This document shows, piece after piece, positions 1-64,000 of a stretch of 64,000 bases of DNA. A program made the position numbers and the translations under genes. Under the pieces are notes generated by a model that was given only the letters and a program-made list of their open reading frames with translations, was not told the origin of the DNA and ran no database searches. The stretch spans positions 806,001 to 870,000 of the forward strand of contig NZ_JAJFZN010000001.1 of the NCBI RefSeq assembly GCF_020731145.1. The letters run 5' to 3'. How positions within the stretch are numbered: position 1 is the stretch's first letter; each line of letters starts with the position of its first letter. Source of the DNA: Sneathiella sp. HT1-7. GTDB lineage: Bacteria > Pseudomonadota > Alphaproteobacteria > Sneathiellales > Sneathiellaceae.

Positions 1-528
1 TGAGGAACAACTCCCCCAGCGTGACACCTGATCGCGGAGTGTAATGCCGCTATAACTCACGTCAATTTTCTCGGCATAGTCAGCGGCCCAGACGCTGATT
101 TCAGTTTTTGCCATCTTGCGGGTCCAGTCCTTCATCCGGCGCGGTAGATGCTCTTCCCCGCCAGCAACATAGATATGCCCACCCTCTGCCCAGACAAATC
201 CGCGTTGATCCGGAGCGTGAGTGATCCGATGCGGCCGACCCAGAAGAGGCAGCATGACGCCATCCCGAAATGGCACCGTTTCTGGTATCCTGTTGATATT
301 GCTGGCAACCCAGTCAATTTCCTGACGCAGGAACGTCATGCCTGCCGCAAGCGAAGCGCGCTTCGGGAGAAGCAGGACAACGCCCCGCCGCGGATCGATC
401 CGGAGCTTGATCCGTGCCGCACGGGGAGATCGTTTCACTTCGATGGAAATTTTCCGTCCGTCATAGACGAGATGCGGCGGGCAGCCCGCCACCAGTTGCA
501 GATTGCGGCCGTTAGCCGACATCTTCAT
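1..528 (-). CDS. YgjP-like (DUF45/M48-type) metal-dependent hydrolase, partial
   Basis: Read on the minus strand from an ATG at 528, this frame stays open for 176 codons to the window edge, so the C-terminal part is missing. The visible protein has the N-terminal beta-rich part of the YgjP/SprT-like family, and the last residues visible are RWGSCSS, the family signature that comes just before the zinc-binding HExxH helix, which would lie outside the window. The start overlaps the end of the upstream ycgN-like gene by 17 bp, suggesting translational coupling. An ATG two codons further in is also possible. The family is thought to be zinc peptidase-like, but its substrate is not known. Confidence 0.8.
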
Positions 529-961
529 CGGGCCAGTCGACGATATGATCTTCTAAATCACCCGCGCGCCGCTCTGAAATGGCGCGACCGCGCACCGATA
601 TACCTGCCTGATGGACAGTATCAGGGTCATCGGAGACAAGCGGGTGCCACCAAGGCAGCGGTTTCCCCTCAGAAACCAACCGATATCCGCAGGTTTTCGG
701 CATCCAGCGCAATTTCGGGATGATATCAGGAGTCAGGGTAATACAATCCGGTACAAGGCGGGAGCGTTCCGGATAACGGGTACATTTGCAACTTCCAAGG
801 TCAAGCAACCGGCAAACAACGTCGGTATAGGCCAGCTCAAGCGTATCTTCGTCTTCCAGCTTCAGCAGGCAGCATTTACCGCAGCCGTCGCAGAGGGATT
901 CCCACTGCGACGCCGTCATGTCTTCAAGCGCAACGGTCTCCCAGAATGGTTTTTCGCTCAC
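512..961 (-). CDS. YcgN family cysteine-cluster protein (UPF0260)
   Basis: A 149-residue soluble protein with the conserved cysteine cluster of the YcgN/UPF0260 family. The motif CDGCGKCC gives Cys24, 27, 30 and 31, and further cysteines lie at 50, 58, 60 and 73. Such a pattern suggests zinc or iron-sulfur binding, but the biochemical role of the family is not established. The length is normal for the family. It lies 6 bp downstream of the PHA depolymerase gene and overlaps the following YgjP-like gene, so the three may be co-transcribed. Confidence 0.85.
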
Positions 962-967
962 GCCACC

Positions 968-2572
968 TCAGACCTTTTTCGCTGGTTTACGCTGTGTCCG
1001 CGTTGCCGGTTTGGCCGCAGCCCGGGATTTCCGGGCGACCGGGGCCTTTGCAGACTTTACCGTTGCCGACACGGACGCCGCCTTTGCGGGCGTGGCCTTT
1101 TGAGGCGTCGATGTGTCAGCTGTTACCTTTACCGAAGAGGCTTTGGCCGTGGGCGTTTTAGCGCGAGACGGTTTTGCCGCTGTTTTCTGGGCGGTTGGCT
1201 TCGCACCATTCAATGTTTTGGATGGTGCGGCCTTTTTCGCAACCGGTTTTTTCACTGGTGCTTTTTTCACGGCTGGTTTTGCAACTGCAGGCTTTTCCGC
1301 AACGTTGGAGGCCGCCTCTGCCGAACCAGCTGTGATCCGGGCGCGGTTGCGTGGCTCATTATTGAGGATAAAGTCACTTATTCGCGGTGCAATCTCACTT
1401 CGGAACTTGCTGCCATTGAACACACCGTAGTGACCGACACCTTTTTGTTCATAATGGGCTTTCATGCTGTCTGGCAGATTACTACAGATATCATGGGCGG
1501 CAACGGTCTGGCCGATACCGGAAATATCATCAAGTTCGCCTTCAACTGTCATCAGTGCCGTTTTCTTGATCAGACCCGTGCGAACTGGTCGTTCGCCACG
1601 ATACATCATCTCTCCCTTGGCCAGCGCCTGCTTCTGGAACACAGTCTCGATCGTTTGAAGGTAATATTCTGCCGTTAGATCCATCACCGCATTATATTCG
1701 GAATAAAAGGCGCGATGCTTGTCCGCACTGTCGCCATCGCCTTCGACCAGATGATCGAACTGTTTCATATGGGCTTCCATATGGCGACCGAAATTCATGC
1801 TGACAAAACCGCTGAGCTGCAGAAAACCGGGATAAACACGCCGGAATGCACCGGGATAGCCGAGCGGAACATGGTTGATCACCGTATGTTCAAACCATTC
1901 GATGGAGTGGTTCATCGCAAGCTTGCAAGGATCCGTCGGGTGACGGCGAGTGTCAATCGGACTACCCATCAAAGTCATGGATAGGGGTGCGTTCGGATTA
2001 TTGTCCTCCGACATCAGCGCGATCGCGGCCAAAACGGGCACGCCCGGCTGACACACGGCCATCACATGGGTATCGGGGCCAAGGATGTTGAGATAGTCGA
2101 TCACATAATCGATATAATCGTCGAGATCGAACTCTCCCTCATAGAGAGGGACATTCGCTGCATCCCGCCAGTCGGTGATGTAGACATCATGATTTGGCAT
2201 CATTGTCTCGACCGTGCCGCGCAACAATGTAGAAAAATGGCCCGACATGGGCGCGACGATCAACAATTTGGGATCCTTACGGGTCGTATCCCGCTTGAAA
2301 TGCTTAAGCTGGCAGAATGTCTTGCGATGCAGAATTTCCTCGGTCACGGCGACGGTTCGCATGTCGATCTTGGTTTCGGTCAGGCCAAAGGCCGGCTTGC
2401 CATGATATTGTGTGGTTTCTGAAAACAGGTCGAAGCCTGCGGCCAGGGTCTGCGCCTGTGGCGTTTCGGAAATCGGATTAAATGGACTCTTCAAAACTTG
2501 AGAGTAAATTTGTGCGGCCATCCGTACAGGTGAAAGCGCCAATTTTTGCATTTCATTGAACTGGTAAAGCAC
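968..2572 (-). CDS. phaZ: Intracellular polyhydroxyalkanoate depolymerase with a Lys/Ala/Pro-rich tail
   Basis: Breaks down stored polyhydroxyalkanoate granules in the cytoplasm. The core (about residues 1-415) matches the PhaZ1 type, where the lipase-box serine is replaced by cysteine: VCQPGVP places Cys at residue 174. The other triad members are likely Asp348 or Asp349 in GELDD and His381 in GVGHYG. The start chosen is a GTG at 2572, because AGGAG lies 7 bases upstream and the family begins at MLYQ; an in-frame ATG at 2602 would add 10 residues. Unusually, about 110 C-terminal residues form a low-complexity basic tail of AAK, KPA and AKKP repeats, like histone H1 or the phasin PhaF. A TGCAGTGCA motif lies about 70 bp upstream. 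Confidence 0.9.
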   Translation of the reverse strand: MLYQFNEMQKLALSPVRMAAQIYSQVLKSPFNPISETPQAQTLAAGFDLFSETTQYHGKPAFGLTETKIDMRTVAVTEEILHRKTFCQLKHFKRDTTRKDPKLLIVAPMSGHFSTLLRGTVETMMPNHDVYITDWRDAANVPLYEGEFDLDDYIDYVIDYLNILGPDTHVMAVCQPGVPVLAAIALMSEDNNPNAPLSMTLMGSPIDTRRHPTDPCKLAMNHSIEWFEHTVINHVPLGYPGAFRRVYPGFLQLSGFVSMNFGRHMEAHMKQFDHLVEGDGDSADKHRAFYSEYNAVMDLTAEYYLQTIETVFQKQALAKGEMMYRGERPVRTGLIKKTALMTVEGELDDISGIGQTVAAHDICSNLPDSMKAHYEQKGVGHYGVFNGSKFRSEIAPRISDFILNNEPRNRARITAGSAEAASNVAEKPAVAKPAVKKAPVKKPVAKKAAPSKTLNGAKPTAQKTAAKPSRAKTPTAKASSVKVTADTSTPQKATPAKAASVSATVKSAKAPVARKSRAAAKPATRTQRKPAKKV

Positions 2573-2641
2573 GTCGTACTCTCCTAAATTAACAGAAAAC
2601 ATATGTTGGTTTCTGTCGGGTTTCTCTGCGCCTAGTTTCGC

Positions 2642-2650
2642 TGCAGTGCA
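2642..2650. promoter_or_regulatory. TGCAGTGCA palindromic motif upstream of phaZ (possible PhaR-type operator)
   Basis: TGC-AGT-GCA is symmetric and lies about 70 bp before the phaZ start. Alphaproteobacterial PhaR repressors are known to bind TGC/GCA dyads near PHA genes. The extended string TGCAGTGCAACATAA is nearly repeated (TGCAGTGCAGCATAA) at 39710. That PhaR binds here is inference. Confidence 0.35.
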
Positions 2651-2771
2651 ACATAATATATGAATAATCAGCAGAATGTCAGCATTTTTTGCAATATTAC
2701 GGATAATTGATTAATAATCTGCTGCCGTTCTATGGGGATTGCAACACGGTTTTTTTTGTGAGGGATGACTG

Positions 2772-3317
2772 ATGCGTTTCTACTGGCTTGTTTTCTTATT
2801 GGTTTTTCTGGTTATCCCGCCCGCTCCTGCCCAATCTATTTTGGGTGAAAACGAGGTTTTTCAAAGTGCTGATAGAGGCGATACCGCCGCAGTAGAAGAG
2901 TATCTGCTGACCGGGAATAACCCCAATATCCGCGATTTGAAGAAGATTCCGCTGTTACATCATGCCGCCATTGCCGGCGTGCCCAAAACGGTCAGCGTCC
3001 TGATCCGCAATGGTGCTCAGGTCGACATCCCTGATCCATTTGGCAATACCGCCCTGATTCAGGCTGCCGCCTATGGATCAACCGCGGCGGCAGAGATCCT
3101 GATTGAGGGGAAGGCAAAAATTGATGAGGAAAACCGGCAAGGAGAGACTGCGCTGATAAAGGCAGCCAAAAGCGGGCATGCCCAGGTTACGAAGTTACTG
3201 CTTGCAAAGGGCGCGACGCTGGATCTTACGGATTTCACCGGACGGACGGCTCTGGATCATGCGAAACAGAACCGCCATTCCGATGTTGTGCGTCTGCTTT
3301 CAGACGCGGCAGAATAA
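2772..3317 (+). CDS. Exported ankyrin-repeat protein
   Basis: A 181-residue protein with a clear Sec signal peptide (hydrophobic residues 4-17, probable cleavage after PAPA near residue 20). Consecutive ankyrin repeats follow from about residue 28 to the end, recognisable by pieces such as LLHHAAIAG, GNTALIQAAAYG and GETALIKAAKSG. It is probably a small periplasmic binding or scaffold protein; no enzymatic domain is present. It stands alone, converging on the SYLF gene with 11 bp between the stop codons. Confidence 0.85.
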   Translation: MRFYWLVFLLVFLVIPPAPAQSILGENEVFQSADRGDTAAVEEYLLTGNNPNIRDLKKIPLLHHAAIAGVPKTVSVLIRNGAQVDIPDPFGNTALIQAAAYGSTAAAEILIEGKAKIDEENRQGETALIKAAKSGHAQVTKLLLAKGATLDLTDFTGRTALDHAKQNRHSDVVRLLSDAAE

Positions 3318-3328
3318 ACAGCTTAGCT

Positions 3329-4039
3329 TTACTTGGCCTCTGCCGCCGTTAAGGCTGCCTTTAAGCCATCAGCCTGTGCATTATTGACCGTTCTGTCGAG
3401 AACGATTTGCTGAGAAGTTACCGGCTTGCCATAGTATGACTCGTTGGAATCCGAGTTCGATGACAGGATCGACCCTTCCACGGATGCCCCGATAAAGAGT
3501 CCCTTCGAAATAGCGAAAGAAAAGACGTCAACTTTAAGGTTTGTGGTGGTCGAGGCACCAACTGTCGTGCCCACCGGACCAACAGCGGCACTCAAATCCC
3601 CGCCGAGTTTGACCTGATTGTCGATGATGGCTTTCAGGCCCTTCTCTGTCATGATCACCAGTACCAGCTCATTCGCTTGCGCGCCAAACTGCAACCCGAT
3701 GCTGCCCTGACCCATCCTGTAAAAGGCGGGCGAAGACCATTCCCCGGCTTCATTTTTGCCCAAAAGAAGGCCGCTTCCACCCGCACCGCCCACAAAGAAG
3801 CCAGCTTTCAGAACCTGCGGAAAGACAACTACGCCCTTGGCAACAGCGAGAAGTTTGCGAAACTCCTCCATTTCTGATCGACCCGCAACATTGGTAATGG
3901 TGAATTTCGCTTTTTCGACCAGCTGATCCTGAGCTTCACCGGCAAGCGCAAGATTACCAGCCCCGGCCCCGAGGAGGAGCGCGCTTGCACCTACGAGAGA
4001 GAGGAATTTTCGACGGTTTGCCCTGAATGTCATCTGCAT
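3329..4039 (-). CDS. Lipid-binding SYLF (Ysc84-like) domain protein with Tat-type signal
   Basis: A 236-residue exported protein. The N-terminus has a twin arginine (NRRKFLS, about residues 8-14) followed by a hydrophobic stretch ending near LALA, which fits a Tat signal peptide. The mature part is a SYLF/DUF500 domain with the glycine-rich FVGGAGGSGLLLG stretch and the GPVGTTVGA motif. Family members bind phosphoinositides in eukaryotes; in bacteria they are periplasmic or envelope proteins of unclear function. It is divergent from regB, with 119 bp between starts that must hold both promoters. Confidence 0.85.
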   Translation of the reverse strand: MQMTFRANRRKFLSLVGASALLLGAGAGNLALAGEAQDQLVEKAKFTITNVAGRSEMEEFRKLLAVAKGVVVFPQVLKAGFFVGGAGGSGLLLGKNEAGEWSSPAFYRMGQGSIGLQFGAQANELVLVIMTEKGLKAIIDNQVKLGGDLSAAVGPVGTTVGASTTTNLKVDVFSFAISKGLFIGASVEGSILSSNSDSNESYYGKPVTSQQIVLDRTVNNAQADGLKAALTAAEAK

Positions 4040-4158
4040 CTTCTTAATCCTTTTTGACTCATCGTTGGAAAACAGGATACTTCTATTAGATAAGGCATCA
4101 ATGATGGCATTAATATGTCTAATATTCTTGAGAAAAATAAGCTGGTGCGCGTGAAATA

Positions 4159-5496
4159 GTGAATATGGCAGAAAATACGCCCCTGACGTCCGTCCCCCAC
4201 ATTGAATCTGATGCCATTCACCTTGCCGCGAGTGGGATGCGGCTGCAAACTCTGGTCTATATCCGCTGGCTGGCCGTGCTGGGGCAAGCCCTGACCGTCG
4301 TTATTGTGTATTTCGTCTTCGGCTATGATTTGCCACTACTGCCCATCGCCCTTCTGATCAGTGCAAGTGCCATTCTCAACCTGCTGGTCAGCCTCAACCG
4401 TAAGCCGTCGGCGCGATTGCCAAATCGCGGTGCGATCCTCTATCTGTTTTATGATATTCTACAGCTTGCGGGTCTACTCTATTTTACCGGCGGCCTTTCC
4501 AATCCCTTTTCGGTGCTGTTTCTGGTGCCTGTTACCATTTCCGCAACCAACCTCACGCGGCAGGGGACCTTTTTTCTCGGTTTGACGACGCTCGCCTGCA
4601 TTTCCGTTCTGGCGCTTTTTTATGAGCCGCTACCGCTACCCGAAGGATCACTGATCCTCTCTAACACCTATATTCTTGCAATTTGGGCCGCACTGGTGCT
4701 GGGCACCGCGTTTCTTTCCGGCTATGCTTGGTTAATCGCGGCGGACTCGCGGAAAATGTCAGATGCGTTGACCATCGCCCGTGCGGAACTTGCGCGGGAG
4801 CAACAGCTTTCCGCCGTGGGCGGGATTGCCGCTGCCGCTGCCCATGAACTTGGCACCCCACTCAACACAATTTTGCTGGTATCGGAGGAATTGCGACAGG
4901 CCCTGCCCGAAGGAAGTGACTCAGCCGAAGACGCCGCATTGCTTCACGATCAGGCGAAAAAATGCGCCGAAGTGCTGGCGCAGCTCTCCAAGGGGCCACA
5001 AACAGAGCGCTTTATCACGGATTCAGCCCATCATAACTTCCTTTCGCTAGACAACCTCTTTTCTCTGATAGCAGAGAAATACAAGGACAGCGACAAGAGC
5101 TTCGCAATTCAAACACATGGAGATACCGCGGATATCCCCCGGCTGTTCTTGACGGCGGAGTTACGCCACGGCCTCGGCAATCTTATCAGCAACGCCGCCG
5201 AATTCGCCGCCAGCAAAGTGACCATTGATCTATACTGGAACGATAAGCTGGTGCGGGCGGAAATCCGCGATGACGGACCGGGCTTTTCGGAAGAAATTCT
5301 CGACCGGCTGGGAGAACCCTATATGTCCACCCGGCGCGGGCGCGGCGGCATGGGCCTTGGCGTCTTTATCGCCAACATGCTAATCAAACGGAGCGGTGGA
5401 GAGGTTAATTTCCGCAACCAGAAAGACAGCGGCGCGATTGTGGAAATTCTCTGGTCACGGCGCGCACTTGAGAAATCTGATCCTTTCAGTAATTAG
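4159..5496 (+). CDS. regB: Redox sensor histidine kinase RegB/ActS
   Basis: Membrane sensor kinase of the global redox system of alphaproteobacteria. Residues 30-195 hold about six membrane segments. The quinone-sensing heptapeptide GGLSNPF is at 111-117, the phosphoacceptor His is at about 229 in AAAHELGTPL, and the redox-switch cysteine is conserved at about 269 (QAKKCAEVL). The ATPase part has the N-box GLGNLISNA, DDGPGF and GRGGMGLG. The start may be the GTG at 4159 or the ATG at 4165; no strong Shine-Dalgarno sequence decides. regA follows after 59 bp. The senC/prrC gene often found beside regA is not present here. Confidence 0.93.
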   Translation: MNMAENTPLTSVPHIESDAIHLAASGMRLQTLVYIRWLAVLGQALTVVIVYFVFGYDLPLLPIALLISASAILNLLVSLNRKPSARLPNRGAILYLFYDILQLAGLLYFTGGLSNPFSVLFLVPVTISATNLTRQGTFFLGLTTLACISVLALFYEPLPLPEGSLILSNTYILAIWAALVLGTAFLSGYAWLIAADSRKMSDALTIARAELAREQQLSAVGGIAAAAAHELGTPLNTILLVSEELRQALPEGSDSAEDAALLHDQAKKCAEVLAQLSKGPQTERFITDSAHHNFLSLDNLFSLIAEKYKDSDKSFAIQTHGDTADIPRLFLTAELRHGLGNLISNAAEFAASKVTIDLYWNDKLVRAEIRDDGPGFSEEILDRLGEPYMSTRRGRGGMGLGVFIANMLIKRSGGEVNFRNQKDSGAIVEILWSRRALEKSDPFSN

Positions 5497-5555
5497 AAAA
5501 TATGCTAATCTGCCCAAGGCAGCTTGATTAACGGTGTAGAAGTAAAGAGCGGGAA

Positions 5556-6086
5556 ATGGACGACAAGAAATCATTGCTCATCGTGGATGACGATGAGATT
5601 TTTCTGAACCGGCTTGGCCGCTCGATGGAGCGAAAGGGCTTTACGCCGTTGCTTGCCAATTCAGTGGCGGAAGGCAAGAGATACGCCGCGCAGAACGCGC
5701 CTGATTACGCCGTTGTCGACCTTCGGCTTCAGGATGGTAATGGCCTTGAAGTGGTGGAGGCCATCCGCAAGATGAATGAGGATGCCAGCATTGTCATGCT
5801 GACCGGCTATGGAAATATCGCCTCCGCCGTCGCCGCCGTGAAGGCCGGCGCCATCGACTATCTTGCCAAGCCCGCCAATGTCGAGGATATCGTCAACGCC
5901 CTGCTGGCGGATAAGGACGCCATGCCGACACCGCCGGAAAACCCGATGTCCGCAGACCGTGTCCGCTGGGAACATATCCAGCGTGTCTATGAACTCTGCG
6001 ATCATAATGTTTCGGAAACCGCCCGCCGTCTGAATATGCACCGACGCACGTTACAGCGCATCATGGCGAAACGCTCCCCGCAATAA
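5556..6086 (+). CDS. regA: Response regulator RegA/ActR
   Basis: A 176-residue response regulator, partner of the adjacent RegB. The receiver domain has the acidic pocket DDDE at 11-14, phosphoacceptor Asp55 in VVDLRL and the conserved Lys in LAKPANV. A Fis-type helix-turn-helix occupies about 135-175 (ETARRLNMHRRTLQRIM), matching RegA length and layout. A GAGCGGGAA ribosome-binding sequence precedes the ATG. It controls respiration, carbon or nitrogen fixation genes in relatives; targets here cannot be read. The methyltransferase gene begins 4 bp after its stop. Confidence 0.93.
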   Translation: MDDKKSLLIVDDDEIFLNRLGRSMERKGFTPLLANSVAEGKRYAAQNAPDYAVVDLRLQDGNGLEVVEAIRKMNEDASIVMLTGYGNIASAVAAVKAGAIDYLAKPANVEDIVNALLADKDAMPTPPENPMSADRVRWEHIQRVYELCDHNVSETARRLNMHRRTLQRIMAKRSPQ

Positions 6087-6090
6087 CCGG

Positions 6091-6888
6091 ATGGATCAGA
6101 TTGTCTCAAAAAGAAGCACCCTGATCTGCGGCGATGCCGCAACCGAAATGGCGAAACTCAAAGCAGAGAGCGTCGATCTGATCATCGCTGACCCACCCTA
6201 TAATTTGGGAAAGAACTACGGCAACAATATCGACCTGAAAGACAGCGCCGACTATCGGTCCTTCACCGAAGGCTGGCTCAGGGAGGCTGTCCGCCTGTTA
6301 AAACCCGGCGGATCGCTCTATTGCTTTATGGGTGTGAAATTCATTGCCCGGCTCTATTTGATGCTGGAAGAAGAGTTCAACCTCACGCCTCAGGGATGGA
6401 TCACCTGGCATTACACACAAGGCATGGGCCGAAAAAAGGGCTTTTCCTCGCGCCATGAGGATATTCTCTGGTTCTCGAAGGGAGAAGACGCACGTTTTAA
6501 TCTCGATGACGTACGGGTTCCGCAAAAATATTACCGCAAGCGCAACAATATGGCCGGGGCCAATCCGGGCGATGTCTGGCAGTTTAGCCATGTGCATTAT
6601 TGCGCGGCAGAGCGGTTGCCCCATCCCACGCAAAAGCCCGAAGCATTGCTTGAACGGATTGTAAAAGCTTCCTCCAACCCTGGAGATGTGGTGCTGGACC
6701 CGTTTCTGGGGAGCGGAACGACTGTACGTGTCGCCTCTGTGCTCGGACGGGCAGCGGCGGGCATCGAGATCAACCCCGATTATATCGAAATGGCCCACGC
6801 CCGCCTGAAAGAACCTTTTGAGGCCTTCGACAGCACCGATCCCCGCGCCGCCCGCACTTCAAAAGACCTCCCGAAGACGCAGAATTAG
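6091..6888 (+). CDS. Solitary beta-class DNA methyltransferase (YhdJ-like)
   Basis: A 265-residue N6-adenine or N4-cytosine methyltransferase. The catalytic motif DPPY is at 34-37 and the SAM-binding motif DPFLGSGTT at 203-211, preceded by HPTQKP. With the catalytic motif first this is the beta-class order. Overall it resembles E. coli YhdJ. It lacks the C-terminal extension of CcrM, so it is probably not the cell-cycle GANTC enzyme. No restriction endonuclease gene lies nearby, so it is an orphan methylase. Position 4 bp after regA and 5 bp before the glycosyltransferase gene implies co-expression. The target sequence cannot be inferred. Confidence 0.85.
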   Translation: MDQIVSKRSTLICGDAATEMAKLKAESVDLIIADPPYNLGKNYGNNIDLKDSADYRSFTEGWLREAVRLLKPGGSLYCFMGVKFIARLYLMLEEEFNLTPQGWITWHYTQGMGRKKGFSSRHEDILWFSKGEDARFNLDDVRVPQKYYRKRNNMAGANPGDVWQFSHVHYCAAERLPHPTQKPEALLERIVKASSNPGDVVLDPFLGSGTTVRVASVLGRAAAGIEINPDYIEMAHARLKEPFEAFDSTDPRAARTSKDLPKTQN

Positions 6889-6893
6889 GCCCG

Positions 6894-8132
6894 ATGGACA
6901 TTTTGTTTCTGCACAATAACTTTCCGGCACAGTATAGGCATGTCGCACGCCATCTTGCCGCTGACAAGAATAACAAAGTTGTGTTTGCATCCCACCGGGT
7001 GCCCCATAACATTCCCGGCGTCACCAACGTCATATATAAGCCGCATCGCGGGACAAAGGCAGATACCCATCATTATCTTCGGCCGACCGAAATCGCCGTC
7101 CTGAACGCGCAGGCTGTCTTCCGAACCTGTCTCGATCTCAAGAAAAGTGGTTTTGAGCCCGACATCATTTGCGCCCATTCTGGTTGGGGCAACAGCCTCT
7201 ATGTGAAGGAGGCCTTTCCGAGAGCGCGCTTACTCAATTATTTCGAATGGTACTACCACGCGCACGGATCGGATGCAGATTTTCTCGATCCGGAAGCCCT
7301 GGGCTACGATGACGCCGCGCGAATACACAGCAAGAACATGCCGCTCCTGATGGATCTTGCCACGTCTGATTGGGGTCAGGTGCCAACCCGGTTTCAACTT
7401 TCCCAAATACCAGAGATTTTTCACTCCAAACTATCGCTCCTGCATGACGGTGTGGATACGGATTTCTTCGAACCCGATCCGAAGGCGACAGCAAAAATCG
7501 GCAATATCGACCTTTCCGGAGCGGCGGAAATTTTAACCTATGCAACAAGGGGAATGGAACCTTATCGAGGCTTTCCCGAGTTTATGCGCGCGGCGGCATT
7601 GTTGATGAAGCGCCGTCCCGGCCTGCATGTCTTGGTGGTGGGAGAAGATCGAGTTGCCTATGGCAAAAAACTCCCCGAGGGTGACGGTTGGGGCAAGCGG
7701 ATGGTGGCAGAACTAAACCCTGACCCGAAGCGCCTGCATTTCACGGGCCCGCTTTCTTATGCTGAATATTTGAAAGTCTTGCAGTTTTCAACTGTACGCG
7801 CCTATCTTACCGTGCCATTCGTGCTAAGCTGGTCACTGATTGAAAGTCTGGCCTGCGGCGGCTTGATTGTCGGATCCGATACTGCTCCGGTACGCGAGGT
7901 AATCCGGCACGGGGAGAATGGTTTTCTTGCTCCTTTTAACGATGTTGAGGCTTTCGCCGAAGAGATTGAAAAAGTGCTCGACACAGTGGACGACCTGCAG
8001 GACATCCGCGACGCCGCAAGGAAATCGGCTATCGAAAAATATGCACATAGCAAACTATTGCCTCGCCAACTTCGACTGATCGAAGACGTTGCGGCAGGCC
8101 GTCTTCCGCCACGCGAAAAGGCGGCGAATTAG
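6894..8132 (+). CDS. Glycosyltransferase family 4 protein
   Basis: A 412-residue GT-B fold glycosyltransferase. The N-terminal half begins DILFLHNNFPAQY with the fold's first Rossmann strand; the C-terminal half has the donor-binding region SLIESLACGGLIVGSDTAPVREVI and GENGFL, typical of GT4. No membrane segment is seen. It sits directly before gmhA-hldE-hldD, so it may act in LPS core or another heptose-containing surface glycan; donor and acceptor are unknown. Confidence 0.8.
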   Translation: MDILFLHNNFPAQYRHVARHLAADKNNKVVFASHRVPHNIPGVTNVIYKPHRGTKADTHHYLRPTEIAVLNAQAVFRTCLDLKKSGFEPDIICAHSGWGNSLYVKEAFPRARLLNYFEWYYHAHGSDADFLDPEALGYDDAARIHSKNMPLLMDLATSDWGQVPTRFQLSQIPEIFHSKLSLLHDGVDTDFFEPDPKATAKIGNIDLSGAAEILTYATRGMEPYRGFPEFMRAAALLMKRRPGLHVLVVGEDRVAYGKKLPEGDGWGKRMVAELNPDPKRLHFTGPLSYAEYLKVLQFSTVRAYLTVPFVLSWSLIESLACGGLIVGSDTAPVREVIRHGENGFLAPFNDVEAFAEEIEKVLDTVDDLQDIRDAARKSAIEKYAHSKLLPRQLRLIEDVAAGRLPPREKAAN

Positions 8133-8147
8133 GCAAAGAGCAACTCC

Positions 8148-8792
8148 GTGTTTGCAGGGGCAGTGAGATTATATTATGACCAATACACTCTATTCTATTC
8201 AAAGCGAGGCATTTTGGATCCGCTAGATTATTTTAACCGCGAGTTGGAAGACCATGGCGAGGTGCTGGCAAAATGCCACGCAGCGCTCGCAGAGCCATTT
8301 CAGGAGATGCTCGCGCTCTGGGTTACTGCCATTCAGAACGGCAACAAAATTTTCTTCTTCGGCAATGGTGGCAGCGCGGCGGATGCCCAGCACCTCGCGG
8401 CCGAACTCGTTATCCGTTTTATCGAAGATCGCAAGCCCATCGCCGCCATCGCGCTCAATACAGACACCTCCGCGCTGACCGCCGGGGCCAACGACCTTGG
8501 CTTTGAAGACGTATTTGCCCGCCAAATCGACGCGCTTGGCAAGCCTGGCGACGTTGCCGTTGGCATCACGACGTCAGGCACCAGCCCAAATGTGGTGAAG
8601 GCCCTTGAAATGGCACGGAAAAAAGGTCTGGTTACAACCGCGTTTACCGGGCGGGATGGGGGGCGGATGCCGGAACTTACAGATATCTCGCTGATCGTAC
8701 CGGCGCAGTCCACCCGGCGGATACAGGAAATGCATATCACTTTCGGCCATATGCTCTGCGGCGCCCTTGAACAATCGTTGAAACTGGTCTGA
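8148..8792 (+). CDS. gmhA: Phosphoheptose isomerase (SIS domain)
   Basis: Converts sedoheptulose 7-phosphate to D-glycero-D-manno-heptose 7-phosphate, the first step to LPS inner-core heptose. The SIS domain shows FFGNGGSAADAQH, TSGTSPNVVKA and the late RIQEMHI segment. The open frame begins at a GTG (8148), giving 214 residues, but a TTG at 8214 preceded by AGCGAGG gives 192, the usual family length, and is a strong alternative. A 16-codon reading frame (8176-8226, another frame) crosses this alternative start. hldE follows 5 bp after the stop, completing the pathway. Confidence 0.88.
   Translation: MFAGAVRLYYDQYTLFYSKRGILDPLDYFNRELEDHGEVLAKCHAALAEPFQEMLALWVTAIQNGNKIFFFGNGGSAADAQHLAAELVIRFIEDRKPIAAIALNTDTSALTAGANDLGFEDVFARQIDALGKPGDVAVGITTSGTSPNVVKALEMARKKGLVTTAFTGRDGGRMPELTDISLIVPAQSTRRIQEMHITFGHMLCGALEQSLKLV
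8176..8226 (+). CDS. Possible 16-codon upstream peptide across the gmhA start
   Basis: ATG ACC AAT ... ATC CGC TAG encodes a 16-residue peptide starting MTNTLYSIQS in a different frame from gmhA, ending 10 bases past the TTG alternative start. It may be chance, a leader peptide coupling translation to gmhA, or the remnant of the original start before a frame change. Nothing in the peptide is recognisable. Confidence 0.15.
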   Translation: MTNTLYSIQSEAFWIR

Positions 8793-8797
8793 ATCAT

Positions 8798-10273
8798 ATG
8801 GAAAATCGTTCCACCCTTCTTGATATTCTTGACAAAGCCGCCTCAATCGATGCACTGGTGATTGGTGATGTGATGCTGGACCGATTTGTTTATGGCAGCA
8901 CCACACGCATTTCACCCGAAGCGCCAATCCCTATCCTCAGCATCACCCATCAGTCGCAAATGCTCGGCGGCGCGGGGAATGTAGTGCGCAATGTCGCCTC
9001 TCTCGGCGGGAAAGCGCAGCTCATCTCTGTTGTTGGGGAAGATCCGGAAGGGCGCGAAATTGAGCAGATATTCAGCTCCCAGGGCGCCACGACACCCCAT
9101 CTGGTAAAATCGGTCGGACGACCGACTACAGTAAAAACACGCTTCATCGCCGATGGCCAGCAGCTCTTGCGCAGTGATCATGAGGCGACCCACCAGCTGC
9201 AGCCTCAAACCGCCGGAAATGTCATCAAGGCCTTTCAGGCGGCCGTAAAAGGCACCGATATCATCGTTCTTTCTGATTATGCGAAGGGGGTCCTCTCCGA
9301 TACGGTGCTGCGCCATGTTATTGCTTACGCGAAAGAGCATGACATCGCGATTATCGCTGACCCGAAATCAAGAAATTTCAGCCGCTATGCAGGCGTCACT
9401 CTGCTGACCCCAAACCGTAAAGAGATGATTGCGGCGAGTGGCATGCCCTGCGGCACCAACCATGAGGTGGAGCAGGCGGCAAGGGATGTCATGCGCAAAT
9501 CCGGGGTTTCCGCCATTCTCGTCACCCGGTCGGAGGCAGGCATGAGCCTGGTTACCAAGGACGAGGCGCATCATATCGCCGCGGAGGCGCAGGAAGTATT
9601 CGATGTTTCCGGTGCGGGCGATAGTGTCATTGCGGCGCTCTCCCTGGCGTTGGCCGCCGGGGCAAGCCTGGCCGATGCGGCGCGGATCGCCAATCTGGCG
9701 GGCGGGATCGCAGTCTCAAAGTCCGGGACAGCGGCAGTAACCAAAGCGGAGATCCGCCAGGCCCTGCACAGCCAGGAAATTGGCGATATGGATGCGAAGA
9801 TCGTCAGTCTCGACATGGCGCTGGAACGGGTATCGAACTGGCGCTCCCGCGGGCTTAAAGTCGGCTTTACCAACGGCTGCTTCGATCTGGTGCATCCGGG
9901 GCATATCTCGCTCATGCGGCAGGCCCGCGCCGAATGCGACCGGCTGATCGTCGGACTCAATACCGATGACAGCATCCGCCGCCTTAAAGGCGAGGGACGG
10001 CCTGTCACGAACGAAAACTCCCGCGCCATTGTGATTGCGGGCCTTTCCGATGTAGACCTTGTCGTTCCTTTCAGTGAAGACACGCCGATCAAGCTGATCC
10101 AGGCGATCAAGCCCGATGTGCTCACCAAGGGTGCGGATTACACCAAGGAAACAGTTGTCGGCGCGGATATTGTCGAAGCCTACGGCGGGCGGGTGCATCT
10201 GGCGAACCTCAAAGAGGGGTTCAGCACCACCGGCACGATCGAGCGGCTTCTCGCATCGAAGAAAGAGGCGTAA
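8798..10273 (+). CDS. hldE: Bifunctional heptose 7-phosphate kinase / heptose 1-phosphate adenylyltransferase
   Basis: A 491-residue two-domain enzyme of ADP-heptose synthesis. Residues 1-320 are a PfkB/ribokinase-type kinase (GGAGNVVRN near the N-terminus, catalytic DVSGAGDSVIA). From about 350 to the end is a cytidylyltransferase-fold domain with TNGCFDLVHPGH and the RRLKGEGRP loop. Length and domain order match HldE/RfaE. It lies between gmhA (5 bp) and hldD (3 bp), so the intermediate GmhB phosphatase is the only heptose step not found in this cluster. Confidence 0.95.
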   Translation: MENRSTLLDILDKAASIDALVIGDVMLDRFVYGSTTRISPEAPIPILSITHQSQMLGGAGNVVRNVASLGGKAQLISVVGEDPEGREIEQIFSSQGATTPHLVKSVGRPTTVKTRFIADGQQLLRSDHEATHQLQPQTAGNVIKAFQAAVKGTDIIVLSDYAKGVLSDTVLRHVIAYAKEHDIAIIADPKSRNFSRYAGVTLLTPNRKEMIAASGMPCGTNHEVEQAARDVMRKSGVSAILVTRSEAGMSLVTKDEAHHIAAEAQEVFDVSGAGDSVIAALSLALAAGASLADAARIANLAGGIAVSKSGTAAVTKAEIRQALHSQEIGDMDAKIVSLDMALERVSNWRSRGLKVGFTNGCFDLVHPGHISLMRQARAECDRLIVGLNTDDSIRRLKGEGRPVTNENSRAIVIAGLSDVDLVVPFSEDTPIKLIQAIKPDVLTKGADYTKETVVGADIVEAYGGRVHLANLKEGFSTTGTIERLLASKKEA

Positions 10274-10276
10274 AAC

Positions 10277-11269
10277 ATGGGGAATTTGATCCTGGTGACC
10301 GGCGGCGCGGGCTTTATCGGCTCCAATATTGTCGCGGCGCTCTCGGAACGGGGCGAGAAGATCATCGTCTGCGACTGGCTGGAGCAGGGCGATAAATGGA
10401 AAAACATCGCAAAATCAACGATTGCCGACTTTATTGATCCGGATAATCTCGAAAGCTGGCTGCATAAGAATGACAGCCGCCTGCGCGCAATTATCCATAT
10501 GGGCGCAATCTCCGCCACCACCGAGACAGACGGCGATTTGATCCTGAAACGTAACTTCCGCCCGACGAAGATGCTCTGGCGCTTTGCGACCGATAACAAG
10601 ATCCCGTTTATCTATGCCTCCTCCGCCGCGACCTATGGCGACGGGACGGCCGGGTTTGATGATGATATGAGCGAGGCCGCGCTTGCCAAACTGCAACCGC
10701 TCAATCTTTATGGATGGAGCAAGCATGCCTTTGACAAGTTCGTCGCGCGGGAGATTTCCCGTGGCGCCATGACGCCACCGCAATGGGCAGGGCTCAAGTT
10801 TTTCAACGTTTATGGCCCGAATGAGTATCACAAGGGCAGCATGAAAAGCGTCATTGCCCAGAGTTACCCGAAAGTCGCCGCAGGGGAGGCCGTCACCCTG
10901 TTCAAGTCCCACAACCCGGATTATGAGGATGGCGGACAGCTTCGTGATTTTGTCTATGTGAAGGACTGCGTCGATGTGGTTCTCTGGCTGCTCGATAACG
11001 GATCAGCCTCCGGCCTCTTTAACCTCGGGACCGGAAAGGCGCGCAGCTTCAAGGATCTCGCCTCCGCCGTGTTCACCGCCGCAAACAAGCCCGAAAAGAT
11101 CAATTACGTGGATACCCCGGAACAAATTCGCGATAAATACCAGTATTTCACCGAAGCCAATATGCAAAAACTCCGAGCCGCTGGTTTTGGCGGCAATTTC
11201 CGCAGTTTAGAGGACGGCATCAGCGACTACGTCACTAATTATCTTGCGAAGGATGATCCATATCGGTGA
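10277..11269 (+). CDS. hldD: ADP-L-glycero-D-manno-heptose 6-epimerase
   Basis: Final step of ADP-heptose synthesis for the LPS inner core. A 330-residue short-chain dehydrogenase-type epimerase with the NADP-binding GGAGFIGSN at 9-17 and catalytic Tyr145 and Lys149 in YGWSK. The start lies 3 bp after the hldE stop. It is the last gene of the run beginning at regB; AT-rich DNA follows without an obvious hairpin terminator. Confidence 0.94.
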   Translation: MGNLILVTGGAGFIGSNIVAALSERGEKIIVCDWLEQGDKWKNIAKSTIADFIDPDNLESWLHKNDSRLRAIIHMGAISATTETDGDLILKRNFRPTKMLWRFATDNKIPFIYASSAATYGDGTAGFDDDMSEAALAKLQPLNLYGWSKHAFDKFVAREISRGAMTPPQWAGLKFFNVYGPNEYHKGSMKSVIAQSYPKVAAGEAVTLFKSHNPDYEDGGQLRDFVYVKDCVDVVLWLLDNGSASGLFNLGTGKARSFKDLASAVFTAANKPEKINYVDTPEQIRDKYQYFTEANMQKLRAAGFGGNFRSLEDGISDYVTNYLAKDDPYR

Positions 11270-11344
11270 AATTTTATTTTGACTAATATACAGCACCTCA
11301 TTTACTGATAGTAAATTACTTTATTAAAAATTCGGGAGGGTTGT

Positions 11345-11548
11345 ATGAAAGTAAATATAAGAACGTTCTCTGTTGATATGAAGGTAAAAAACAACGGCAT
11401 AAAGTTCGAAGTTCGTGACAACGATGATACCTTTCGCGGCAACTGTTACCTTACACGCACTGGAATAACTTGGTGTGAAGGAAGAACAACCCGAGCTAAT
11501 GGGAATGCCATTAGTTGGAACGATTTTATCAATAGAATGAATGAATAA
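11345..11548 (+). CDS. Small orphan protein, 67 residues
   Basis: A short reading frame with a strong ribosome-binding sequence (GGGAGGG, 4 bases before the ATG). The product is polar, with alternating beta-strand-like segments (VKNNGIKFEVRDNDDTF) and a tryptophan-rich second half (ITWCEG, ISWNDF). No family is recognised. The gene and the 75 bp before it are clearly richer in A and T than the neighbours, a sign of recent gain. It converges on the cupin gene with 4 bp between stops. Confidence 0.55.
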   Translation: MKVNIRTFSVDMKVKNNGIKFEVRDNDDTFRGNCYLTRTGITWCEGRTTRANGNAISWNDFINRMNE

Positions 11549-11552
11549 CTTA

Positions 11553-11876
11553 CTAAAACCCCTTCGGCTGCACGGTTAGAAACTCCACCTCGATAAAGGC
11601 GCATTCGAAGTCGTTGCCGTTTTTCACGTTATGCTCGATGCCGGTCTCGCGGAAATAGGGGACGCCAGTTTTAAGCTCGGCGCGGGTGATTTCTCCGCCC
11701 GGCAGCTCGATTTCGAGAAAACCATCGAACAGCGGGACGACGACGTAATCATATTCATGGGTATGCCATCCGGTGGCGTCGCCGCGCTCTTTGAAACGCC
11801 ATTCGGTCACGCGGGTGCGGGGGTTATCGATAAAAACGCTCGGGATAGCGGTTCCTTCGGGGGTGTTAGAGCACAT
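11553..11876 (-). CDS. Small cupin-domain protein
   Basis: A 107-residue single-domain cupin. Motif 1 can be seen as GWHTHEYDYVVVPLFDGFLE, with the metal-ligand His pair and Glu, and a second His lies in GIEHNV. The ATG at 11876 is preceded by AGGAGAA at proper spacing; the open frame continues upstream but without support. It overlaps the 3' end of mmcB by 11 bp. Substrate or ligand is not known. Confidence 0.75.
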   Translation of the reverse strand: MCSNTPEGTAIPSVFIDNPRTRVTEWRFKERGDATGWHTHEYDYVVVPLFDGFLEIELPGGEITRAELKTGVPYFRETGIEHNVKNGNDFECAFIEVEFLTVQPKGF

Positions 11877-12318
11877 GATATTTCTCCTGTAGGGGGTTTT
11901 CGGTTTCAAGAAGTCGCCGGGCGGCGATCCGCGCAAAACGGAGGGTGACATTGCGCCGCCGCGCGGCGTTGAGATTAAAATCGGTTGAGGGGCGGGCAAC
12001 TGCACCACCAAAGTTATCCGCGATGATCAGGCCGTGGCTCTCCGGCAGGAGGCCTTGCGGGAATTCCGCATCGACGGCGAAATAGAATTCATCACAAAAA
12101 TCGAGATATTCACTCCATTTCTCATCCACGCGGAAGTCGGCGGGGCCTGATTTCACCTCGACAATGATAATCCGGCCCCTGTCATTGATGCCCATCACAT
12201 CGACGCGGCGGCGAATGCGGAGTTTTACCTCCATCAGGCTGTCATACCCCATGTCATGGAGAAGTTTTTGCACCCCGCGCGCGAGTTTGACCCCTTTATC
12301 GGAGCGGGCGTCGCTCAT
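11866..12318 (-). CDS. mmcB: MmcB family DNA repair protein
   Basis: A 150-residue protein of the MmcB-like family, found mainly in alphaproteobacteria and linked to the SOS response in Caulobacter. It has a PD-(D/E)XK nuclease-like core: the acidic residue in RRVDVMG and the later VEVKSG. Its start overlaps the stop of the upstream XRE regulator gene by 4 bp (ATGA), so the two are translationally coupled. Confidence 0.85.
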   Translation of the reverse strand: MSDARSDKGVKLARGVQKLLHDMGYDSLMEVKLRIRRRVDVMGINDRGRIIIVEVKSGPADFRVDEKWSEYLDFCDEFYFAVDAEFPQGLLPESHGLIIADNFGGAVARPSTDFNLNAARRRNVTLRFARIAARRLLETENPLQEKYHVL

Positions 12319-12680
12319 TTTTCTGACCTGTTGCTATTAAGATAGGCGAGCATTTCCTTCAGCCGCGCCTCCGGCAGGGCGCGGATCTCATTCGCCAGCA
12401 GGTTAGCATATTCCGTGGCTGTCGAGGTTAATCCGCTGGTATCCACTGTCACCTTCGGATGGGAGAGGGAGGCGAGGCGCTGCAATTCCTCCGCATCGTC
12501 CCAGATGATGTTGAAGTAATCGCAGATCTGCGCGACGAGGGACCAGGACGGGCGGCCGCGATGGCCATGCTCCAGCGCGGAAAGATAAGCAGCGCTGATA
12601 TCCAGATCGGCGGCCATTTTTTTAAGCGTAATCCCACGGCTTTTGCGAAGAGTCCGCACGCGAAGGCCAAAGGGGGTCAT
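12315..12680 (-). CDS. XRE-type helix-turn-helix regulator
   Basis: A 121-residue protein with a Cro/C1-type helix-turn-helix at about residues 5-65 (ITLKKMAADLDISAAYLSALE). The C-terminal part is short and helical, ending LPEARLKEMLAYLNS. Small XRE regulators of this type often lie after smr in alphaproteobacteria. The ATGA overlap with mmcB suggests it regulates, or is expressed with, mmcB. Confidence 0.8.
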   Translation of the reverse strand: MTPFGLRVRTLRKSRGITLKKMAADLDISAAYLSALEHGHRGRPSWSLVAQICDYFNIIWDDAEELQRLASLSHPKVTVDTSGLTSTATEYANLLANEIRALPEARLKEMLAYLNSNRSEK

Positions 12681-12704
12681 GGAACTGTCCTTATTCTCTC
12701 AAAA

Positions 12705-13388
12705 TCAGGGGCGGCTGCGCCGGAGCAAAACATAAAGCGCGCCGCTGCCCCCATGTTTCGGCTGTGCGTTGCGGATGTCAATAACCAGATGGCGCAAATC
12801 CGGCGCGGTCAGCCATTTTGGGACAGCTTCGCGCAGAACGCCTATTCTTTCCGGTGCCATAAAGGGAGCGTCATCCGTTTTTTGGCGGGAGGAGCCCTTG
12901 CCTGTAATGACAAGTACGCAGCGTTTTCCCTGAATCTGCTGCGCGGTAATGAAACTTCTGAGGCGCCGGTGCGCTTCCGCGCGGGTGAGGCCATGCAGAT
13001 CGAGCTTTCCATCGATGTCCATTTTACCCTTGCGGAGCCGTTCCGCCGTGCGTTTATCCAGCCCCGGCACATTCTGGCGGAGCGACGGCTTAACCTCTGT
13101 CAACTTTCGGTCAATATGGGCGTTTGGCCAGCTTTCCATCGCTTTTTTGAGCGCCTCCGGGTCGAGAGAACGGCGAGCTGATGGTGTATTTGGGTCTGTT
13201 CTTGCCGATTTTGACACCATTGTGGTGGCGTTTTTCTTAGGGCTTGCTGACAACGGCACCTTTATGGTGTCATTTTCCGTTCCGCTATAGCGGTTCGACT
13301 TAATCGGGTTGATACCGCGGGCAACATGATCCCATAGATCGCGGTCGGCTCTCGACAGGCCTTTCGGTCGGTTAGTCTTGCGGGCCAT
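12705..13388 (-). CDS. Smr domain protein
   Basis: A protein of about 227 residues with a basic, disordered N-terminal half and a C-terminal Smr domain from about residue 130. The domain shows LDLHGL, VITGKG and the KHGGSGALYV segment. Smr domains act as nucleases or nucleic acid-binding modules; the role of the stand-alone alphaproteobacterial type is not settled. The start at 13388 (MARKTN) is preferred over the ATG three codons upstream. It overlaps the end of lutC. Confidence 0.85.
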   Translation of the reverse strand: MARKTNRPKGLSRADRDLWDHVARGINPIKSNRYSGTENDTIKVPLSASPKKNATTMVSKSARTDPNTPSARRSLDPEALKKAMESWPNAHIDRKLTEVKPSLRQNVPGLDKRTAERLRKGKMDIDGKLDLHGLTRAEAHRRLRSFITAQQIQGKRCVLVITGKGSSRQKTDDAPFMAPERIGVLREAVPKWLTAPDLRHLVIDIRNAQPKHGGSGALYVLLRRSRP

Positions 13389-14058
13389 CGTCAACAATCA
13401 GGATATGCACGCGACGCGGCCCATGCGCGCCCATAATCAGAGTCTGTTCGATATCCCCAGTACGAGATGGGCCGGAAATGAAATTGACGGTGCGCGGCAG
13501 GTTGCCCGCACCGAACTTTTTGCGGAGGCGCGCCCAGCTTTCTTCCATCGTGCCGGAAATCTGGCTCGCCTTGATCACCACCACATGGTTTTCAGGCAGG
13601 AAATTAAGGGTTGAGGGTGTATCCGGCCCCGACGCCATACAAAGCGTGCCCGTCTCGGCAATCCCCGAGAAGGCAGGGGTCAGACTGACTTCATCGCTTG
13701 GCGCCGCCGCGCCGCGCGTGATTTCCAGCATCGGGGTTTTGTCGAACGGCAGGTCATCAAGTGCCGGATCGGGCGCCATCTTGATCCGGGGCGGCAGATT
13801 ATGGGCCGTGAGATAATCACGGAGCGCTTCCGGCACCTCCTCCAAATTTGAGAGGCGCGCGACAGTCGCGTCGAGGGCCTCGGCCTTCGCCTGGAACAGA
13901 TCAACCTGTTCCTTATGGGGAATATCGGTGCGTTTTGGGATGGTGTGAGGCACGTGCCCCTCAATCCGGGCCTTTAACAGCTTTGCGGCATCTTCTTTAA
14001 CCGGCCCGCGGCCCAGATTATGACGGATACGGGCGAAAATCCTGTCGCGGGATGGCAT
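13372..14058 (-). CDS. lutC: Lactate utilization protein C (LUD domain)
   Basis: A 228-residue LUD-domain (DUF162/YkgG) protein, one of three subunits of the LutABC L-lactate oxidation system. Visible motifs are SLTPAFSGIAETGTLCMASG and the late GAHGPRRVHILIVD. The ATG at 14058 overlaps the lutB stop by one base (TAATG), which decides this start; an upstream start 30 bases earlier is less likely. Its 3' end overlaps the smr gene. Confidence 0.9.
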   Translation of the reverse strand: MPSRDRIFARIRHNLGRGPVKEDAAKLLKARIEGHVPHTIPKRTDIPHKEQVDLFQAKAEALDATVARLSNLEEVPEALRDYLTAHNLPPRIKMAPDPALDDLPFDKTPMLEITRGAAAPSDEVSLTPAFSGIAETGTLCMASGPDTPSTLNFLPENHVVVIKASQISGTMEESWARLRKKFGAGNLPRTVNFISGPSRTGDIEQTLIMGAHGPRRVHILIVDDGPQD

Positions 14059-15482
14059 TATTTCCCCTCCCGCTGTTGTTTTTTCCATTGTTCCATGAAA
14101 GTCGCACCCTCCGGTGCCGGGAAATCACGCACAGAACTCCAACCCTTCATCAGCGGCAGTTTTCGGATCACACCCTTTTTTCCGGCCATTAATTTCAATG
14201 CGCGAGCGCTTATTCGGGTCATCAAACGGTAAAGCTTGGGTCTTTTTGCGAAATAGGCCCACACACCAATCCCCCAACGCTCCGGCTTCGGGGTGATCTG
14301 CGTCTCGAACGCCTGTTCGCGCCAGTGCCGCATAATCTTCGGCAAGGGAATACGCACCGGGCAGACTTCCTCACATCGTCCGCAGAAAGTGGAGGCGTTG
14401 GGCAAATGCCGCGCCTCTTCCAGGCCCACCATATGCGGATTAAGAGCCGCACCGATCGGCCCGGGATAAACCCAACCGTAAGTATGGCCGCCAACAGCCT
14501 GATAAACCGGGCAATGGTTCATGCAGGCCCCGCATTTAAGACAGCGGAGCAAATCCTGCTTGTCACTCCCCAGAAGGTCGCTGCGCCCGCTATCGACAAG
14601 TACCACATGGAAATTTGCCGGGCCGTCGATATCCTCCATCCGCTTGGAGCCGGTGGAAAGGGTGGTATAGACGGACATTTCCTGTCCCGTTGCAGACCGC
14701 GCCAGCAAACGGAGGAAAAGGCTCGCATCCTCCAGCGTCGGGACAACTTTTTCAATACTGGAAACGGCGATATGAGTTTTCGGCAAGCTTTGGGTAAGAT
14801 CGCCGTTGCCCTCATTGGTGACGATCACGGTCGATCCCGTCTCGGCGATGAGGAAATTTGCACCCGTGATGCCAACGTCGGCGGCGACATATTTATCGCG
14901 AAGGACACTCCGCGCCTCGTTCACCAGCGCCTGTGGGTCGGTAATTCGCTCATTTAACCCGTATTTCGCGTGATTTTCGTGGAAAAGCTCTGTTACCTGA
15001 TCTTTTGTCTTATGCAGGGCCGGGGCAATAATATGGCTGGGATGTTCATCGGCGAGCTGGATGATATATTCGCCAAGGTCTGTCTCGATCGGCTCTATCC
15101 CGTGCTCGGAGAGGTAATCATTCAGGCCCATCTCCTCAGTGATCATGGATTTGCCCTTGGTCACTGTCTTCGCATTGGCATCCCGGCAGATATGAAGCAC
15201 AACTTCCCGCGCTTCGGTGTAAGAGCTGCACCAATGCACACGCCCACCCTGAAGCAGGACCTGATCCTCAAAATATTCGAGATAATAGTCGAGATTTTCA
15301 AGGATATGATTCTTGAGATCGCGGGCTTCATCGCGCAGCCCCTCAAATTCCGGGAGTTCGCTGGCCGATTTCGCACGGGCCAGCGGAAATCCGCTCTTTA
15401 CCTTGGAAAAAGCCTCCTGGATATTTTTATCATGAAGCGCGTCATGAGCGCCTTCCTTGAAACGGCGGCTGGTAACCTGCAT
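14058..15482 (-). CDS. lutB: Lactate utilization iron-sulfur protein B
   Basis: A 474-residue LutB/YkgF subunit. A LUD domain fills the first 300 residues (GITGANFLIAETGSTVIVTNEGN). It is followed by two ferredoxin-type 4Fe-4S motifs: CLKCGACMNHCPVYQ and CGRCEEVCPVRIPLPK. The C-terminal tail has the family's tryptophan-rich segment. The start overlaps the lutA stop (TGATG). With LutA and LutC it oxidises L-lactate to pyruvate at the cytoplasmic side. Confidence 0.93.
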   Translation of the reverse strand: MQVTSRRFKEGAHDALHDKNIQEAFSKVKSGFPLARAKSASELPEFEGLRDEARDLKNHILENLDYYLEYFEDQVLLQGGRVHWCSSYTEAREVVLHICRDANAKTVTKGKSMITEEMGLNDYLSEHGIEPIETDLGEYIIQLADEHPSHIIAPALHKTKDQVTELFHENHAKYGLNERITDPQALVNEARSVLRDKYVAADVGITGANFLIAETGSTVIVTNEGNGDLTQSLPKTHIAVSSIEKVVPTLEDASLFLRLLARSATGQEMSVYTTLSTGSKRMEDIDGPANFHVVLVDSGRSDLLGSDKQDLLRCLKCGACMNHCPVYQAVGGHTYGWVYPGPIGAALNPHMVGLEEARHLPNASTFCGRCEEVCPVRIPLPKIMRHWREQAFETQITPKPERWGIGVWAYFAKRPKLYRLMTRISARALKLMAGKKGVIRKLPLMKGWSSVRDFPAPEGATFMEQWKKQQREGK

Positions 15483-16255
15483 CAGTTATCGCCCTCCCCA
15501 AGGCCCGGTTTATCCCCCATCCCGGCGAGAATCTCTGCGACATGCATCACTTTCATGTCGGAGCCACGGCGTTTTAAGCGCCCCGCGATATTCATCAGAC
15601 AACCCAAATCACCGGCGGCGAGAGTGTCTGCGCCGCTTGCGAGCAAATTATCGATCTTGGTATCGACCATAGATTCCGAAATTTCGGAATATTTCAAACA
15701 AAAGGTCCCGCCGAACCCACAGCAAGCTTCCCGATCCTCCGCCTCCTTTATTTCCAGCCCCTTAACGCCGCTCAGAAGCGCACGCGGCTGATCCCGCACC
15801 TTCATTTCCCGCAAAGAGCTGCAGCTATCGTGATAGGTGAGGGTACTGTCAAGTTGGACATCCTCGGGTTTGTAGCCGCAAACATCATGCAGGAAGGACA
15901 TCAGCTCATAGGTCCGGCTGGAAAGCTCCTCGACCGCCGCCATAATGGTGTCGTCACCGTCGAATAGCTCTTTATAGTGATGACGGATCATCCCGGCACA
16001 GGAGCCGGAGGGCGCAACCACATAGTCAAAGCCTTCAAACGCACGGATGACGGCCTTTGCGATGGTTTTCGTACTTTCTTTATCCCCGGAATTATAGGCG
16101 ATCTGGCCACAGCATGTTTGTACTTCTGGCACCACAATGGTGCACCCTGCCGCCTCTAGCAGTTTGACTGCAGCGAAACCAATGGAGGGACGGTTCAAAT
16201 CGACTAGGCAGGTGACGAAAAGCGCCACATTTTTCTTCTCATTCGGAGCGGACAT
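15482..16255 (-). CDS. lutA: Lactate utilization protein A (CCG-domain iron-sulfur subunit)
   Basis: A 257-residue LutA/YkgE subunit with two cysteine-rich CCG-type domains, read as VQTCCGQ in the first half and EACCGFGG in the second, each accompanied by an upstream cysteine. The start at 16255 has GGGAGAAG five bases before the ATG; the frame remains open 14 codons further up without support. It is the first gene of lutABC; the gap of 59 bp after terC could hold a promoter. Confidence 0.92.
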   Translation of the reverse strand: MSAPNEKKNVALFVTCLVDLNRPSIGFAAVKLLEAAGCTIVVPEVQTCCGQIAYNSGDKESTKTIAKAVIRAFEGFDYVVAPSGSCAGMIRHHYKELFDGDDTIMAAVEELSSRTYELMSFLHDVCGYKPEDVQLDSTLTYHDSCSSLREMKVRDQPRALLSGVKGLEIKEAEDREACCGFGGTFCLKYSEISESMVDTKIDNLLASGADTLAAGDLGCLMNIAGRLKRRGSDMKVMHVAEILAGMGDKPGLGEGDN

Positions 16256-16314
16256 GTACTTCTCCCGATTACTCAAAAAACTATACCGTCTGCTCACTGA
16301 TTTCGCCAGTAATC

Positions 16315-17028
16315 TTAGCGTGGGGTTTTCCGACGCTTGACCAACATATTGAGGATTTCCACCCCGAGGGAAAAGGCCATGCCGAAATAGATATACCCTC
16401 TCGGTACATGAAACCCGAGACCCTCCGCAACGAGAAAAACACCAATCATCATAATGAAGGAAAGGGCCAGCATTTTAAGGGTTGGATGTTCGTCGATAAA
16501 TTCTGCTATGAATTTTGATGAAAACAGCATCACCAGCATCGCAACAACCATTGCCGCGATAATCACCCAGATATTGTTAGTCAGGCCGACAGCCGTGATG
16601 ATGGAATCGAACGAAAAGATGAAATCTATGAAAATGACCTGCAGAATAGTCATTTGAAAGCCCGCAGAATAACTTTTGTAGTTCTCTTTCGGATCTTCGG
16701 AAATTTCATCATGGATGCTTGTCGTTCCCTTCGCGATCAGGAACAGCCCGCCCCCTATCATGAGAAAATCCTTGCCGGAAAAGGGATGTCCAAAAAACTC
16801 GACCCAGGGTTCTTTCAGGCCAATTAGCCAGATGGCGCAGAACAATAACGCAATCCGCATGAACAACGCGAGCAAGATCCCGATAACCCGCGCTTTTTGG
16901 CGTTTCTCTTCTGGCAGGTGATTGACCAGCAGAGCAATAAAAACAACATTATCGATGCCAAGCACAACTTCCAGTGCGGTAAGCGACAGAAAACTTGCCC
17001 AAAGCGCATAGTCGGTCAGGAATTCCAT
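16315..17028 (-). CDS. TerC family integral membrane protein
   Basis: A 237-residue protein with about seven membrane helices and the TerC-type conserved acidic pairs in membrane segments (LEVVLGIDNVVF and FIFSFDSIITAVG). Family members export manganese or other metals; which metal cannot be read here. The start overlaps the mltA stop (TAATG), so it is translationally coupled to mltA. Confidence 0.88.
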   Translation of the reverse strand: MEFLTDYALWASFLSLTALEVVLGIDNVVFIALLVNHLPEEKRQKARVIGILLALFMRIALLFCAIWLIGLKEPWVEFFGHPFSGKDFLMIGGGLFLIAKGTTSIHDEISEDPKENYKSYSAGFQMTILQVIFIDFIFSFDSIITAVGLTNNIWVIIAAMVVAMLVMLFSSKFIAEFIDEHPTLKMLALSFIMMIGVFLVAEGLGFHVPRGYIYFGMAFSLGVEILNMLVKRRKTPR

Positions 17029-18260
17029 TAGCCTTCTGTGCCCGCTACCGCCGCGGCCAGCGCGTTCGGCAGCAAGATCCAGAGTTCGCCTTCGCTCTTC
17101 ATGCCGCCGGACATATCATAAGCATAGTCGCCATGGCCCCAAAAGACATCACCGCGCACCGGGCCGACAATGGCCCCGCCCGTATCCTGCGCCATCATCA
17201 ATCGTTCGAATTTTTCAACTTCCGCACTGCTGGATGCAGGAGCAACTTCGGTTGCGAGCCAGAGCGGTACACCAAGCGGCAACCATTTGCGATCCACGGC
17301 GAGGCTACGCTCAGGCGTCAGCTCCACCCCTTGCGCGCCGATAGGGCCACCCGTTTCAAGCTCGCGGAAAAACACAAAGGACGCGTTCTTCTGCATCAGT
17401 TCCGTTGCTTTATCGGGGTTTTCCTCAAGCCAAGTCCTGATTGCCTGCATCGACATTTCTTCGCGCGGGACATAGCCATTTTCGATCAGGTCGCGACCAA
17501 TGGCGAAATAGGGATGGCCGTTCTGCGCGGCGTAACCAACACGGAGTTCGCTGCCATCTGCCATCTCGACCAGCCCAGACCCCTGGATATGCAGGAAGAA
17601 GGCGTCGATATCGCTATCCACCCAGACAAGTTCCAACTCCCGGTCAGCAAGGGCTCCGCTTTCAATGTCCGTGCGGTCCGGATAGGGGAGCAAGTTTCCA
17701 CCCTCTACCTTGCCGGCGATGCGCTGCCCTTTAAGTTCGTCACGAAACCGACCAAGATCAACCATCACCAACTCGGGTGGGCGCAAGTAAAGCGGCGTAA
17801 GATAAGGGGGCTCTTTTTCGCGGCTACCTTTCAGGCTCGCTTCGTAATAGCCGGTGAAAAGGCCGGATTTTTGCTCATTATTGAGGATCTGGAAAGGCGT
17901 GAAGTTATTTTCAAAAAAATGTCGCCGCACGCTATTATCAGGCGGTAGCGCCATGGCGGCAGCGCAGAGCGGTTGCCAATCCCCGGCGGTGCCCGCCAAG
18001 CCAATGCCGCCCATTCCGAGGGTTTCAGGCAGACGATTTATTTTTTCGCAGGATTTCAGGAGAGCAGGAAAGAAGCCTGTAAAGTCCTCTTTATCCCAGC
18101 CGGGAAGGGAGGAAAAATCCGCTTTTTCAAGGGTAAGGTTATCTTCCGCTGGTGGTTTTACCTGAAAATACCAGATAGCAATCGCCACAAGAAGAACTGT
18201 AATCAGAATCAGCCCGGCGCCGGTTTTTCGATTGATGGAAAAGAACGGACGCAACAGCAT
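17028..18260 (-). CDS. mltA: Membrane-bound lytic murein transglycosylase A
   Basis: A 410-residue MltA that cleaves peptidoglycan with 1,6-anhydro bond formation. The N-terminus has a signal anchor (residues 16-34) rather than a lipobox. The MltA barrel domain runs from about 110 to 270 and the C-terminal 3D domain carries AQDTGGAIVGPVRGDVFWG, including the catalytic Asp. It lies 14 bp after timA and overlaps terC by one base. Confidence 0.92.
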   Translation of the reverse strand: MLLRPFFSINRKTGAGLILITVLLVAIAIWYFQVKPPAEDNLTLEKADFSSLPGWDKEDFTGFFPALLKSCEKINRLPETLGMGGIGLAGTAGDWQPLCAAAMALPPDNSVRRHFFENNFTPFQILNNEQKSGLFTGYYEASLKGSREKEPPYLTPLYLRPPELVMVDLGRFRDELKGQRIAGKVEGGNLLPYPDRTDIESGALADRELELVWVDSDIDAFFLHIQGSGLVEMADGSELRVGYAAQNGHPYFAIGRDLIENGYVPREEMSMQAIRTWLEENPDKATELMQKNASFVFFRELETGGPIGAQGVELTPERSLAVDRKWLPLGVPLWLATEVAPASSSAEVEKFERLMMAQDTGGAIVGPVRGDVFWGHGDYAYDMSGGMKSEGELWILLPNALAAAVAGTEG

Positions 18261-18274
18261 TTTTAAGCAGAGAC

Positions 18275-18967
18275 CTAGTTTGCGCGGCGGGTGGTAATCA
18301 ACAGCCAGTTCGGATTGCGGGATTTAAGGTTGCGCGCGAACGTCCAGAGCTCATTCACCGTATGCGGCTGCGGATCCCCTGCGACGACGACACCTTCCTC
18401 ATCCTTGGTCATGCTGATCATCTCAGCCTCGAACGTGACAGTGATCTCGGCTTCCTTGCCTTCCAGCGTAGCGTCCGTGATTTCAGCGGAATGAACCGCG
18501 ATGATATCCGTCGACATGACTTCATTGCGATCTTCACGTTCCTGAATGGAGCGTTCGAAATTCTCATACACTGTCTCGGAAAGCAGCATTTTCAGCGTGT
18601 CTCGGTCACCTTTGGCAAACGCCACAACAATCGCCTCATAGGCGGCCTGGGCCCCTTCAACGAATGTTCGCTGATCAAATGTCTTGTCGAGCTGCCGTAT
18701 TTTACTAAGCGTCATCATCAGGGGCGCGCCCGCAAACGGGCTTGGCTCCACGTTTCGGGCATTGTCACCCAAAAGGACAACATTATCCTCCTTCGGCTTA
18801 TCTTCTAAGTCGCCTTTGTGCCCTTCAACCGGGCGGCGTGGCTTCTCCTCGCGTGGGGATTGTTCATGGCCCATGCGTCGGCCCAGCACACTGCGAAGCC
18901 GTAGGAAAATAAATCCGGCAACTGCCGCGAGCAAAATAATGTCCAGGAACTGAAAGCCGTTGTCCAT
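18275..18967 (-). CDS. timA: Tim44/TimA family adaptor protein
   Basis: A 230-residue membrane-anchored protein: residues 8-25 are one transmembrane helix, then a charged linker (about 30-75), then a Tim44-like C-terminal domain (KTFDQRTFVEGAQAAYEAIV and NELWTFARNLKSRNPNW). Alphaproteobacterial TimA is the counterpart of the mitochondrial import motor subunit Tim44. The location beside secB and fxsA is the usual alphaproteobacterial order. It is divergent from fxsA with 169 bp between. Confidence 0.87.
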   Translation of the reverse strand: MDNGFQFLDIILLAAVAGFIFLRLRSVLGRRMGHEQSPREEKPRRPVEGHKGDLEDKPKEDNVVLLGDNARNVEPSPFAGAPLMMTLSKIRQLDKTFDQRTFVEGAQAAYEAIVVAFAKGDRDTLKMLLSETVYENFERSIQEREDRNEVMSTDIIAVHSAEITDATLEGKEAEITVTFEAEMISMTKDEEGVVVAGDPQPHTVNELWTFARNLKSRNPNWLLITTRRAN

Positions 18968-19136
18968 AATGATATCTTCAAATTGGGTTTGGTAAAATGT
19001 CCAATAACCCTTATGTAAAGGATAGGTCTGTATAAGAAGTTAAAGGGTTAGTTGGTCAAGGTCCAGTATCTTATCAACCGCTCCACTTCCTGCACGCCTG
19101 TCTGTTACATAGAAACTTTGTTAGGGATAAACAAGT

Positions 19137-19634
19137 TTGGCTTTATTGTTTTTAGCGGCCCTGATCGGTATTCCCCTGATCGAAATCCTGGTCTTCGTGC
19201 AAGTCGGTAGCGAAATCGGGGCGCTCAACACCGTCATCATCACCATCGTCACGGCTCTTATCGGCGTTTTCCTGATCCGAATACAGGGTCTTGGCGTGCT
19301 TATGCGCGCACGCGCGGCGCTCGATCGACAGGAAACGCCGGTCAATGAAATCTTTGAAGGAATATTTCTGGCGCTGGCCGGTCTGTTCCTGATTATACCG
19401 GGCTTCGTGACTGATGCGATCGGCTTTTTGTTGCTGATTCCGCCTCTCCGTCGGGCGCTCGCCGCCTATATGGCGCAGCATTCAAATTTTGTCGCCGCCG
19501 GCATGCATCAAACCCGGCGTAAAAGCGGCGGCACCGTTATCGATGGCGAATATGAAGTGATTGAGGATGATCCCGCATCGATCGAGAATCGCAGTGAACC
19601 CAACCCCGACAGTCCCTGGAATAAAGAAAAATAA
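19137..19634 (+). CDS. fxsA: FxsA family membrane protein
   Basis: A 165-residue FxsA-like cytoplasmic membrane protein with three to four hydrophobic helices in the first 115 residues (IPLIEILVFVQVG near the N-terminus, GLFLIIPGFVTDAIGF in the middle) and an acidic tail. The start is TTG at 19137 with TTAGGGAT upstream. FxsA homologues relieve F-exclusion of phage T7 in E. coli; the normal cell role is not known. secB follows 96 bp downstream. Confidence 0.85.
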   Translation: MALLFLAALIGIPLIEILVFVQVGSEIGALNTVIITIVTALIGVFLIRIQGLGVLMRARAALDRQETPVNEIFEGIFLALAGLFLIIPGFVTDAIGFLLLIPPLRRALAAYMAQHSNFVAAGMHQTRRKSGGTVIDGEYEVIEDDPASIENRSEPNPDSPWNKEK

Positions 19635-19730
19635 TCGCTCCGGACTTGCCGGTCCGACGCATCCATGATAGCCACTTTGGCAAATCCCGCAGGCCGAGAC
19701 GGCCCATATATTTATAGGAGTGACCCGTTC

Positions 19731-20222
19731 ATGTCAGATGAAGGAACCGCCCCCGGCGGAACAGAAGGCCAGACGCAGCCTTCCCTTGCGATTGTTCGCC
19801 AGTATGTAAAAGATATTTCCTTCGAGAACCCGAATGCACCCGCCAGCCTCGATCCCGACAAAGGTCAGCCGCAGGTCGAGCTTGCGGTCAATATTCAGGC
19901 GCGTGCAGGCGGCAATGACCTCTATGAGGTGGAACTCCGCATTGAAGCAAAAGGCAATCATGGCGAAGAAGCGGCTTTCGTGGTCGAGCTGGTCTATGGC
20001 GGTTTGTTCATGCTCAAGGATTTCCCGGCGGACACCCTCGAAATGGTGTGCATGATCGAATGCCCACGGCTTCTTTTCCCGTTTGCCCGGCGTGTTATTG
20101 CCGATGCCACACGGGACGGCGGCTATTCCCCATTGATGCTTGATCCAATTGACTTCAACCGGCTGTATCAGGACCATAAAAACCAGATCGCCGCGCAACA
20201 GCAGCCCGCCGGTCACGCCTAA
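19731..20222 (+). CDS. secB: Protein-export chaperone SecB
   Basis: A 163-residue cytoplasmic chaperone that keeps preproteins unfolded and delivers them to SecA. Recognisable are IVRQYVKDISFENPNAP, the EAAFVVELVYGGLF strand and the CPRLLFPFARRVIADATRDGG core. ATAGGAG lies 10 bases before the ATG at 19731. It converges on dnaQ with a 9-bp gap. Confidence 0.95.
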   Translation: MSDEGTAPGGTEGQTQPSLAIVRQYVKDISFENPNAPASLDPDKGQPQVELAVNIQARAGGNDLYEVELRIEAKGNHGEEAAFVVELVYGGLFMLKDFPADTLEMVCMIECPRLLFPFARRVIADATRDGGYSPLMLDPIDFNRLYQDHKNQIAAQQQPAGHA

Positions 20223-20231
20223 AGACGTCTT

Positions 20232-20903
20232 TTACGACGATTGCCGCCAGAGGGGGTCCTTGATCTTCTCTAAAAAGGCGGCATGGGCGGCGCGCTCCGC
20301 ATCGCTCGCGTTATGCGGGCGGGGCGGGCGGACTTCCTTCGCAACATTGGAGACCACACCAGCGCCGCTATCCTCAAGCGATAGCCCGCGCTGCCGCCCG
20401 CCGATCAGCTCCAGATAGACTTCTGCCAGCAATTCCGCATCAAGAAGCGCGCCATGCTTGGTTCGCGCCGAGTTATCGATGCCGAAACGGCGACAAAGCG
20501 CATCAAGATTGGCCTGTGCGCCAGGAAATTTCTTCCGCGCCATAGTGACAGTATCAATACTCTGGGTCATGGGAAGGGTCGGACGACCAAGAAGGGCCAG
20601 CTCCGCGTTCAGAAACTTCATATCGAACGACGCGTTGTGAATAACGAGCTTGTCATCGCCAATAAAGTCGAGGAAACCATCGATTTCCTCCGCGATCACT
20701 TTATGGCCCTTTAGAAATTCCGCGCTGAGGCCATGCACCTTGAAGGCCGCCTCAGGCATATCGCGTTCCGGATTGATATATCGATGATAGGTCTCTCCCG
20801 TCGGGATATGATTGTAGAGCTCGATACAGCCGATTTCGACGATCCGATCCCCGTCCGCGGGCTCAAATCCCGTTGTTTCCGTATCCAGGACGATTTCACG
20901 CAT
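20232..20903 (-). CDS. dnaQ: DNA polymerase III epsilon subunit (3'-5' exonuclease)
   Basis: A 223-residue proofreading exonuclease. DEDDh motifs are visible: Exo [11 protein letters not shown] at 6-15, Exo [12 protein letters not shown] near residue 95 and Exo [19 protein letters not shown] near 160. The start overlaps the coaE stop by 8 bp. Belongs to the leftward PPSR-maf-aroE-coaE-dnaQ unit reading away from the proposed origin. Confidence 0.95.
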
Positions 20904-21486
20904 CTTTTAAATGTTCCACCAGTTCCTTGATCTGCATAAAAGTTTCTTCCATGCTGCGATGGGTGTCGATAACAAAATCCGCCTTTTCGCGCTTTTCCGC
21001 ATCATCAACCTGACGGGCGAGGATCGCCTCGAACTTATCCTCCGTCATTTCAGGCCGGTCCAGCACCCGCGACCGCTGCACATGGGCAGGGGCGGAGACA
21101 ACAACAATCTTATGTACCCGGTCTTCACCGCCCGTTTCAAATATCAGCGGAATATCAAGCACGACAAGAGTATGGCCCTCTTTCTGCGCCTGCTCAAAAA
21201 AGGCCGCGCGGCCATCGGATAGAAGCGGATGAATAACCTTCTCCAGCCGCTCAATCTCTGCGTCATTGCCAACGACTAGCTTGCTGAGCCGTTGGCGGTC
21301 CACCTGATCATCGACCACCGCATCGGGAAAGGCCGACCGGATCGGCTCTACGCCGGCGCCCCCCTTGGCATAAAGCTTGTGAATTTCCGCATCCGCATCA
21401 TAAACGGGAATGCCGAGTTTGCGAAACATCCCGGCCACGGTTGATTTTCCCATGCCGATAGATCCGGTCAGGCCCACGAGCAACAT
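20896..21486 (-). CDS. coaE: Dephospho-CoA kinase
   Basis: Last enzyme of coenzyme A synthesis, phosphorylating the ribose 3'-OH of dephospho-CoA. The 196-residue protein has the P-loop [12 protein letters not shown] at 5-16, the DIPLIFETG motif near residue 95 and the family's late R-rich helix. It starts 1 bp after the aroE stop. Confidence 0.95.
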
Positions 21487-21487
21487 G

Positions 21488-22354
21488 TTAATTCCCTTTC
21501 AATCCATCCAGCACATGACGGCGCAACCCGTTGTCCACTTCGGGTGTTACACCGAACCAGGCCTCAAACCCCGCCTTTGCCTGATGCAGCAGCATGCCGA
21601 GGCCATCCACTCCGATATTTCCCTGTCGCCGCGTCCTTTTCAACAGGTCCGTTTCCAGCGGGACATAAACAATATCGCTGACAACTGCCGTCTTTTTCAA
21701 TCCCCCAAGCGAGATTTCGAGCGGTGGCTGACCGGTCATGCCAAGACTGGTGCAATTGACAAGGATATCCGCCCCCTCCAATAGGGAGGAACGACGATCC
21801 CATGGGCCAGCGCGGGCAATGTCACCGATATGCCCCGCGAGAATTTCCGCCCGCGCCTCCGACCGGTTACAGATGATAATTTTCTCAAGGCCGAGATCAC
21901 TCAACGCGACGGCAATCGCGCGCGACGCACCTCCCGCGCCCAGAATAAGCGCCGTTCCGCCCGAAAGCGTCGTGACGTCCATTTCCTCACCAAGCGAGTC
22001 CGTGAAGCCGACCCCGTCTGTATTCCGCCCCGTAAGGGCGCCATCTTCACCCACAACAACTGTATTGACCGCGCCGATGCGTTTTGCGGACGGATCGAGG
22101 ATATCAACCACCTCAAACGCCGTTTCCTTAAGCGGGATGGTGAGATTTGTGCCGCGAAAAATGCCACCTTCCGCCGCGCAGTCTTCTTTTAACTGCGAAA
22201 ACGTCTCACGAAGGTCTTCGGGCTTCACTGGCCAGGCACGATAATCCGCATTAAGGCCGTATTTTTCAATCCAGTAGCCATGCAGTCGGGGGGAAAGGGA
22301 ATGGCTGATCGGCCACCCCATCACACCAGCGATTTTTTTCTTGTCATCCATCAT
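21488..22354 (-). CDS. aroE: Shikimate dehydrogenase
   Basis: NADPH-dependent reduction of 3-dehydroshikimate in aromatic amino acid synthesis. A 288-residue protein with the substrate-binding [14 protein letters not shown] (13-26), catalytic Lys in NLTIPLKE and the nucleotide loop LGAGGASRA. The ATG overlaps the maf stop (ATGA). An immediately following ATG is an equal candidate. Confidence 0.95.
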
Positions 22355-22977
22355 GCAGATATCCCGATTTTATGACCGCGCAAGAAGTCAAGCAATGGCA
22401 GGAGTGGCAGCCCGAGAATGGAGAAGAAATCCCCCTCCACCTTCGCAAAAAGATGCGCACCCAACCCTTCGAGCTGATAAGCTCCGACGGAGGAGAGGAT
22501 ATCTTCTCCCGCCCCTGCGAGGTAGCGGTCGAGAAAATCTTCGTCGAAATTGCGCATGGTCAGGCGTGCTTCATCCACATGCCGCCAAATAACGGCCCCG
22601 CCCTTGGCAACGCAGACCGCATTGGCGAGACGATGCGTTTTCCCTCGCAAACTGAGCAAATGCGCCCGCGCATGATCCATATCCACCGGTTTGTCGAACC
22701 AGATGTCGTTGCAATCAAGGATCTGGTCTGCGCCAATGACAAACGCTTCCGGTATTTGCCGGGACACGCGGGATGCTTTGAGTTCAGCCAATGCCACTGC
22801 CGTGTCTGACGCGGGCGCCTTGGCGCCCCGCATGGCGTGTTTGACCTCATCCTCATCTACATTTGCCGGTAAGATATTAAAACTAAGGCCCGCGCGCTCC
22901 AATATCCGGGCGCGAGACATACTCTGCGATGCCAGGACAAGTTCTGGCCCAGAATTCTCCAATTTTTCCCCACTCAC
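22351..22977 (-). CDS. maf: Maf-like nucleotide pyrophosphatase
   Basis: A 208-residue Maf/HAM1-fold protein (LVLASQSMSRARIL at the N-terminus, GADQILDCNDIWFDKP in the middle, SSVGAYQLEGLG late). Family members hydrolyse non-canonical or canonical NTPs. ATGA overlaps occur at both ends, with PPSR and aroE, so it is tightly coupled in the operon. Confidence 0.93.
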   Translation of the reverse strand: MSGEKLENSGPELVLASQSMSRARILERAGLSFNILPANVDEDEVKHAMRGAKAPASDTAVALAELKASRVSRQIPEAFVIGADQILDCNDIWFDKPVDMDHARAHLLSLRGKTHRLANAVCVAKGGAVIWRHVDEARLTMRNFDEDFLDRYLAGAGEDILSSVGAYQLEGLGAHLFAKVEGDFFSILGLPLLPLLDFLRGHKIGISA

Positions 22978-23807
22978 AGCATTCTGTCCCTGGTTTCTTC
23001 CGTGCGGCGGTTAAAAAGGGTGATGATCTGGGCTGCTGTTTCCTCCACCGAGCGGCGGGAAACATCAATGACCGGCCATCCTTCCCGGGTGCAGAGTTTA
23101 CGCGCAAAAATCACCTCTTCCTTGATCCGTTCGCGGTCTACATAGTCCGTATCGACCTTCTGGTTGAGGCTAAGCAAGCGGTTCTTGCGGATCTGCGAGA
23201 GGCGGTCCGGGCTAGTTGTCAGGCCAACGACCATTGTCCTTTTATTGAGGTTAAAAAGGGACTCCGGCAAGGGTATACTGGGCACGATCGGGATATTCGC
23301 CGTCTTATAACCGCGATGGGCAAGATAGAAGGACGTCGGCGTTTTCGACGTACGCGACACCCCGACAAGAACGATCTGCGCCTCATACAAATCATCCGTC
23401 ATCTGGCCATCATCATGAGCCATGGTGAAGTTCAAAGCCTCGATCCGGCCGAAATAATTCTTGTCCAGCATATGCTGCCGACCGGGCAGGCGACGAATTT
23501 CCTGACCCAGAAAATTGGAGAAGGCCGCCAACACGGGATCCAGCACAGAGACGCAAGGTACGCCGACCCTCTGGCAACCCAGCTCCAGCACATCGCGCAT
23601 TTCCTTATTGACCAGCGTATAGAGCACGAGCCCCGGTTTTTTTACAATGGATTCAAGGATATCATCCAATTGACGTACAGTCCGTGTTAATGTCCAGACA
23701 TGCTCGACAGGTGAAATCCCCTCAAACTGAACCAAGGCGGCTTTGGTCATGGATTGCAAGGTTTCCCCGGTTGAATCCGACACCAGATGAAGATGAAATT
23801 GATCCAT
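22974..23807 (-). CDS. Pyruvate, water/phosphate dikinase regulatory protein (PPSR, DUF299)
   Basis: A 277-residue bifunctional serine/threonine kinase and phosphorylase of the DUF299 family that switches PEP synthase or PPDK on and off. Seen are the N-terminal FHLHLVSDSTGETLQSM and the P-loop-like GVSRTSKTPTSFYLAHRGYK. This is the gene (RP001-type) that borders the origin opposite hemE in Caulobacter and relatives. It is the first gene of the leftward unit and its promoter must lie inside the origin gap. Confidence 0.92.
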   Translation of the reverse strand: MDQFHLHLVSDSTGETLQSMTKAALVQFEGISPVEHVWTLTRTVRQLDDILESIVKKPGLVLYTLVNKEMRDVLELGCQRVGVPCVSVLDPVLAAFSNFLGQEIRRLPGRQHMLDKNYFGRIEALNFTMAHDDGQMTDDLYEAQIVLVGVSRTSKTPTSFYLAHRGYKTANIPIVPSIPLPESLFNLNKRTMVVGLTTSPDRLSQIRKNRLLSLNQKVDTDYVDRERIKEEVIFARKLCTREGWPVIDVSRRSVEETAAQIITLFNRRTEETRDRML

Positions 23808-23990
23808 ATTGCTGCGTGGTTATCCTGTGAGTAATGTGAATAACAGGGATAACATGGCTATCTGGGAAAACCCAAAATTTTTCTCCCCGCTAGAGCTTTT
23901 TTTAGGTGCCTACTTGTCCGTCTGTGGGAAAAGGAAAATCGCGTTATCGAAAAACGGGTATATTTTTGATGTTTGATAAACGAAAATGAC

Positions 23991-24008
23991 TTATCCCCGT
24001 TATCCCCG
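23991..24008 (+). repeat. Two adjacent TTATCCCCG 9-mers (DnaA-box-like)
   Basis: TTATCCCCG occurs twice head to tail without a spacer. It differs from the DnaA consensus TTATCCACA at positions 7 and 9. Their spacing puts both on nearly the same DNA face, which would favour cooperative DnaA binding. Confidence 0.6.
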
Positions 24009-24073
24009 ATTTTTATGTGAGCCAAAACTGCCTTTATCACGTAGATATCAACGACTATGTGAAAAACTGGATT

Positions 24074-24082
24074 TTATCCCCA
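24074..24082 (+). other. DnaA-box-like site TTATCCCCA
   Basis: TTATCCCCA differs from the DnaA consensus TTATCCACA only at position 7, the best match in the gap. Confidence 0.6.
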
Positions 24083-24098
24083 GAATTTCTATAAAGGG

Positions 24099-24107
24099 CG
24101 GGGATAA
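24099..24107 (-). other. DnaA-box-like site, reverse strand
   Basis: CGGGGATAA on the + strand reads TTATCCCCG on the minus strand, facing the box at 24074 with 16 bp between them. Confidence 0.55.
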
Positions 24108-24156
24108 AATTTAATCCCCGTTACCCACGGCATACAACAACAACTACTACCTTTTA

Positions 24157-24175
24157 TTTAAATATATTATTTAAA
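24157..24175. repeat. 19-bp AT-only palindrome, candidate DNA unwinding element
   Basis: TTTAAATA-TAT-TATTTAAA is a perfect inverted repeat made only of A and T, located between the DnaA-box cluster and the hemE start. Its position beside DnaA boxes fits a duplex-unwinding element. The TTAA half-sites are 9 bp apart, not the 7 bp of a CtrA box. Confidence 0.45.
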
Positions 24176-24202
24176 GGGATAAGATTCCGGGAAGGAAGAA
24201 GC

Positions 24203-25240
24203 GTGAAAGTTTCATCAAACAAGCCCCTGCTGAAAAGCCTGTCAGGAGACGTACAAGCAAGACCACCTTTCTGGCTAATGCGTCAGGCAGGACGCTATCT
24301 TCCCGAATATCGTGCAACCCGCGCGGATGCAGGTAACTTTCTCGATCTTTGCTATAACCCGAAACTTGCGGAAGAAGTTACTTTGCAGCCCCTCCGTCGT
24401 TATGGCATGGACGCCGCTATCCTTTTTGCTGATATTCTGCTCATCCCTCATGCACTCGGTCAACCGCTTGCGTACAAGGAAGGCGAGGGACCGGTGCTTG
24501 ATCCCATCCGTTCAGCCAAAGAGCTTGGCAAGCTGGATGTAACGGCAATTCATAAAACCCTCGATCCTGTTTATGAGACTGTTGGACGTTTGAGCCAGTC
24601 AATTCCGAAAGATTGCACGCTTATCGGCTTTGCCGGATCTCCCTGGACTGTGGCAACCTATATGGTTGAAGGTCGGGGATCGAAGGATTATGCCAATATC
24701 AAGAACTGGGCCTACAGTGATCCGCAAGGTTTCGGCGCCTTGATGGATATTCTTGTTGAGTCGACAACAGAGTATCTTCTCAAGCAAGTGGCCGCCGGGG
24801 CAGAGGTCATCCAGCTTTTTGATACCTGGGCCGGTGTACTCCCCGATAATGAATTTAAGAAATGGGCCATAGAGCCGACAAAACGCATTGTGGAGGGTCT
24901 GCGTACCCAACATCCGGAATTACCCGTCATTGGCTTTCCCAAGGGCGTGGGCGGTAACATTATCGACTTCGTGAGAGAGACAGGAGTCACCGCGGTCAGC
25001 CTTGATACGGGTACACCGCTCGACTGGGCGGCGCGCGAAGTTCAATCCCTGGTGCCGGTACAGGGAAACCTCGATCCGATGCTGCTGGTTTCTGGTGGTT
25101 CGGCGATGGAAGACCGCATCAATCAAATCCTTGAAACCCTTGGGAAAAATCCTTTTATCTTCAATCTCGGTCACGGGATTGTCCCGCAAACGCCGCCAGA
25201 GCATGTTGCCCGGTTGGCCGAAATTGTTCGGGGGGATTAA
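24203..25240 (+). CDS. hemE: Uroporphyrinogen decarboxylase
   Basis: Decarboxylates uroporphyrinogen III to coproporphyrinogen III in haem synthesis. A 345-residue protein with [17 protein letters not shown] at about 21-37, [13 protein letters not shown] and the late [16 protein letters not shown]. The start is GTG at 24203, preceded by GGAAGGAAGAAGC. It is the first rightward gene from the origin gap, and hemH follows 9 bp downstream. Confidence 0.96.
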
Positions 25241-25249
25241 GGAAAAGCC

Positions 25250-26281
25250 ATGGCAAAAAAAGCGGTTGTCCTGTTCAATCTTGGCGGTCCCGATAAGCCG
25301 GAGGCGGTGGAACCTTTCCTGTTCAACCTCTTTTATGATCCAGCGATCATCCGTTTGCCGACACCGCTTCGCTGGTTGGTGGCAAAGCTGATTTCCCGTC
25401 GGCGCGCGCCCGTCGCGCAGGAAATTTATGCTTTTCTGGGTGGATCTTCGCCAATCCTTCCCCAAACGGTGGCGCAGGCCGACACCCTCGAAGCCAAGCT
25501 CAATGAGGGATCAAGCGATATATATAAGACTTTTATCTGCATGCGCTATTGGCATCCCTTTGCCGATGAAGTTACGCGGAAGGTCAAAGACTGGAACCCG
25601 GACGAGGTAATATTGCTACCGCTTTATCCGCAGTTTTCTTCAACAACCAGCGCCTCTTCCCTGAAAGATTGGCAGGAAACGGCCAGCAAGGTGGGTCTTG
25701 ATGCGCCAACTGGCGGTCTTTGTTGTTATCCGACTGAAAAAGGTCTGATTTCTGCCTATGCGGAGTTGATTGCGCCAAAACTCGCTGAATTAGAGGGTAA
25801 ACCCTTCCGGCTGCTTTTTTCTGCGCATGGATTGCCGCAAAAGATCGTTGATGAAGGTGATCCGTATCAATGGCAGGTGGAGCAAACGGCGGACAAGGTC
25901 GCCCAAAAACTGGGTGCGGAAAATATTGACTGGAAAGTCTGCTACCAAAGCCGTGTCGGGCCGATGAAATGGCTGGAACCCTCGACAGAAACTGAAATCC
26001 ATCGCGCTGGCGAAGAAGGGATCAGTCTGGTGATCGTTCCCATCGCTTTTGTGTCAGAGCATTCGGAAACCCTGGTCGAGTTGGATATCGAATATGCCAA
26101 ACTTGCCAAGAAAGCTGGGGTTGACGAATATCTCCGGGTAAATACGGTCGGGGTTCATGCGGATTTTATTGATGGTTTGGCCGGAATGGTGAAACGCGTG
26201 TCAGGCCCGGGTATTGGCAGTGAAAGTGGCGCCCGGATCTGTCCCTCCGGATTTAAAGATTGTTTGATGCTGGCGTCATGA
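25250..26281 (+). CDS. hemH: Ferrochelatase
   Basis: Inserts ferrous iron into protoporphyrin IX, the last haem step. A 343-residue protein with VLFNLGGPDKPEAVEPFLFNLF at the start, FSAHGLPQKIVDEGDPY (catalytic His) in the middle and PIAFVSEHSETLVELD later. It follows hemE by 9 bp; the hemJ gene comes next. Confidence 0.95.
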   Translation: MAKKAVVLFNLGGPDKPEAVEPFLFNLFYDPAIIRLPTPLRWLVAKLISRRRAPVAQEIYAFLGGSSPILPQTVAQADTLEAKLNEGSSDIYKTFICMRYWHPFADEVTRKVKDWNPDEVILLPLYPQFSSTTSASSLKDWQETASKVGLDAPTGGLCCYPTEKGLISAYAELIAPKLAELEGKPFRLLFSAHGLPQKIVDEGDPYQWQVEQTADKVAQKLGAENIDWKVCYQSRVGPMKWLEPSTETEIHRAGEEGISLVIVPIAFVSEHSETLVELDIEYAKLAKKAGVDEYLRVNTVGVHADFIDGLAGMVKRVSGPGIGSESGARICPSGFKDCLMLAS

Positions 26282-26336
26282 CGCATAATCCCGTAAATAG
26301 CGGATGTGATTGACGGTTTATCAAGAGGGGCCGACC

Positions 26337-26786
26337 TTGGACGACATTCTGGCTGATATTTACCCGTGGGTGAAATCCCTGCATATCATCTCGGTCATTG
26401 CCTGGATGGCGGGGATGTTTTATCTGCCGCGCCTTTTTGTCTATCATGCGGATGCGGCGCCGGGATCTGAGATGTCGGAAACTTTCAAGATCATGGAACG
26501 GCGGCTTTTGCGCGGGATTATCAATCCGGCGATGATATTTACGTTCATTTTTGGCAGTTTACTGTTGTTCACGCCCGGCATTGTTGACTGGAGTGAGCCC
26601 TGGATATGGCTCAAGCTAACCCTTGTCTTTCTGATGGCCGGTTTTCACGGAAATTTGTCAAAATGGCGAAAAGAGTTTGAGAGGGATGAGAATACTCGCC
26701 CCGCGAAATTCTACCGTCTCGTCAATGAGATACCGACCGTTCTGGTAATCGGGATTGTGATTTTGGTGGTTGTTAAACCTTTCTGA
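26337..26786 (+). CDS. hemJ: Protoporphyrinogen oxidase HemJ
   Basis: A 149-residue protein with four membrane helices (TIGR00701 type) that oxidises protoporphyrinogen IX. Key residues include the His in VKSLHIISVIAWMAGMFYLPRLFVYH and the late RLVNEIPT. The chosen start is TTG at 26337 because GAGGGG lies 8 bases upstream; another TTG at 26310 would add nine residues. hemE-hemH-hemJ thus supply three of the last four haem steps beside the origin. Confidence 0.88.
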   Translation: MDDILADIYPWVKSLHIISVIAWMAGMFYLPRLFVYHADAAPGSEMSETFKIMERRLLRGIINPAMIFTFIFGSLLLFTPGIVDWSEPWIWLKLTLVFLMAGFHGNLSKWRKEFERDENTRPAKFYRLVNEIPTVLVIGIVILVVVKPF

Positions 26787-26998
26787 CGACCGCCGAATTT
26801 CGCATATTTCATTTGACTAATTCCGATAAAACTGGCAATAGAGGCTTAACTTCACTGGACAATCTCTGTTCCACGGTCTCATTGCATTACGAATACATAA
26901 GCAATTTTCATAAGACCCAACCTCATCGGTTTCCGACATTCTCGTCATATTCTGATCCTTTAATCCCTTTATCTTCCATATACAGCGTAGTAAAATAG

Positions 26999-28258
26999 AT
27001 GAATCTTCAAGAGCTTAAGAAAAAATCCCCAGCAGAAATCCTTGAACTGGCGGAAACGCGTGAAATTGAAAACGCCTCCACCCTGCGTAAGCAGGAACAG
27101 CTTTTCGCCATTCTTAAATATGAGGCCGAAAATGGCGCCGAAATTACCGGCGGCGGGGTGCTTGAAATTTTGCAGGATGGATTCGGTTTCTTGCGCTCAC
27201 CCGATGCGAACTATCTCGCCGGACCGGATGATATCTATGTCAGCCCAAGCCAGATACGACGTTTTTCACTTCGAACAGGCGATACGGTGGAAGGGCAGAT
27301 TAGAAGCCCGAAAGATGGCGAACGTTATTTCGCCCTCCTCAAAGTGCAGAAGATTAATTTCGAAGATCCCGAAAAAGCCCGTCACAAGATCAATTTCGAT
27401 AACCTGACCCCGCTTTATCCAGATGAGCGCATCAAGCTGGAAACCCCTGATCCCACTGATAACAATATCAATTCCGCCCGCGTGATCGACCTCGTCTCAC
27501 CGCAGGGCAAGGGCCAGCGCGCCTTGATCGTGGCGCCGCCGCGGACTGGTAAAACTGTTCTGTTGCAGAATATTGCCAATTCCATCACCACCAATAACCC
27601 GGAAGTTTATCTCATCGTTCTTCTCATCGACGAACGGCCCGAGGAAGTGACGGATATGAAGCGCTCCGTAAACGGCGAAGTGGTGAGTTCCACCTTTGAT
27701 GAGCCAGCCTCGCGCCACGTACAGGTTGCCGAAATGGTGATTGAAAAGGCGAAGCGCCTGGTTGAGCATAAACGCGATGTCGTGATCCTGCTCGATAGTA
27801 TCACGCGTCTCGCACGCGCCTATAACACGGTTGTGCCATCAAGTGGTAAAGTCTTGACTGGTGGTGTAGATGCCAATGCCCTGCAGCGCCCAAAACGTTT
27901 CTTCGGTGCCGCCCGTAATATCGAGGAGGGGGGATCGCTGACTATCGTCGCCACCGCCCTGATCGAGACAGGTTCGCGCATGGACGAAGTTATTTTCGAG
28001 GAATTCAAGGGCACGGGTAACTCTGAAATTATCCTTGATCGGAAACTTTCCGACAAGCGCGTCTTCCCGGCCATCGATATCACCAAATCCGGTACGCGTA
28101 AGGAAGAGCTGCTGGTTGATAAGGCCACCTTGCAAAAAATGTGGGTTCTCCGACGTATCCTCAACCCGATGGGCACGACCGACGCCATGGAATTCCTGCT
28201 CGATAAACTTAAATCCAGCAAGACCAATGACGACTTCTTCGATTCCATGAATACGTAA
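26999..28258 (+). CDS. rho: Transcription termination factor Rho
   Basis: A 419-residue RNA-dependent ATPase that ends transcription. The N-terminal helix bundle and cold-shock-like RNA-binding domain (DGFGFLRSP) are followed by the RecA-like motor with Walker A APPRTGKT near residue 180, Walker [11 protein letters not shown] and the Q/R loops. A 212-bp leader separates it from hemJ and may hold its autoregulatory region. A hairpin terminator follows. Confidence 0.97.
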
Positions 28259-28278
28259 TAAAATCATACTGTTACATT

Positions 28279-28310
28279 AAAAAAGGCGCCCGATTGAGGC
28301 GCCTTTTTTG
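28279..28310 (+). terminator. Rho-independent terminator after rho
   Basis: AAAAAAGGCGCC, a 7-base loop, then GGCGCCTTTTTT. The stem is perfect and the A/T flanks make it usable from both strands, so it may also end transcription of whatever reads leftward through here; the oppositely oriented quinone oxidoreductase gene ends nearby. Confidence 0.9.
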
Positions 28311-28327
28311 TCGGGAAGTAAAATGGA

Positions 28328-29302
28328 TCAGACGGTGAAGACGGTTGATCCTGTTGTTCTGCGTCCTTCAAGGTCTTCATGGGCCTTGCGGGCCTCGCTC
28401 AAGGGATAGGTCTGGCCGATATTGACCTTGATTGCGCCGCTGCCGACCAGTTTCATCATGTCGCCTGCAGATTTTTCAAGTTCCGGGCGGGTCGCGTTAT
28501 AGGTCATCAGCGAGGGGCGCGTGACATAGAGGGAGCCTTTTGCGCCTAAAATACCCAGATCAACACCAGTAACCGGCCCCGACGAATTCCCGAAGGAGAC
28601 CATCAGGCCGCGCGGGGACAGACAATCGAGGGATTTTTCGAAGGTATCCTTGCCTATGGAATCGTAAACCACGGGAACGCCTTTGCCGTCGGTGATTTCC
28701 ATGACTTTTTCATGAAAATCTTCTTCCCGGTACAAAATTGTATGGGTGCAGCCATGGGCCTTGGCCAGTTCCGCTTTTTCTTCCGATCCGACTGTGCCGA
28801 TGATGGTCGCGCCGATATGCTTCGCCCATTGACAGGCAAAGAGACCAACACCGCCCGCCGCCGCGTGAAACAGGATCGTATCGCCTTGTTTCACGTGAAA
28901 CGTTCGCTGCAGTAGATATTCCGTTGTCATCCCCTGGAGCATCATCGCCGCGGCCGTCTGATCATCAATGCTATCGGGCAGGACAATCAGGTTATCAACG
29001 GGCATAATCCGTTCTTCTGAATAGGCCCCGATCGGCCGACCCGCATAGGCCACACGATCCCCAACCTTGAAATTTGTAACTCCGTCGCCCAGCTCCTCAA
29101 TCACGCCGGCAGCTTCCATTCCTGTCGTAATGGGGAGAGGGGCGGGATAAAGACCCGTGCGGAAATATACATCTATGAAATTAAGGCCAACAGCTGTATG
29201 ACGGACGCGTGCCTCTCCAGGACCTGGACTACCAACGGTCACATCCTCCCATTTCATGGTTTCCGGACCGCCATGTTCATGCTGTACGATTGCTTTTGTC
29301 AT
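28328..29302 (-). CDS. NAD(P)H:quinone oxidoreductase (zinc-less MDR family)
   Basis: A 324-residue quinone oxidoreductase of the QOR type: N-terminal GroES-like domain (PGPGEARVRHTAVGLNFIDVY, GMEAAGVIEELG) and a Rossmann NADPH domain (AAAGGVGLFACQWAK). Zinc-binding cysteines of alcohol dehydrogenases are absent, as usual for QOR. A parS-like site is embedded in the coding sequence at 28887-28902, where it encodes part of RTFHVKQG. Confidence 0.9.
   Translation of the reverse strand: MTKAIVQHEHGGPETMKWEDVTVGSPGPGEARVRHTAVGLNFIDVYFRTGLYPAPLPITTGMEAAGVIEELGDGVTNFKVGDRVAYAGRPIGAYSEERIMPVDNLIVLPDSIDDQTAAAMMLQGMTTEYLLQRTFHVKQGDTILFHAAAGGVGLFACQWAKHIGATIIGTVGSEEKAELAKAHGCTHTILYREEDFHEKVMEITDGKGVPVVYDSIGKDTFEKSLDCLSPRGLMVSFGNSSGPVTGVDLGILGAKGSLYVTRPSLMTYNATRPELEKSAGDMMKLVGSGAIKVNIGQTYPLSEARKAHEDLEGRRTTGSTVFTV
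28887..28902. other. parS-like centromere site (15/16), inside the quinone oxidoreductase gene
   Basis: TGTTTCACGTGAAACG differs from the parS consensus TGTTTCACGTGAAACA only in the last base. It is about 4.7 kb right of the origin gap, so it is the parS-like site nearest to it. Confidence 0.75.
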
Positions 29303-29339
29303 TTTCTTGTCCTTTATCTATCGCGCCCGCGAATTTCTA

Positions 29340-29819
29340 TTATATATCAAGCGATTGTTGCTCAGTTGGCAAGGCTTTTTCGAGCCGAAGCAACGCTTCC
29401 TTCGTGTCCAGACCTCCATCACCGGAATATCCGCCCATCTTGCCACCCGCTGCCAATATCCGGTGGCAGGGAATGATAATAGGGATGGGGTTCGCGCCAC
29501 AGGCAGTCCCCACCGGCTGCGCCGCGGATTTCAGGATTTTGGCGATGTCCCCATAGCTTTTGGTTTCCCCCGCCGGGATTTTCAGCATCTCTGCCCAGAC
29601 TTTTTTCTGGAATTCTGTACCCGGTGGATCAAGCGGGAGATCGAAATCGCCAATTTCCCCATCAAAATAGAGATTTAGCTGCGCCACAGCCTTTTCAAGT
29701 AGCGGTGTTGTGCGTTGCCATTCTGTTGGCACCCATCCCCAATCGAGTGAGATGATCTTCCCGTCTTCCTCGGTCACGGTGAGATCTCCAATAGGGCTAT
29801 GCAAACTAAGTTGCGCCAT
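29340..29819 (-). CDS. ogt: Methylated-DNA-protein cysteine methyltransferase
   Basis: Repairs O6-alkylguanine by transferring the alkyl group to its own cysteine. The 159-residue protein has IPCHR (active Cys118) and the preceding [19 protein letters not shown] helix-turn-helix. It has no AdaA/AraC domain, so it is the constitutive Ogt type. It overlaps the end of the upstream thioredoxin-domain gene by 14 bp. Confidence 0.92.
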
Positions 29820-31848
29820 GCGCGGTGGTCTCCTTCAAAAGGGCGGCAAAGGCAGCAACATTATTTGCTGGTGGAGAGCAAGTTGGCCCGGTGCAGAGAT
29901 AAACAGTTGGCTTCCCGTCGAGTTTCCCTTTTCCCTTTGCCGGGTGGTCGAAGGGTAGGTTTTCCGTATCTTCCAGTATATTCACAACTTTGGAGGGGAG
30001 GCTAATATCCTTTAAAACATTAATTATATCAATAACTTCCGCATCACTCCGACGGCCAACAATAACCACTTGTCGAGCGTTGACCAGCGTCTCAAAATTA
30101 TTGAGAAGGGTCGCGAGCGGGAAGAAATTGCGGGCGAGCTCGACCGAGAAACAGCGCAAGAGATTGGTCGCCTTCTCGAATGGCTCCCGCGCACCGGAGA
30201 GTAAATGCAGCTTCGCCAGAACTTCCAGCATCGTGCCATTGCCGGAGGGCACTGCATTATCCTGCGCATTCTTGCTCCGGACGATTAATGCCTCTGCGTC
30301 ATCCGCCGTATAGAAATATCCGCCACCTTTCTCGTCCCAGAAATGCTCATTCAGGATTTCTGTCCATTGTTCGGCGCGCTCCAGATAGAAGGCTTTGCCA
30401 GTGATCTCACGGAGGGTGAGCGCCGCGCGCGCCATATTGGCATAATCATCCAGCAGGCCCGTATGCATCGCCCGTCCAAGTCGGTAACTATGGTAAAGCC
30501 GACCATTTGGTTCCATGGAATGAGTTGTGAGGGCGACGAAGGCGCGCTCCGCCGCATCAATCCAGTGCACCTCCTCAAAATATTGTCCCGCGCGGGCGAG
30601 GGCGGCAATCATCAGGCCGTTCCAGTCGGTCAGGACTTTATCATCCAGCCCCGGACGGATGCGGTTTTCACGATGGTCGAATAACGCCTGGCGCCATGGC
30701 GCCATTGTCGCTTCGGTTTCCTCATCCAGCCGTTCCGGATATTTTAACCGATTGATAATATTAGTATTTTCCCAATTCCCTTCAGGAAGAATGCCATAAA
30801 CTTCATTGAAATGCGGCGCATGTTCCCCGAGAATCTCATCAATTTCCGTCTTTGACCAGGTATAGAATTTTCCCTCAACGCCTTCTGAATCGGCATCGAT
30901 TGTCGCCGCAAAGCCGCCTTCCTCCGTCACCATCTCACGGAGCAACCATCCTACGGTCTCGCGGATACGCTCCTCAAACAGCTCTGATTTTGTTTCATGG
31001 TGAACGGTCAGGAGTAGATCAAGAATTTGCGCATTATCATAGAGCATCTTCTCGAAATGCGGTGCGAGCCACTCTGCATCAGTGGAATAGCGCGCGAAAC
31101 CTCCGCCCAGATGATCATATATCCCGCCTTGCGACATGCCGGTGAGCGCCTTTATCACGGCTTCGGAGAGTGCCGCATTGCCTGTGCGGAGATAGCTCCG
31201 CCAGATATTTTCCAATACATAGGTTTGGGGGAATTTGGGCGCCGATCCGATTCCGCCATGAACCGGGTCCGCTTCGTCAGCATATCGGGCGGCAATCCGC
31301 TCCAGCACCTCTAATGTGAGCTTAGGCCGCTCTCCCTCTTGCGTGTCATTGAGGCTCTTAAGCGCCGTTTTTAGCGCATCGCGGTTCTTGGTGACTTTCT
31401 CCGGCTCATTCTTGAAGATGTCCGAAACTGTCTGTAGAACATTGCGAAAGCCGGGCCGGCCATATGAGTTCTCAGGTGGAAAATATGTCCCGCCCCAGAA
31501 AGGCTCTCCATTGGAATTGAGGAACATGGTGAGAGGCCAGCCGCCTTGTTCACCCAAAAGAGCGAGGGCACTTTGGTAGATTTGGTCGATATCCGGCCGT
31601 TCTTCGCGATCCACCTTGATATTGATAAACAAATCATTCATCAGCGCGGCGGTTTCCTCATTCTCGAAACTCTCATGGGCCATTACATGGCACCAATGAC
31701 AGGCCGCGTAACCAACACTGAGCAGGATTGGTTTCCCCTCTTTTTTGGCGAGCGCGAGCGTTTCCGCGCTCCAGGGCTGCCAATGCACGGGATTGTCTTT
31801 ATGCTGAAGCAGATAGGGACTGGTCTCAAACTTCAGTAAATTTTTCAT
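29806..31848 (-). CDS. Thioredoxin-domain protein, YyaL/DUF255 type
   Basis: A 680-residue protein with an N-terminal thioredoxin-like domain carrying ACHWCHVM (Cys50, Cys53), followed by an (alpha/alpha)6-barrel related to N-acylglucosamine epimerases and glycoside hydrolases (about 180-560). Bacterial YyaL and mammalian SPATA20 share this layout; the function is unknown. It is divergent from the DUF6489 gene and overlaps ogt by 14 bp. Confidence 0.9.
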
Positions 31849-31949
31849 CTATAATCCTGTTCTTGGCCCCCAATTCCGGTATATAGGAGGCTATTGTCGT
31901 TTGTTGTAGCAGAGCAACCACCGCCGGATCAATGAGGAGTAAGCCGCTC

Positions 31950-32195
31950 ATGAAGATAACTGTTGATATTGACTGTACGCCGCAGGAAGCAAGATCTTTT
32001 CTCGGGCTTCCCGAAGTTGAGAAAATGCAGGAGGCGGTGATGAAAGAGCTTCAGGCGAAGATGCTCGAAAATATCGCCAATCTCGATCCGGAAAATATGA
32101 TGAAAACCTGGTTACCCGCGGGTGTACAAGGGTTGGAGCAGATGCAAAAGATGTTCTGGTCTCAATTTAACAACGGTGATAATGGCAGTAAATAG
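31950..32195 (+). CDS. DUF6489-type small protein
   Basis: An 81-residue, mostly helical protein starting MKITVDIDCTPQEAR, with a phasin-like amphipathic stretch (EAVMKELQAKMLENIA) and a C-terminal MQKMFWSQF. It matches a small alphaproteobacterial family of unknown function usually found just before mnmE. The ATG at 31950 fits the family start; an ATG six codons earlier is possible. Confidence 0.75.
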   Translation: MKITVDIDCTPQEARSFLGLPEVEKMQEAVMKELQAKMLENIANLDPENMMKTWLPAGVQGLEQMQKMFWSQFNNGDNGSK

Positions 32196-32222
32196 CCGCG
32201 CCATTCTGGATTGGTTACTTCG

Positions 32223-33554
32223 ATGAGTTTTTCCGAAACGATCTTCGCGCTCGCCAGCGGGAGAGGGCGTGCCGGTGTGGCGGTGGTGCGGATCTCCGGT
32301 CCCGGCTCTGTTGACGCGCTGGAGACGTTGAGCGGGAAATCTCGGCCAGAACCACGCCGCGCTGTCCTTTGTCCTCTCTTCAGGATGATTGATAAATCTC
32401 TTATAGATCAGTCACTTGCTATATTATTTCCGGGCCCAAACAGTTTCACTGGTGAGGATGTTGTGGAACTGCATTTACATGGGGGCCCGGCTATCCTGAC
32501 CGCGCTGTTTGAGGAACTATCAGGATTTCCAAATTTCCGCCCCGCGGAGCCTGGTGAGTTTACTCGTCGCGCATTCGAGCATGGAAAGATGGACTTGACT
32601 GAGGCAGAGGGGCTCGGCGATCTTGTGAATGCCGAGACGGACGCGCAGGCCCGACAAGCCCTTCGTCAGATGCAGGGGGAACTCGGGCGGCTCTATGATG
32701 GCTGGCGGGAGCAATTGATTGGGGCGCTTGCGCATCTGGAGGCTGACATTGATTTCCCGGATGAAGATTTGCCTGACGGGGTTGCGACAGCAATAGCGCC
32801 GAAAATAGTGGCTTTGCGAGGGGAAATTGAAACGCATCTTGCCGATGGGCATCGGGGAGAAAAAATTCGGGAGGGACTGGATGTTGTCATTCTCGGTGAA
32901 CCGAATGTCGGAAAATCCAGTCTTCTTAACTTACTCGCCCGCCGGGACGCGGCGATTGTTTCTGATGAAGCGGGAACGACCCGTGATATTATTGAAGTAC
33001 CTATGGATCTTGCGGGTTTTCCTGTAACCATCGCGGATACAGCGGGATTGCGGGAATCCGATAGTATGATTGAGCGAGAGGGTGTTAGACGGGCAAGAGA
33101 ACGGGCAAAAGCAGCAGATATACGCCTTTTCATGACAACGGCTGATGCGCCTGAAATTCCTGCGGAGTTTGCAGATCTGTTTCAGAAGACTGATTATCGT
33201 TTGATAAATAAGACGGACCTCGCGGAGAATAGGGCTATATCAGACTCGGCCTGCCATGTTTTCTCCCTCTCCGTGAAAATGGGGCAGGGAATCGATGATT
33301 TAATCTCCGCATTGGAGGCGGATATAATAAACCGCCTCGATCTCTCTGGCGCGCCCGCACTCACACGGCTCCGTCATCGTCAATCATTGGAAGAATGTGT
33401 CTCTGCTCTTAACCGATTTGAATCGGCGCGGGAGCCTGAGCTAGCGGCCGAAGATGCACGGCTTGCCGTCCGGGCCTTGGGTCGGATTACCGGCCGGGTA
33501 GATGTCGAAGACATCCTCGATGTTATCTTCGGTGATTTTTGCATCGGAAAATAG
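32223..33554 (+). CDS. mnmE: tRNA modification GTPase MnmE
   Basis: With MnmG it makes the (carboxymethyl)aminomethyl modification of uridine 34 in tRNAs. About 443 residues: N-terminal folate-binding domain (ETIFALASGRGRAGVAVVRISG), helical domain, inserted G domain with GEPNVGKSS, DTAG and NKTD, and the C-terminal FCIGK that carries the catalytic Cys. The ATG at 32223 is preferred over an upstream TTG. First gene of mnmE-mnmG-rsmG-parA-parB. Confidence 0.96.
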   Translation: MSFSETIFALASGRGRAGVAVVRISGPGSVDALETLSGKSRPEPRRAVLCPLFRMIDKSLIDQSLAILFPGPNSFTGEDVVELHLHGGPAILTALFEELSGFPNFRPAEPGEFTRRAFEHGKMDLTEAEGLGDLVNAETDAQARQALRQMQGELGRLYDGWREQLIGALAHLEADIDFPDEDLPDGVATAIAPKIVALRGEIETHLADGHRGEKIREGLDVVILGEPNVGKSSLLNLLARRDAAIVSDEAGTTRDIIEVPMDLAGFPVTIADTAGLRESDSMIEREGVRRARERAKAADIRLFMTTADAPEIPAEFADLFQKTDYRLINKTDLAENRAISDSACHVFSLSVKMGQGIDDLISALEADIINRLDLSGAPALTRLRHRQSLEECVSALNRFESAREPELAAEDARLAVRALGRITGRVDVEDILDVIFGDFCIGK

Positions 33555-33567
33555 GGAACTGAAGAGA

Positions 33568-33583
33568 TGTTTCACGTGAAACA
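33568..33583. other. parS site, exact consensus
   Basis: TGTTTCACGTGAAACA, the perfect 16-bp ParB-binding palindrome, in the gap between mnmE and mnmG, 13 bp after the mnmE stop. Confidence 0.93.
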
Positions 33584-33605
33584 TTGACCAAAATGCCATT
33601 TACGA

Positions 33606-33621
33606 TGTTTCACGTGAAAAA
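33606..33621. other. parS-like site (15/16)
   Basis: TGTTTCACGTGAAAAA differs at one position from the parS consensus and lies 22 bp after the exact site in the mnmE-mnmG gap, making a close pair. Confidence 0.75.
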
Positions 33622-33703
33622 TTTCGAAATCGCGATACTTTCCCTGCTTGTCTTAAACCAGGCAACTCTATATGTAGGGTGACTTATTCATTAGGGTCTG
33701 ACT

Positions 33704-35566
33704 ATGAGCAAATATGATGTGATTGTCATTGGCGGGGGGCATGCGGGCTGCGAGGCGGCGGCGGCTTCCGCGCGTCTTGGGGCGGCCACTCTCCTGATCA
33801 CGCACAAACTCGAGACCATTGGCGAAATGTCCTGTAATCCTGCCATCGGCGGGTTGGGCAAGGGCCATCTGGTGCGAGAGATTGACGCGTTGGATGGGGT
33901 GATGGGTCGGGTTGCCGATGCGGCCGGTATTCAATTCCGTCTTCTTAATCGCCGGAAAGGTCCCGCAGTAAGAGGCCCGCGCGCGCAATCCGATCGGAAA
34001 CTCTATCGCGAGACTATGCAGGCGGCCCTTCATAACCAGCAGAACCTGACTATCCATGCGGCTGCGGTCGAGGATTTGATTGTTAATAATGGATCCGTTT
34101 CCGGGGTAATCACAGCAGACGGAGAGGAAATTCAAGCCGGTAAAGTGATTCTGACCACCGGGACGTTTCTCCGTGGCCTGATCCATATGGGAGAAACAAA
34201 AATTCCAGCGGGCCGAATTGGTGATGCACCGTCGAACGGCTTATCTATCACGCTTGAGCGCGCTGGCTTTGAACTCGGGCGTCTTAAAACCGGCACACCC
34301 GCCCGGTTGGACGGGAAAACAATTAATTGGTCCGTGTTGGAGGAACAAGCCGGGGATGATGTGCCTGTGCCTTTTTCCTTTCTTACCAAAGAAATTTCAA
34401 CACCGCAGGTCAATTGTCATATTACGGGCACCAGCGAGGAAACCCACCGGATTATCCGTGACAACCTGCATCGCGCCCCGATGTATTCGGGCCAGATAGA
34501 AGGGACGGGGCCGCGTTACTGTCCCTCCATTGAGGATAAAGTCGTCCGTTTTGCCGATAAATCAAGCCATCAGATTTTTCTGGAGCCCGAAGGGCTTGAT
34601 GATGATACGATTTATCCGAACGGTATTTCGACGTCATTGCCTGAGGATGTTCAAATGGCGTTTCTCCGCTCCATTCCGGGGTTGGAAAAAGTCGAATGGT
34701 ATCGTCCAGGCTACGCCATTGAATATGATTTCGTTGATCCGCGCGAATTAAAGCCAACATTGGAGACGCGCCGCCTGAAGAACCTTTTTCTTGCCGGACA
34801 GATAAACGGCACAACGGGATATGAAGAGGCAGCAGCCCAAGGCCTGATGGCAGGCCTCAATGCTGCGCGGCAGGCCGGCGGCGGTGAGGATATTATTCTC
34901 GATCGCGCCGATGCCTATATTGGTGTGATGATCGATGACCTGGTCACGCGCGGGACGAAAGAACCGTATCGCATGTTTACATCTCGTGCGGAATACCGGT
35001 TGATTTTGCGCGCGGATAATGCGGATCAACGCTTGACCGGCCTTGGGATGGAGGTTGGATGTGTCGGATCCGAGCGAGCCAGTCAATTTACAGAAAAACG
35101 AGAGGATCTCGCGACAGCGCGGGCCCTATTTGATGATCTTAACCTCACACCCAACGAAGCGCGTAAATACGGGCTCAATGTGAATCAGGATGGGGTGCGC
35201 CGTTCCGCGCGTGATTTGTTGGCCTATCCGGACATTGGGGTTGAGGATATTTCCCGCATTTGGCCAGAAGTTTCGGAGATCAAGGCGGATATTTTGGAAC
35301 AACTTGCCATTGACGCTCAGTATAGCGGCTATTTGGAACGACAAAAATCTGATATTCAGGATTTTCGCAAAGATGAATCTCTTCAGTTTCCTGACTCGCT
35401 GCGCTTTGAACAGGTGGCGGGTCTCTCGAATGAAGTTCGGCAGAAACTTTCTGATGTCAGGCCAACAACCCTCGGGCAGGCGGCGCGTATTTCAGGGGTA
35501 ACTCCGGCGGCTCTTACGGCACTTTTGTCTCATGTTAAGCGCGGTGCGCATCGCCATCATGGCTGA
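33704..35566 (+). CDS. mnmG: tRNA uridine-5-carboxymethylaminomethyl modification enzyme MnmG (GidA)
   Basis: A 620-residue FAD protein, partner of MnmE. The N-terminal dinucleotide fold is [17 protein letters not shown], followed by [24 protein letters not shown], which is diagnostic. The helical C-terminal domain for MnmE and tRNA contact ends RGAHRHHG. The end overlaps the rsmG start by 8 bp. Confidence 0.97.
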
Positions 35567-36215
35567 TCAAACAAAGGCTCTTGGATCAGGCGGATTTCAG
35601 AATGTCAGCAATGTTTCACGTGAAACATTGGACAAGTTGATTATTTATGGCGGCTTGCTTGAAAAATGGCAAAAGGCGATCAATCTCGTTGGAAAATCCA
35701 CTCTCAAGGATCTTTGGCGGCGGCATATGCTGGATAGTTATCAACTTCTCGATCTGGCGTCGAAAAAAAGTGGAAGCTGGATTGATCTAGGGAGCGGGGC
35801 AGGCTTTCCGGCCTTGGTAGTGGCAATCTGTAGTGAGTTCGATGTGCACGCCATTGAAAGCGATCAACGCAAATGCCTGTTCATGAGCAATGTTTCACGT
35901 GAAACATCGGCCAATCTTACTCTCCATCGCGGCCGGATTGAAGAGATTTCGCCCTTTTCGGCCGATGTAATTTCGGCCCGCGCGTTGGCGCCCCTCGATA
36001 AACTGCTCGATCTTGCGGCACCCTTTGCTCATAAGGAAACAGAATTTCTCTTTTTAAAGGGACAAGATGTAGATGAGGAATTGACCAAAGCCTCTAAATG
36101 TTGGATTATGGACGTCGAAAAACGTTGTAGTTTAACAAGTGAAGACGGTCACATCCTGAAAATTACGGGATTACGCCGCCGATCATCGTCAAGAGAGGCA
36201 GAAAATCATGAGTAA
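35559..36215 (+). CDS. rsmG: 16S rRNA m7G527 methyltransferase RsmG (GidB)
   Basis: Methylates G527 of 16S rRNA. About 218 residues with the SAM-binding [17 protein letters not shown]. The ATG at 35559 overlaps mnmG by 8 bp; an ATG at 35532 would add nine residues. Two exact parS sites lie within the gene, both read in the frame that encodes NVSRET, so the protein has this peptide twice ([11 protein letters not shown] near the N-terminus, [11 protein letters not shown] near residue 115). The end overlaps parA by 8 bp. Confidence 0.95.
35612..35627. other. parS site, exact, inside rsmG
   Basis: TGTTTCACGTGAAACA within the 5' part of rsmG, read in frame as part of NVSRET. Confidence 0.92.
35891..35906. 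other. parS site, exact, inside rsmG
   Basis: Second exact TGTTTCACGTGAAACA in rsmG, 279 bp from the first, in the same frame and again encoding NVSRET. Confidence 0.92.
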
Positions 36216-37023
36216 GGATGTTGCAGGTCTTCGAAATTCGGCAACGGCGCGTATTCTGGCCATTGCAAACCAAAAAGGCGGTGTCGGCAAAACCACCACA
36301 ACTATCAATCTGGCAACGGCCCTTGCCGCAATTGGGCAACGCGTCCTGATTATTGATATCGATCCGCAGGGAAATGCCAGCACGGGATTCGGAATCGGCC
36401 GGGAAGACCGGGAACACAATGTTTACGGCGTTCTGATGGGAACAACGCTGATCCAGACGGCTATCCATAAGACAAATATCCCCCAGCTTGACCTGGTACC
36501 CTCCACCGCCGATCTTTCCGGCGCGGAATTGGAGCTGATTGAGCTTCCGCGTCGAAGCCATCGCCTTTATGACGCGGTGTCTGAAGTCCGCGGCGACTAT
36601 GATTATATCCTGATTGACTGTCCGCCATCGCTAAACCTGTTGACACTCAACGCCATGGTGGCCGTCCATGCGGTGGTCGTGCCGCTGCAGTGCGAGTTTT
36701 TCGCTCTTGAAGGACTCAGCATGCTGATAAAAACGATTGAGCGGGTGCGTCTGACTCTCAATCCGGCGCTGGAGATCCAGGGTGTTGTTTTGACCATGTT
36801 CGATAAGCGGAATAATCTTTCCCTGCAGGTCGCACAGGATGTCCGGGATTTCCTCGGCGAAAAGGTTTACCGGACTGTAATCCCTCGCAACGTACGGATT
36901 TCGGAAGCGCCCAGCCATGGCAAGCCCGTGCTGATCTATGATCATCGCTGTGCCGGAAGTCAGGCCTATATCCGCCTTGCCAGTGAAGTGATCCGGCGGG
37001 AACGCCATCTGAACGCAGCCTGA
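36208..37023 (+). CDS. parA: Chromosome partitioning ATPase ParA
   Basis: A 271-residue ParA/Soj ATPase that moves ParB-parS complexes along the nucleoid. The deviant Walker A NQKGGVGKTTTTINLA is at 21-36, with IDIDPQGNAS and DYILIDCPPSLNLLT following. No N-terminal helix-turn-helix extension, as expected for a chromosomal ParA. It overlaps rsmG by 8 bp; parB starts 19-22 bp later. Confidence 0.96.
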   Translation: MSKDVAGLRNSATARILAIANQKGGVGKTTTTINLATALAAIGQRVLIIDIDPQGNASTGFGIGREDREHNVYGVLMGTTLIQTAIHKTNIPQLDLVPSTADLSGAELELIELPRRSHRLYDAVSEVRGDYDYILIDCPPSLNLLTLNAMVAVHAVVVPLQCEFFALEGLSMLIKTIERVRLTLNPALEIQGVVLTMFDKRNNLSLQVAQDVRDFLGEKVYRTVIPRNVRISEAPSHGKPVLIYDHRCAGSQAYIRLASEVIRRERHLNAA

Positions 37024-37045
37024 CGGGCTGGAATGTGAATAAGTG

Positions 37046-38173
37046 ATGTCTGACGATAATTCAAAAAAGAAACTGGGGCGGGGATTGTCCGCCCTTCTTG
37101 GCGATGATGCCGCCACGGATTATGCCGATCTGGATAAAGTCCGCTCGGCCAAGGAAGTTCCGGTGGAGCAACTCCGTGCGAACAAGTATCAGCCGCGTCT
37201 CGACTGGGATCTGGAGGCGCTCGAGAGCCTGTCTGCCTCCATCGCGGAAAAGGGGGTTCTGCAACCTATTCTAGTGCGCCGTAATCCCGGCAGCTATAGC
37301 GAATATGAAATTGTTGCGGGCGAGCGGCGTTGGCGTGCGGCCCAGCAGGCACAGCTTCACACGGTGCCGGTCATCATCAAGGAGCTGACCGACGCGGAAT
37401 CGATGGAAATTGCGCTGATCGAGAATATTCAGCGTGAAGATCTCTCCTCGATCGAGGAAGCGGAAGCCTACAAGCGGTTGATGGGTGAATTTGACCATAC
37501 CCAGGAAAGTCTGTCGCAGCATGTTGGCAAAAGCCGGACACATGTCGCAAATATGATGCGCCTTCTAACCCTGCCCGCGTCGGTTCAGACGATGGTGAGG
37601 GAGGGAAGCCTCTCCGCCGGTGCGGCGCGTACATTGATTAATCATGACAATGCGGAGAAGCTGGCGAAAAAGATCGTCGCAGAAGGATTAAGTGTAAGAG
37701 CCGCAGAAAAGCTGGCAAAAAGGGGCGATGAGGAACCGCGCACAGAGACAAAAATCGCTCGTGTCCCCAAGGCGGCCAAGGTTGAGAAGAGCCCGGATGT
37801 ACGGGAACTTGAAGATGATCTTACAAATGCAATCGGCATGGCGGTGGAGATTGATCATTTCGCCGACGGTCGCGGCACGGTGACCATTAATTACGGAAAT
37901 CTCGACCAGCTTGACGATGCGTGCCGGCGTTTGACCCGTGAACCCCTTCCGACGCTCAATGAAAGCAAGGAGGAAGACCCCATCGAAGAAGGGGATGACC
38001 TCCGCGATGAGTTCGCGGCCTTTAAAAAAGACGCCGAAGCCGATGTAAACGCGGCGGAAGATGCCTCCGAAGAGACTACGGCTGAAGAAACGGACGAAAT
38101 AGAAGACGCCGGTTCCGAATATGATTACGACGATGAAATCAAGGACGCTCTTGGCGACGCATTGAAAGAATAA
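37046..38173 (+). CDS. parB: Chromosome partitioning protein ParB with acidic C-terminal extension
   Basis: A CTP-dependent DNA clamp that loads on parS. It has the ParA-interacting KKKLGRGLSALLGD at the N-terminus, the CTP-binding GERRWRAAQ near residue 95, ENIQREDLSSIEEA and a helix-turn-helix (ESLSQHVGKSRTHVANMMR). The C-terminal dimer domain ends near residue 297 (YGNLDQLDDACRRLT), where ParB proteins normally stop. Here about 78 residues follow, of which 32 are Asp or Glu. The ATG at 37046 is used; the GTG just before it is equally possible. Confidence 0.95.
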   Translation: MSDDNSKKKLGRGLSALLGDDAATDYADLDKVRSAKEVPVEQLRANKYQPRLDWDLEALESLSASIAEKGVLQPILVRRNPGSYSEYEIVAGERRWRAAQQAQLHTVPVIIKELTDAESMEIALIENIQREDLSSIEEAEAYKRLMGEFDHTQESLSQHVGKSRTHVANMMRLLTLPASVQTMVREGSLSAGAARTLINHDNAEKLAKKIVAEGLSVRAAEKLAKRGDEEPRTETKIARVPKAAKVEKSPDVRELEDDLTNAIGMAVEIDHFADGRGTVTINYGNLDQLDDACRRLTREPLPTLNESKEEDPIEEGDDLRDEFAAFKKDAEADVNAAEDASEETTAEETDEIEDAGSEYDYDDEIKDALGDALKE

Positions 38174-38221
38174 TTCAATTTAAAATTGTTCCGAAAGCGA
38201 TTGATCGTCAATATATTCCAT

Positions 38222-38698
38222 ATGACTGCAGGAAACCACAGCGATGATAAGGGCGGGCCGCTATCTTCCGGCTGGCATGCATTGGTCTGTGAGCTTTTGG
38301 TGGAAGAAATTTCGAAAAGCCAGGCGTTCTGGTGCGATGTTTTAGGATTTCGTGTCGCATATGAGCGTGAATCCGAAAAATTCGTATATCTTGAACGACA
38401 GCTTAAAGATGGCCGCGGAGCACAGGTTATGCTGTGTCAGCGCTCTGGCCGTTGGGAAACAGGGCCAATGACACCCCCTTTGGGTCAGGGGGTGATGTTT
38501 CAGATCTGCGTTGACGATATTTCTAGTCTTCAGGATGCTCTTGCGTGCGCAAATTGGCCAATACATAGCTCGCTTCGTGACATTTGGCGAACCGTTGGTG
38601 ACAGGGAACAGGGCCAACGTGAAATATTTGTTCTCGACCCTGATGGTTACCTTTTAATGCTCTATCAGGCACTTGGTGAGAGACCGGCCCAAAATTAG
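38222..38698 (+). CDS. VOC (glyoxalase/bleomycin resistance) family protein
   Basis: A single VOC domain of about 158 residues: ALVCELLVEEISKSQAFWCDVLGF at the start, VMFQICVDDI in the middle and FVLDPDGYLLMLYQ at the end. Such proteins bind metals or bleomycin-type compounds, or are dioxygenases and isomerases; the substrate is unknown. The ATG at 38222 is preferred; the frame is open 36 bases further. It follows parB by 48 bp and may be a readthrough gene. Confidence 0.75.
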   Translation: MTAGNHSDDKGGPLSSGWHALVCELLVEEISKSQAFWCDVLGFRVAYERESEKFVYLERQLKDGRGAQVMLCQRSGRWETGPMTPPLGQGVMFQICVDDISSLQDALACANWPIHSSLRDIWRTVGDREQGQREIFVLDPDGYLLMLYQALGERPAQN

Positions 38699-38728
38699 GA
38701 GTAAAACCAGGTAGTTATCTCAAAAAAA

Positions 38729-39625
38729 TTAGTGCGGCAGGGTACGGAAATGCTCTACCATATAGTCGATAAAGACGCGTACCTTGGGGGAGAGATTTCT
38801 TTTGTCGGAATAGACGGCGAAAATGTCCGTTGGGTCTTCCTCATAGTCGGGGAGGAGGGTGATTAGATTACCTGAGGCAATATCCGCCTCAACAAGGTAA
38901 GACGAAAGCTGCGCGATACCAAGCCCGGCAAGGGTCGCATGATAAACGGCATCGGCACTGTTGGCATTGAAATTACCGCTCGCGGCATAAGTCCAGGTCT
39001 CATCTCCGCGTTTAAAATGCCAGTCATTCCAATGAGATACTGTAGAAATCCTGAGGCAATTATGGTTTTTAAGGTCTGCAGGGGACTTGGGCATTCCATG
39101 GGCGGCGATGTAGGAAGGTGCGGCGCAGAGGAGACGCTTACTACTCCCAAGCTTGCAGGCAACCAGGGACGTATCGGTGATTTGCTCCGGAAAGCGGATG
39201 GCGAGATCAAATTCAGAATCAGAAAGGTCTATATGCCGGTCGGTAAGTTCCAATTCCACCTTTAAGGCGGGGTAACTGGCGGTAAAGGCAGGCATAAGTG
39301 GCATCAGACGCGCTTTTCCGAAGGCAACCGTCGCAGCAATTCGCAAATTCCCCTGCGGACGGCCGCTAAATGACTGCGCCAATTCCTCGGCGCGATGCAC
39401 TTCCGCGGAAATTTGTGCGCAGCGTTCGTAAAAGCTGCGCCCCTCCAACGTGGTGGTGACATGCCGGGTTGAACGGTTGAGAAGCCGCACGCCGAGCTTA
39501 TCCTCAAGCTGGCTGATCTGCTTGCTCACCGCGGACGGTGTGAGGCCAAGGCTGCGGGCCGTAGCAGAAAAGCTGCCGTGATCCACCACATTGGCGAACA
39601 GGATCATCTGACTGGCAATATCCAT
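38729..39625 (-). CDS. LysR family transcriptional regulator
   Basis: A 298-residue LysR protein: winged helix-turn-helix at 5-62 (FSATARSLGLTPSAVSKQISQLEDKLGVRLLNRSTR) and a periplasmic-binding-like effector domain from about 90. It belongs to the CrgA/AaeR-like branch by its N-terminal layout. It is divergent from the 81-residue gene and GNAT gene with 147 bp between, so it may control them; the effector is unknown. Confidence 0.88.
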   Translation of the reverse strand: MDIASQMILFANVVDHGSFSATARSLGLTPSAVSKQISQLEDKLGVRLLNRSTRHVTTTLEGRSFYERCAQISAEVHRAEELAQSFSGRPQGNLRIAATVAFGKARLMPLMPAFTASYPALKVELELTDRHIDLSDSEFDLAIRFPEQITDTSLVACKLGSSKRLLCAAPSYIAAHGMPKSPADLKNHNCLRISTVSHWNDWHFKRGDETWTYAASGNFNANSADAVYHATLAGLGIAQLSSYLVEADIASGNLITLLPDYEEDPTDIFAVYSDKRNLSPKVRVFIDYMVEHFRTLPH

Positions 39626-39709
39626 GGGCTATTCTCTATCTATTCCTCTCAGGCACAGCAGCTATGACCAAAGTCGGCCTTTTCAAATACCGCAACGCAA
39701 CATATGTAT

Positions 39710-39718
39710 TGCAGTGCA
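39710..39718. promoter_or_regulatory. TGCAGTGCA motif in the LysR / 39773 gap
   Basis: Second copy of the TGCAGTGCA dyad seen before phaZ, extended as TGCAGTGCAGCATAA here against TGCAGTGCAACATAA there. A further CTGCAG lies at 39731. Possible PhaR-type or related operator. Confidence 0.3.
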
Positions 39719-39772
39719 GCATAAATATGGCTGCAGACGATTTCTTTCGCAAGAGTAAAAGAGGAAATTTCG

Positions 39773-40018
39773 ATGAATGATTTGTTTCAAGGCAAAACGG
39801 ACGGAAATATCACACTTGCGGACATCAACAGCGGCATTCGGGAGGCACGACGGCTTAGAAGTGAAGAAGTTCACCGGCTGTCTGGAGTTGCCATGATGTG
39901 GGTCCGCAAAGAAATTCAACAGTTTGCGCAAGCGAGCAAACACGCCGGTGTATGGATAATCCGTAAAATGGAGACCATGACGGAACGGCATCAGCAAACC
40001 AGGGTGCATTATGACTAA
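39773..40018 (+). CDS. Small basic protein of 81 residues, DUF1127-like region
   Basis: A small positively charged protein without signal or membrane segments. The central IREARRLRSEEVHRLSGVAMMWVRK resembles the arginine-rich pattern of DUF1127-type small proteins, but the match is weak and no family is claimed. The stop overlaps the GNAT start by 8 bp, so the two genes are co-translated. A TGCAGTGCA dyad lies about 55 bp upstream. Confidence 0.6.
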   Translation: MNDLFQGKTDGNITLADINSGIREARRLRSEEVHRLSGVAMMWVRKEIQQFAQASKHAGVWIIRKMETMTERHQQTRVHYD

Positions 40019-40559
40019 CCCTGTAAAAACGGCATTATTACAGCCCCGGCATGGCATTCTCACCCCGATTTACCGGGAATTACGCCCAATGGAGCATTAT
40101 ATGCTGCAGGATCACCTGATCCGCCTAAGCCCGGAAACCAGGGCGTGGCGTTTTGGTGGGCCCGTTTCTGAGCGGATAATTGTCAATTACGCCCGCAATG
40201 AAGGGCAGCCAATGCCAATTATCTGCGGTGCCTTTATCGGAGATACACTTCGTGGGGTGGTGGAACTCCGGTTTGATCGGGATAAGCCACGCCATACGGC
40301 CGAATTGGCCATTAGTGTCGAAGACGACTGGCAGGATATTGGTATCGGCACGCGCCTGATGGCGCTCGCGTTACGGTGTGCTCGGGACAACGGGATTGCC
40401 CGGCTTGAGGTGAATTTTCTGCCTCATAATGCGGCCATGCGCCGCCTTGCCTGGAAGTTTGGTGCAAGTTTCTCCCACCAGACGGGTCTAACAAAGGGTA
40501 TTTTCTCTCTGTCAGGCCGAAACTTTGCGGATGTTGCCGGGTCCAAGCGACCGCAATAG
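40011..40559 (+). CDS. GNAT family N-acetyltransferase
   Basis: A 182-residue single-domain GNAT. The acetyl-CoA-binding loop is seen in VEDDWQDIGIGTRLMALALRCARDNG (about residues 103-128, Q/RxxGxG/A pattern), and the N-terminal part has the RLSPETRAWRFGG segment found in acetyltransferase domains attached to protein acetyltransferases. The substrate cannot be named. Overlaps the preceding small gene by 8 bp. Confidence 0.8.
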   Translation: MTNPVKTALLQPRHGILTPIYRELRPMEHYMLQDHLIRLSPETRAWRFGGPVSERIIVNYARNEGQPMPIICGAFIGDTLRGVVELRFDRDKPRHTAELAISVEDDWQDIGIGTRLMALALRCARDNGIARLEVNFLPHNAAMRRLAWKFGASFSHQTGLTKGIFSLSGRNFADVAGSKRPQ

Positions 40560-40600
40560 TTTGCTCTGGTGACCCCGCCCGCCGCTCAACCTGTCAGCCC

Positions 40601-41221
40601 TTAATATAGGGTGGACTTTTGGCGGGCGGGGAGCTCTGCATCATATGCCTTGGCGTCGAAGTCGGGTTTGGCAGCCTTCGTCATCTGACCGGCCGTCGGC
40701 ACGTCTTTTTTGTCAATTTGTGCGGCCGGATCCCAGAGTTTCGAGCGTTTCAGTGCGCGCGCGCACTGGAAATAGACAGCGTCTATCTCAACCAGAACAA
40801 CCGACCGTGGCGTCGTGGCGCCAACCTTAAAGCTTTGAATTAATTGAGGTTCCGTTGTTATGACGGCGTGTCCGTTGATCCGCAGGCACTCCTCAATCCC
40901 CGGGATCAGGAAGAGAAGCGCGATGCGCGGATCATGGACAATATTGCGCAAGGTATCGATACGGTGATTGCCGCGCCGGTCCGGAATGGCGATATGCCGG
41001 TCATCCAGAACGTGAAAAAGCTGGCCCACTGCGTCGCCGCGCGGCGAACAATCAAGCCCGTCCGGCCCGCAGCTTGCCAAAGCAAAGAACGGCGATTTCT
41101 CGATCCATTGCCGGTATTCCGGTGTGAGCGACGGTGTCTCCTTCGCAAGTGAAATGGGATTAACGGCGTCATAAAGCGCCTCTAACGCCTCAATTGACGT
41201 AATTTCATGCGAATCCGGCAT
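40601..41221 (-). CDS. PPOX-type flavoprotein (pyridoxamine 5'-phosphate oxidase family)
   Basis: About 206 residues with a split-barrel FMN-binding domain: FFALASCGPDGLDCSPRGDAVGQLFHVLDDRHIAIPDRRGNHRIDTLRN is typical of the MSMEG_1061-like FMN-dependent PPOX branch. The reaction is unknown. The ATG at 41221 begins MPDSHEIT; a TTG at 41242 overlapping the HAD stop is an alternative start. Confidence 0.8.
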   Translation of the reverse strand: MPDSHEITSIEALEALYDAVNPISLAKETPSLTPEYRQWIEKSPFFALASCGPDGLDCSPRGDAVGQLFHVLDDRHIAIPDRRGNHRIDTLRNIVHDPRIALLFLIPGIEECLRINGHAVITTEPQLIQSFKVGATTPRSVVLVEIDAVYFQCARALKRSKLWDPAAQIDKKDVPTAGQMTKAAKPDFDAKAYDAELPARQKSTLY

Positions 41222-41238
41222 TGTCGTATATTCCAAAA

Positions 41239-41886
41239 TCAAATTTTCAATAGCTCTACTAACTCACACATGTCCTTAAATACTTTCGCGCCGGTGGCGG
41301 CGAGGTCGGCACCGTTGTGATGGGGGGCGAAGCCATAGCAGGGGATGTCGGCGCGGGCGGCGCCGGTCGAGCCGAGGACGCTATCCTCAATCACCACGGC
41401 ACGGGCGGGTTCCACCTTGAAGGCAGCGAGTGCCGCCTGAAACAGCGCCGGATCGGGTTTCGAGGTTTTGAGCGTATGGGCGGAGAACATCGCCCCCTCA
41501 AATCGCGGGAGAAGGCCGGTCTGGCCGAGGGTAATAGCCATTTTTTCCTCACTCCCGTTGGAGGCAACGCAAAAGGGAAGGCGGATCGCATCGAGACGGT
41601 CCAGAATGTCGTGGATTCCCGCCATGGCGGGCACGCCTTGCTTCAACGCAGCAAATTCTTCGGCGTAGACTTCCTTTATCCACCCCTCCGGGAGCGAGGC
41701 GCCAAGCTTTTTTGCTTCCTTTTCCACATTCACCATGCTCCACCCGGTGAATAGGGCCGTGCATTCCTCAGCGGAGAGGGAAAGGCCATGGCGAGTGAGA
41801 TTTTCAGCAAGGACAGCGTTGGACGTGGGTTCCGTATCCACCAGGACGCCGTCGCAATCGAAAATAATCAGATCAGGGCGCGCCAT
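41239..41886 (-). CDS. HAD family hydrolase (beta-phosphoglucomutase-like)
   Basis: A 215-residue HAD phosphatase. Motif I FDCDGVLVDTEP is at 9-20, motif II VASNGS, the Lys in LKTSKPDPALF and motif IV VIEDSVLGSTGA follow. The cap is the helical C1 type. It may be a sugar-phosphate phosphatase or mutase. It starts 6 bp after the holA stop. Confidence 0.87.
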   Translation of the reverse strand: MARPDLIIFDCDGVLVDTEPTSNAVLAENLTRHGLSLSAEECTALFTGWSMVNVEKEAKKLGASLPEGWIKEVYAEEFAALKQGVPAMAGIHDILDRLDAIRLPFCVASNGSEEKMAITLGQTGLLPRFEGAMFSAHTLKTSKPDPALFQAALAAFKVEPARAVVIEDSVLGSTGAARADIPCYGFAPHHNGADLAATGAKVFKDMCELVELLKI

Positions 41887-41892
41887 GACTCG

Positions 41893-42912
41893 TTATCTCC
41901 TCCGGTTGGCCATGGCAATGCGCATAAGTGCCCGGCGGCAGATCGCTTCATCCGGATAACCTGTTGATTTGCATTTAATTTCCGCATCAAGCGTGATGTC
42001 GAGGCAGGTCGCGAAATGCGCACTCGACTTGCCGCCAATCTCCGCCGCCGCCTTTTTCTGGTTGAAAAACGGAATGCCCGCCTTGCGGATCGCATCCTCG
42101 GCGCGGGCCCCGGCATCGCGGATTGCGGCGGCCTTGTGCAGCTGTTTCAGCTGATTCTGGATCATGCGAAGAAAGCCGATGGGGCTTTCCCCCGCAGAAA
42201 ATGCCTTGTTGAGGTATTTCTCCAGCCCGTTCAGATCGCCCAGCAAGGTCGCATCAATCACATCGAAGATACTTTGCGCGCTGGAATCACCGATATTGGC
42301 CCGCACATCGGCAAGGGTCATCGGATCTGTCCGCCCGCGCATATACAGCACCAGTTTTTCAAGCTCTCCCCGGGAAATTGCCCGGTCCCCGCCGAGATTT
42401 TCGCGCAAATACTCCATCACCTCGCGCGACGGTGTGAGGTTCGCCGCGCCCAATACCTCGTTGATAAGGCTAAGGATATCCTGCGACTTGTCATGAAAAC
42501 AGGGCGTCACGGCACCATTCGGCGCCTTGCTGATCATTTTAACGAGGGCACTGTCTTTACGAATGTCCCCCGCCTCGATCACCAGTACGCTGTCGGTGAG
42601 GTCCAGCTCCAACACAGGCTCGATATAGCCTTTGGCGTTGTTATTCGCGCCGCGCAGGCGGACAACGCGTTCCCCGCCCATCATGGAGATGGCCGTCACC
42701 TCATCCAACAGCCGCGCAGGGTCCGAGCTGAGATCGCTGGCCTCCATCTCTATATAACGGAACGGATCATCGAGGCTTTCAACGATACTCACGCAAATCG
42801 CGCGGGAAAGCTCTCGCACAAGGCCCTCATCGGGCCCAAACAGGAGAAAAATGCGGTATTTCGGGTCGCGGGACTTAAGAAAGGCGGGAATTTGGTTGCT
42901 TTTCAGCTCCAC
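41893..42912 (-). CDS. holA: DNA polymerase III delta subunit
   Basis: A 339-residue clamp-loader subunit. It has the YRIFLLFGPDEGLVRELSRAI segment near the N-terminus, RVVRLRGANN and the C-terminal helical collar (ESPIGFLRMIQNQLKQLHKAA). The start is a GTG at 42912 immediately following the lptE stop; the open frame extends 60 codons further but there it overlaps lptE and has no delta-subunit character. Typical leuS-lptE-holA order. Confidence 0.92.
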   Translation of the reverse strand: MELKSNQIPAFLKSRDPKYRIFLLFGPDEGLVRELSRAICVSIVESLDDPFRYIEMEASDLSSDPARLLDEVTAISMMGGERVVRLRGANNNAKGYIEPVLELDLTDSVLVIEAGDIRKDSALVKMISKAPNGAVTPCFHDKSQDILSLINEVLGAANLTPSREVMEYLRENLGGDRAISRGELEKLVLYMRGRTDPMTLADVRANIGDSSAQSIFDVIDATLLGDLNGLEKYLNKAFSAGESPIGFLRMIQNQLKQLHKAAAIRDAGARAEDAIRKAGIPFFNQKKAAAEIGGKSSAHFATCLDITLDAEIKCKSTGYPDEAICRRALMRIAMANRRR

Positions 42913-42916
42913 CGGA

Positions 42917-43417
42917 TCATCGCCCTGCGAAGAAGACGGAAAGCTGTTGATTGATCTGTTCGGCGGCGACCAGGGCGGCGCGCTTTTCCGCGTTATTCGC
43001 GGCGGCGAGGTTGGCAAATTCCGACTGCACCACGTTGTAGGAGGCAATATTTTGTGTTGAGCCGGAGTAAATTGCCTCTTTCCCGGTGGCATCGGTCAGG
43101 CGAAATTTGCTGTTGAGCGTCAGGTTATAGCGGGTCTTGGTGTCGTCATTCTGGATGGCGAGGCCCTCGGACAGCACCTCGATAACGACGGCAAGACGAT
43201 AGGCCGGCGTTCTCGGAATGCCGCCCGGATTGGCAAGATCAAGTAATTCATTGCGAAGGATCTGGCCCGTCCGTCCGCCGATCGGCTCCACATAGATTTG
43301 AGCGAGCTTTTCCTGTACCCCGGCGTTTCGCGTCGCGCTGCCATAGAGCGGCTGAAAACCGCAGGCAGCCGCGAGGCTCATAATGAGGAATACAAGACTG
43401 ACTCTAAATAACGACAT
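42917..43417 (-). CDS. lptE: LPS assembly lipoprotein LptE
   Basis: An outer-membrane lipoprotein that plugs LptD during LPS insertion. The ATG at 43417 gives a lipoprotein signal with lipobox LAAAC (Cys19), then GFQPLYG, the family's hallmark. About 166 residues in all. The frame is open 37 codons further upstream, inside leuS, but lacks a signal there. Start overlaps the leuS end by 14 bp. Confidence 0.9.
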
Positions 43418-45962
43418 TGACGATCCGGTTCGGTACAACGATGACTTTGCGAATGGTATTTTCGCCAATTGCATTCTGGACTGATTTTTGCGCGAGCGCA
43501 ATTTCTTCCACTTTTGCCGCGTCCTCATCGAGTGCCACCTCTATGGTGCCGCGCAGCTTGCCTTTTACCTGCACAGCCATGGTAATCTGGTCCTCTTTGA
43601 TAAGCGCTGGATCAGCTTGCGGCCAGCGCGTCTCCACCAACATGGTGTCATGATCCAATGTCTGCCAGAGTTCCTCTGCAAGGTGAGGCATCATCGGCGC
43701 GACGAGCTGGACCATGATCTCCATACTCTCGCGCAGAGCCCACTTTCCGCTGGCATCTTCTTCGAATTTATAATCGCTCAGGGCCTTCATAAACTCATAA
43801 ATACGCGCGATGGCATTGTTGAAATGCAAATTCTCGATATTGTCCGTGACCTGTGCCACCGTTTTATGCGCGGCCTTGCGGAGCTTGATCGCTTCTTCGG
43901 AAAATTTTTCAGGCATTGCCGTGCCGGAGGCGGCAGCCATTTCCTGATTTTCGAGGATATAACGATGGAGACGCTGGACGAAGCGCCAGGCACCGGTTGC
44001 GCCCGCATCGGTCCATTCCATGTCGCGATCAGGCGGGCTGTCGGAGAGGACATACCAACGCGCGGCATCGGCGCCGAATTTTTCGATAATCGCGCCGGGA
44101 TCAACAACATTTTTCTTCGATTTCGACATCTTCTCGACGCCGCCAACGGTGACGGCGTTGCCGGTTGAGAGTTCGATCAGTTCCCCGGCGTCATTATGAT
44201 CCACCTCATCGGGCAGCAGCCATTCGCCGGTCGTGGATTTATAGGTCTCATGGGTCACCATGCCCTGCGTGAACAGCCCGGCAAAGGGTTCCTCCACATC
44301 GGACCAGCCGGTTTGCATCATCGCGCGTGAATAAAAGCGAGAATAGAGCAAATGCAGGATCGCATGTTCGATCCCGCCGATATACTGATCAACGGGCAGC
44401 CAGTAGTCGACTTTCTCGCGCTCCACCGGCTGATCGGCGCGCGGGGAACAGAAGCGTGCGAAATACCATGATGAATCCACGAAGGTATCCATTGTGTCCG
44501 TCTCGCGCGTTGCCTCACCGCCGCATTCCGGGCAATCGACATGCTTCCACGTCGGATGATGGTCGAGCGGATTGCCCGGCTTATCAAATGTCACGTCATC
44601 AGGGAGCTTAACAGGGAGATTTTCTTCAGCTTCGGCCACTGTGCCGCATTTAGCGCAATGGATCATCGGGATAGGGCAGCCCCAGTAGCGCTGCCGCGAG
44701 AGGCCCCAGTCACGCAGCCGGTAATTGATCTTTTCCGTGCCTTTGTCCATTTCCTCAAGTCGGCGGATAATCTCGGACTTTGCGGCCTCAACCTCCATGC
44801 CGTTCAGGAAATCGGAATTGATGATTTTTCCGGGGCCGGTATACGCCTCGTCACCAATTTCCGGGTCCGCACCGTCCTGCGCCACAACAGGAGTGACCTC
44901 CAGGCCGTATTTTCGCGCGAAATCAAGGTCGCGCTGATCATGGGCAGGACAGCCGAAAATTGCGCCGGTGCCATAATCCATCAGGACGAAGTTGGCGACA
45001 TAAATAGGCAGTGTTTTGCCGGAAATAAAAGGGTGGGCGACTTCAAGGCCCGTGTTGACGCCCCGCTTTTCCGCCTTTTCAATGGCTTCTTCGCTGGTGC
45101 CCATCTGATGGCATTCGGCGACGAAGGCGGCAATCTCGGGGTTGTCTTTCGCCAGCCGCTGGGTCAGCGGATGATCGGCGGACACCGCCATGAAACTCGC
45201 GCCGAACAGGGTGTCGGGGCGCGTTGTATAGATATTGAGCGGGTCATCCTCGCCAATGATATCAAACGCGATATGTGCGCCCTGTGAGCGACCGATCCAG
45301 TTCTGCTGCATCAGGCGGACGCGGTCAGGCCAGCGGTCGAGTGTGTCGAGGGCAGTTAAGAGCTCCTCGCTATAGTCGGAAATGCGGAACATCCATTGAT
45401 CCAGTTTCCGTTTCTCGACCACGGCGCCGGAACGCCAGCCCTTGCCGTCGATCACCTGCTCATTGGCGAGCACGGTCATATCGATAGGATCCCAGTTGAC
45501 CCAGGTTTCTTTGCGGTAGACGAGGCCTTTCTTGAAGAAATCAAGGAAGAGCTTTTGCTGATGCCCGTAATAACCCGGATGGCAGGTCGCGATTTCCTTG
45601 CTCCAGTCGAGGGAAAGGCCCATGCCCTTCAACTCGTCGCGCATATGGGCGATATTGGCGTAAGTCCAGTCGGCGGGATGGACGCCCTTGTCGCGGGCGG
45701 CGTTCTCGGCGGGCAGGCCGAAGGCATCCCAACCCATGGGATGAAGCACGTTAAAGCCTTGCGCCGTTTTGTAACGCGCGACGACGTCGCCCATGGTGTA
45801 ATTGCGGACATGGCCGATATGAATGCGCCCTGACGGATAGGGAAACATCTCCAGCACGTAGTATTTGGGCTTGGCCGGATCGGCCTCTACCTCGAAACTT
45901 TTATGCTCGGCCCAGCTGGCCTGCCATTTGGTTTCTACTTCTTTCGCATTATAGCGGGACAT
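43404..45962 (-). CDS. leuS: Leucyl-tRNA synthetase
   Basis: An 852-residue class I synthetase. HIGH is at 48-51 ([15 protein letters not shown]), the editing domain (CP1) in the middle with [12 protein letters not shown], zinc-type cysteines in the CPECGGEA segment, and KMSKS at about 612. Length is normal. Upstream on the same strand is the DUF3576 lipoprotein gene, 114 bp away. Confidence 0.97.
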
Positions 45963-46076
45963 AGGCTGTTTCCCGTTCCATCTTGATCTTAAGTGTCTAA
46001 AAGGCGCCTGTGCCCGCCTTCCTCATTCTCATAAAAGATTGGGGTGCGAACTCTTATGGGCCCGGTTCTTATAAGG

Positions 46077-46622
46077 TTATTCGCCTTCGCGCGCTACCCT
46101 AAGGCTGCGTGCCTTGGAAAGAATGGCATTTTCAAGATCCGCCGTAACCTTGGGTGCAAGCGGGACAGCGATCCACTGGTTGACGGTATCGAGGTTCTGC
46201 TTGAAGGCGGTGACGCGTACCCCGTCTGCGCGCAGACGCCGATCGAGAATATAAACGGTTACCTTGAAACGCTCATTTGGGGAATCGGGGGAGGAATACC
46301 AGTCTGTGATAATCACGCCACCGAAAGGATCTGCCGAGGAAAGCGGCATAAAGGAGAGAGTGTCGAGCGAGGCGCGCCACAGATAGGCATTAACCCCAAG
46401 ACCACCGCCGGAACCGACGCCATTCTGCAGATCTTTATCATCGTCGCCAAAAATTCCGCCTTTTCCAAAAATTGTATCGTCCGGCACATTTCCTGTTTGA
46501 TAAACGACGCCGCGGCTGGATTCCGGGAAGTTGGATTTTGCGCTCAAATCAGATTCACAACCCGCCAGCAATAATGCCAAGCAACAGCCGGCTGCTAATG
46601 CATATAATTTTTGTCGTGTCAT
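46077..46622 (-). CDS. DUF3576 domain lipoprotein
   Basis: A 181-residue lipoprotein with lipobox LLLAGC (Cys22). The mature part carries GVGSGGGLGVNAYLWRASLDTLSFMPLSSADPFGGVIITDWY, the DUF3576 signature. The family is alphaproteobacterial, usually next to leuS and lptE, which suggests an outer-membrane role; function unknown. Confidence 0.9.
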   Translation of the reverse strand: MTRQKLYALAAGCCLALLLAGCESDLSAKSNFPESSRGVVYQTGNVPDDTIFGKGGIFGDDDKDLQNGVGSGGGLGVNAYLWRASLDTLSFMPLSSADPFGGVIITDWYSSPDSPNERFKVTVYILDRRLRADGVRVTAFKQNLDTVNQWIAVPLAPKVTADLENAILSKARSLRVAREGE

Positions 46623-46816
46623 ATCTGTCTGAATCCTTATTTCCTCTGGCCACTAAACGCTCAAAATTGGGCGAAATCAAGAAAAGGTGAGTTTATGCCA
46701 GCTTTCCGCTTTTGAGAACAGGAGAAAATGGCCGTGAACCAATATATCCCCTGAACCGGGGGTCCGCCATCAGGTCAGCGATAAAAACGCTCTTCACAAA
46801 AACTTCATGGGAAAGT

Positions 46817-46834
46817 TTGTGATGCTAGTCACAA
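46817..46834. promoter_or_regulatory. CRP-family operator TTGTGA-N6-TCACAA upstream of porin 1
   Basis: TTGTGA-TGCTAG-TCACAA is a perfect dyad with the CRP core TGTGA-N6-TCACA. Its centre (46825/46826) is about 60 bp before the transcription start predicted from the promoter at 46850-46879, the class I activator position. Confidence 0.65.
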
Positions 46835-46849
46835 GTGATCCCGGATCGC

Positions 46850-46879
46850 TTGACGTGCCACAATTCATTGCTCATTAAT
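46850..46879 (+). promoter_or_regulatory. Predicted sigma-70-type promoter of porin 1
   Basis: TTGACG (46850-46855), 18-bp spacer, ATTAAT (46874-46879). The predicted start near 46886 gives a leader of about 78 bases before the porin ATG at 46964. Confidence 0.5.
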
Positions 46880-46963
46880 TCCGCCGGACCGCTGGGGCGC
46901 CTCGGTCATTCGCTTTTATTATCAATCTATTATGCAGCTGTTGCTCGGCTGCCAGGAGTCAAA

Positions 46964-48109
46964 ATGAAAAAGGCAATTTTGGGTACGACAGCGCTTGTTG
47001 CCGCTGGCGCATTCGCTACCTCACCGGCCTCCGCGTCTGATAAAATTCAGCTAGGAGTTGGTGGTTACATGCAGTCCACTTACTTCTACCAAGACAGCGA
47101 TGAGCCAGCAGGCACAGCATCACGTACTTCCGACCGGGTAACTCAAGAAGGTGAAATTCATTTCACCGGCGAAACAACACTCGATAATGGCCTGAAATTC
47201 GGTGTCAACGTTCAGCTCGAAGCTTATCAGGCGACTGACCAGATCGACGAAACCTACATTTATGTTGAAGGTTCTTTCGGCCGTGTTCTTCTTGGTTCTG
47301 AAAACAGTGCATCTTACCTGATGCATTACACCAGCCCGTCGCCAGTTCCGATGTATTCGGCGGATTCGAATAACATTGCACCGACAGGTCAGGCCAACAC
47401 GACCTATAACAATATGTTCTCCGATGCCGACAAAATCACATACTTTTCGCCTCGGTTTGCTGGCTTCCAGTTTGGTGCGTCCTATGTTCCCGACGGAAAT
47501 GCTGAAACCGGCTCAAGCGGTAATACCCAGTTCCAGGCGCCTGCGTTGGAAACCGGTCTTGATCGTGGTTACTCTGTCGCTGTCAACTATGTTAACAAAT
47601 TCGGTGGCGTTGATGTAGGTGTCTCCGCCGGTTATGAACAAGCTGATGTAACAGTCACTACTACAGCTCCAGTTTATGCGTTTAATCCGTCAACAGGTGG
47701 GTCTACGCTCGTAACTCCGGCAGTTACGGCTGATGGCGAAGATCAGGAAGCATATAGCTTCGGCACATCCGTTGGTGTCGCCGGATTTACAGTCGGTGCG
47801 GGCTATTCAAAGATTGAAAACCTATCAGGTGTTTCAGGCGATGATAGAAAAACTTGGTCCGCTGGTCTGAAATACGGTCAAGGCCCTTGGGCAGTTGGCG
47901 TACAGTACTCAAAAAGTACCGATGAGCCCGCCGCGGGTGCCGATATTGATGCGACGACATGGATCATCGGCGGTCAATATGTACTCGGCCCGGGAATCAC
48001 CGCATTCGGAGGTGTTGAAATCGATGACAACGACCTGGCAGCAAGTACGGCAACTCGTATGGCCGGAAAAACAAACACATTCTTTGTGGGTACAGCTGTA
48101 AGCTTCTAA
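46964..48109 (+). CDS. Outer-membrane porin, copy 1
   Basis: A 381-residue trimeric-type porin of the alphaproteobacterial family. Residues 1-22 are a Sec signal peptide (MKKAILGTTALVAAGAF..ASA), the mature part starts with GVGGYMQSTYFYQ, and the chain ends VGTAVSF, with the C-terminal Phe recognised by the BAM complex. The ATG at 46964 has CAGGAG upstream; the longer open frame starting at 46835 lacks a signal. It is a close paralogue of the next gene. Probably controlled by a CRP-family protein and ended by the hairpin at 48136. Confidence 0.92.
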   Translation: MKKAILGTTALVAAGAFATSPASASDKIQLGVGGYMQSTYFYQDSDEPAGTASRTSDRVTQEGEIHFTGETTLDNGLKFGVNVQLEAYQATDQIDETYIYVEGSFGRVLLGSENSASYLMHYTSPSPVPMYSADSNNIAPTGQANTTYNNMFSDADKITYFSPRFAGFQFGASYVPDGNAETGSSGNTQFQAPALETGLDRGYSVAVNYVNKFGGVDVGVSAGYEQADVTVTTTAPVYAFNPSTGGSTLVTPAVTADGEDQEAYSFGTSVGVAGFTVGAGYSKIENLSGVSGDDRKTWSAGLKYGQGPWAVGVQYSKSTDEPAAGADIDATTWIIGGQYVLGPGITAFGGVEIDDNDLAASTATRMAGKTNTFFVGTAVSF

Positions 48110-48135
48110 ACCCCTACTCAATTTGAATGGCATAT

Positions 48136-48167
48136 GAAAGAGGGCAAAGATTCTGCCCTCTTTTTTA
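48136..48167 (+). terminator. Rho-independent terminator after porin 1
   Basis: AAAGAGGGCA, a 7-base loop, TGCCCTCTTT and a T-run. Confidence 0.9.
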
Positions 48168-48524
48168 TTAGATTCTGACACGGCAGCAGGATTCTGCACT
48201 TGCCGCAGTTTTGGCATGAAAATAGCAGAAATATTGATATAACCGGGCGTCGATACTGTTTTTGCTGGCGACCTTTAAAAACGACGAAAATAAAATAGGT
48301 TATGCCTCATTCCTGATGTGCCAATGCAAACATGATTAACGAAGTATGACCTAATTGTGACTTTTTGAGCACAGTCATTCGAATTTGGAGAAAAGGCCAT
48401 CGTCTTGCGCTTGACCAGATGGCCGTTAACCTTCTTTACTCCCTCTTGACTTACGGGCCGTTTGGCCTTGCGTCTGTATTTTAATCTTAGTTCTCTAGCT
48501 TGTTGTGAGCAGAGGGGAGACAAA
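48168..48524. promoter_or_regulatory. Upstream region of porin 2
   Basis: 357 bp without a gene. It contains an inverted repeat GGCCATC (48395-48401) / GATGGCC (48418-48424). The right arm lies next to a possible -35 TTGACC (48411), followed 18 bp later by TTTACT as a weak -10; a second TTGACT occurs at 48446. It shows no copy of the TTGTGA-N6-TCACAA dyad seen before porin 1, so the two porins are probably controlled differently. Confidence 0.35.
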
Positions 48525-49667
48525 ATGAAAAAAGCAATCTTGGGTACGACAGCGCTCGTTGCCGTTGGTGCACTCGCTGCAGCACCGGCTTCCGCGTCTG
48601 AAAAAATCGCCTTGGGTGTAGGCGGCTATATGCAGTCCACCTATTTCTATCAGAGTTCCGATGAGCCAGCTGGTACGCCGGATCGTACTTCTGACCGTGT
48701 AACGCAAGAAGGTGAAATTTTCTTCACCGGTTCAACAACTTTGGACAATGGCCTGAAATTCGGTGTCAACGTTCAGCTTGAAGCTTATGAAGCAACAGAT
48801 CAGGTCGACGAAACATACATCTATGTTCAAGGCTCTTTCGGTCGTGTTCTTCTCGGTTCTGAAGACTCTGCTGCATACCTGATGCATTACACGAGCCCAT
48901 CACCGGTTCCAATGTATTCTGCTGACTCAGCTAACATCTATCCTACGGGCCAAGGCAACACGACTCGTCCGAACATGTTCTCTGACTCAGACAAGATCAC
49001 CTACTTTACGCCGCGTTTCGCTGGCTTCCAGTTGGGTGCTTCTTATATTCCTGATGGATCTAGCCAGACTGGCACAGGCGAATCCCAGTATGCTGCACCT
49101 TCATACGATTCTGGTACAGATCGTGGTTGGTCAGTAGCTGCTAACTATGTCAACAAGTTCGGTTCAGTCGACGTAGCAGCATCTGCTGCATACCAGCAGG
49201 CTGATACGACAGTTGTCGTAACGGCTCCTGTCTACGCATTCAACCCTGGAACAGGTGGTTCTACTCTTGTAACTGCTGCTGTAACAGGTGATGGCGACGA
49301 TTACGAAGAATATGCATTCGGCGTATCTATCGGTGTTGCTGGCTTCACAGTTGGTGGTGGTTACGGTGTTGACAAAAACATCTCTGGTGTTTCCGACAAC
49401 GATAGCAAAGCATGGTCCGCTGGCGTTAAATACGGCATGGGCCCATGGGCAGTTGGTGTACAGTACTCCAAAACGACCTTTGAACCTGCTGCCGGTGGCG
49501 ACACCGACCAGACAACTTGGCTCGTCGGTGGTCAGTATACACTCGGCCCGGGAATCACCGCATTCGGTGGTTGGCAGTATGATGACAATGATTTGGCAGC
49601 ATCTTCAGCTACTCGTATGGCTGGCGACACAAGCACATTCTTTGTTGGTACAGCTCTTTCCTTCTAA
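48525..49667 (+). CDS. Outer-membrane porin, copy 2
   Basis: A 380-residue porin closely related to copy 1: same signal peptide pattern (MKKAILGTTALVAVGAL), GVGGYMQSTYFYQSSDEPAGT, LMHYTSPSPVPMYSAD and terminal VGTALSF. AGAGGGGAGA precedes the ATG at 48525. Its codons favour GCT, GTA, GGT and AAC-type choices more than copy 1, consistent with very high expression. Differences cluster in loop-like stretches. Terminated by a strong hairpin. Confidence 0.92.
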   Translation: MKKAILGTTALVAVGALAAAPASASEKIALGVGGYMQSTYFYQSSDEPAGTPDRTSDRVTQEGEIFFTGSTTLDNGLKFGVNVQLEAYEATDQVDETYIYVQGSFGRVLLGSEDSAAYLMHYTSPSPVPMYSADSANIYPTGQGNTTRPNMFSDSDKITYFTPRFAGFQLGASYIPDGSSQTGTGESQYAAPSYDSGTDRGWSVAANYVNKFGSVDVAASAAYQQADTTVVVTAPVYAFNPGTGGSTLVTAAVTGDGDDYEEYAFGVSIGVAGFTVGGGYGVDKNISGVSDNDSKAWSAGVKYGMGPWAVGVQYSKTTFEPAAGGDTDQTTWLVGGQYTLGPGITAFGGWQYDDNDLAASSATRMAGDTSTFFVGTALSF

Positions 49668-49688
49668 TCTGAAGGAAATTCTAAAGAC

Positions 49689-49721
49689 AGAGGAGGGCAG
49701 GTTTTCCTGCCCTCCTTTTTT
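49689..49721 (+). terminator. Rho-independent terminator after porin 2
   Basis: AGGAGGGCAG, 6-base loop, CTGCCCTCCT and a T-run; separates the porin from the sulfotransferase cluster. Confidence 0.93.
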
Positions 49722-49788
49722 GTTGTCTGTTTGTATCCTGTTGATTATTTTGTCTTCGAACGGTTGTTTTTAAGAAAGCGCAAAAGCT

Positions 49789-50619
49789 ATGGGCGGAATT
49801 ATCTGGTTGGCATCGTACCCAAAGTCAGGAAACACCTGGACGCGGACCTTTATTCATAACCTGCTTCTAAATCCCAAAGAACCAACAGATATTAACAGTA
49901 TGCATCATTTCACTTTAGGGGATGGCGGTAAGAAGTTTTATGAGCAAGCGAGTGGAAAGCCGTTTGAAGAATTAACCCGGCGAGAGATCGCAGCTTTGAT
50001 ACCCAAGGTTCATGAGATCTTTACAAAATCACACCCCGATTCAGTGTTTGTGAAAACGCATAGTGCCTTGGCAAACTTCCTTGGGGTCCCCTTGATAACA
50101 ATGGAACATACGGCCGGCGCGATTTATATCATCCGCAACCCACTTGATGTCGTCATCTCGTTAGCTAGTCACTATAATCTAAGTTTGGATCAAGCAATTC
50201 ATATGCTAAATAATCCAAAAGCAAAATCTGCAGAAATTGAAAGCAATATTGAACAATTTTACGGCTCTTGGTCTAATCATGTGAATTCTTGGATGCCGTT
50301 TAATCCTCAATACAAACATGTTATGCGATATGAAGATATGTTAGATAAACCCTTGGAAGTATTTGGTGGCTTAGCTAATTTCCTAGGGCTGCGCCCACCA
50401 AAGGAACGCCTTCTTAGAGCTATTGAATTTTCTTCTTTTGACGCAGTGCGCAAGCAAGAAGATATGAAGGGCTTTACCGAAAACCCTGATACAAACGAGA
50501 ATTTTTTTCGTGTTGGAAAATCAGGCCAATGGAAAAGTATCTTGTCTCGCAAGCAGGTCAATAAAGTTGTTAAATGCCACCATCAAACAATGAATCAGTT
50601 TGGTTATCTCCCAGACTAG
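49789..50619 (+). CDS. PAPS-dependent sulfotransferase, copy 1 of 3
   Basis: A 276-residue cytosolic-type sulfotransferase (Sulfotransfer_1 fold) that would move sulfate from PAPS to a hydroxyl or amine. The 5'-phosphosulfate loop YPKSGNTW is at 10-17, the catalytic His91 in FVKTHS, the 3'-phosphate motif RNPLDVVIS at 116-124, and the FFRVGKSGQWK segment near the end matches the RKGxxGDWK motif. No signal peptide. It is visibly richer in A and T than its two paralogues downstream. Acceptor unknown; gap to the next copy is 26 bp. Confidence 0.88.
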   Translation: MGGIIWLASYPKSGNTWTRTFIHNLLLNPKEPTDINSMHHFTLGDGGKKFYEQASGKPFEELTRREIAALIPKVHEIFTKSHPDSVFVKTHSALANFLGVPLITMEHTAGAIYIIRNPLDVVISLASHYNLSLDQAIHMLNNPKAKSAEIESNIEQFYGSWSNHVNSWMPFNPQYKHVMRYEDMLDKPLEVFGGLANFLGLRPPKERLLRAIEFSSFDAVRKQEDMKGFTENPDTNENFFRVGKSGQWKSILSRKQVNKVVKCHHQTMNQFGYLPD

Positions 50620-50645
50620 ATTAATAGTAAGATTGGGCGAGTTTC

Positions 50646-51482
50646 ATGGGTAAAATAATCTGGTTGGCGTCCTACCCAAAGTCGGGCAACACTTGGACGC
50701 GAACTTTCATAAATAATCTACTGCTTGATCCGGAAAAACCGGTAGATATCAACATCCTTTCCGATCTGACGCCGGGCGATGCCCGAAAATCCTGGTATGA
50801 AAAAGCGGCCGGGATGCCGTATCATCGCCTTTCCATGGGTCAGGTGATCACCTTGCGACCCAAGGTTCATCAGTTGATTGCTGATTTGCAGGAAGACAAG
50901 GTTTTTGTAAAGACGCATTCAATTTACGGTCAGTTGCACGGGGTACCGCAGATCAACATGGATTGCACTGCGGGTGCCATCTATGTTATCCGCAATCCTC
51001 TGGATGTGGTGATTTCCGTTTCTTCTCATTTTGGGCTTCCGATCGACGGGGCGATCAAATTGATGGGTGACCCAAATGCCTTCCTCGATGAAGCTCCGGC
51101 ACTTGGAAATATACGGCAGTATTTCGGCTCCTGGTCGGGACACGCCAACAGCTGGACACATTTTGACCGGGAAAAAATGCATGTCATGCGGTATGAAGAT
51201 ATGCAGGACAAATCTGAGGAAACCTTTGGGGAGATGGTAAAATTCCTCAACCTGGATCTGCCGGAGGAGCGGATCGCAAAGGCGATTGAATTTTCCTCTT
51301 TTGATGTTGCGCGCAAACAGGAAGATGAAAAAGGCTTTAAAGAGCAGTCGAAAAAGAATGACAAATTCTTCCGCGTGGGCAAGGCCGGTCAATGGAAGGA
51401 CAAACTCACGGATGCGCAGATCGATCAGATCACCAATACGCATCAGGTGACGATGAAATATTTCGGATATCTGCCTGAATAA
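50646..51482 (+). CDS. PAPS-dependent sulfotransferase, copy 2 of 3
   Basis: A 278-residue paralogue of the preceding gene with YPKSGNTW at 10-17, catalytic His91 in FVKTHS, RNPLDVVIS and FFRVGKAGQWK. The region between about residues 38 and 85 and the segment around 130-155 differ most from the other copies, which is where acceptor recognition is expected. Probably in one transcript with its neighbours (26 bp and 36 bp gaps). Confidence 0.88.
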   Translation: MGKIIWLASYPKSGNTWTRTFINNLLLDPEKPVDINILSDLTPGDARKSWYEKAAGMPYHRLSMGQVITLRPKVHQLIADLQEDKVFVKTHSIYGQLHGVPQINMDCTAGAIYVIRNPLDVVISVSSHFGLPIDGAIKLMGDPNAFLDEAPALGNIRQYFGSWSGHANSWTHFDREKMHVMRYEDMQDKSEETFGEMVKFLNLDLPEERIAKAIEFSSFDVARKQEDEKGFKEQSKKNDKFFRVGKAGQWKDKLTDAQIDQITNTHQVTMKYFGYLPE

Positions 51483-51518
51483 GGTAGCAATTTTAAACTT
51501 CAAAGCGAAAGCTGACTT

Positions 51519-52358
51519 ATGGGCGGAATAATCTGGCTGGCCTCCTATCCGAAATCGGGAAATACCTGGGTGCGGACTTTTCTGCACAATTTGCTGCTCA
51601 ACGCCGACCGACCGGCGGATATTAACGAACTCACCAGATTTACCATCGGCGATGGGGAGAAGGTTTGGTATAAGCAGGTGACAGGTAAACCGTTCAGCAG
51701 CTTTACGGACGAAGAAAGTGCGGCGCTGATACCGAGGGTTCATCAGGCATATGCCCGCACACGTCCCGATTCCGTTTTTGTAAAAACCCATAACTGGCTT
51801 GGTAAAAAGCACGGGATTTCATTGATAACGCCGGAATTCACGGCCGGCGCGATTTATATTGTCCGCAATCCGCTGGATGTGGTGATTTCCCTCTCGGATC
51901 ACTACGGGCTGGAAATTGATCAGGGCATTGAAATGATGAATGATGACAAAGCCTATAGTGGAGAAACGGATCGTAAACTCCCGGATTTCCTGAGTTCCTG
52001 GTCAAACCATGTCACCTCCTGGCAGGCGATGGATAAATCCGCCCGTCATATCTTGCGATACGAAGATATGCTTTATAAGCCGGAGAAAACATTCAGCGAA
52101 TTGGCAAAGTTTCTAGGCCTTAAGCCGCCAAAGGAACGGCTTAAACGGGCAATTAAATTTTCCTCCTTTGAAACCTCGCGAAAGCTAGAGGCGGAAAAAG
52201 GGTTTAACGAACGATCTGATAAGGCAGAAAAATTCTTCAGGGTTGGGAAATCCGGGCAGTGGAAAACGGCTCTTTCGCCGGAGCAGGTTGAGAAAATTGT
52301 TGCTGCTCATCAAGATGTAATGAAAGAATTCAAATATCTGCCGCCGGGATATAAGTAG
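51519..52358 (+). CDS. PAPS-dependent sulfotransferase, copy 3 of 3
   Basis: A 279-residue paralogue with YPKSGNTW at 10-17, His91 in FVKTHN, RNPLDVVIS and FFRVGKSGQWK. Closer to copy 1 in the N-terminal third (GGIIWLASYPKSGNTW, FTIGDGEKVWYKQVTGKPF). Last gene of the cluster; no hairpin terminator is obvious in the 102 bp before yggS. No APS kinase or sulfurylase gene is in the window, so PAPS comes from elsewhere. Confidence 0.88.
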   Translation: MGGIIWLASYPKSGNTWVRTFLHNLLLNADRPADINELTRFTIGDGEKVWYKQVTGKPFSSFTDEESAALIPRVHQAYARTRPDSVFVKTHNWLGKKHGISLITPEFTAGAIYIVRNPLDVVISLSDHYGLEIDQGIEMMNDDKAYSGETDRKLPDFLSSWSNHVTSWQAMDKSARHILRYEDMLYKPEKTFSELAKFLGLKPPKERLKRAIKFSSFETSRKLEAEKGFNERSDKAEKFFRVGKSGQWKTALSPEQVEKIVAAHQDVMKEFKYLPPGYK

Positions 52359-52460
52359 GAAATTTACCAATTTTTAACCATAATTGGCAGATTGAGACTA
52401 TTTTGTCCTCTTAAAGGCAATATTTTACAGGATTTAGGATTTTAAAGTCCGGAGAGAAAA

Positions 52461-53156
52461 ATGGATACCGCATCGTCAAGTTCCACGAGTGATATCGCCG
52501 ATAATTTCGAAGAAATTACGGGCCGTATTCATAAAGCGGCCGAAACATGGGCGCGGGTTCCGGGCGACGTTGACCTGATCGCGGTCAGCAAACGCCAGCC
52601 CGTTGAGGCGATTGAAGTGGCGCTCTCTCTTGGACATCGGCATTTTGGGGAAAACAGGGTGCAAGAGGCTCAGGAAAAATGGCCTGACCTGAAAGCCCGC
52701 TATCCCGATATCGAGCTACATTTAATCGGCCCCTTGCAAACTAACAAAGCAAAAGACGCCGTGGCACTTTTTGATGTTATTCAAACAGTCGACCGACCAA
52801 AGCTTGCGCGGGTCCTTGCCAAGGAAATGACAGCGGCGGGGCGCCATCTTCCGGTCTATATCCAGGTCAATACCGGCAAGGAAGAACAGAAAGCCGGTAT
52901 TTTTCCGGAAGATGCAGACAATTTCATCATCGAATGTCGGGAGGGGCTCGGCCTAAATGTCATCGGGCTGATGTGCATTCCTCCGGTGGAGGAGCAACCC
53001 GCGCCGCATTTCGCGCTACTTGGGAAAATTGCTGCGCGCAATAATCTTGCCCGCCTCAGTATGGGAATGAGTGCGGACTTTGAGACAGCGGTGCAGTTCG
53101 GGGCGACCTCGGTTCGGGTCGGAACGGCGCTTTTCGGTGCCCGCAGCGCGCCGTAA
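52461..53156 (+). CDS. yggS: YggS family PLP-binding protein (PLP homeostasis)
   Basis: A 231-residue PLP-binding protein of the YggS/PROSC family, which keeps free PLP and amino acid balance. PLP lysine lies in LIAVSKRQPVEAI; later HFGENRVQEAQEKW, LHLIGPLQTNKAKDAV and SMGMSADFETAVQFGATSVRVG are all family hallmarks. GGAGAG precedes the ATG. Its stop codon abuts the stop of the convergent L,D-transpeptidase-like gene with no base between. Confidence 0.94.
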   Translation: MDTASSSSTSDIADNFEEITGRIHKAAETWARVPGDVDLIAVSKRQPVEAIEVALSLGHRHFGENRVQEAQEKWPDLKARYPDIELHLIGPLQTNKAKDAVALFDVIQTVDRPKLARVLAKEMTAAGRHLPVYIQVNTGKEEQKAGIFPEDADNFIIECREGLGLNVIGLMCIPPVEEQPAPHFALLGKIAARNNLARLSMGMSADFETAVQFGATSVRVGTALFGARSAP

Positions 53157-53672
53157 CTATGGGGCCGGGATCACGATTTCGGTTGATGGCTCGATTGCCG
53201 CAAGAAGTGTCAGAAGATCATCCTGCGCCAGTGCGATACACCCTTCCGTCGGTGCATAATTATCTCGTGCCACATGCATAAAAATGCAGCTACCCGCGTC
53301 CGCTACAGGCGGATCATCGTTATATCCGATCACAACAATGAGGTTATACACCTCATCTGTCCGCCAGAGCTGTTCATGGCTTGCCTTGAACGGTAAGCGG
53401 ACATACTGATTATAGAGCGGATCATCCGGCGCATCGCACCAGCCGTCATGGTTGTTCAGTTCTTGTGTGGAAAGCGTACATTCGGGAGGGTTTGGGAATT
53501 TGTCGGGCCGGTAATATAACTGACGAAGCGGGAACCGTCCGGCGGGGATCGCGTGATCCCCTTCCCGTTTGGCCAAGGTGATGCCAGCCTTGCCAAGGGC
53601 ACAGTCAAAAGTGAGAGTACCGTAGCGCAGGTGTGCGCGGGCACCGTCTATATCCGTGATTTCGATATTCAT
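53157..53672 (-). CDS. L,D-transpeptidase (YkuD) family protein without signal peptide
   Basis: A 171-residue YkuD-domain protein: catalytic His133 in FMHVA and Cys145 in TEGCIAL, with a Glu in place of the usual HG before Cys. L,D-transpeptidases normally act in the periplasm on peptidoglycan, but this one starts MNIEITDIDG with no hydrophobic segment, and the frame gives no better upstream start. Short alphaproteobacterial members are often like this. Role unclear. Confidence 0.82.
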   Translation of the reverse strand: MNIEITDIDGARAHLRYGTLTFDCALGKAGITLAKREGDHAIPAGRFPLRQLYYRPDKFPNPPECTLSTQELNNHDGWCDAPDDPLYNQYVRLPFKASHEQLWRTDEVYNLIVVIGYNDDPPVADAGSCIFMHVARDNYAPTEGCIALAQDDLLTLLAAIEPSTEIVIPAP

Positions 53673-53719
53673 GGGAGAAGTCTAGGGCGCCAAAGCACCA
53701 AAGTCATCCGCGGAATGCA

Positions 53720-54553
53720 TTAGGGAGACTGCCGCTCAGCGGGTTCGATCGGTCTTGCAACGGGCCTTGCGCTATTTTCCATGGCGGTGGTGGTTTTCTG
53801 ATAGGCAATACTGGCTGCTTTGGCATCTATCGCGGGGTTAGCCAAGGCGGCGGGCGCAGTATTAAAGCTTCTGAACACGGCATGGAGCTGCTCTTCGCTC
53901 AGATCCTGTGTTTTTGCTGTCTCAAGCTGTTGCAGAAGGGCGGGTTTGTTGCCTTTCCATTCCAGTCCGATGGGAGAGGCCATAGGCATTTTCTCCTCTA
54001 TCGTCATTTTTGGCAGATCCTGCGGCACGATGGGAGCTGCGAGTGGTGCGCTATCAATTGGCGCCACAGCGCCAGGAGCTTTTGCCACATTTGCAACGGC
54101 CTCTTCCGGAGCAGGTGATATTTCTGCTGCGGGCGGCGCGGTGGCGATCATTTCTTCGGGCGCAGCCTCGTCCTCGTCGGTGGAGAACAGGCTGAGTACG
54201 TGGCCGCCAACATCCTTGCCGGTTATTTCTTCAATCGTGGAGTTGACGACGGAAACTGCCAGTCCAATCGCCCCGCCATAAATAGTGCCGCCAATATTGC
54301 GGGCGCCGGGGCTGATTTCGTCGCCGGTAACTTCCCGATAGAGGGATGAAATGCCGGGGATATGCTGCAAGGGGTTGATGATATCGAGAAAATCGTCGAA
54401 ACCGAAACCGTCCTCACCAAAGCCATCCTCGTCGGATACTTTGTTGCCATAGGTATCGACCCGCTCCTGCGGCACATACATTGCGACCTGCTCGTTCGGC
54501 AGGGCCCGATCGAGATAGGCGTATGGGTCATGGGTGACGGCGTTAATCGACAT
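53720..54553 (-). CDS. Hypothetical protein with conserved FGFDDFLDIINPLQHIPGIS motif
   Basis: A 277-residue protein, function unknown. The conserved part is residues 43-110 (DDFLDIINPLQHIPGISSLYREVTGDEISPGARNIGGTIYGG and a glycine-rich helix that follows), a module met as a hypothetical protein in many alphaproteobacteria. Two DGFG repeats precede it. The rest is Ala/Pro-rich and probably disordered, ending in a helical stretch. No signal peptide. Confidence 0.7.
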   Translation of the reverse strand: MSINAVTHDPYAYLDRALPNEQVAMYVPQERVDTYGNKVSDEDGFGEDGFGFDDFLDIINPLQHIPGISSLYREVTGDEISPGARNIGGTIYGGAIGLAVSVVNSTIEEITGKDVGGHVLSLFSTDEDEAAPEEMIATAPPAAEISPAPEEAVANVAKAPGAVAPIDSAPLAAPIVPQDLPKMTIEEKMPMASPIGLEWKGNKPALLQQLETAKTQDLSEEQLHAVFRSFNTAPAALANPAIDAKAASIAYQKTTTAMENSARPVARPIEPAERQSP

Positions 54554-54675
54554 ATTGTACTCCTTGCTCAGATTATCAGCAAAGAGCGTGCCAGTATTAC
54601 TCGCTGGAATCTGCGGGCTGCGGGGCGGGAAGTGTTAATGTTGCGGCAAAAATTGCCGCCTAACTCTGCCCACGC

Positions 54676-55794
54676 CTATAAATAATGCCCACTACGCTTC
54701 TTTTTGGTCGCGAGATACAGCTCGTTATGGGTGTTGGATGGGAATTTATGTGAGACACGCTCGGTTACCGTGATGCCATGCCGCTCCAATCCCTCAACCT
54801 TTTCCGGATTGTTGGTCATCAGGCGGGTTTTCTTGAAGCCGAGCAGTTTCAGCATCTCGGCGGCGGGGCGAAACACCCGCTCATCCGCATCAAAGCCGAG
54901 CCGTTCATTGGCATCGACTGTATCAAAACCCTGCGCTTGCAGTTTATAGGCGCGGAGTTTGTTGATGAGCCCGATGCCGCGCCCCTCCTGTGCGAGATAG
55001 AGGAGGACGCCGCCGCCTTCCTCAGCTATTGCCTTCAGTGCGCCGCGCAGTTGCTCCCCGCAGTCACATTTGAGAGAGCCGATGAGATCGCCGGTAAAAC
55101 ATTCCGAATGCAGCCGCGCCAGCACGGGCTCCCGCCGGTTGGGCTCACCAACAACAATTGCCAGATGCTCAATCCCCCCGTCTTCGGGGCGAAAAGCGTG
55201 AAAGGTGCTGTCTTCCGCCGCCTGAAGTGGTACGCGGGCCGAGGCAACAGACTTCAGTTTAAGCGCAGCGGTATCCTCAAACGCGAGAATATCTTCCAGA
55301 CTGACAATCGATAAATCATGTTCGGTTGCAACGGCTTCCACCCTGTCAATCGACAGCGGGGCAGCCAGAACAGAAGGTAGCAATCGGGCCAGCTTGGCAA
55401 TTTTAATCGCGCCAGAAACTGAGGGCGGCAACCCCTCCTTTATTCGGGTGAAGGGCCCACGAAAGGGCTGATCGAGATCATGAACCGCATCGGCGAGCGC
55501 ACGCATCAATGGTGCATCCATCCAATCCTCGATCACCAGGCGGACCGTGTCATCTCCAGTCGGCTGGATATGCAGGACATTTGCGCGATGGGCCGTAAGG
55601 GCCAGAACGGGTTCCGCACCGCTGCGCGCAGCGAGAGTTTCAAGCTCCGCATCATAGGCCATCTCGGTAGAGAGTATAAGGGAGGCTTCGTCTTTTCCTG
55701 TCACCACTACACTCAGTCCGCGGCGCAGGTCTGCAATGGCGCGGTCGACGGTGCGCAGCCGTTTGAGCTCTGTCTTGTTCTTGTTGTTACTCAT
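54676..55794 (-). CDS. ribA: GTP cyclohydrolase II with degenerate N-terminal domain
   Basis: First step of riboflavin synthesis from GTP. The C-terminal 200 residues are a full RibA: zinc cysteines in ECFTGDLIGSLKCDCGEQLRG, catalytic AQEGRGIGLINKLRAYKLQ and LMTNNPEKVEGL. The N-terminal 150 residues look like a DHBP-synthase-type domain (VDRAIADLRRGLSVVVTG) but lack the DDEDRENEGD active-site motif of RibB, so only the cyclohydrolase should be active. No FMN riboswitch is seen upstream. Confidence 0.9.
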   Translation of the reverse strand: MSNNKNKTELKRLRTVDRAIADLRRGLSVVVTGKDEASLILSTEMAYDAELETLAARSGAEPVLALTAHRANVLHIQPTGDDTVRLVIEDWMDAPLMRALADAVHDLDQPFRGPFTRIKEGLPPSVSGAIKIAKLARLLPSVLAAPLSIDRVEAVATEHDLSIVSLEDILAFEDTAALKLKSVASARVPLQAAEDSTFHAFRPEDGGIEHLAIVVGEPNRREPVLARLHSECFTGDLIGSLKCDCGEQLRGALKAIAEEGGGVLLYLAQEGRGIGLINKLRAYKLQAQGFDTVDANERLGFDADERVFRPAAEMLKLLGFKKTRLMTNNPEKVEGLERHGITVTERVSHKFPSNTHNELYLATKKKRSGHYL

Positions 55795-55820
55795 ATTATT
55801 CTGGTTTCCGGTTCGCGAGT

Positions 55821-56027
55821 TCAGCGATGTATCAAGACTATTAGCAGGCGGAGATGGCGGGCTGCAAATGTTATATTATCACATTTGATTTGGAGCCAGC
55901 ATTTTTCCAATTCGCGACCCAAAAAACCGCCCCGACCTTTGGCTTTTGTATCACCAACCTTCACTTTAACGTGAAAACCATCGTCCATCTGTCCTACTTG
56001 CCCTTGAATACCCCCATATGATACCAA
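55821..56027 (-). CDS. Possible small protein, up to 68 residues
   Basis: An open frame upstream of ribA on the same strand. An internal ATG at 55988, preceded by GTAGGACAG, gives a 55-residue basic peptide starting MDDGFHVKVKVGDTK. No family is recognised. It could be a real small gene or chance coding in the ribA leader. The remainder of the 293-bp gap 55795-56087 holds no other evident feature. Confidence 0.2.
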   Translation of the reverse strand: MVSYGGIQGQVGQMDDGFHVKVKVGDTKAKGRGGFLGRELEKCWLQIKCDNITFAARHLRLLIVLIHR

Positions 56028-56087
56028 TTTTTAAGGCAGCGGAACGTATGAAAGCGTCCCGTTGCATAATAACAGTGGGGAAAACAT

Positions 56088-56777
56088 ATGACGGGCGGCA
56101 AAAAGATTCTTCTGGTCGATGATGATAATGCCTTACGGGAAACGTTGGCGGAACAACTCGACCTGCATGAGGAATTCCTGACCCAGCAGGCAGAAACCGC
56201 GTGCGATGCGCTGGACAAGATCAAGAAGAGCCATTTCGACCTGATCCTGCTGGATGTGGGCCTGCCCGATATGGACGGGCGAGAGGCCTGCAAATTGATC
56301 CGCAAAACCGGCAACAAAGCGCCGATCATCATGCTTACCGCGCAGGACAGCGACAGTGATCAGATTCTCGGCCTTGAAAGCGGGGCGAATGACTATGTCT
56401 CCAAGCCCTTCCGCATTGGGGTGCTGCTCGCCCGTATTCGTGCGCAGTTGCGCCAGCATGAACAGAGTGAAGATGCCGTTTTCAACATTGGTCCCTACAG
56501 CTTCCGCCCGGCGGCGAAGCTGATGCTGCATAAGGAAACGGCCCAAAAGGTCCGCCTGACCGAGAAGGAAACGGCGATCCTGAAATATCTCTATCGCGCT
56601 GGCAACAAGGTGGTGACCCGCGATATCCTCTTAAATGAGGTCTGGGGTTATAATGCCGGGGTGACGACACATACCTTGGAAACCCATATCTATCGGCTGC
56701 GGCAGAAAATAGAGGCAGAACCGTCAGATGCGAAGATATTGATTACAGAACCGGGCGGTTATCGTCTCGTTCCATAA
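56088..56777 (+). CDS. OmpR/PhoB-type response regulator (orphan)
   Basis: A 229-residue two-domain regulator: receiver with DDDN, phosphoacceptor Asp56 in LLDVGLPD and Lys106 in SKPF, then a winged-helix DNA-binding domain (LTEKETAILKYLYRAGNKVVTRDILLNEVWGY). No histidine kinase gene is next to it, so its partner is elsewhere. It converges on folC with 6 bp between stops. Confidence 0.9.
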   Translation: MTGGKKILLVDDDNALRETLAEQLDLHEEFLTQQAETACDALDKIKKSHFDLILLDVGLPDMDGREACKLIRKTGNKAPIIMLTAQDSDSDQILGLESGANDYVSKPFRIGVLLARIRAQLRQHEQSEDAVFNIGPYSFRPAAKLMLHKETAQKVRLTEKETAILKYLYRAGNKVVTRDILLNEVWGYNAGVTTHTLETHIYRLRQKIEAEPSDAKILITEPGGYRLVP

Positions 56778-56783
56778 CATATT

Positions 56784-58085
56784 TCAGCCGTTATCGCGTA
56801 AAATCTGTCCGGAAAGGTAAAGGCTGCCCGCTATCAGCAGGCGGCAGGGCTTCTCACTGAGTGTGGGTTTCAAATCCTCTACCGCCGCCTTCAGGGATGG
56901 CTTTTCCGTCATTTCGAGACCGGCCCCTCGCGCCATATTCGCCAGATCCGCTGCTGGTGTTGCCGCCGCTTCCTCCGGTATGGTGATGCAATGTCCCTTT
57001 TCGATTATGGGTGCAAGTTGGCTGAAGAAGGCTTTCTGGTCCTTGGTGTTCAGCATTCCAGCAATCAGATAGGTCGGTTTCGGGTCGGTTTCATTCCAGC
57101 TTATAAAGCTTTTTGCGATTTGTACCGCCGCTGCCGGATTATGCCCACCGTCCAGCCAAACCTCGACCTTATCGGGCAAAGCCTCCACAATGGGCCCTGT
57201 TGAGAGCCGTTGCATGCGTGCGGGCCAGTTAACTTTTTGCAACCCCTCACGAATTGCCGCGTCGGAGACTGTAAATCCACCAAGATGGTGGAGGCAGGCC
57301 ACCGCTGTTCCCGCATTTTCAATCTGATGAACTCCGTGAAGGGCGGGCAGGGGAAAGACGCGCGCGCCTTGCATTCCGTCATACTGCCAACCATCCGCGA
57401 CTTTATGGCAGGACCAGTCTCTGTTATATATATGTGCCGGAGATCCTAGAGATTCTGCTGTTTTTTGTAACACATTGAGGGCGATAGGATCCTGGGGGCC
57501 GATGACGACAGGCGCGTTTGGTTTAATAATCCCCGCCTTTTCCCAGGCAATTCCGGCGAGATCGGTGCCCAAAAATTCTGCGTGATCCTGAGAGATCGGC
57601 GTAATCGCGGTTAGCGCGGGTCGTGCCACCACGTTGGTGGCGTCATAGCGCCCGCCAAGCCCGGTTTCGAGCAAAAGAATATCGCCAGGCGTGTCGGCAA
57701 AGGCCTTAAACGCAGCAATAGTAGTAATCTCGAAATAAGTAATAGGGATGTCGCCATTGGCGGCTTCACACGTAAGGAGAAGCTCGCTCAATGCCTCTTC
57801 GTCGATAATGTTTCCGGCGAGACGAATGCGTTCAGCAAAGTGCACCAGATGCGGTGAGGTATAGACATGCACGCGATAGCCTGCCGCCTCCAGCATGGCG
57901 CGAAGATAGGCCAGCAGGGAGCCTTTGCCGTTGGTGCCCGCCACATGGATAACGGGGGGCAAGCGCCGCTCCGGGTGATCGAGTTTTGCGAGCAGGGGGA
58001 GCATCCGATCGAGAGTCAGGTCAATGACCTTCGGGTGCAGCGACATCAACCGCGCGAGAATCCGATCGCTATGGGTTCCGGTCAC
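56784..58085 (-). CDS. folC: Bifunctional dihydrofolate / folylpolyglutamate synthase
   Basis: A 433-residue Mur-ligase-like enzyme of folate synthesis. P-loop HVAGTNGKGSLLAYL near residue 46, SPHLVHFAERIR and VWLDGGHNPAAA in the C-terminal domain. It follows accD by 12 bp in the usual accD-folC order. Confidence 0.94.
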   Translation of the reverse strand: MTGTHSDRILARLMSLHPKVIDLTLDRMLPLLAKLDHPERRLPPVIHVAGTNGKGSLLAYLRAMLEAAGYRVHVYTSPHLVHFAERIRLAGNIIDEEALSELLLTCEAANGDIPITYFEITTIAAFKAFADTPGDILLLETGLGGRYDATNVVARPALTAITPISQDHAEFLGTDLAGIAWEKAGIIKPNAPVVIGPQDPIALNVLQKTAESLGSPAHIYNRDWSCHKVADGWQYDGMQGARVFPLPALHGVHQIENAGTAVACLHHLGGFTVSDAAIREGLQKVNWPARMQRLSTGPIVEALPDKVEVWLDGGHNPAAAVQIAKSFISWNETDPKPTYLIAGMLNTKDQKAFFSQLAPIIEKGHCITIPEEAAATPAADLANMARGAGLEMTEKPSLKAAVEDLKPTLSEKPCRLLIAGSLYLSGQILRDNG

Positions 58086-58097
58086 GAGGGAACCAGT

Positions 58098-59048
58098 CTA
58101 TTTTTTGGAACTGCTGGCTGCCGCGCTTTCCTCTTTCGCCACAGAAGGCTTGGCGACGGTCTTCTTGTCGCTATTCTTCATCACAGCAGGCGGAAGTTTC
58201 AGCTTTGTACCCAGCAAATCGATAATCCGGCAGAGGGTTTCGCGCATATCCTTGCGATGGACGACCATATCCAGCATGCCATGCTCCAACAGGAATTCCG
58301 CGCGTTGGAATCCGTCGGGTAGGGTTTCGCGGATCGTTTCCTCAATCACCCGGGGGCCAGCAAAACAAATAAGCGCGCCAGGTTCCGCAATCTGGATATC
58401 ACCCAGCATCGCATAGGAGGCCGTGACCCCGCCCGTCGTTGGATCGGTAAGGACGACAATAAAAGGCAGGCGGTTCTCTTTCAGGCGCTGAATTGCAACA
58501 GTTGTGCGCGGCATCTGCATGAGGGAGAGAATGCCTTCCTGCATCCGCGCGCCCCCGGCGGCGGAAAAGAGGATCAGTGGCGCTTTCTGTAAAATTGCAA
58601 GTTTGGAGGCGGCAACAATGGCCTCCCCCACTGCGAGGCCCAGGGATCCACCCATAAAGTCGAAATTCTGCACGGCGATAACGGCAGCGTTGCCGTTCAT
58701 CTTGCCGTGGGCAACCTTCATCGCGTCGATATCACCTGTTTTATGGCGCGCATCCTTCAGCCGCTCGGTATAGCGCTTGGAATCACGGAATTTCAGGGGA
58801 TCGACCGGTACTTCCGGTAGCTCAATCAGATCATACTTTGCCTCATCGAACAGCGCTTCGAACCGTTCCACTGGCGAAATACGGAGATGATAGTCGCAAT
58901 GGGCGCAGACATTCTGGTTGGCTTGCAGGTCGTTATGGAACAGCATCTGGCCACAATCGGGGCATTTCACCCAGAGATTATCGGGAGTATCCTGTTTTGT
59001 TGTCAGTTGCCGGAATTTCGGCAGGACCTTGTTCGTCAACCAGTTCAT
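58098..59048 (-). CDS. accD: Acetyl-CoA carboxylase carboxyltransferase beta subunit
   Basis: A 316-residue subunit of acetyl-CoA carboxylase for fatty acid synthesis. N-terminal zinc ribbon CPDC...CAHC (Cys29, 32, 48, 51), then the crotonase-type core with [12 protein letters not shown] and [28 protein letters not shown]. The last 30 residues are a Lys/Ser/Ala-rich tail. Lies 12 bp after trpA. Confidence 0.95.
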
Positions 59049-59060
59049 ATTTGCGTCCTG

Positions 59061-59879
59061 TTACGTCTTTTTTACGCTGCGGATACCCGCTGAAATCTCG
59101 CGCGCCAGATCGAGCACCCGTTTTACTTTGTCTTCATCACCATCACCGAGCGCGACTTGCTCCACCAGCGCCGTGCCGACAACTGCGCCATCAGCGATCT
59201 TCGCAATTTCCGCCGCCTGTGCTCCGGTCCGAAGCCCGAAGCCTACCGCAATCGGCAGATCGGTCGTTTTGCGGAACCGGGTGAGAGCGATCGCCACATC
59301 ACTTGGCTTTGGCGCCGCGGCGCCCGTCGTTCCGGCAATCGAGACATAATAAAGGAAGCCCGACGAATTGGCGAGAACCTTCGGCAAGCGCTTGTCATCT
59401 GTGGTCGGCGTGGCGAGGCGAATGAAGTTAAGCCCGGCCTCGCGCGCGGGAAGGCAAAGTTCCTTGTCTTCCTCGGACGGCAGATCAACAACGATCAGGC
59501 CATCGACCCCGGCGGCTTTCGCATCGATCAGGAATTGATCGACGCCGTAGCTGTAGATCGGGTTGTAATAGCCCATGAGCACGATTGGCGTCTCGTCATC
59601 ACCGATGCGGAACTCCGAAATCAGCTTGAGCGTCTTTTTGAGTGTGGTGCCCGCGGCGAGCGCACGAAGCCCCGCCTGCTGGATCGCGGGTCCGTCAGCC
59701 ATCGGGTCGGTGAAAGGCAGGCCGACCTCAATAATATCTGCGCCCGCGCCGGGCAGACCTTTTACAATCTTCAGCGCGGTCTCAAGGTTCGGGTCGCCGG
59801 CCATCACATAGGTGACAAAGGCGGCGCGCCCCTCAGCCTTCAGGGCTTTGAAACGGCGGTCAATACGGGTTTCGCTCAC
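59061..59879 (-). CDS. trpA: Tryptophan synthase alpha chain
   Basis: A 272-residue TIM barrel that cleaves indole-3-glycerol phosphate. Catalytic Glu51 and Asp62 lie in [14 protein letters not shown]. The start overlaps the trpB stop by 4 bp (ATGA), coupling synthesis of the two subunits. Confidence 0.95.
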
Positions 59880-61087
59880 AACTCAACTCCCAACGCATCG
59901 GCAACGGTGAAAATGTCCTTGTCGCCGCGCCCGGAAAGGTTAACGACGATAATATGCTCCTTCGGCAGGTCCGGGGCGAGCTTTTCCAGATAGGCGAGGG
60001 CATGGGCGCTCTCCAGCGCGGGGATAATTCCCTCCAGCTTGCAGCAGAGCTGGAACGCCTCCAGCGCCTCGGCATCCGTCGCATTTACATATTTGACCCG
60101 CCCGATATCGTTGAGCCAGGAATGCTCCGGCCCGATGCCGGGATAATCGAGGCCAGCGGAGATGGAATGCGCCTCCAAAATCTGGCCATCGTCATCCTGA
60201 AGTAAATAGGTACGGTTGCCATGCAGCACGCCCGGCCGTCCGCCTTTAAGCGACGCGGCGTGCTTATCCGTATCGATGCCGTGGCCCGCGGCCTCAACGC
60301 CGATAATGTCGATACTCTCGTCATCAAGGAAGGGATGGAACAGGCCCATGGCGTTCGATCCGCCACCAATACAGGCAAGCAAGGTATCGGGCAGGCGGCC
60401 TTCGGCCTCCATGATCTGGCGGCGGGTTTCTTCCCCGATCACGCATTGAAAATCGCGGACAAGCTCAGGATAGGGGTGAGGCCCGGCGACGGTGCCGATG
60501 ATGTAGAAGGTATCCTCCACGTTCGTCACCCAGTCGCGCAATGCCTCGTTCATCGCGTCCTTCAAGGTCCGCGCGCCGGATTTCACCGGGACAACCTCTG
60601 CCCCCAGCAGTTTCATGCGGAAAACGTTGGGTTTCTGCCGTTCGATATCCGTCTCGCCCATATAGATCGCGCATTCAAGACCAAACCGCGCGGCGACGGT
60701 GGCGGTGGCAACCCCGTGCTGGCCTGCGCCGGTCTCGGCGATAATGCGTTTCTTGCCCATACGGCGGGCGAGCAGGATCTGTCCCATGCAATTGTTGATC
60801 TTGTGCGCGCCGGTGTGGTTCAAATCCTCGCGCTTGAGATAAATCTTCGCGCCGCCATAATGCTCGGTCAGTCGTTCGGCGAAATAAAGCGGGGATTCCC
60901 GTCCCACAAAATGCTTGAGCAATCCGGAAAGCTCTTTCGCGAATTCCGGATCCTTCTTCGATGCCTCATAGGCGGCATCCAGCTCCAGAATAAGCGGCAT
61001 CAGCGTCTCGGCGACAAATTGCCCGCCGAAAATGCCGAAATGACCGGTTTCATCCGGTCCGGTGCGATAGCTGTTCAGTTTCACCAT
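59876..61087 (-). CDS. trpB: Tryptophan synthase beta chain
   Basis: A 403-residue PLP enzyme joining indole and serine. The PLP Lys96 is in HTGAHKINN, the phosphate loop GGGSNAMG lies in the C-terminal half. It is the TrpB1 type of normal length. Starts 23 bp after the trpF stop. Confidence 0.96.
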
Positions 61088-61110
61088 GTCGTATTACGCC
61101 TTAAATTTCT

Positions 61111-61767
61111 TCATTCTATCTCGATGGCGGCAACTGCCACCAGAAAGGCCTCAATCGCGGCGGGGTTTTTGCGCCCGGGCTCGAATTCGACGCCAGAGGA
61201 GGTATCGACGATCGTCGCGCCCGATATGCGCACTGCCTCGGCGATATTTTCTGCATCAAGCCCACCCGCCAGCATCCACGGGGTGGTGATTTTCGCGTCC
61301 GCCAGCAATTCCCAATCAAACGCCAGTCCATTGCCACCCGGAAGCGCGTTTTCCATGTTTTTAGGCTCTTTTGCATCAAACAGCAACATGTCGGCCACGC
61401 CGTCATAGCGGTCAACTTCTTCAAGTGATGCCGCACTGTCAACCTTGATCGCCTTGATCACGGGCAGGCTATAGGCTTCCTTGATCTCGCGCACCCGATC
61501 AGGCGATTCCGTTCCATGCAACTGTATCCAATCTAATGATACGGTGGTGAGAACGTCGTGGATCAACTGATCGTCCGGATTAACGAACAGGCCGACCTTC
61601 TTTACATGAATAGGCACCTTCGAGGCGAGCAAGGCGGCCTCATCCGCCGAGATATTACGCGGGCTTGGGCCATAAAAGACAAAACCCACGAAGGCGGCCC
61701 CGTTTAAAATGGCGGCCTCAAGCGCGGCGGCGTCATTGAGGCCGCATATTTTTGCTGATACAGGCAT
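61111..61767 (-). CDS. trpF: Phosphoribosylanthranilate isomerase
   Basis: A 218-residue TIM barrel of tryptophan synthesis with KICGLNDAAAL (catalytic Cys8) near the N-terminus, VGLFVNPDDQ, and WMLAGGLDAENIAEAV followed by DTSSGVE at the phosphate-binding end. Directly abuts the pyrF stop. Confidence 0.94.
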   Translation of the reverse strand: MPVSAKICGLNDAAALEAAILNGAAFVGFVFYGPSPRNISADEAALLASKVPIHVKKVGLFVNPDDQLIHDVLTTVSLDWIQLHGTESPDRVREIKEAYSLPVIKAIKVDSAASLEEVDRYDGVADMLLFDAKEPKNMENALPGGNGLAFDWELLADAKITTPWMLAGGLDAENIAEAVRISGATIVDTSSGVEFEPGRKNPAAIEAFLVAVAAIEIE

Positions 61768-62478
61768 TTATGCGGCGATGTCCCCGACGATGGCACTTGC
61801 GGCGGCGGCGGGGTCTTCTGCGCCCGTGATCGGCCGACCGATTACCAGATAGCTTGCGCCGTCAGTCATCGCCTCAATCGGGGTTTTTACCCGTTTCTGA
61901 TCGCCATGATCGGAACCCAAAGGGCGAATGCCGGGAACAACCAGCTTGAAATCGGGCCCGCATGTCTGACGGAGTGCCTGAATCTCGCGCGGGGAACAGA
62001 TCACGCCATCGGCACCATTCTTTTGCGCCAGTTCGGCAAGGCGGAGGACCTGTTCTTCCGCCGGGCTATCCACACCGACCGCTTTCAAGTCTGCGTCATC
62101 CATGCTGGTGAGCACGGTAACGCCAAGGATCAGGGGCCGGCCTTCGCCAAATTCAGCGGAGGCATCAGCAGCGGCGCGGATCATGGCGGGGCCGCCGCTT
62201 GCGTGGATGGTCAGCATCGTCGGCTTGATAAACTTTGCCGCCGCGCGTACGCCGCCCGCAACGGTGTTGGGAATATCGTGGAACTTGAGATCGAGGAAGA
62301 GCGGTGTTGTCTCGCCTGCGACGGCCATGACGCCCTGCGGTCCGTGGGAGGTGAAAAACTCCTTGCCGAGCTTTATGCCGCCCGAAATCGGCGCGAGCGC
62401 ACGTCCAAGCGCGACGGCGGCGTCGAGGTTGGTTGTGTCAATTGCGGTGAAAACGGCATTTTGCGGCGTCAATCTCAT
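61768..62478 (-). CDS. pyrF: Orotidine 5'-phosphate decarboxylase
   Basis: A 236-residue decarboxylase making UMP. The catalytic D-K-D residues are in FLDLKFHDIPNTV (Asp63, Lys65, Asp68), with the phosphate-binding VVPGIRP and YLVIGRPITGA. GGAGG lies before the ATG. First gene of the pyrF-trpF-trpB-trpA-accD-folC run; a promoter probably lies in the 112-bp gap upstream. Confidence 0.95.
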   Translation of the reverse strand: MRLTPQNAVFTAIDTTNLDAAVALGRALAPISGGIKLGKEFFTSHGPQGVMAVAGETTPLFLDLKFHDIPNTVAGGVRAAAKFIKPTMLTIHASGGPAMIRAAADASAEFGEGRPLILGVTVLTSMDDADLKAVGVDSPAEEQVLRLAELAQKNGADGVICSPREIQALRQTCGPDFKLVVPGIRPLGSDHGDQKRVKTPIEAMTDGASYLVIGRPITGAEDPAAAASAIVGDIAA

Positions 62479-62590
62479 GGCAAGGCCTCCTATTTTCTGA
62501 GATATAGGTGAAATCTGCGGCGATAATAGAGGCTTTTGGCAAAATGAAAAGTGATAGCGGCAGAATTATCGAAAAAGTGGGGCTATAGCC

Positions 62591-63529
62591 CTATCCGTTT
62601 GCCTCATAGGCGAGAATGGCAGCGGCGAGATCCTCAAGGGCAGCACCGGTCGACTTGAAGAGGGTGATTTCATCATCCAACGCGCGACCGGCATGCGTTC
62701 CCTTGCAGAGATCATAAAGATCGGCCTGAATATCGCTTTCCCTGATGACGCCAGTTTGCAGCGGTTGGACAATATCGCCTGCCTCTTTCAGGCCGCCTTC
62801 GCGCGTATCCACGAACAGCGTCGCGATTTTCACGGCATCATCATTGCTTTCGCGCATGGCTGGGGTAAAGGCGCCGACCAGATCGAGGTGTGCGCCCGGC
62901 TTCAGCCACTCGCCTTTGATCAGCGGTTCGGTGGAAAGTGTCGCGCAGGAAATGAGGTCGGCGTGCCGGGCGGCGTCTTCTAAATTTGTGACAACCTGGG
63001 CGGAAAACCCCTCTCGCGTGAGGTCGTCGGCGAGCTTTTCCGCCTTTTCCGGGCGGTGGTTCCAAATCGATATCTCTTTAAGGTCCCGCACCGCAGAATG
63101 CGCCCGGATAAGGCAGGGCGCCATGGCGCCAGCCCCGACCATCAGCATGGTAGATGCATCCTTTCGGACAAGATAGGAGGCGGCGAGCGCAGAGGCAGCC
63201 GCTGTTCGGCGGATTGTCAGTTCGCCCGCATCCATCAGGGCGAGCGCGCGGCCATCAACAGCATCGAACAGCATATAGGTTCCCTGAACAGAGGGCAGGC
63301 CCTTTGCGCCGTTTTCCGGCATCACCGTTACGGTCTTGAGGCCGAGAAACCCGCCTGATTGCCAGGCAGGCATGATGAGGAGGGTGCCTTTTTTCTCATC
63401 TTCGGGGTCCAGCCCGTGATGATGACGAAGCGGCTGGGTACAGCCATCGATAAACATTCGGCGAAGGGCATCGATCAGTGCCGGGTATTGAAGCGCGTCA
63501 GCGATTTTAGCATTGTCGATAATCTGCAT
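62591..63529 (-). CDS. Ornithine cyclodeaminase / mu-crystallin family protein
   Basis: A 312-residue NAD(P)-binding protein. Rossmann motif VGAGAMAPCLIRAH lies near residue 130, preceded by LTIRRTAAASALAASYL. Members are ornithine cyclodeaminases, alanine dehydrogenases or imine reductases; the substrate cannot be told. The ATG at 63529 lies 9 bp after the lapA stop; a TTG three codons earlier is possible. Confidence 0.85.
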   Translation of the reverse strand: MQIIDNAKIADALQYPALIDALRRMFIDGCTQPLRHHHGLDPEDEKKGTLLIMPAWQSGGFLGLKTVTVMPENGAKGLPSVQGTYMLFDAVDGRALALMDAGELTIRRTAAASALAASYLVRKDASTMLMVGAGAMAPCLIRAHSAVRDLKEISIWNHRPEKAEKLADDLTREGFSAQVVTNLEDAARHADLISCATLSTEPLIKGEWLKPGAHLDLVGAFTPAMRESNDDAVKIATLFVDTREGGLKEAGDIVQPLQTGVIRESDIQADLYDLCKGTHAGRALDDEITLFKSTGAALEDLAAAILAYEANG

Positions 63530-63538
63530 TTGGGTCAA

Positions 63539-63916
63539 TCAGCCGACATGATGCTCAAGCTGTTGTTTCCCCGTGATAGGCGGCGCCAGTGCATCGGGCG
63601 CCGGGCCTTTGCTCTCTCGCGCATGGGCTTCTTCCAGTTCGCGGGTGAGGCGGACGTTTTTGCCTTTAAGTTCCTCCACCTCCCGCTTGTAAAGGCGGTT
63701 TTCATGGCGTGCGGTATGTCCACGCAGCCAGGTCACAACGGCACCGGCGATCAGGCCGACAAAACCCGCGGCCAGCAGTAGGGCATAGAGCGGTAAATCA
63801 AACGCAAAGGGGAACGGATCGAGGGAAAAAGTCACCACTTCCCGATTGGCGATGCTTAGCGCCGCCACGACAAGGGCGATGACAAGGAAAAGTATCCAGA
63901 AAAATAATTTCAGCAT
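63539..63916 (-). CDS. lapA: LapA domain (DUF1049) membrane protein
   Basis: A 125-residue protein with two membrane helices (residues 3-22 and 44-66) around the family's SIANREVVTFSLDPFP segment and a cytoplasmic coiled coil (RHENRLYKREVEELKGKNVRLTRELEE). In E. coli LapA works with LapB in LPS control. GAAGGA precedes the ATG. The last 84 bases of the window (63917-64000) show no gene. Confidence 0.85.
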   Translation of the reverse strand: MLKLFFWILFLVIALVVAALSIANREVVTFSLDPFPFAFDLPLYALLLAAGFVGLIAGAVVTWLRGHTARHENRLYKREVEELKGKNVRLTRELEEAHARESKGPAPDALAPPITGKQQLEHHVG

Positions 63917-64000
63917 GGACGTCCTTCTGGTTCAGACAACTGTTGCCGCCAGATTAACGGTATTTTGGGCCGATGGCGAACCCTTTAAGCGTCGGTGTTA

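Follow-up and report, generated by a model that had tools for sequence, protein, structure and literature searches.

The gap between a DUF299 gene and hemE as the probable chromosome origin of an alphaproteobacterium, with W-boxes and a trio-like repeat

The 395-bp gap between the divergent DUF299 and hemE genes described here is very probably the chromosome origin (oriC) of the bacterium from which the sequence derives. The gap lies in a window, i.e. the whole stretch of 64,000 nucleotides that was analysed, which corresponds to bases 806001-870000 of a 1.08-Mb contig within a 3.83-Mb draft genome. A sequence-only reading of the window had placed oriC in this gap and had attributed to it DnaA boxes that favour CCCC over CCACA. 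The first claim is strongly supported, because the conservation of the gap, the clustering of its boxes, the parS sites nearby, the GC skew and the weakness of the helix all point to oriC; the preference of the boxes has to be read differently. Taken as a whole, the explanation in which the gap is the chromosome origin, where DnaA would fill the boxes, engage a repeat next to them and open an AT-rich stretch, is one that we hold with considerable confidence.

Gene context of the gap

The locus consists of the following features:
22974..23807, minus strand: DUF299 gene (Pfam Kinase-PPPase), adjoining hemE in 24 of the 25 loci of the order
23808..24202, no strand: probable oriC, the whole DUF299-hemE gap; 394-430 bp in 23 of 24 congeners (those with an extractable gap)
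24203..25240, plus strand: hemE (Pfam URO-D); all 25 genomes of the order have homologues

The order was represented by 25 genomes, 24 of them from one genus, and the gap was extracted from 24. The genus alignment comprises 23 gaps of 394-430 bp; G015 was left out (contig edge), as was G001, which belongs to another genus and has a different gap of 593 bp. In the window the GC content of the gap is 0.385 versus 0.534 for the window as a whole, and the gap size, AT-richness and divergent flanks given by the sequence-only reading agree base for base. The position between divergent hemE and DUF299/RP001-type genes, a trait of hemE-type origins, is present in the window; the DUF299 gene is the RP001-type neighbour of hemE. 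The Caulobacter origin Cori presumably lies beside hemE too, as is implied by PMC4741004. The hemE neighbourhood has been used to place alphaproteobacterial origins, and the oriC of Sphingopyxis resembles the gap described here: it is intergenic, adjoins hemE and has conserved boxes as well as a DUE (PMC4741004). An origin beside hemE is already known for alphaproteobacteria, and the window holds an ordinary thing in its expected place.

Two minor observations concern coding regions. An incomplete congener draft (L047, G017:C17) contains a second HemE-like gene, 50% identical, on what could be a foreign contig. At 46835-49667 the window harbors two similar tandem porin genes, both assigned to Pfam Porin_4.

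Putative DnaA boxes and their conservation

The putative DnaA boxes of the gap, with their occurrence in the 23 aligned congeners, are:
23826..23852, minus strand: left array of three head-to-tail 9-mers, TTATCCCTG (23844-52), TTATTCACA (23835-43) and TTACTCACA (23826-34)
23991..23999, plus strand: central W-box a, TTATCCCCG; TTATCCCC in 23/23
24000..24008, plus strand: central W-box b, TTATCCCCG, in tandem to a; TTATCCCC in 3/23, ATCCCC in 12/23
24074..24082, plus strand: right W-box c, TTATCCCCA; CCCC form in 16/23, CCACA form in 7/23
24099..24107, minus strand: right W-box d, CGGGGATAA; exact in 6/23
24112..24120, plus strand: W-box e, TAATCCCCG, first of the two forward boxes of the opening module; ATCCCC (at 24114) in 23/23
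24121..24129, plus strand: second box of the opening module, TTACCCACG, degenerate in the window; TTATCCACA or TTATTCACA in 11/23
24176..24182, minus strand: inverted TTATCCC on the hemE side; GGGATAA in 21/23

The tandem pair of 9-mers and the boxes in both directions that had been reported from the sequence alone were found again (23991-24008; 24074-24082 on the plus strand; 24099-24107 on the minus strand), and the 19-bp A/T-only palindrome at 24157-24175 proved to have 8-bp arms and a 3-bp loop. That reading did not contain the canonical TTATTCACA (23835-43, minus strand), the left array to which it belongs, or the trio-like repeat at 24135-24151. In the alignment of the 23 congeners, conservation over nine columns is highest in the blocks of the left array (1.00 when rounded), with CAGGGATAA at 23844 kept in 22 of 23, and the boxes run head-to-tail with canonical ones in a 9-bp phase.

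The boxes are strongly clustered. The genome of 3.83 Mb contains 100 sites of TTATCCCC, by which about 0.010 are expected in the gap, and four are seen there (Poisson P = 4e-10, or about 4e-6 across all windows of equal size); among the 100 listed genome sites no second pair lies 400 bp or less apart. When sites matching any of four box patterns are counted, the gap, with six, is the densest 400 bp of 464 kb, and the next place outside it has three.

Evidence for a replication origin

Five of the six parS sites of the genome (perfect or with one mismatch) lie about 5-12 kb from the gap, and genes for ParA and ParB are found at 36-38 kb of the window. In the congener G002, which is assembled in one contig, the cumulative skew over 120 kb has its minimum at 37,234, less than 1 kb from the gap, which ends at 36,974 (hemE starts at about 36,975), and 36 kb from dnaA. 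A skew switch near dnaA, which the sequence-only reading had named as the result that would speak against an origin in the gap, was not seen. Twenty stretches sampled round the G002 chromosome gave positive skew in nine of the ten in the half past the gap (to 2.0 Mb), the exception being the 23-43 kb stretch (-0.006), and negative skew in all ten others. The skew switch expected at a hemE-type origin is found at the gap in G002; the window's own draft contig has a broad minimum at window position 31,878, 8 kb to the right of the gap, which lies 66 units above it.

The position of this latter minimum would fit a start of replication nearby but outside the gap, for example at 31.9 kb itself or near dnaA, 35 kb to the left, where three box-like sites occur at C1:792435-792713, outside the window and about 1-1.3 kb before dnaA. 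The first of these (G000:C1:792435) is a copy of TTATCCCC that directly precedes rpsT (Pfam Ribosomal_S20p) and stands about 1.3 kb ahead of dnaA; the two others lie within 300 bp of it. However, the 66 skew units that separate the gap from the minimum compare with a swing of several thousand, the G002 minimum adjoins the gap, and the density of boxes is higher in the gap; a start elsewhere in the neighbourhood is considered very unlikely.

The strand preference of GGGNAGGG, which we take to be a polar motif, flips at the gap, with 12 copies on the plus and 21 on the minus strand to its left, and 23 and 8, respectively, to its right. The 12 weakest 30-mers of the window all start at 24142-24155, and the combination of a DnaA-box cluster with an AT-rich unwinding stretch, another trait of hemE-type origins, is present. 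Two divergent genes need promoters here, and the gap might be no more than the promoter region of hemE and DUF299, its DnaA sites serving to regulate the two genes. This proposal, which we consider highly improbable, is at odds with the ordered boxes, three of which are kept in 22-23 of 23 species, with the AT-rich stretch and the trio-like repeat, the latter present in 23 of 23, and with the skew minimum and the parS sites. The features of the gap are better described as those of oriC.

Nature of the CCCC boxes

In the Caulobacter crescentus origin, where weak and stronger boxes are mixed as they appear to be here, the W-box core TCCCCA is bound very weakly by DnaA (PMC4285127, PMC4468827). 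The exact TCCCCA core occurs in box c (24074-24082), and the other four W-boxes (a, b, d and e) have G as their last letter. In our best reading, the TTATCCCC boxes are Caulobacter-type W-boxes, probably weak DnaA sites that are mixed with canonical ones. Unlike Cori, the gap contains the canonical TTATTCACA and no TGATCCACA, and TTAA-N7-TTAA sites for CtrA were absent from all 24 gaps tested in the order (only 4 of the 68 class gaps described below have them); control by CtrA within the gap was rejected on account of the result for the order.

The earlier statement that the boxes favour CCCC holds in so far as the sites are real, but they do not represent a new DnaA consensus: domain IV is canonical, and a homologous site alternates between CCCC and CCACA. 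A new box specificity of DnaA was rejected because GGRDHTTV, with the GRDHTTV motif, is intact in the canonical domain IV of the window's DnaA; the motif is intact in 53 of 63 alphaproteobacterial DnaAs. Since site c occurs in both forms in the genus (16 and 7 of 23) and the box-reading helix of DnaA is the usual one, the CCCC boxes appear to be weak versions of one kind of site. The W-box as such is a known kind of site, and DnaA of the window's species would be expected to bind it weakly.

W-boxes across the Alphaproteobacteria

The first class sample consisted of 85 further hemE loci, 25 returned by a scan and 60 hand-picked from its list for family spread. These gave 70 divergent DUF299-hemE gaps, and 15 loci had no DUF299 nearby (one cut to 247 bp); two gaps of at least 800 bp were dropped and 68 were kept. 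The second sample comprised at least 80 loci, of which, among the matches listed, 43 had DUF299 and 42 of these had gaps below 800 bp.

TTATCCCC is present in 43 of the 68 gaps of the first sample (1.9 expected) and, among the matches listed, in 10 of the 42 of the second (0.8 expected). The idea that it is the commonest word in the class was abandoned: true in the first sample, it fails in the second, where, among the matches listed, CTGTGGAT (24 of 42) and other words are ahead of it. The weaker claim, that TTATCCCC is enriched in class gaps, was kept. The shorter ATCCCC occurs in 66 of 68 gaps (27.3 expected) and in 31 of 42 among the matches listed (15.4 expected), and canonical TTATNCACA in 27 of 68 and, among the matches listed, 21 of 42. 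The recurrence of W-boxes across the class (43/68, and 10/42 among the matches listed) is new and suggests that they are not peculiar to Caulobacter. An abstract from 2011 reportedly claimed W-boxes in other origins already. A 2024 review states that weak DnaA sites had hitherto not been found in other bacteria (PMC10797057).

The change from A to C at position 7 is specifically kept, with 33 sites of TTATCCCCA in the 68 gaps and three sites each when G or T replaces that C, which would be compatible with TTATCCCC being the site of another origin-binding protein and not of DnaA. We regard this as quite unlikely in view of the alternation of CCCC and CCACA at the homologous site c, of the 9-bp phase that the boxes share with canonical ones, and of the weak binding of TCCCCA by Caulobacter DnaA (PMC4285127). 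Recognition by DnaA is the preferred reading.

The proposed opening module

Next to the two right-most forward boxes, two further elements are found:
24135..24151, plus strand: trio-like array C-AACAACAACTACTACC; the complementary strand reads three 3'-GTT-5' followed by two 3'-GAT-5'; array in 23/23 congeners
24152..24175, no strand: putative unwinding stretch of 24 bp, A/T-only, in which the 19-bp palindrome occupies 24157-24175; A and T make up 0.84-1.00 of the stretch in the 23 congeners

All 23 congeners have five units after the last forward box and before the AT stretch. In the genus 105 of the 115 units are (A/T)AC, and on the complementary strand 68 of 115 read 3'-GTT-5' and 37 of 115 read 3'-GAT-5'. 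The order box-trio-AT stretch is also found in 39 of the 68 class gaps, compared to 4 when the reverse strand is read and 5.9 after mononucleotide shuffling. With a stricter score, applied earlier, 27 of the 68 gaps qualified; the reverse strand then gave 1 and dinucleotide shuffling 3.2. In the second sample, among the matches listed, 20 of 42 gaps show it (reverse strand 1 of 42, or 2 anywhere; shuffles 1.9), and a few of these 20 (e.g. L258, L263 and L270) resemble chance by eye. The order was missed in 29 of 68 class gaps and, among the matches listed, in 22 of 42 of the second sample. In 36 class gaps with a clear run, 36 copies of TCCCC or TCCAC occur up to 60 bases upstream of it, and 26 of these copies sit 16-25 bases off, usually with a looser box in between.

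The layout of tandem boxes, spacer, period-3 repeat and AT-rich DNA is present in the window and resembles the basal unwinding system of B. subtilis, for which PMC8287927 describes two co-oriented boxes, a short spacer, a period-3 repeat and AT-rich DNA. The units differ, being 3'-G(T/A)T-5' instead of 3'-GAT-5'. In B. subtilis, A or C is the best middle base of a trio and is touched by Asn187, whereas T or G impairs opening (PMC10721633). We re-coded the published unwinding rule as at least three 3'-NAN-5' trios at most 16 bp from a box with at most two mismatches, with the last 130 nt of the gap taken as the hemE-side module. In this module the rule finds nothing in the window, and it picks out 4 of 23 congeners and 7 of 68 class gaps; anywhere in the gap and on either strand it finds cases in the window, in 20 of 23 congeners and in 41 of 68 class gaps, versus 10.6 of 23 and 13.2 of 68 in shuffles. 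A likeness to E. coli oriC also exists: the complementary strand reads 5'-GGTAGTAGTTGTTGTT-3', in which TTGT recurs, and 5'-TTGT-3' is the single-strand motif given in PMC10797057. In contrast to E. coli oriC, the window has a strict period-three repeat beside the boxes.

The plus-strand array has a near-invariant A, with units (A/T)AC in 105 of 115 cases, and the inverted TTATCCC at 24176-24182 (GGGATAA in 21 of 23) lies on the hemE side and is directed into the AT stretch, so DnaA might grip the other strand. We consider this unlikely: the inverted box is 24 bp from the array, more than the 16 allowed by the published scheme, and trios mirrored on the far side of the AT stretch occur in 1 of 68 class gaps, which at 0.9 in shuffles is chance level. 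In the scheme that we prefer, DnaA would use its ordinary box-reading domain to bind the minus-strand array on the left, the W-box pair in the centre and the boxes on the right, and the weak W-boxes would fill by cooperation as active DnaA accumulates. The two right-most forward boxes (24112-24129) would aim DnaA at the repeat next to them (24135-24151); there it may assemble on one strand and open the 24-bp A/T-only stretch, leading to helicase loading. The choice of strand and the opening of repeat and AT stretch are predicted from the arrangement of these sequences.

GANTC is a methylation site and is contained in AGAATCTT/AAGATTCT, which occur, among the matches listed, in 14 of 42 second-sample gaps (0.8 expected; e.g. 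L245), often in the AT stretch. AGATTCT/AGAATCT is found in the last 120 nt of 16 of the 68 first-sample gaps. GANTC near the AT stretch is common in the class; it was left out of the mechanism because it is not conserved in the genus alignment.

The DnaA pocket and the letters of the repeat

Alignment of the window's DnaA with PDB 8btg showed a further difference from B. subtilis: Asn187 is replaced by Tyr212 and Arg202 by Lys227, while Asn196 corresponds to Lys221, Ile190 to Ile215, and Glu228 is kept. At the place of Asn187, 60 of 63 alphaproteobacterial DnaAs have an aromatic residue (Tyr 54, Phe 5, His 1; the others are Asn 2 and Gln 1). In 26 DnaAs from other classes of the phylum, among the best 30 of 90 genomes, it is Ala (10), Thr (10), Gln (5) or Asn (1). 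A second set of DnaAs, weighted to unusual forms, added Trp, Ser, Val and more Asn types; its 30 genomes were chosen partly to enrich unusual DnaAs, and the five without DUF299 beside hemE were kept.

Some Asn lineages have repeats like CTACTACTGCTACTA, i.e. A on the complementary strand. The mean share of units with A on that strand is 0.33 for aromatic residues (Tyr, Phe, Trp, His; 54 runs in 93 genomes) and 0.72 for Asn (6 runs in 8 genomes); other pocket residues gave 1 run in 9 genomes. A rank test gave P 0.005, ignoring kinship, with the Asn group made up of about two lineages. Lineages with Asn at the pocket tend to keep A in the repeat, which may indicate co-change. We treat this as a lead only, because kinship is ignored, the Asn group amounts to about two lineages, the genomes were partly chosen, a Tyr genome (L249) has five A-type units, and run detection also picked up letters of boxes in certain rows (G191 and L264; the L264 row misses its CTACTGCTACTACC).

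That the base-capturing pocket of DnaA and the opening repeat changed together in Alphaproteobacteria is a tentative proposal, about which we are more doubtful than hopeful. If true, pocket and repeat would together form a code that links initiator and origin and can be read, and trio searches of the published kind would overlook such a form. Relative to what our searches found in print (alphaproteobacterial trios; W-boxes elsewhere), the novel element would be a recurring module with altered units and a matching change in DnaA. For the question of how DnaA opens origins without clear trios of the B. subtilis type, a recurring altered module beside a changed pocket residue provides a directly testable case.

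The Trp-type genomes form a group of their own, with runs in 0 of 8 under the trio criterion. In four rhizobial gaps whose DnaA has Trp at the pocket and which that criterion misses (L277, L287, L301 and L312), a different stretch precedes the AT region, for example CAACCACCACAACCAACAGACTC in L287 and CACCGACTCTAAGAA in L312.
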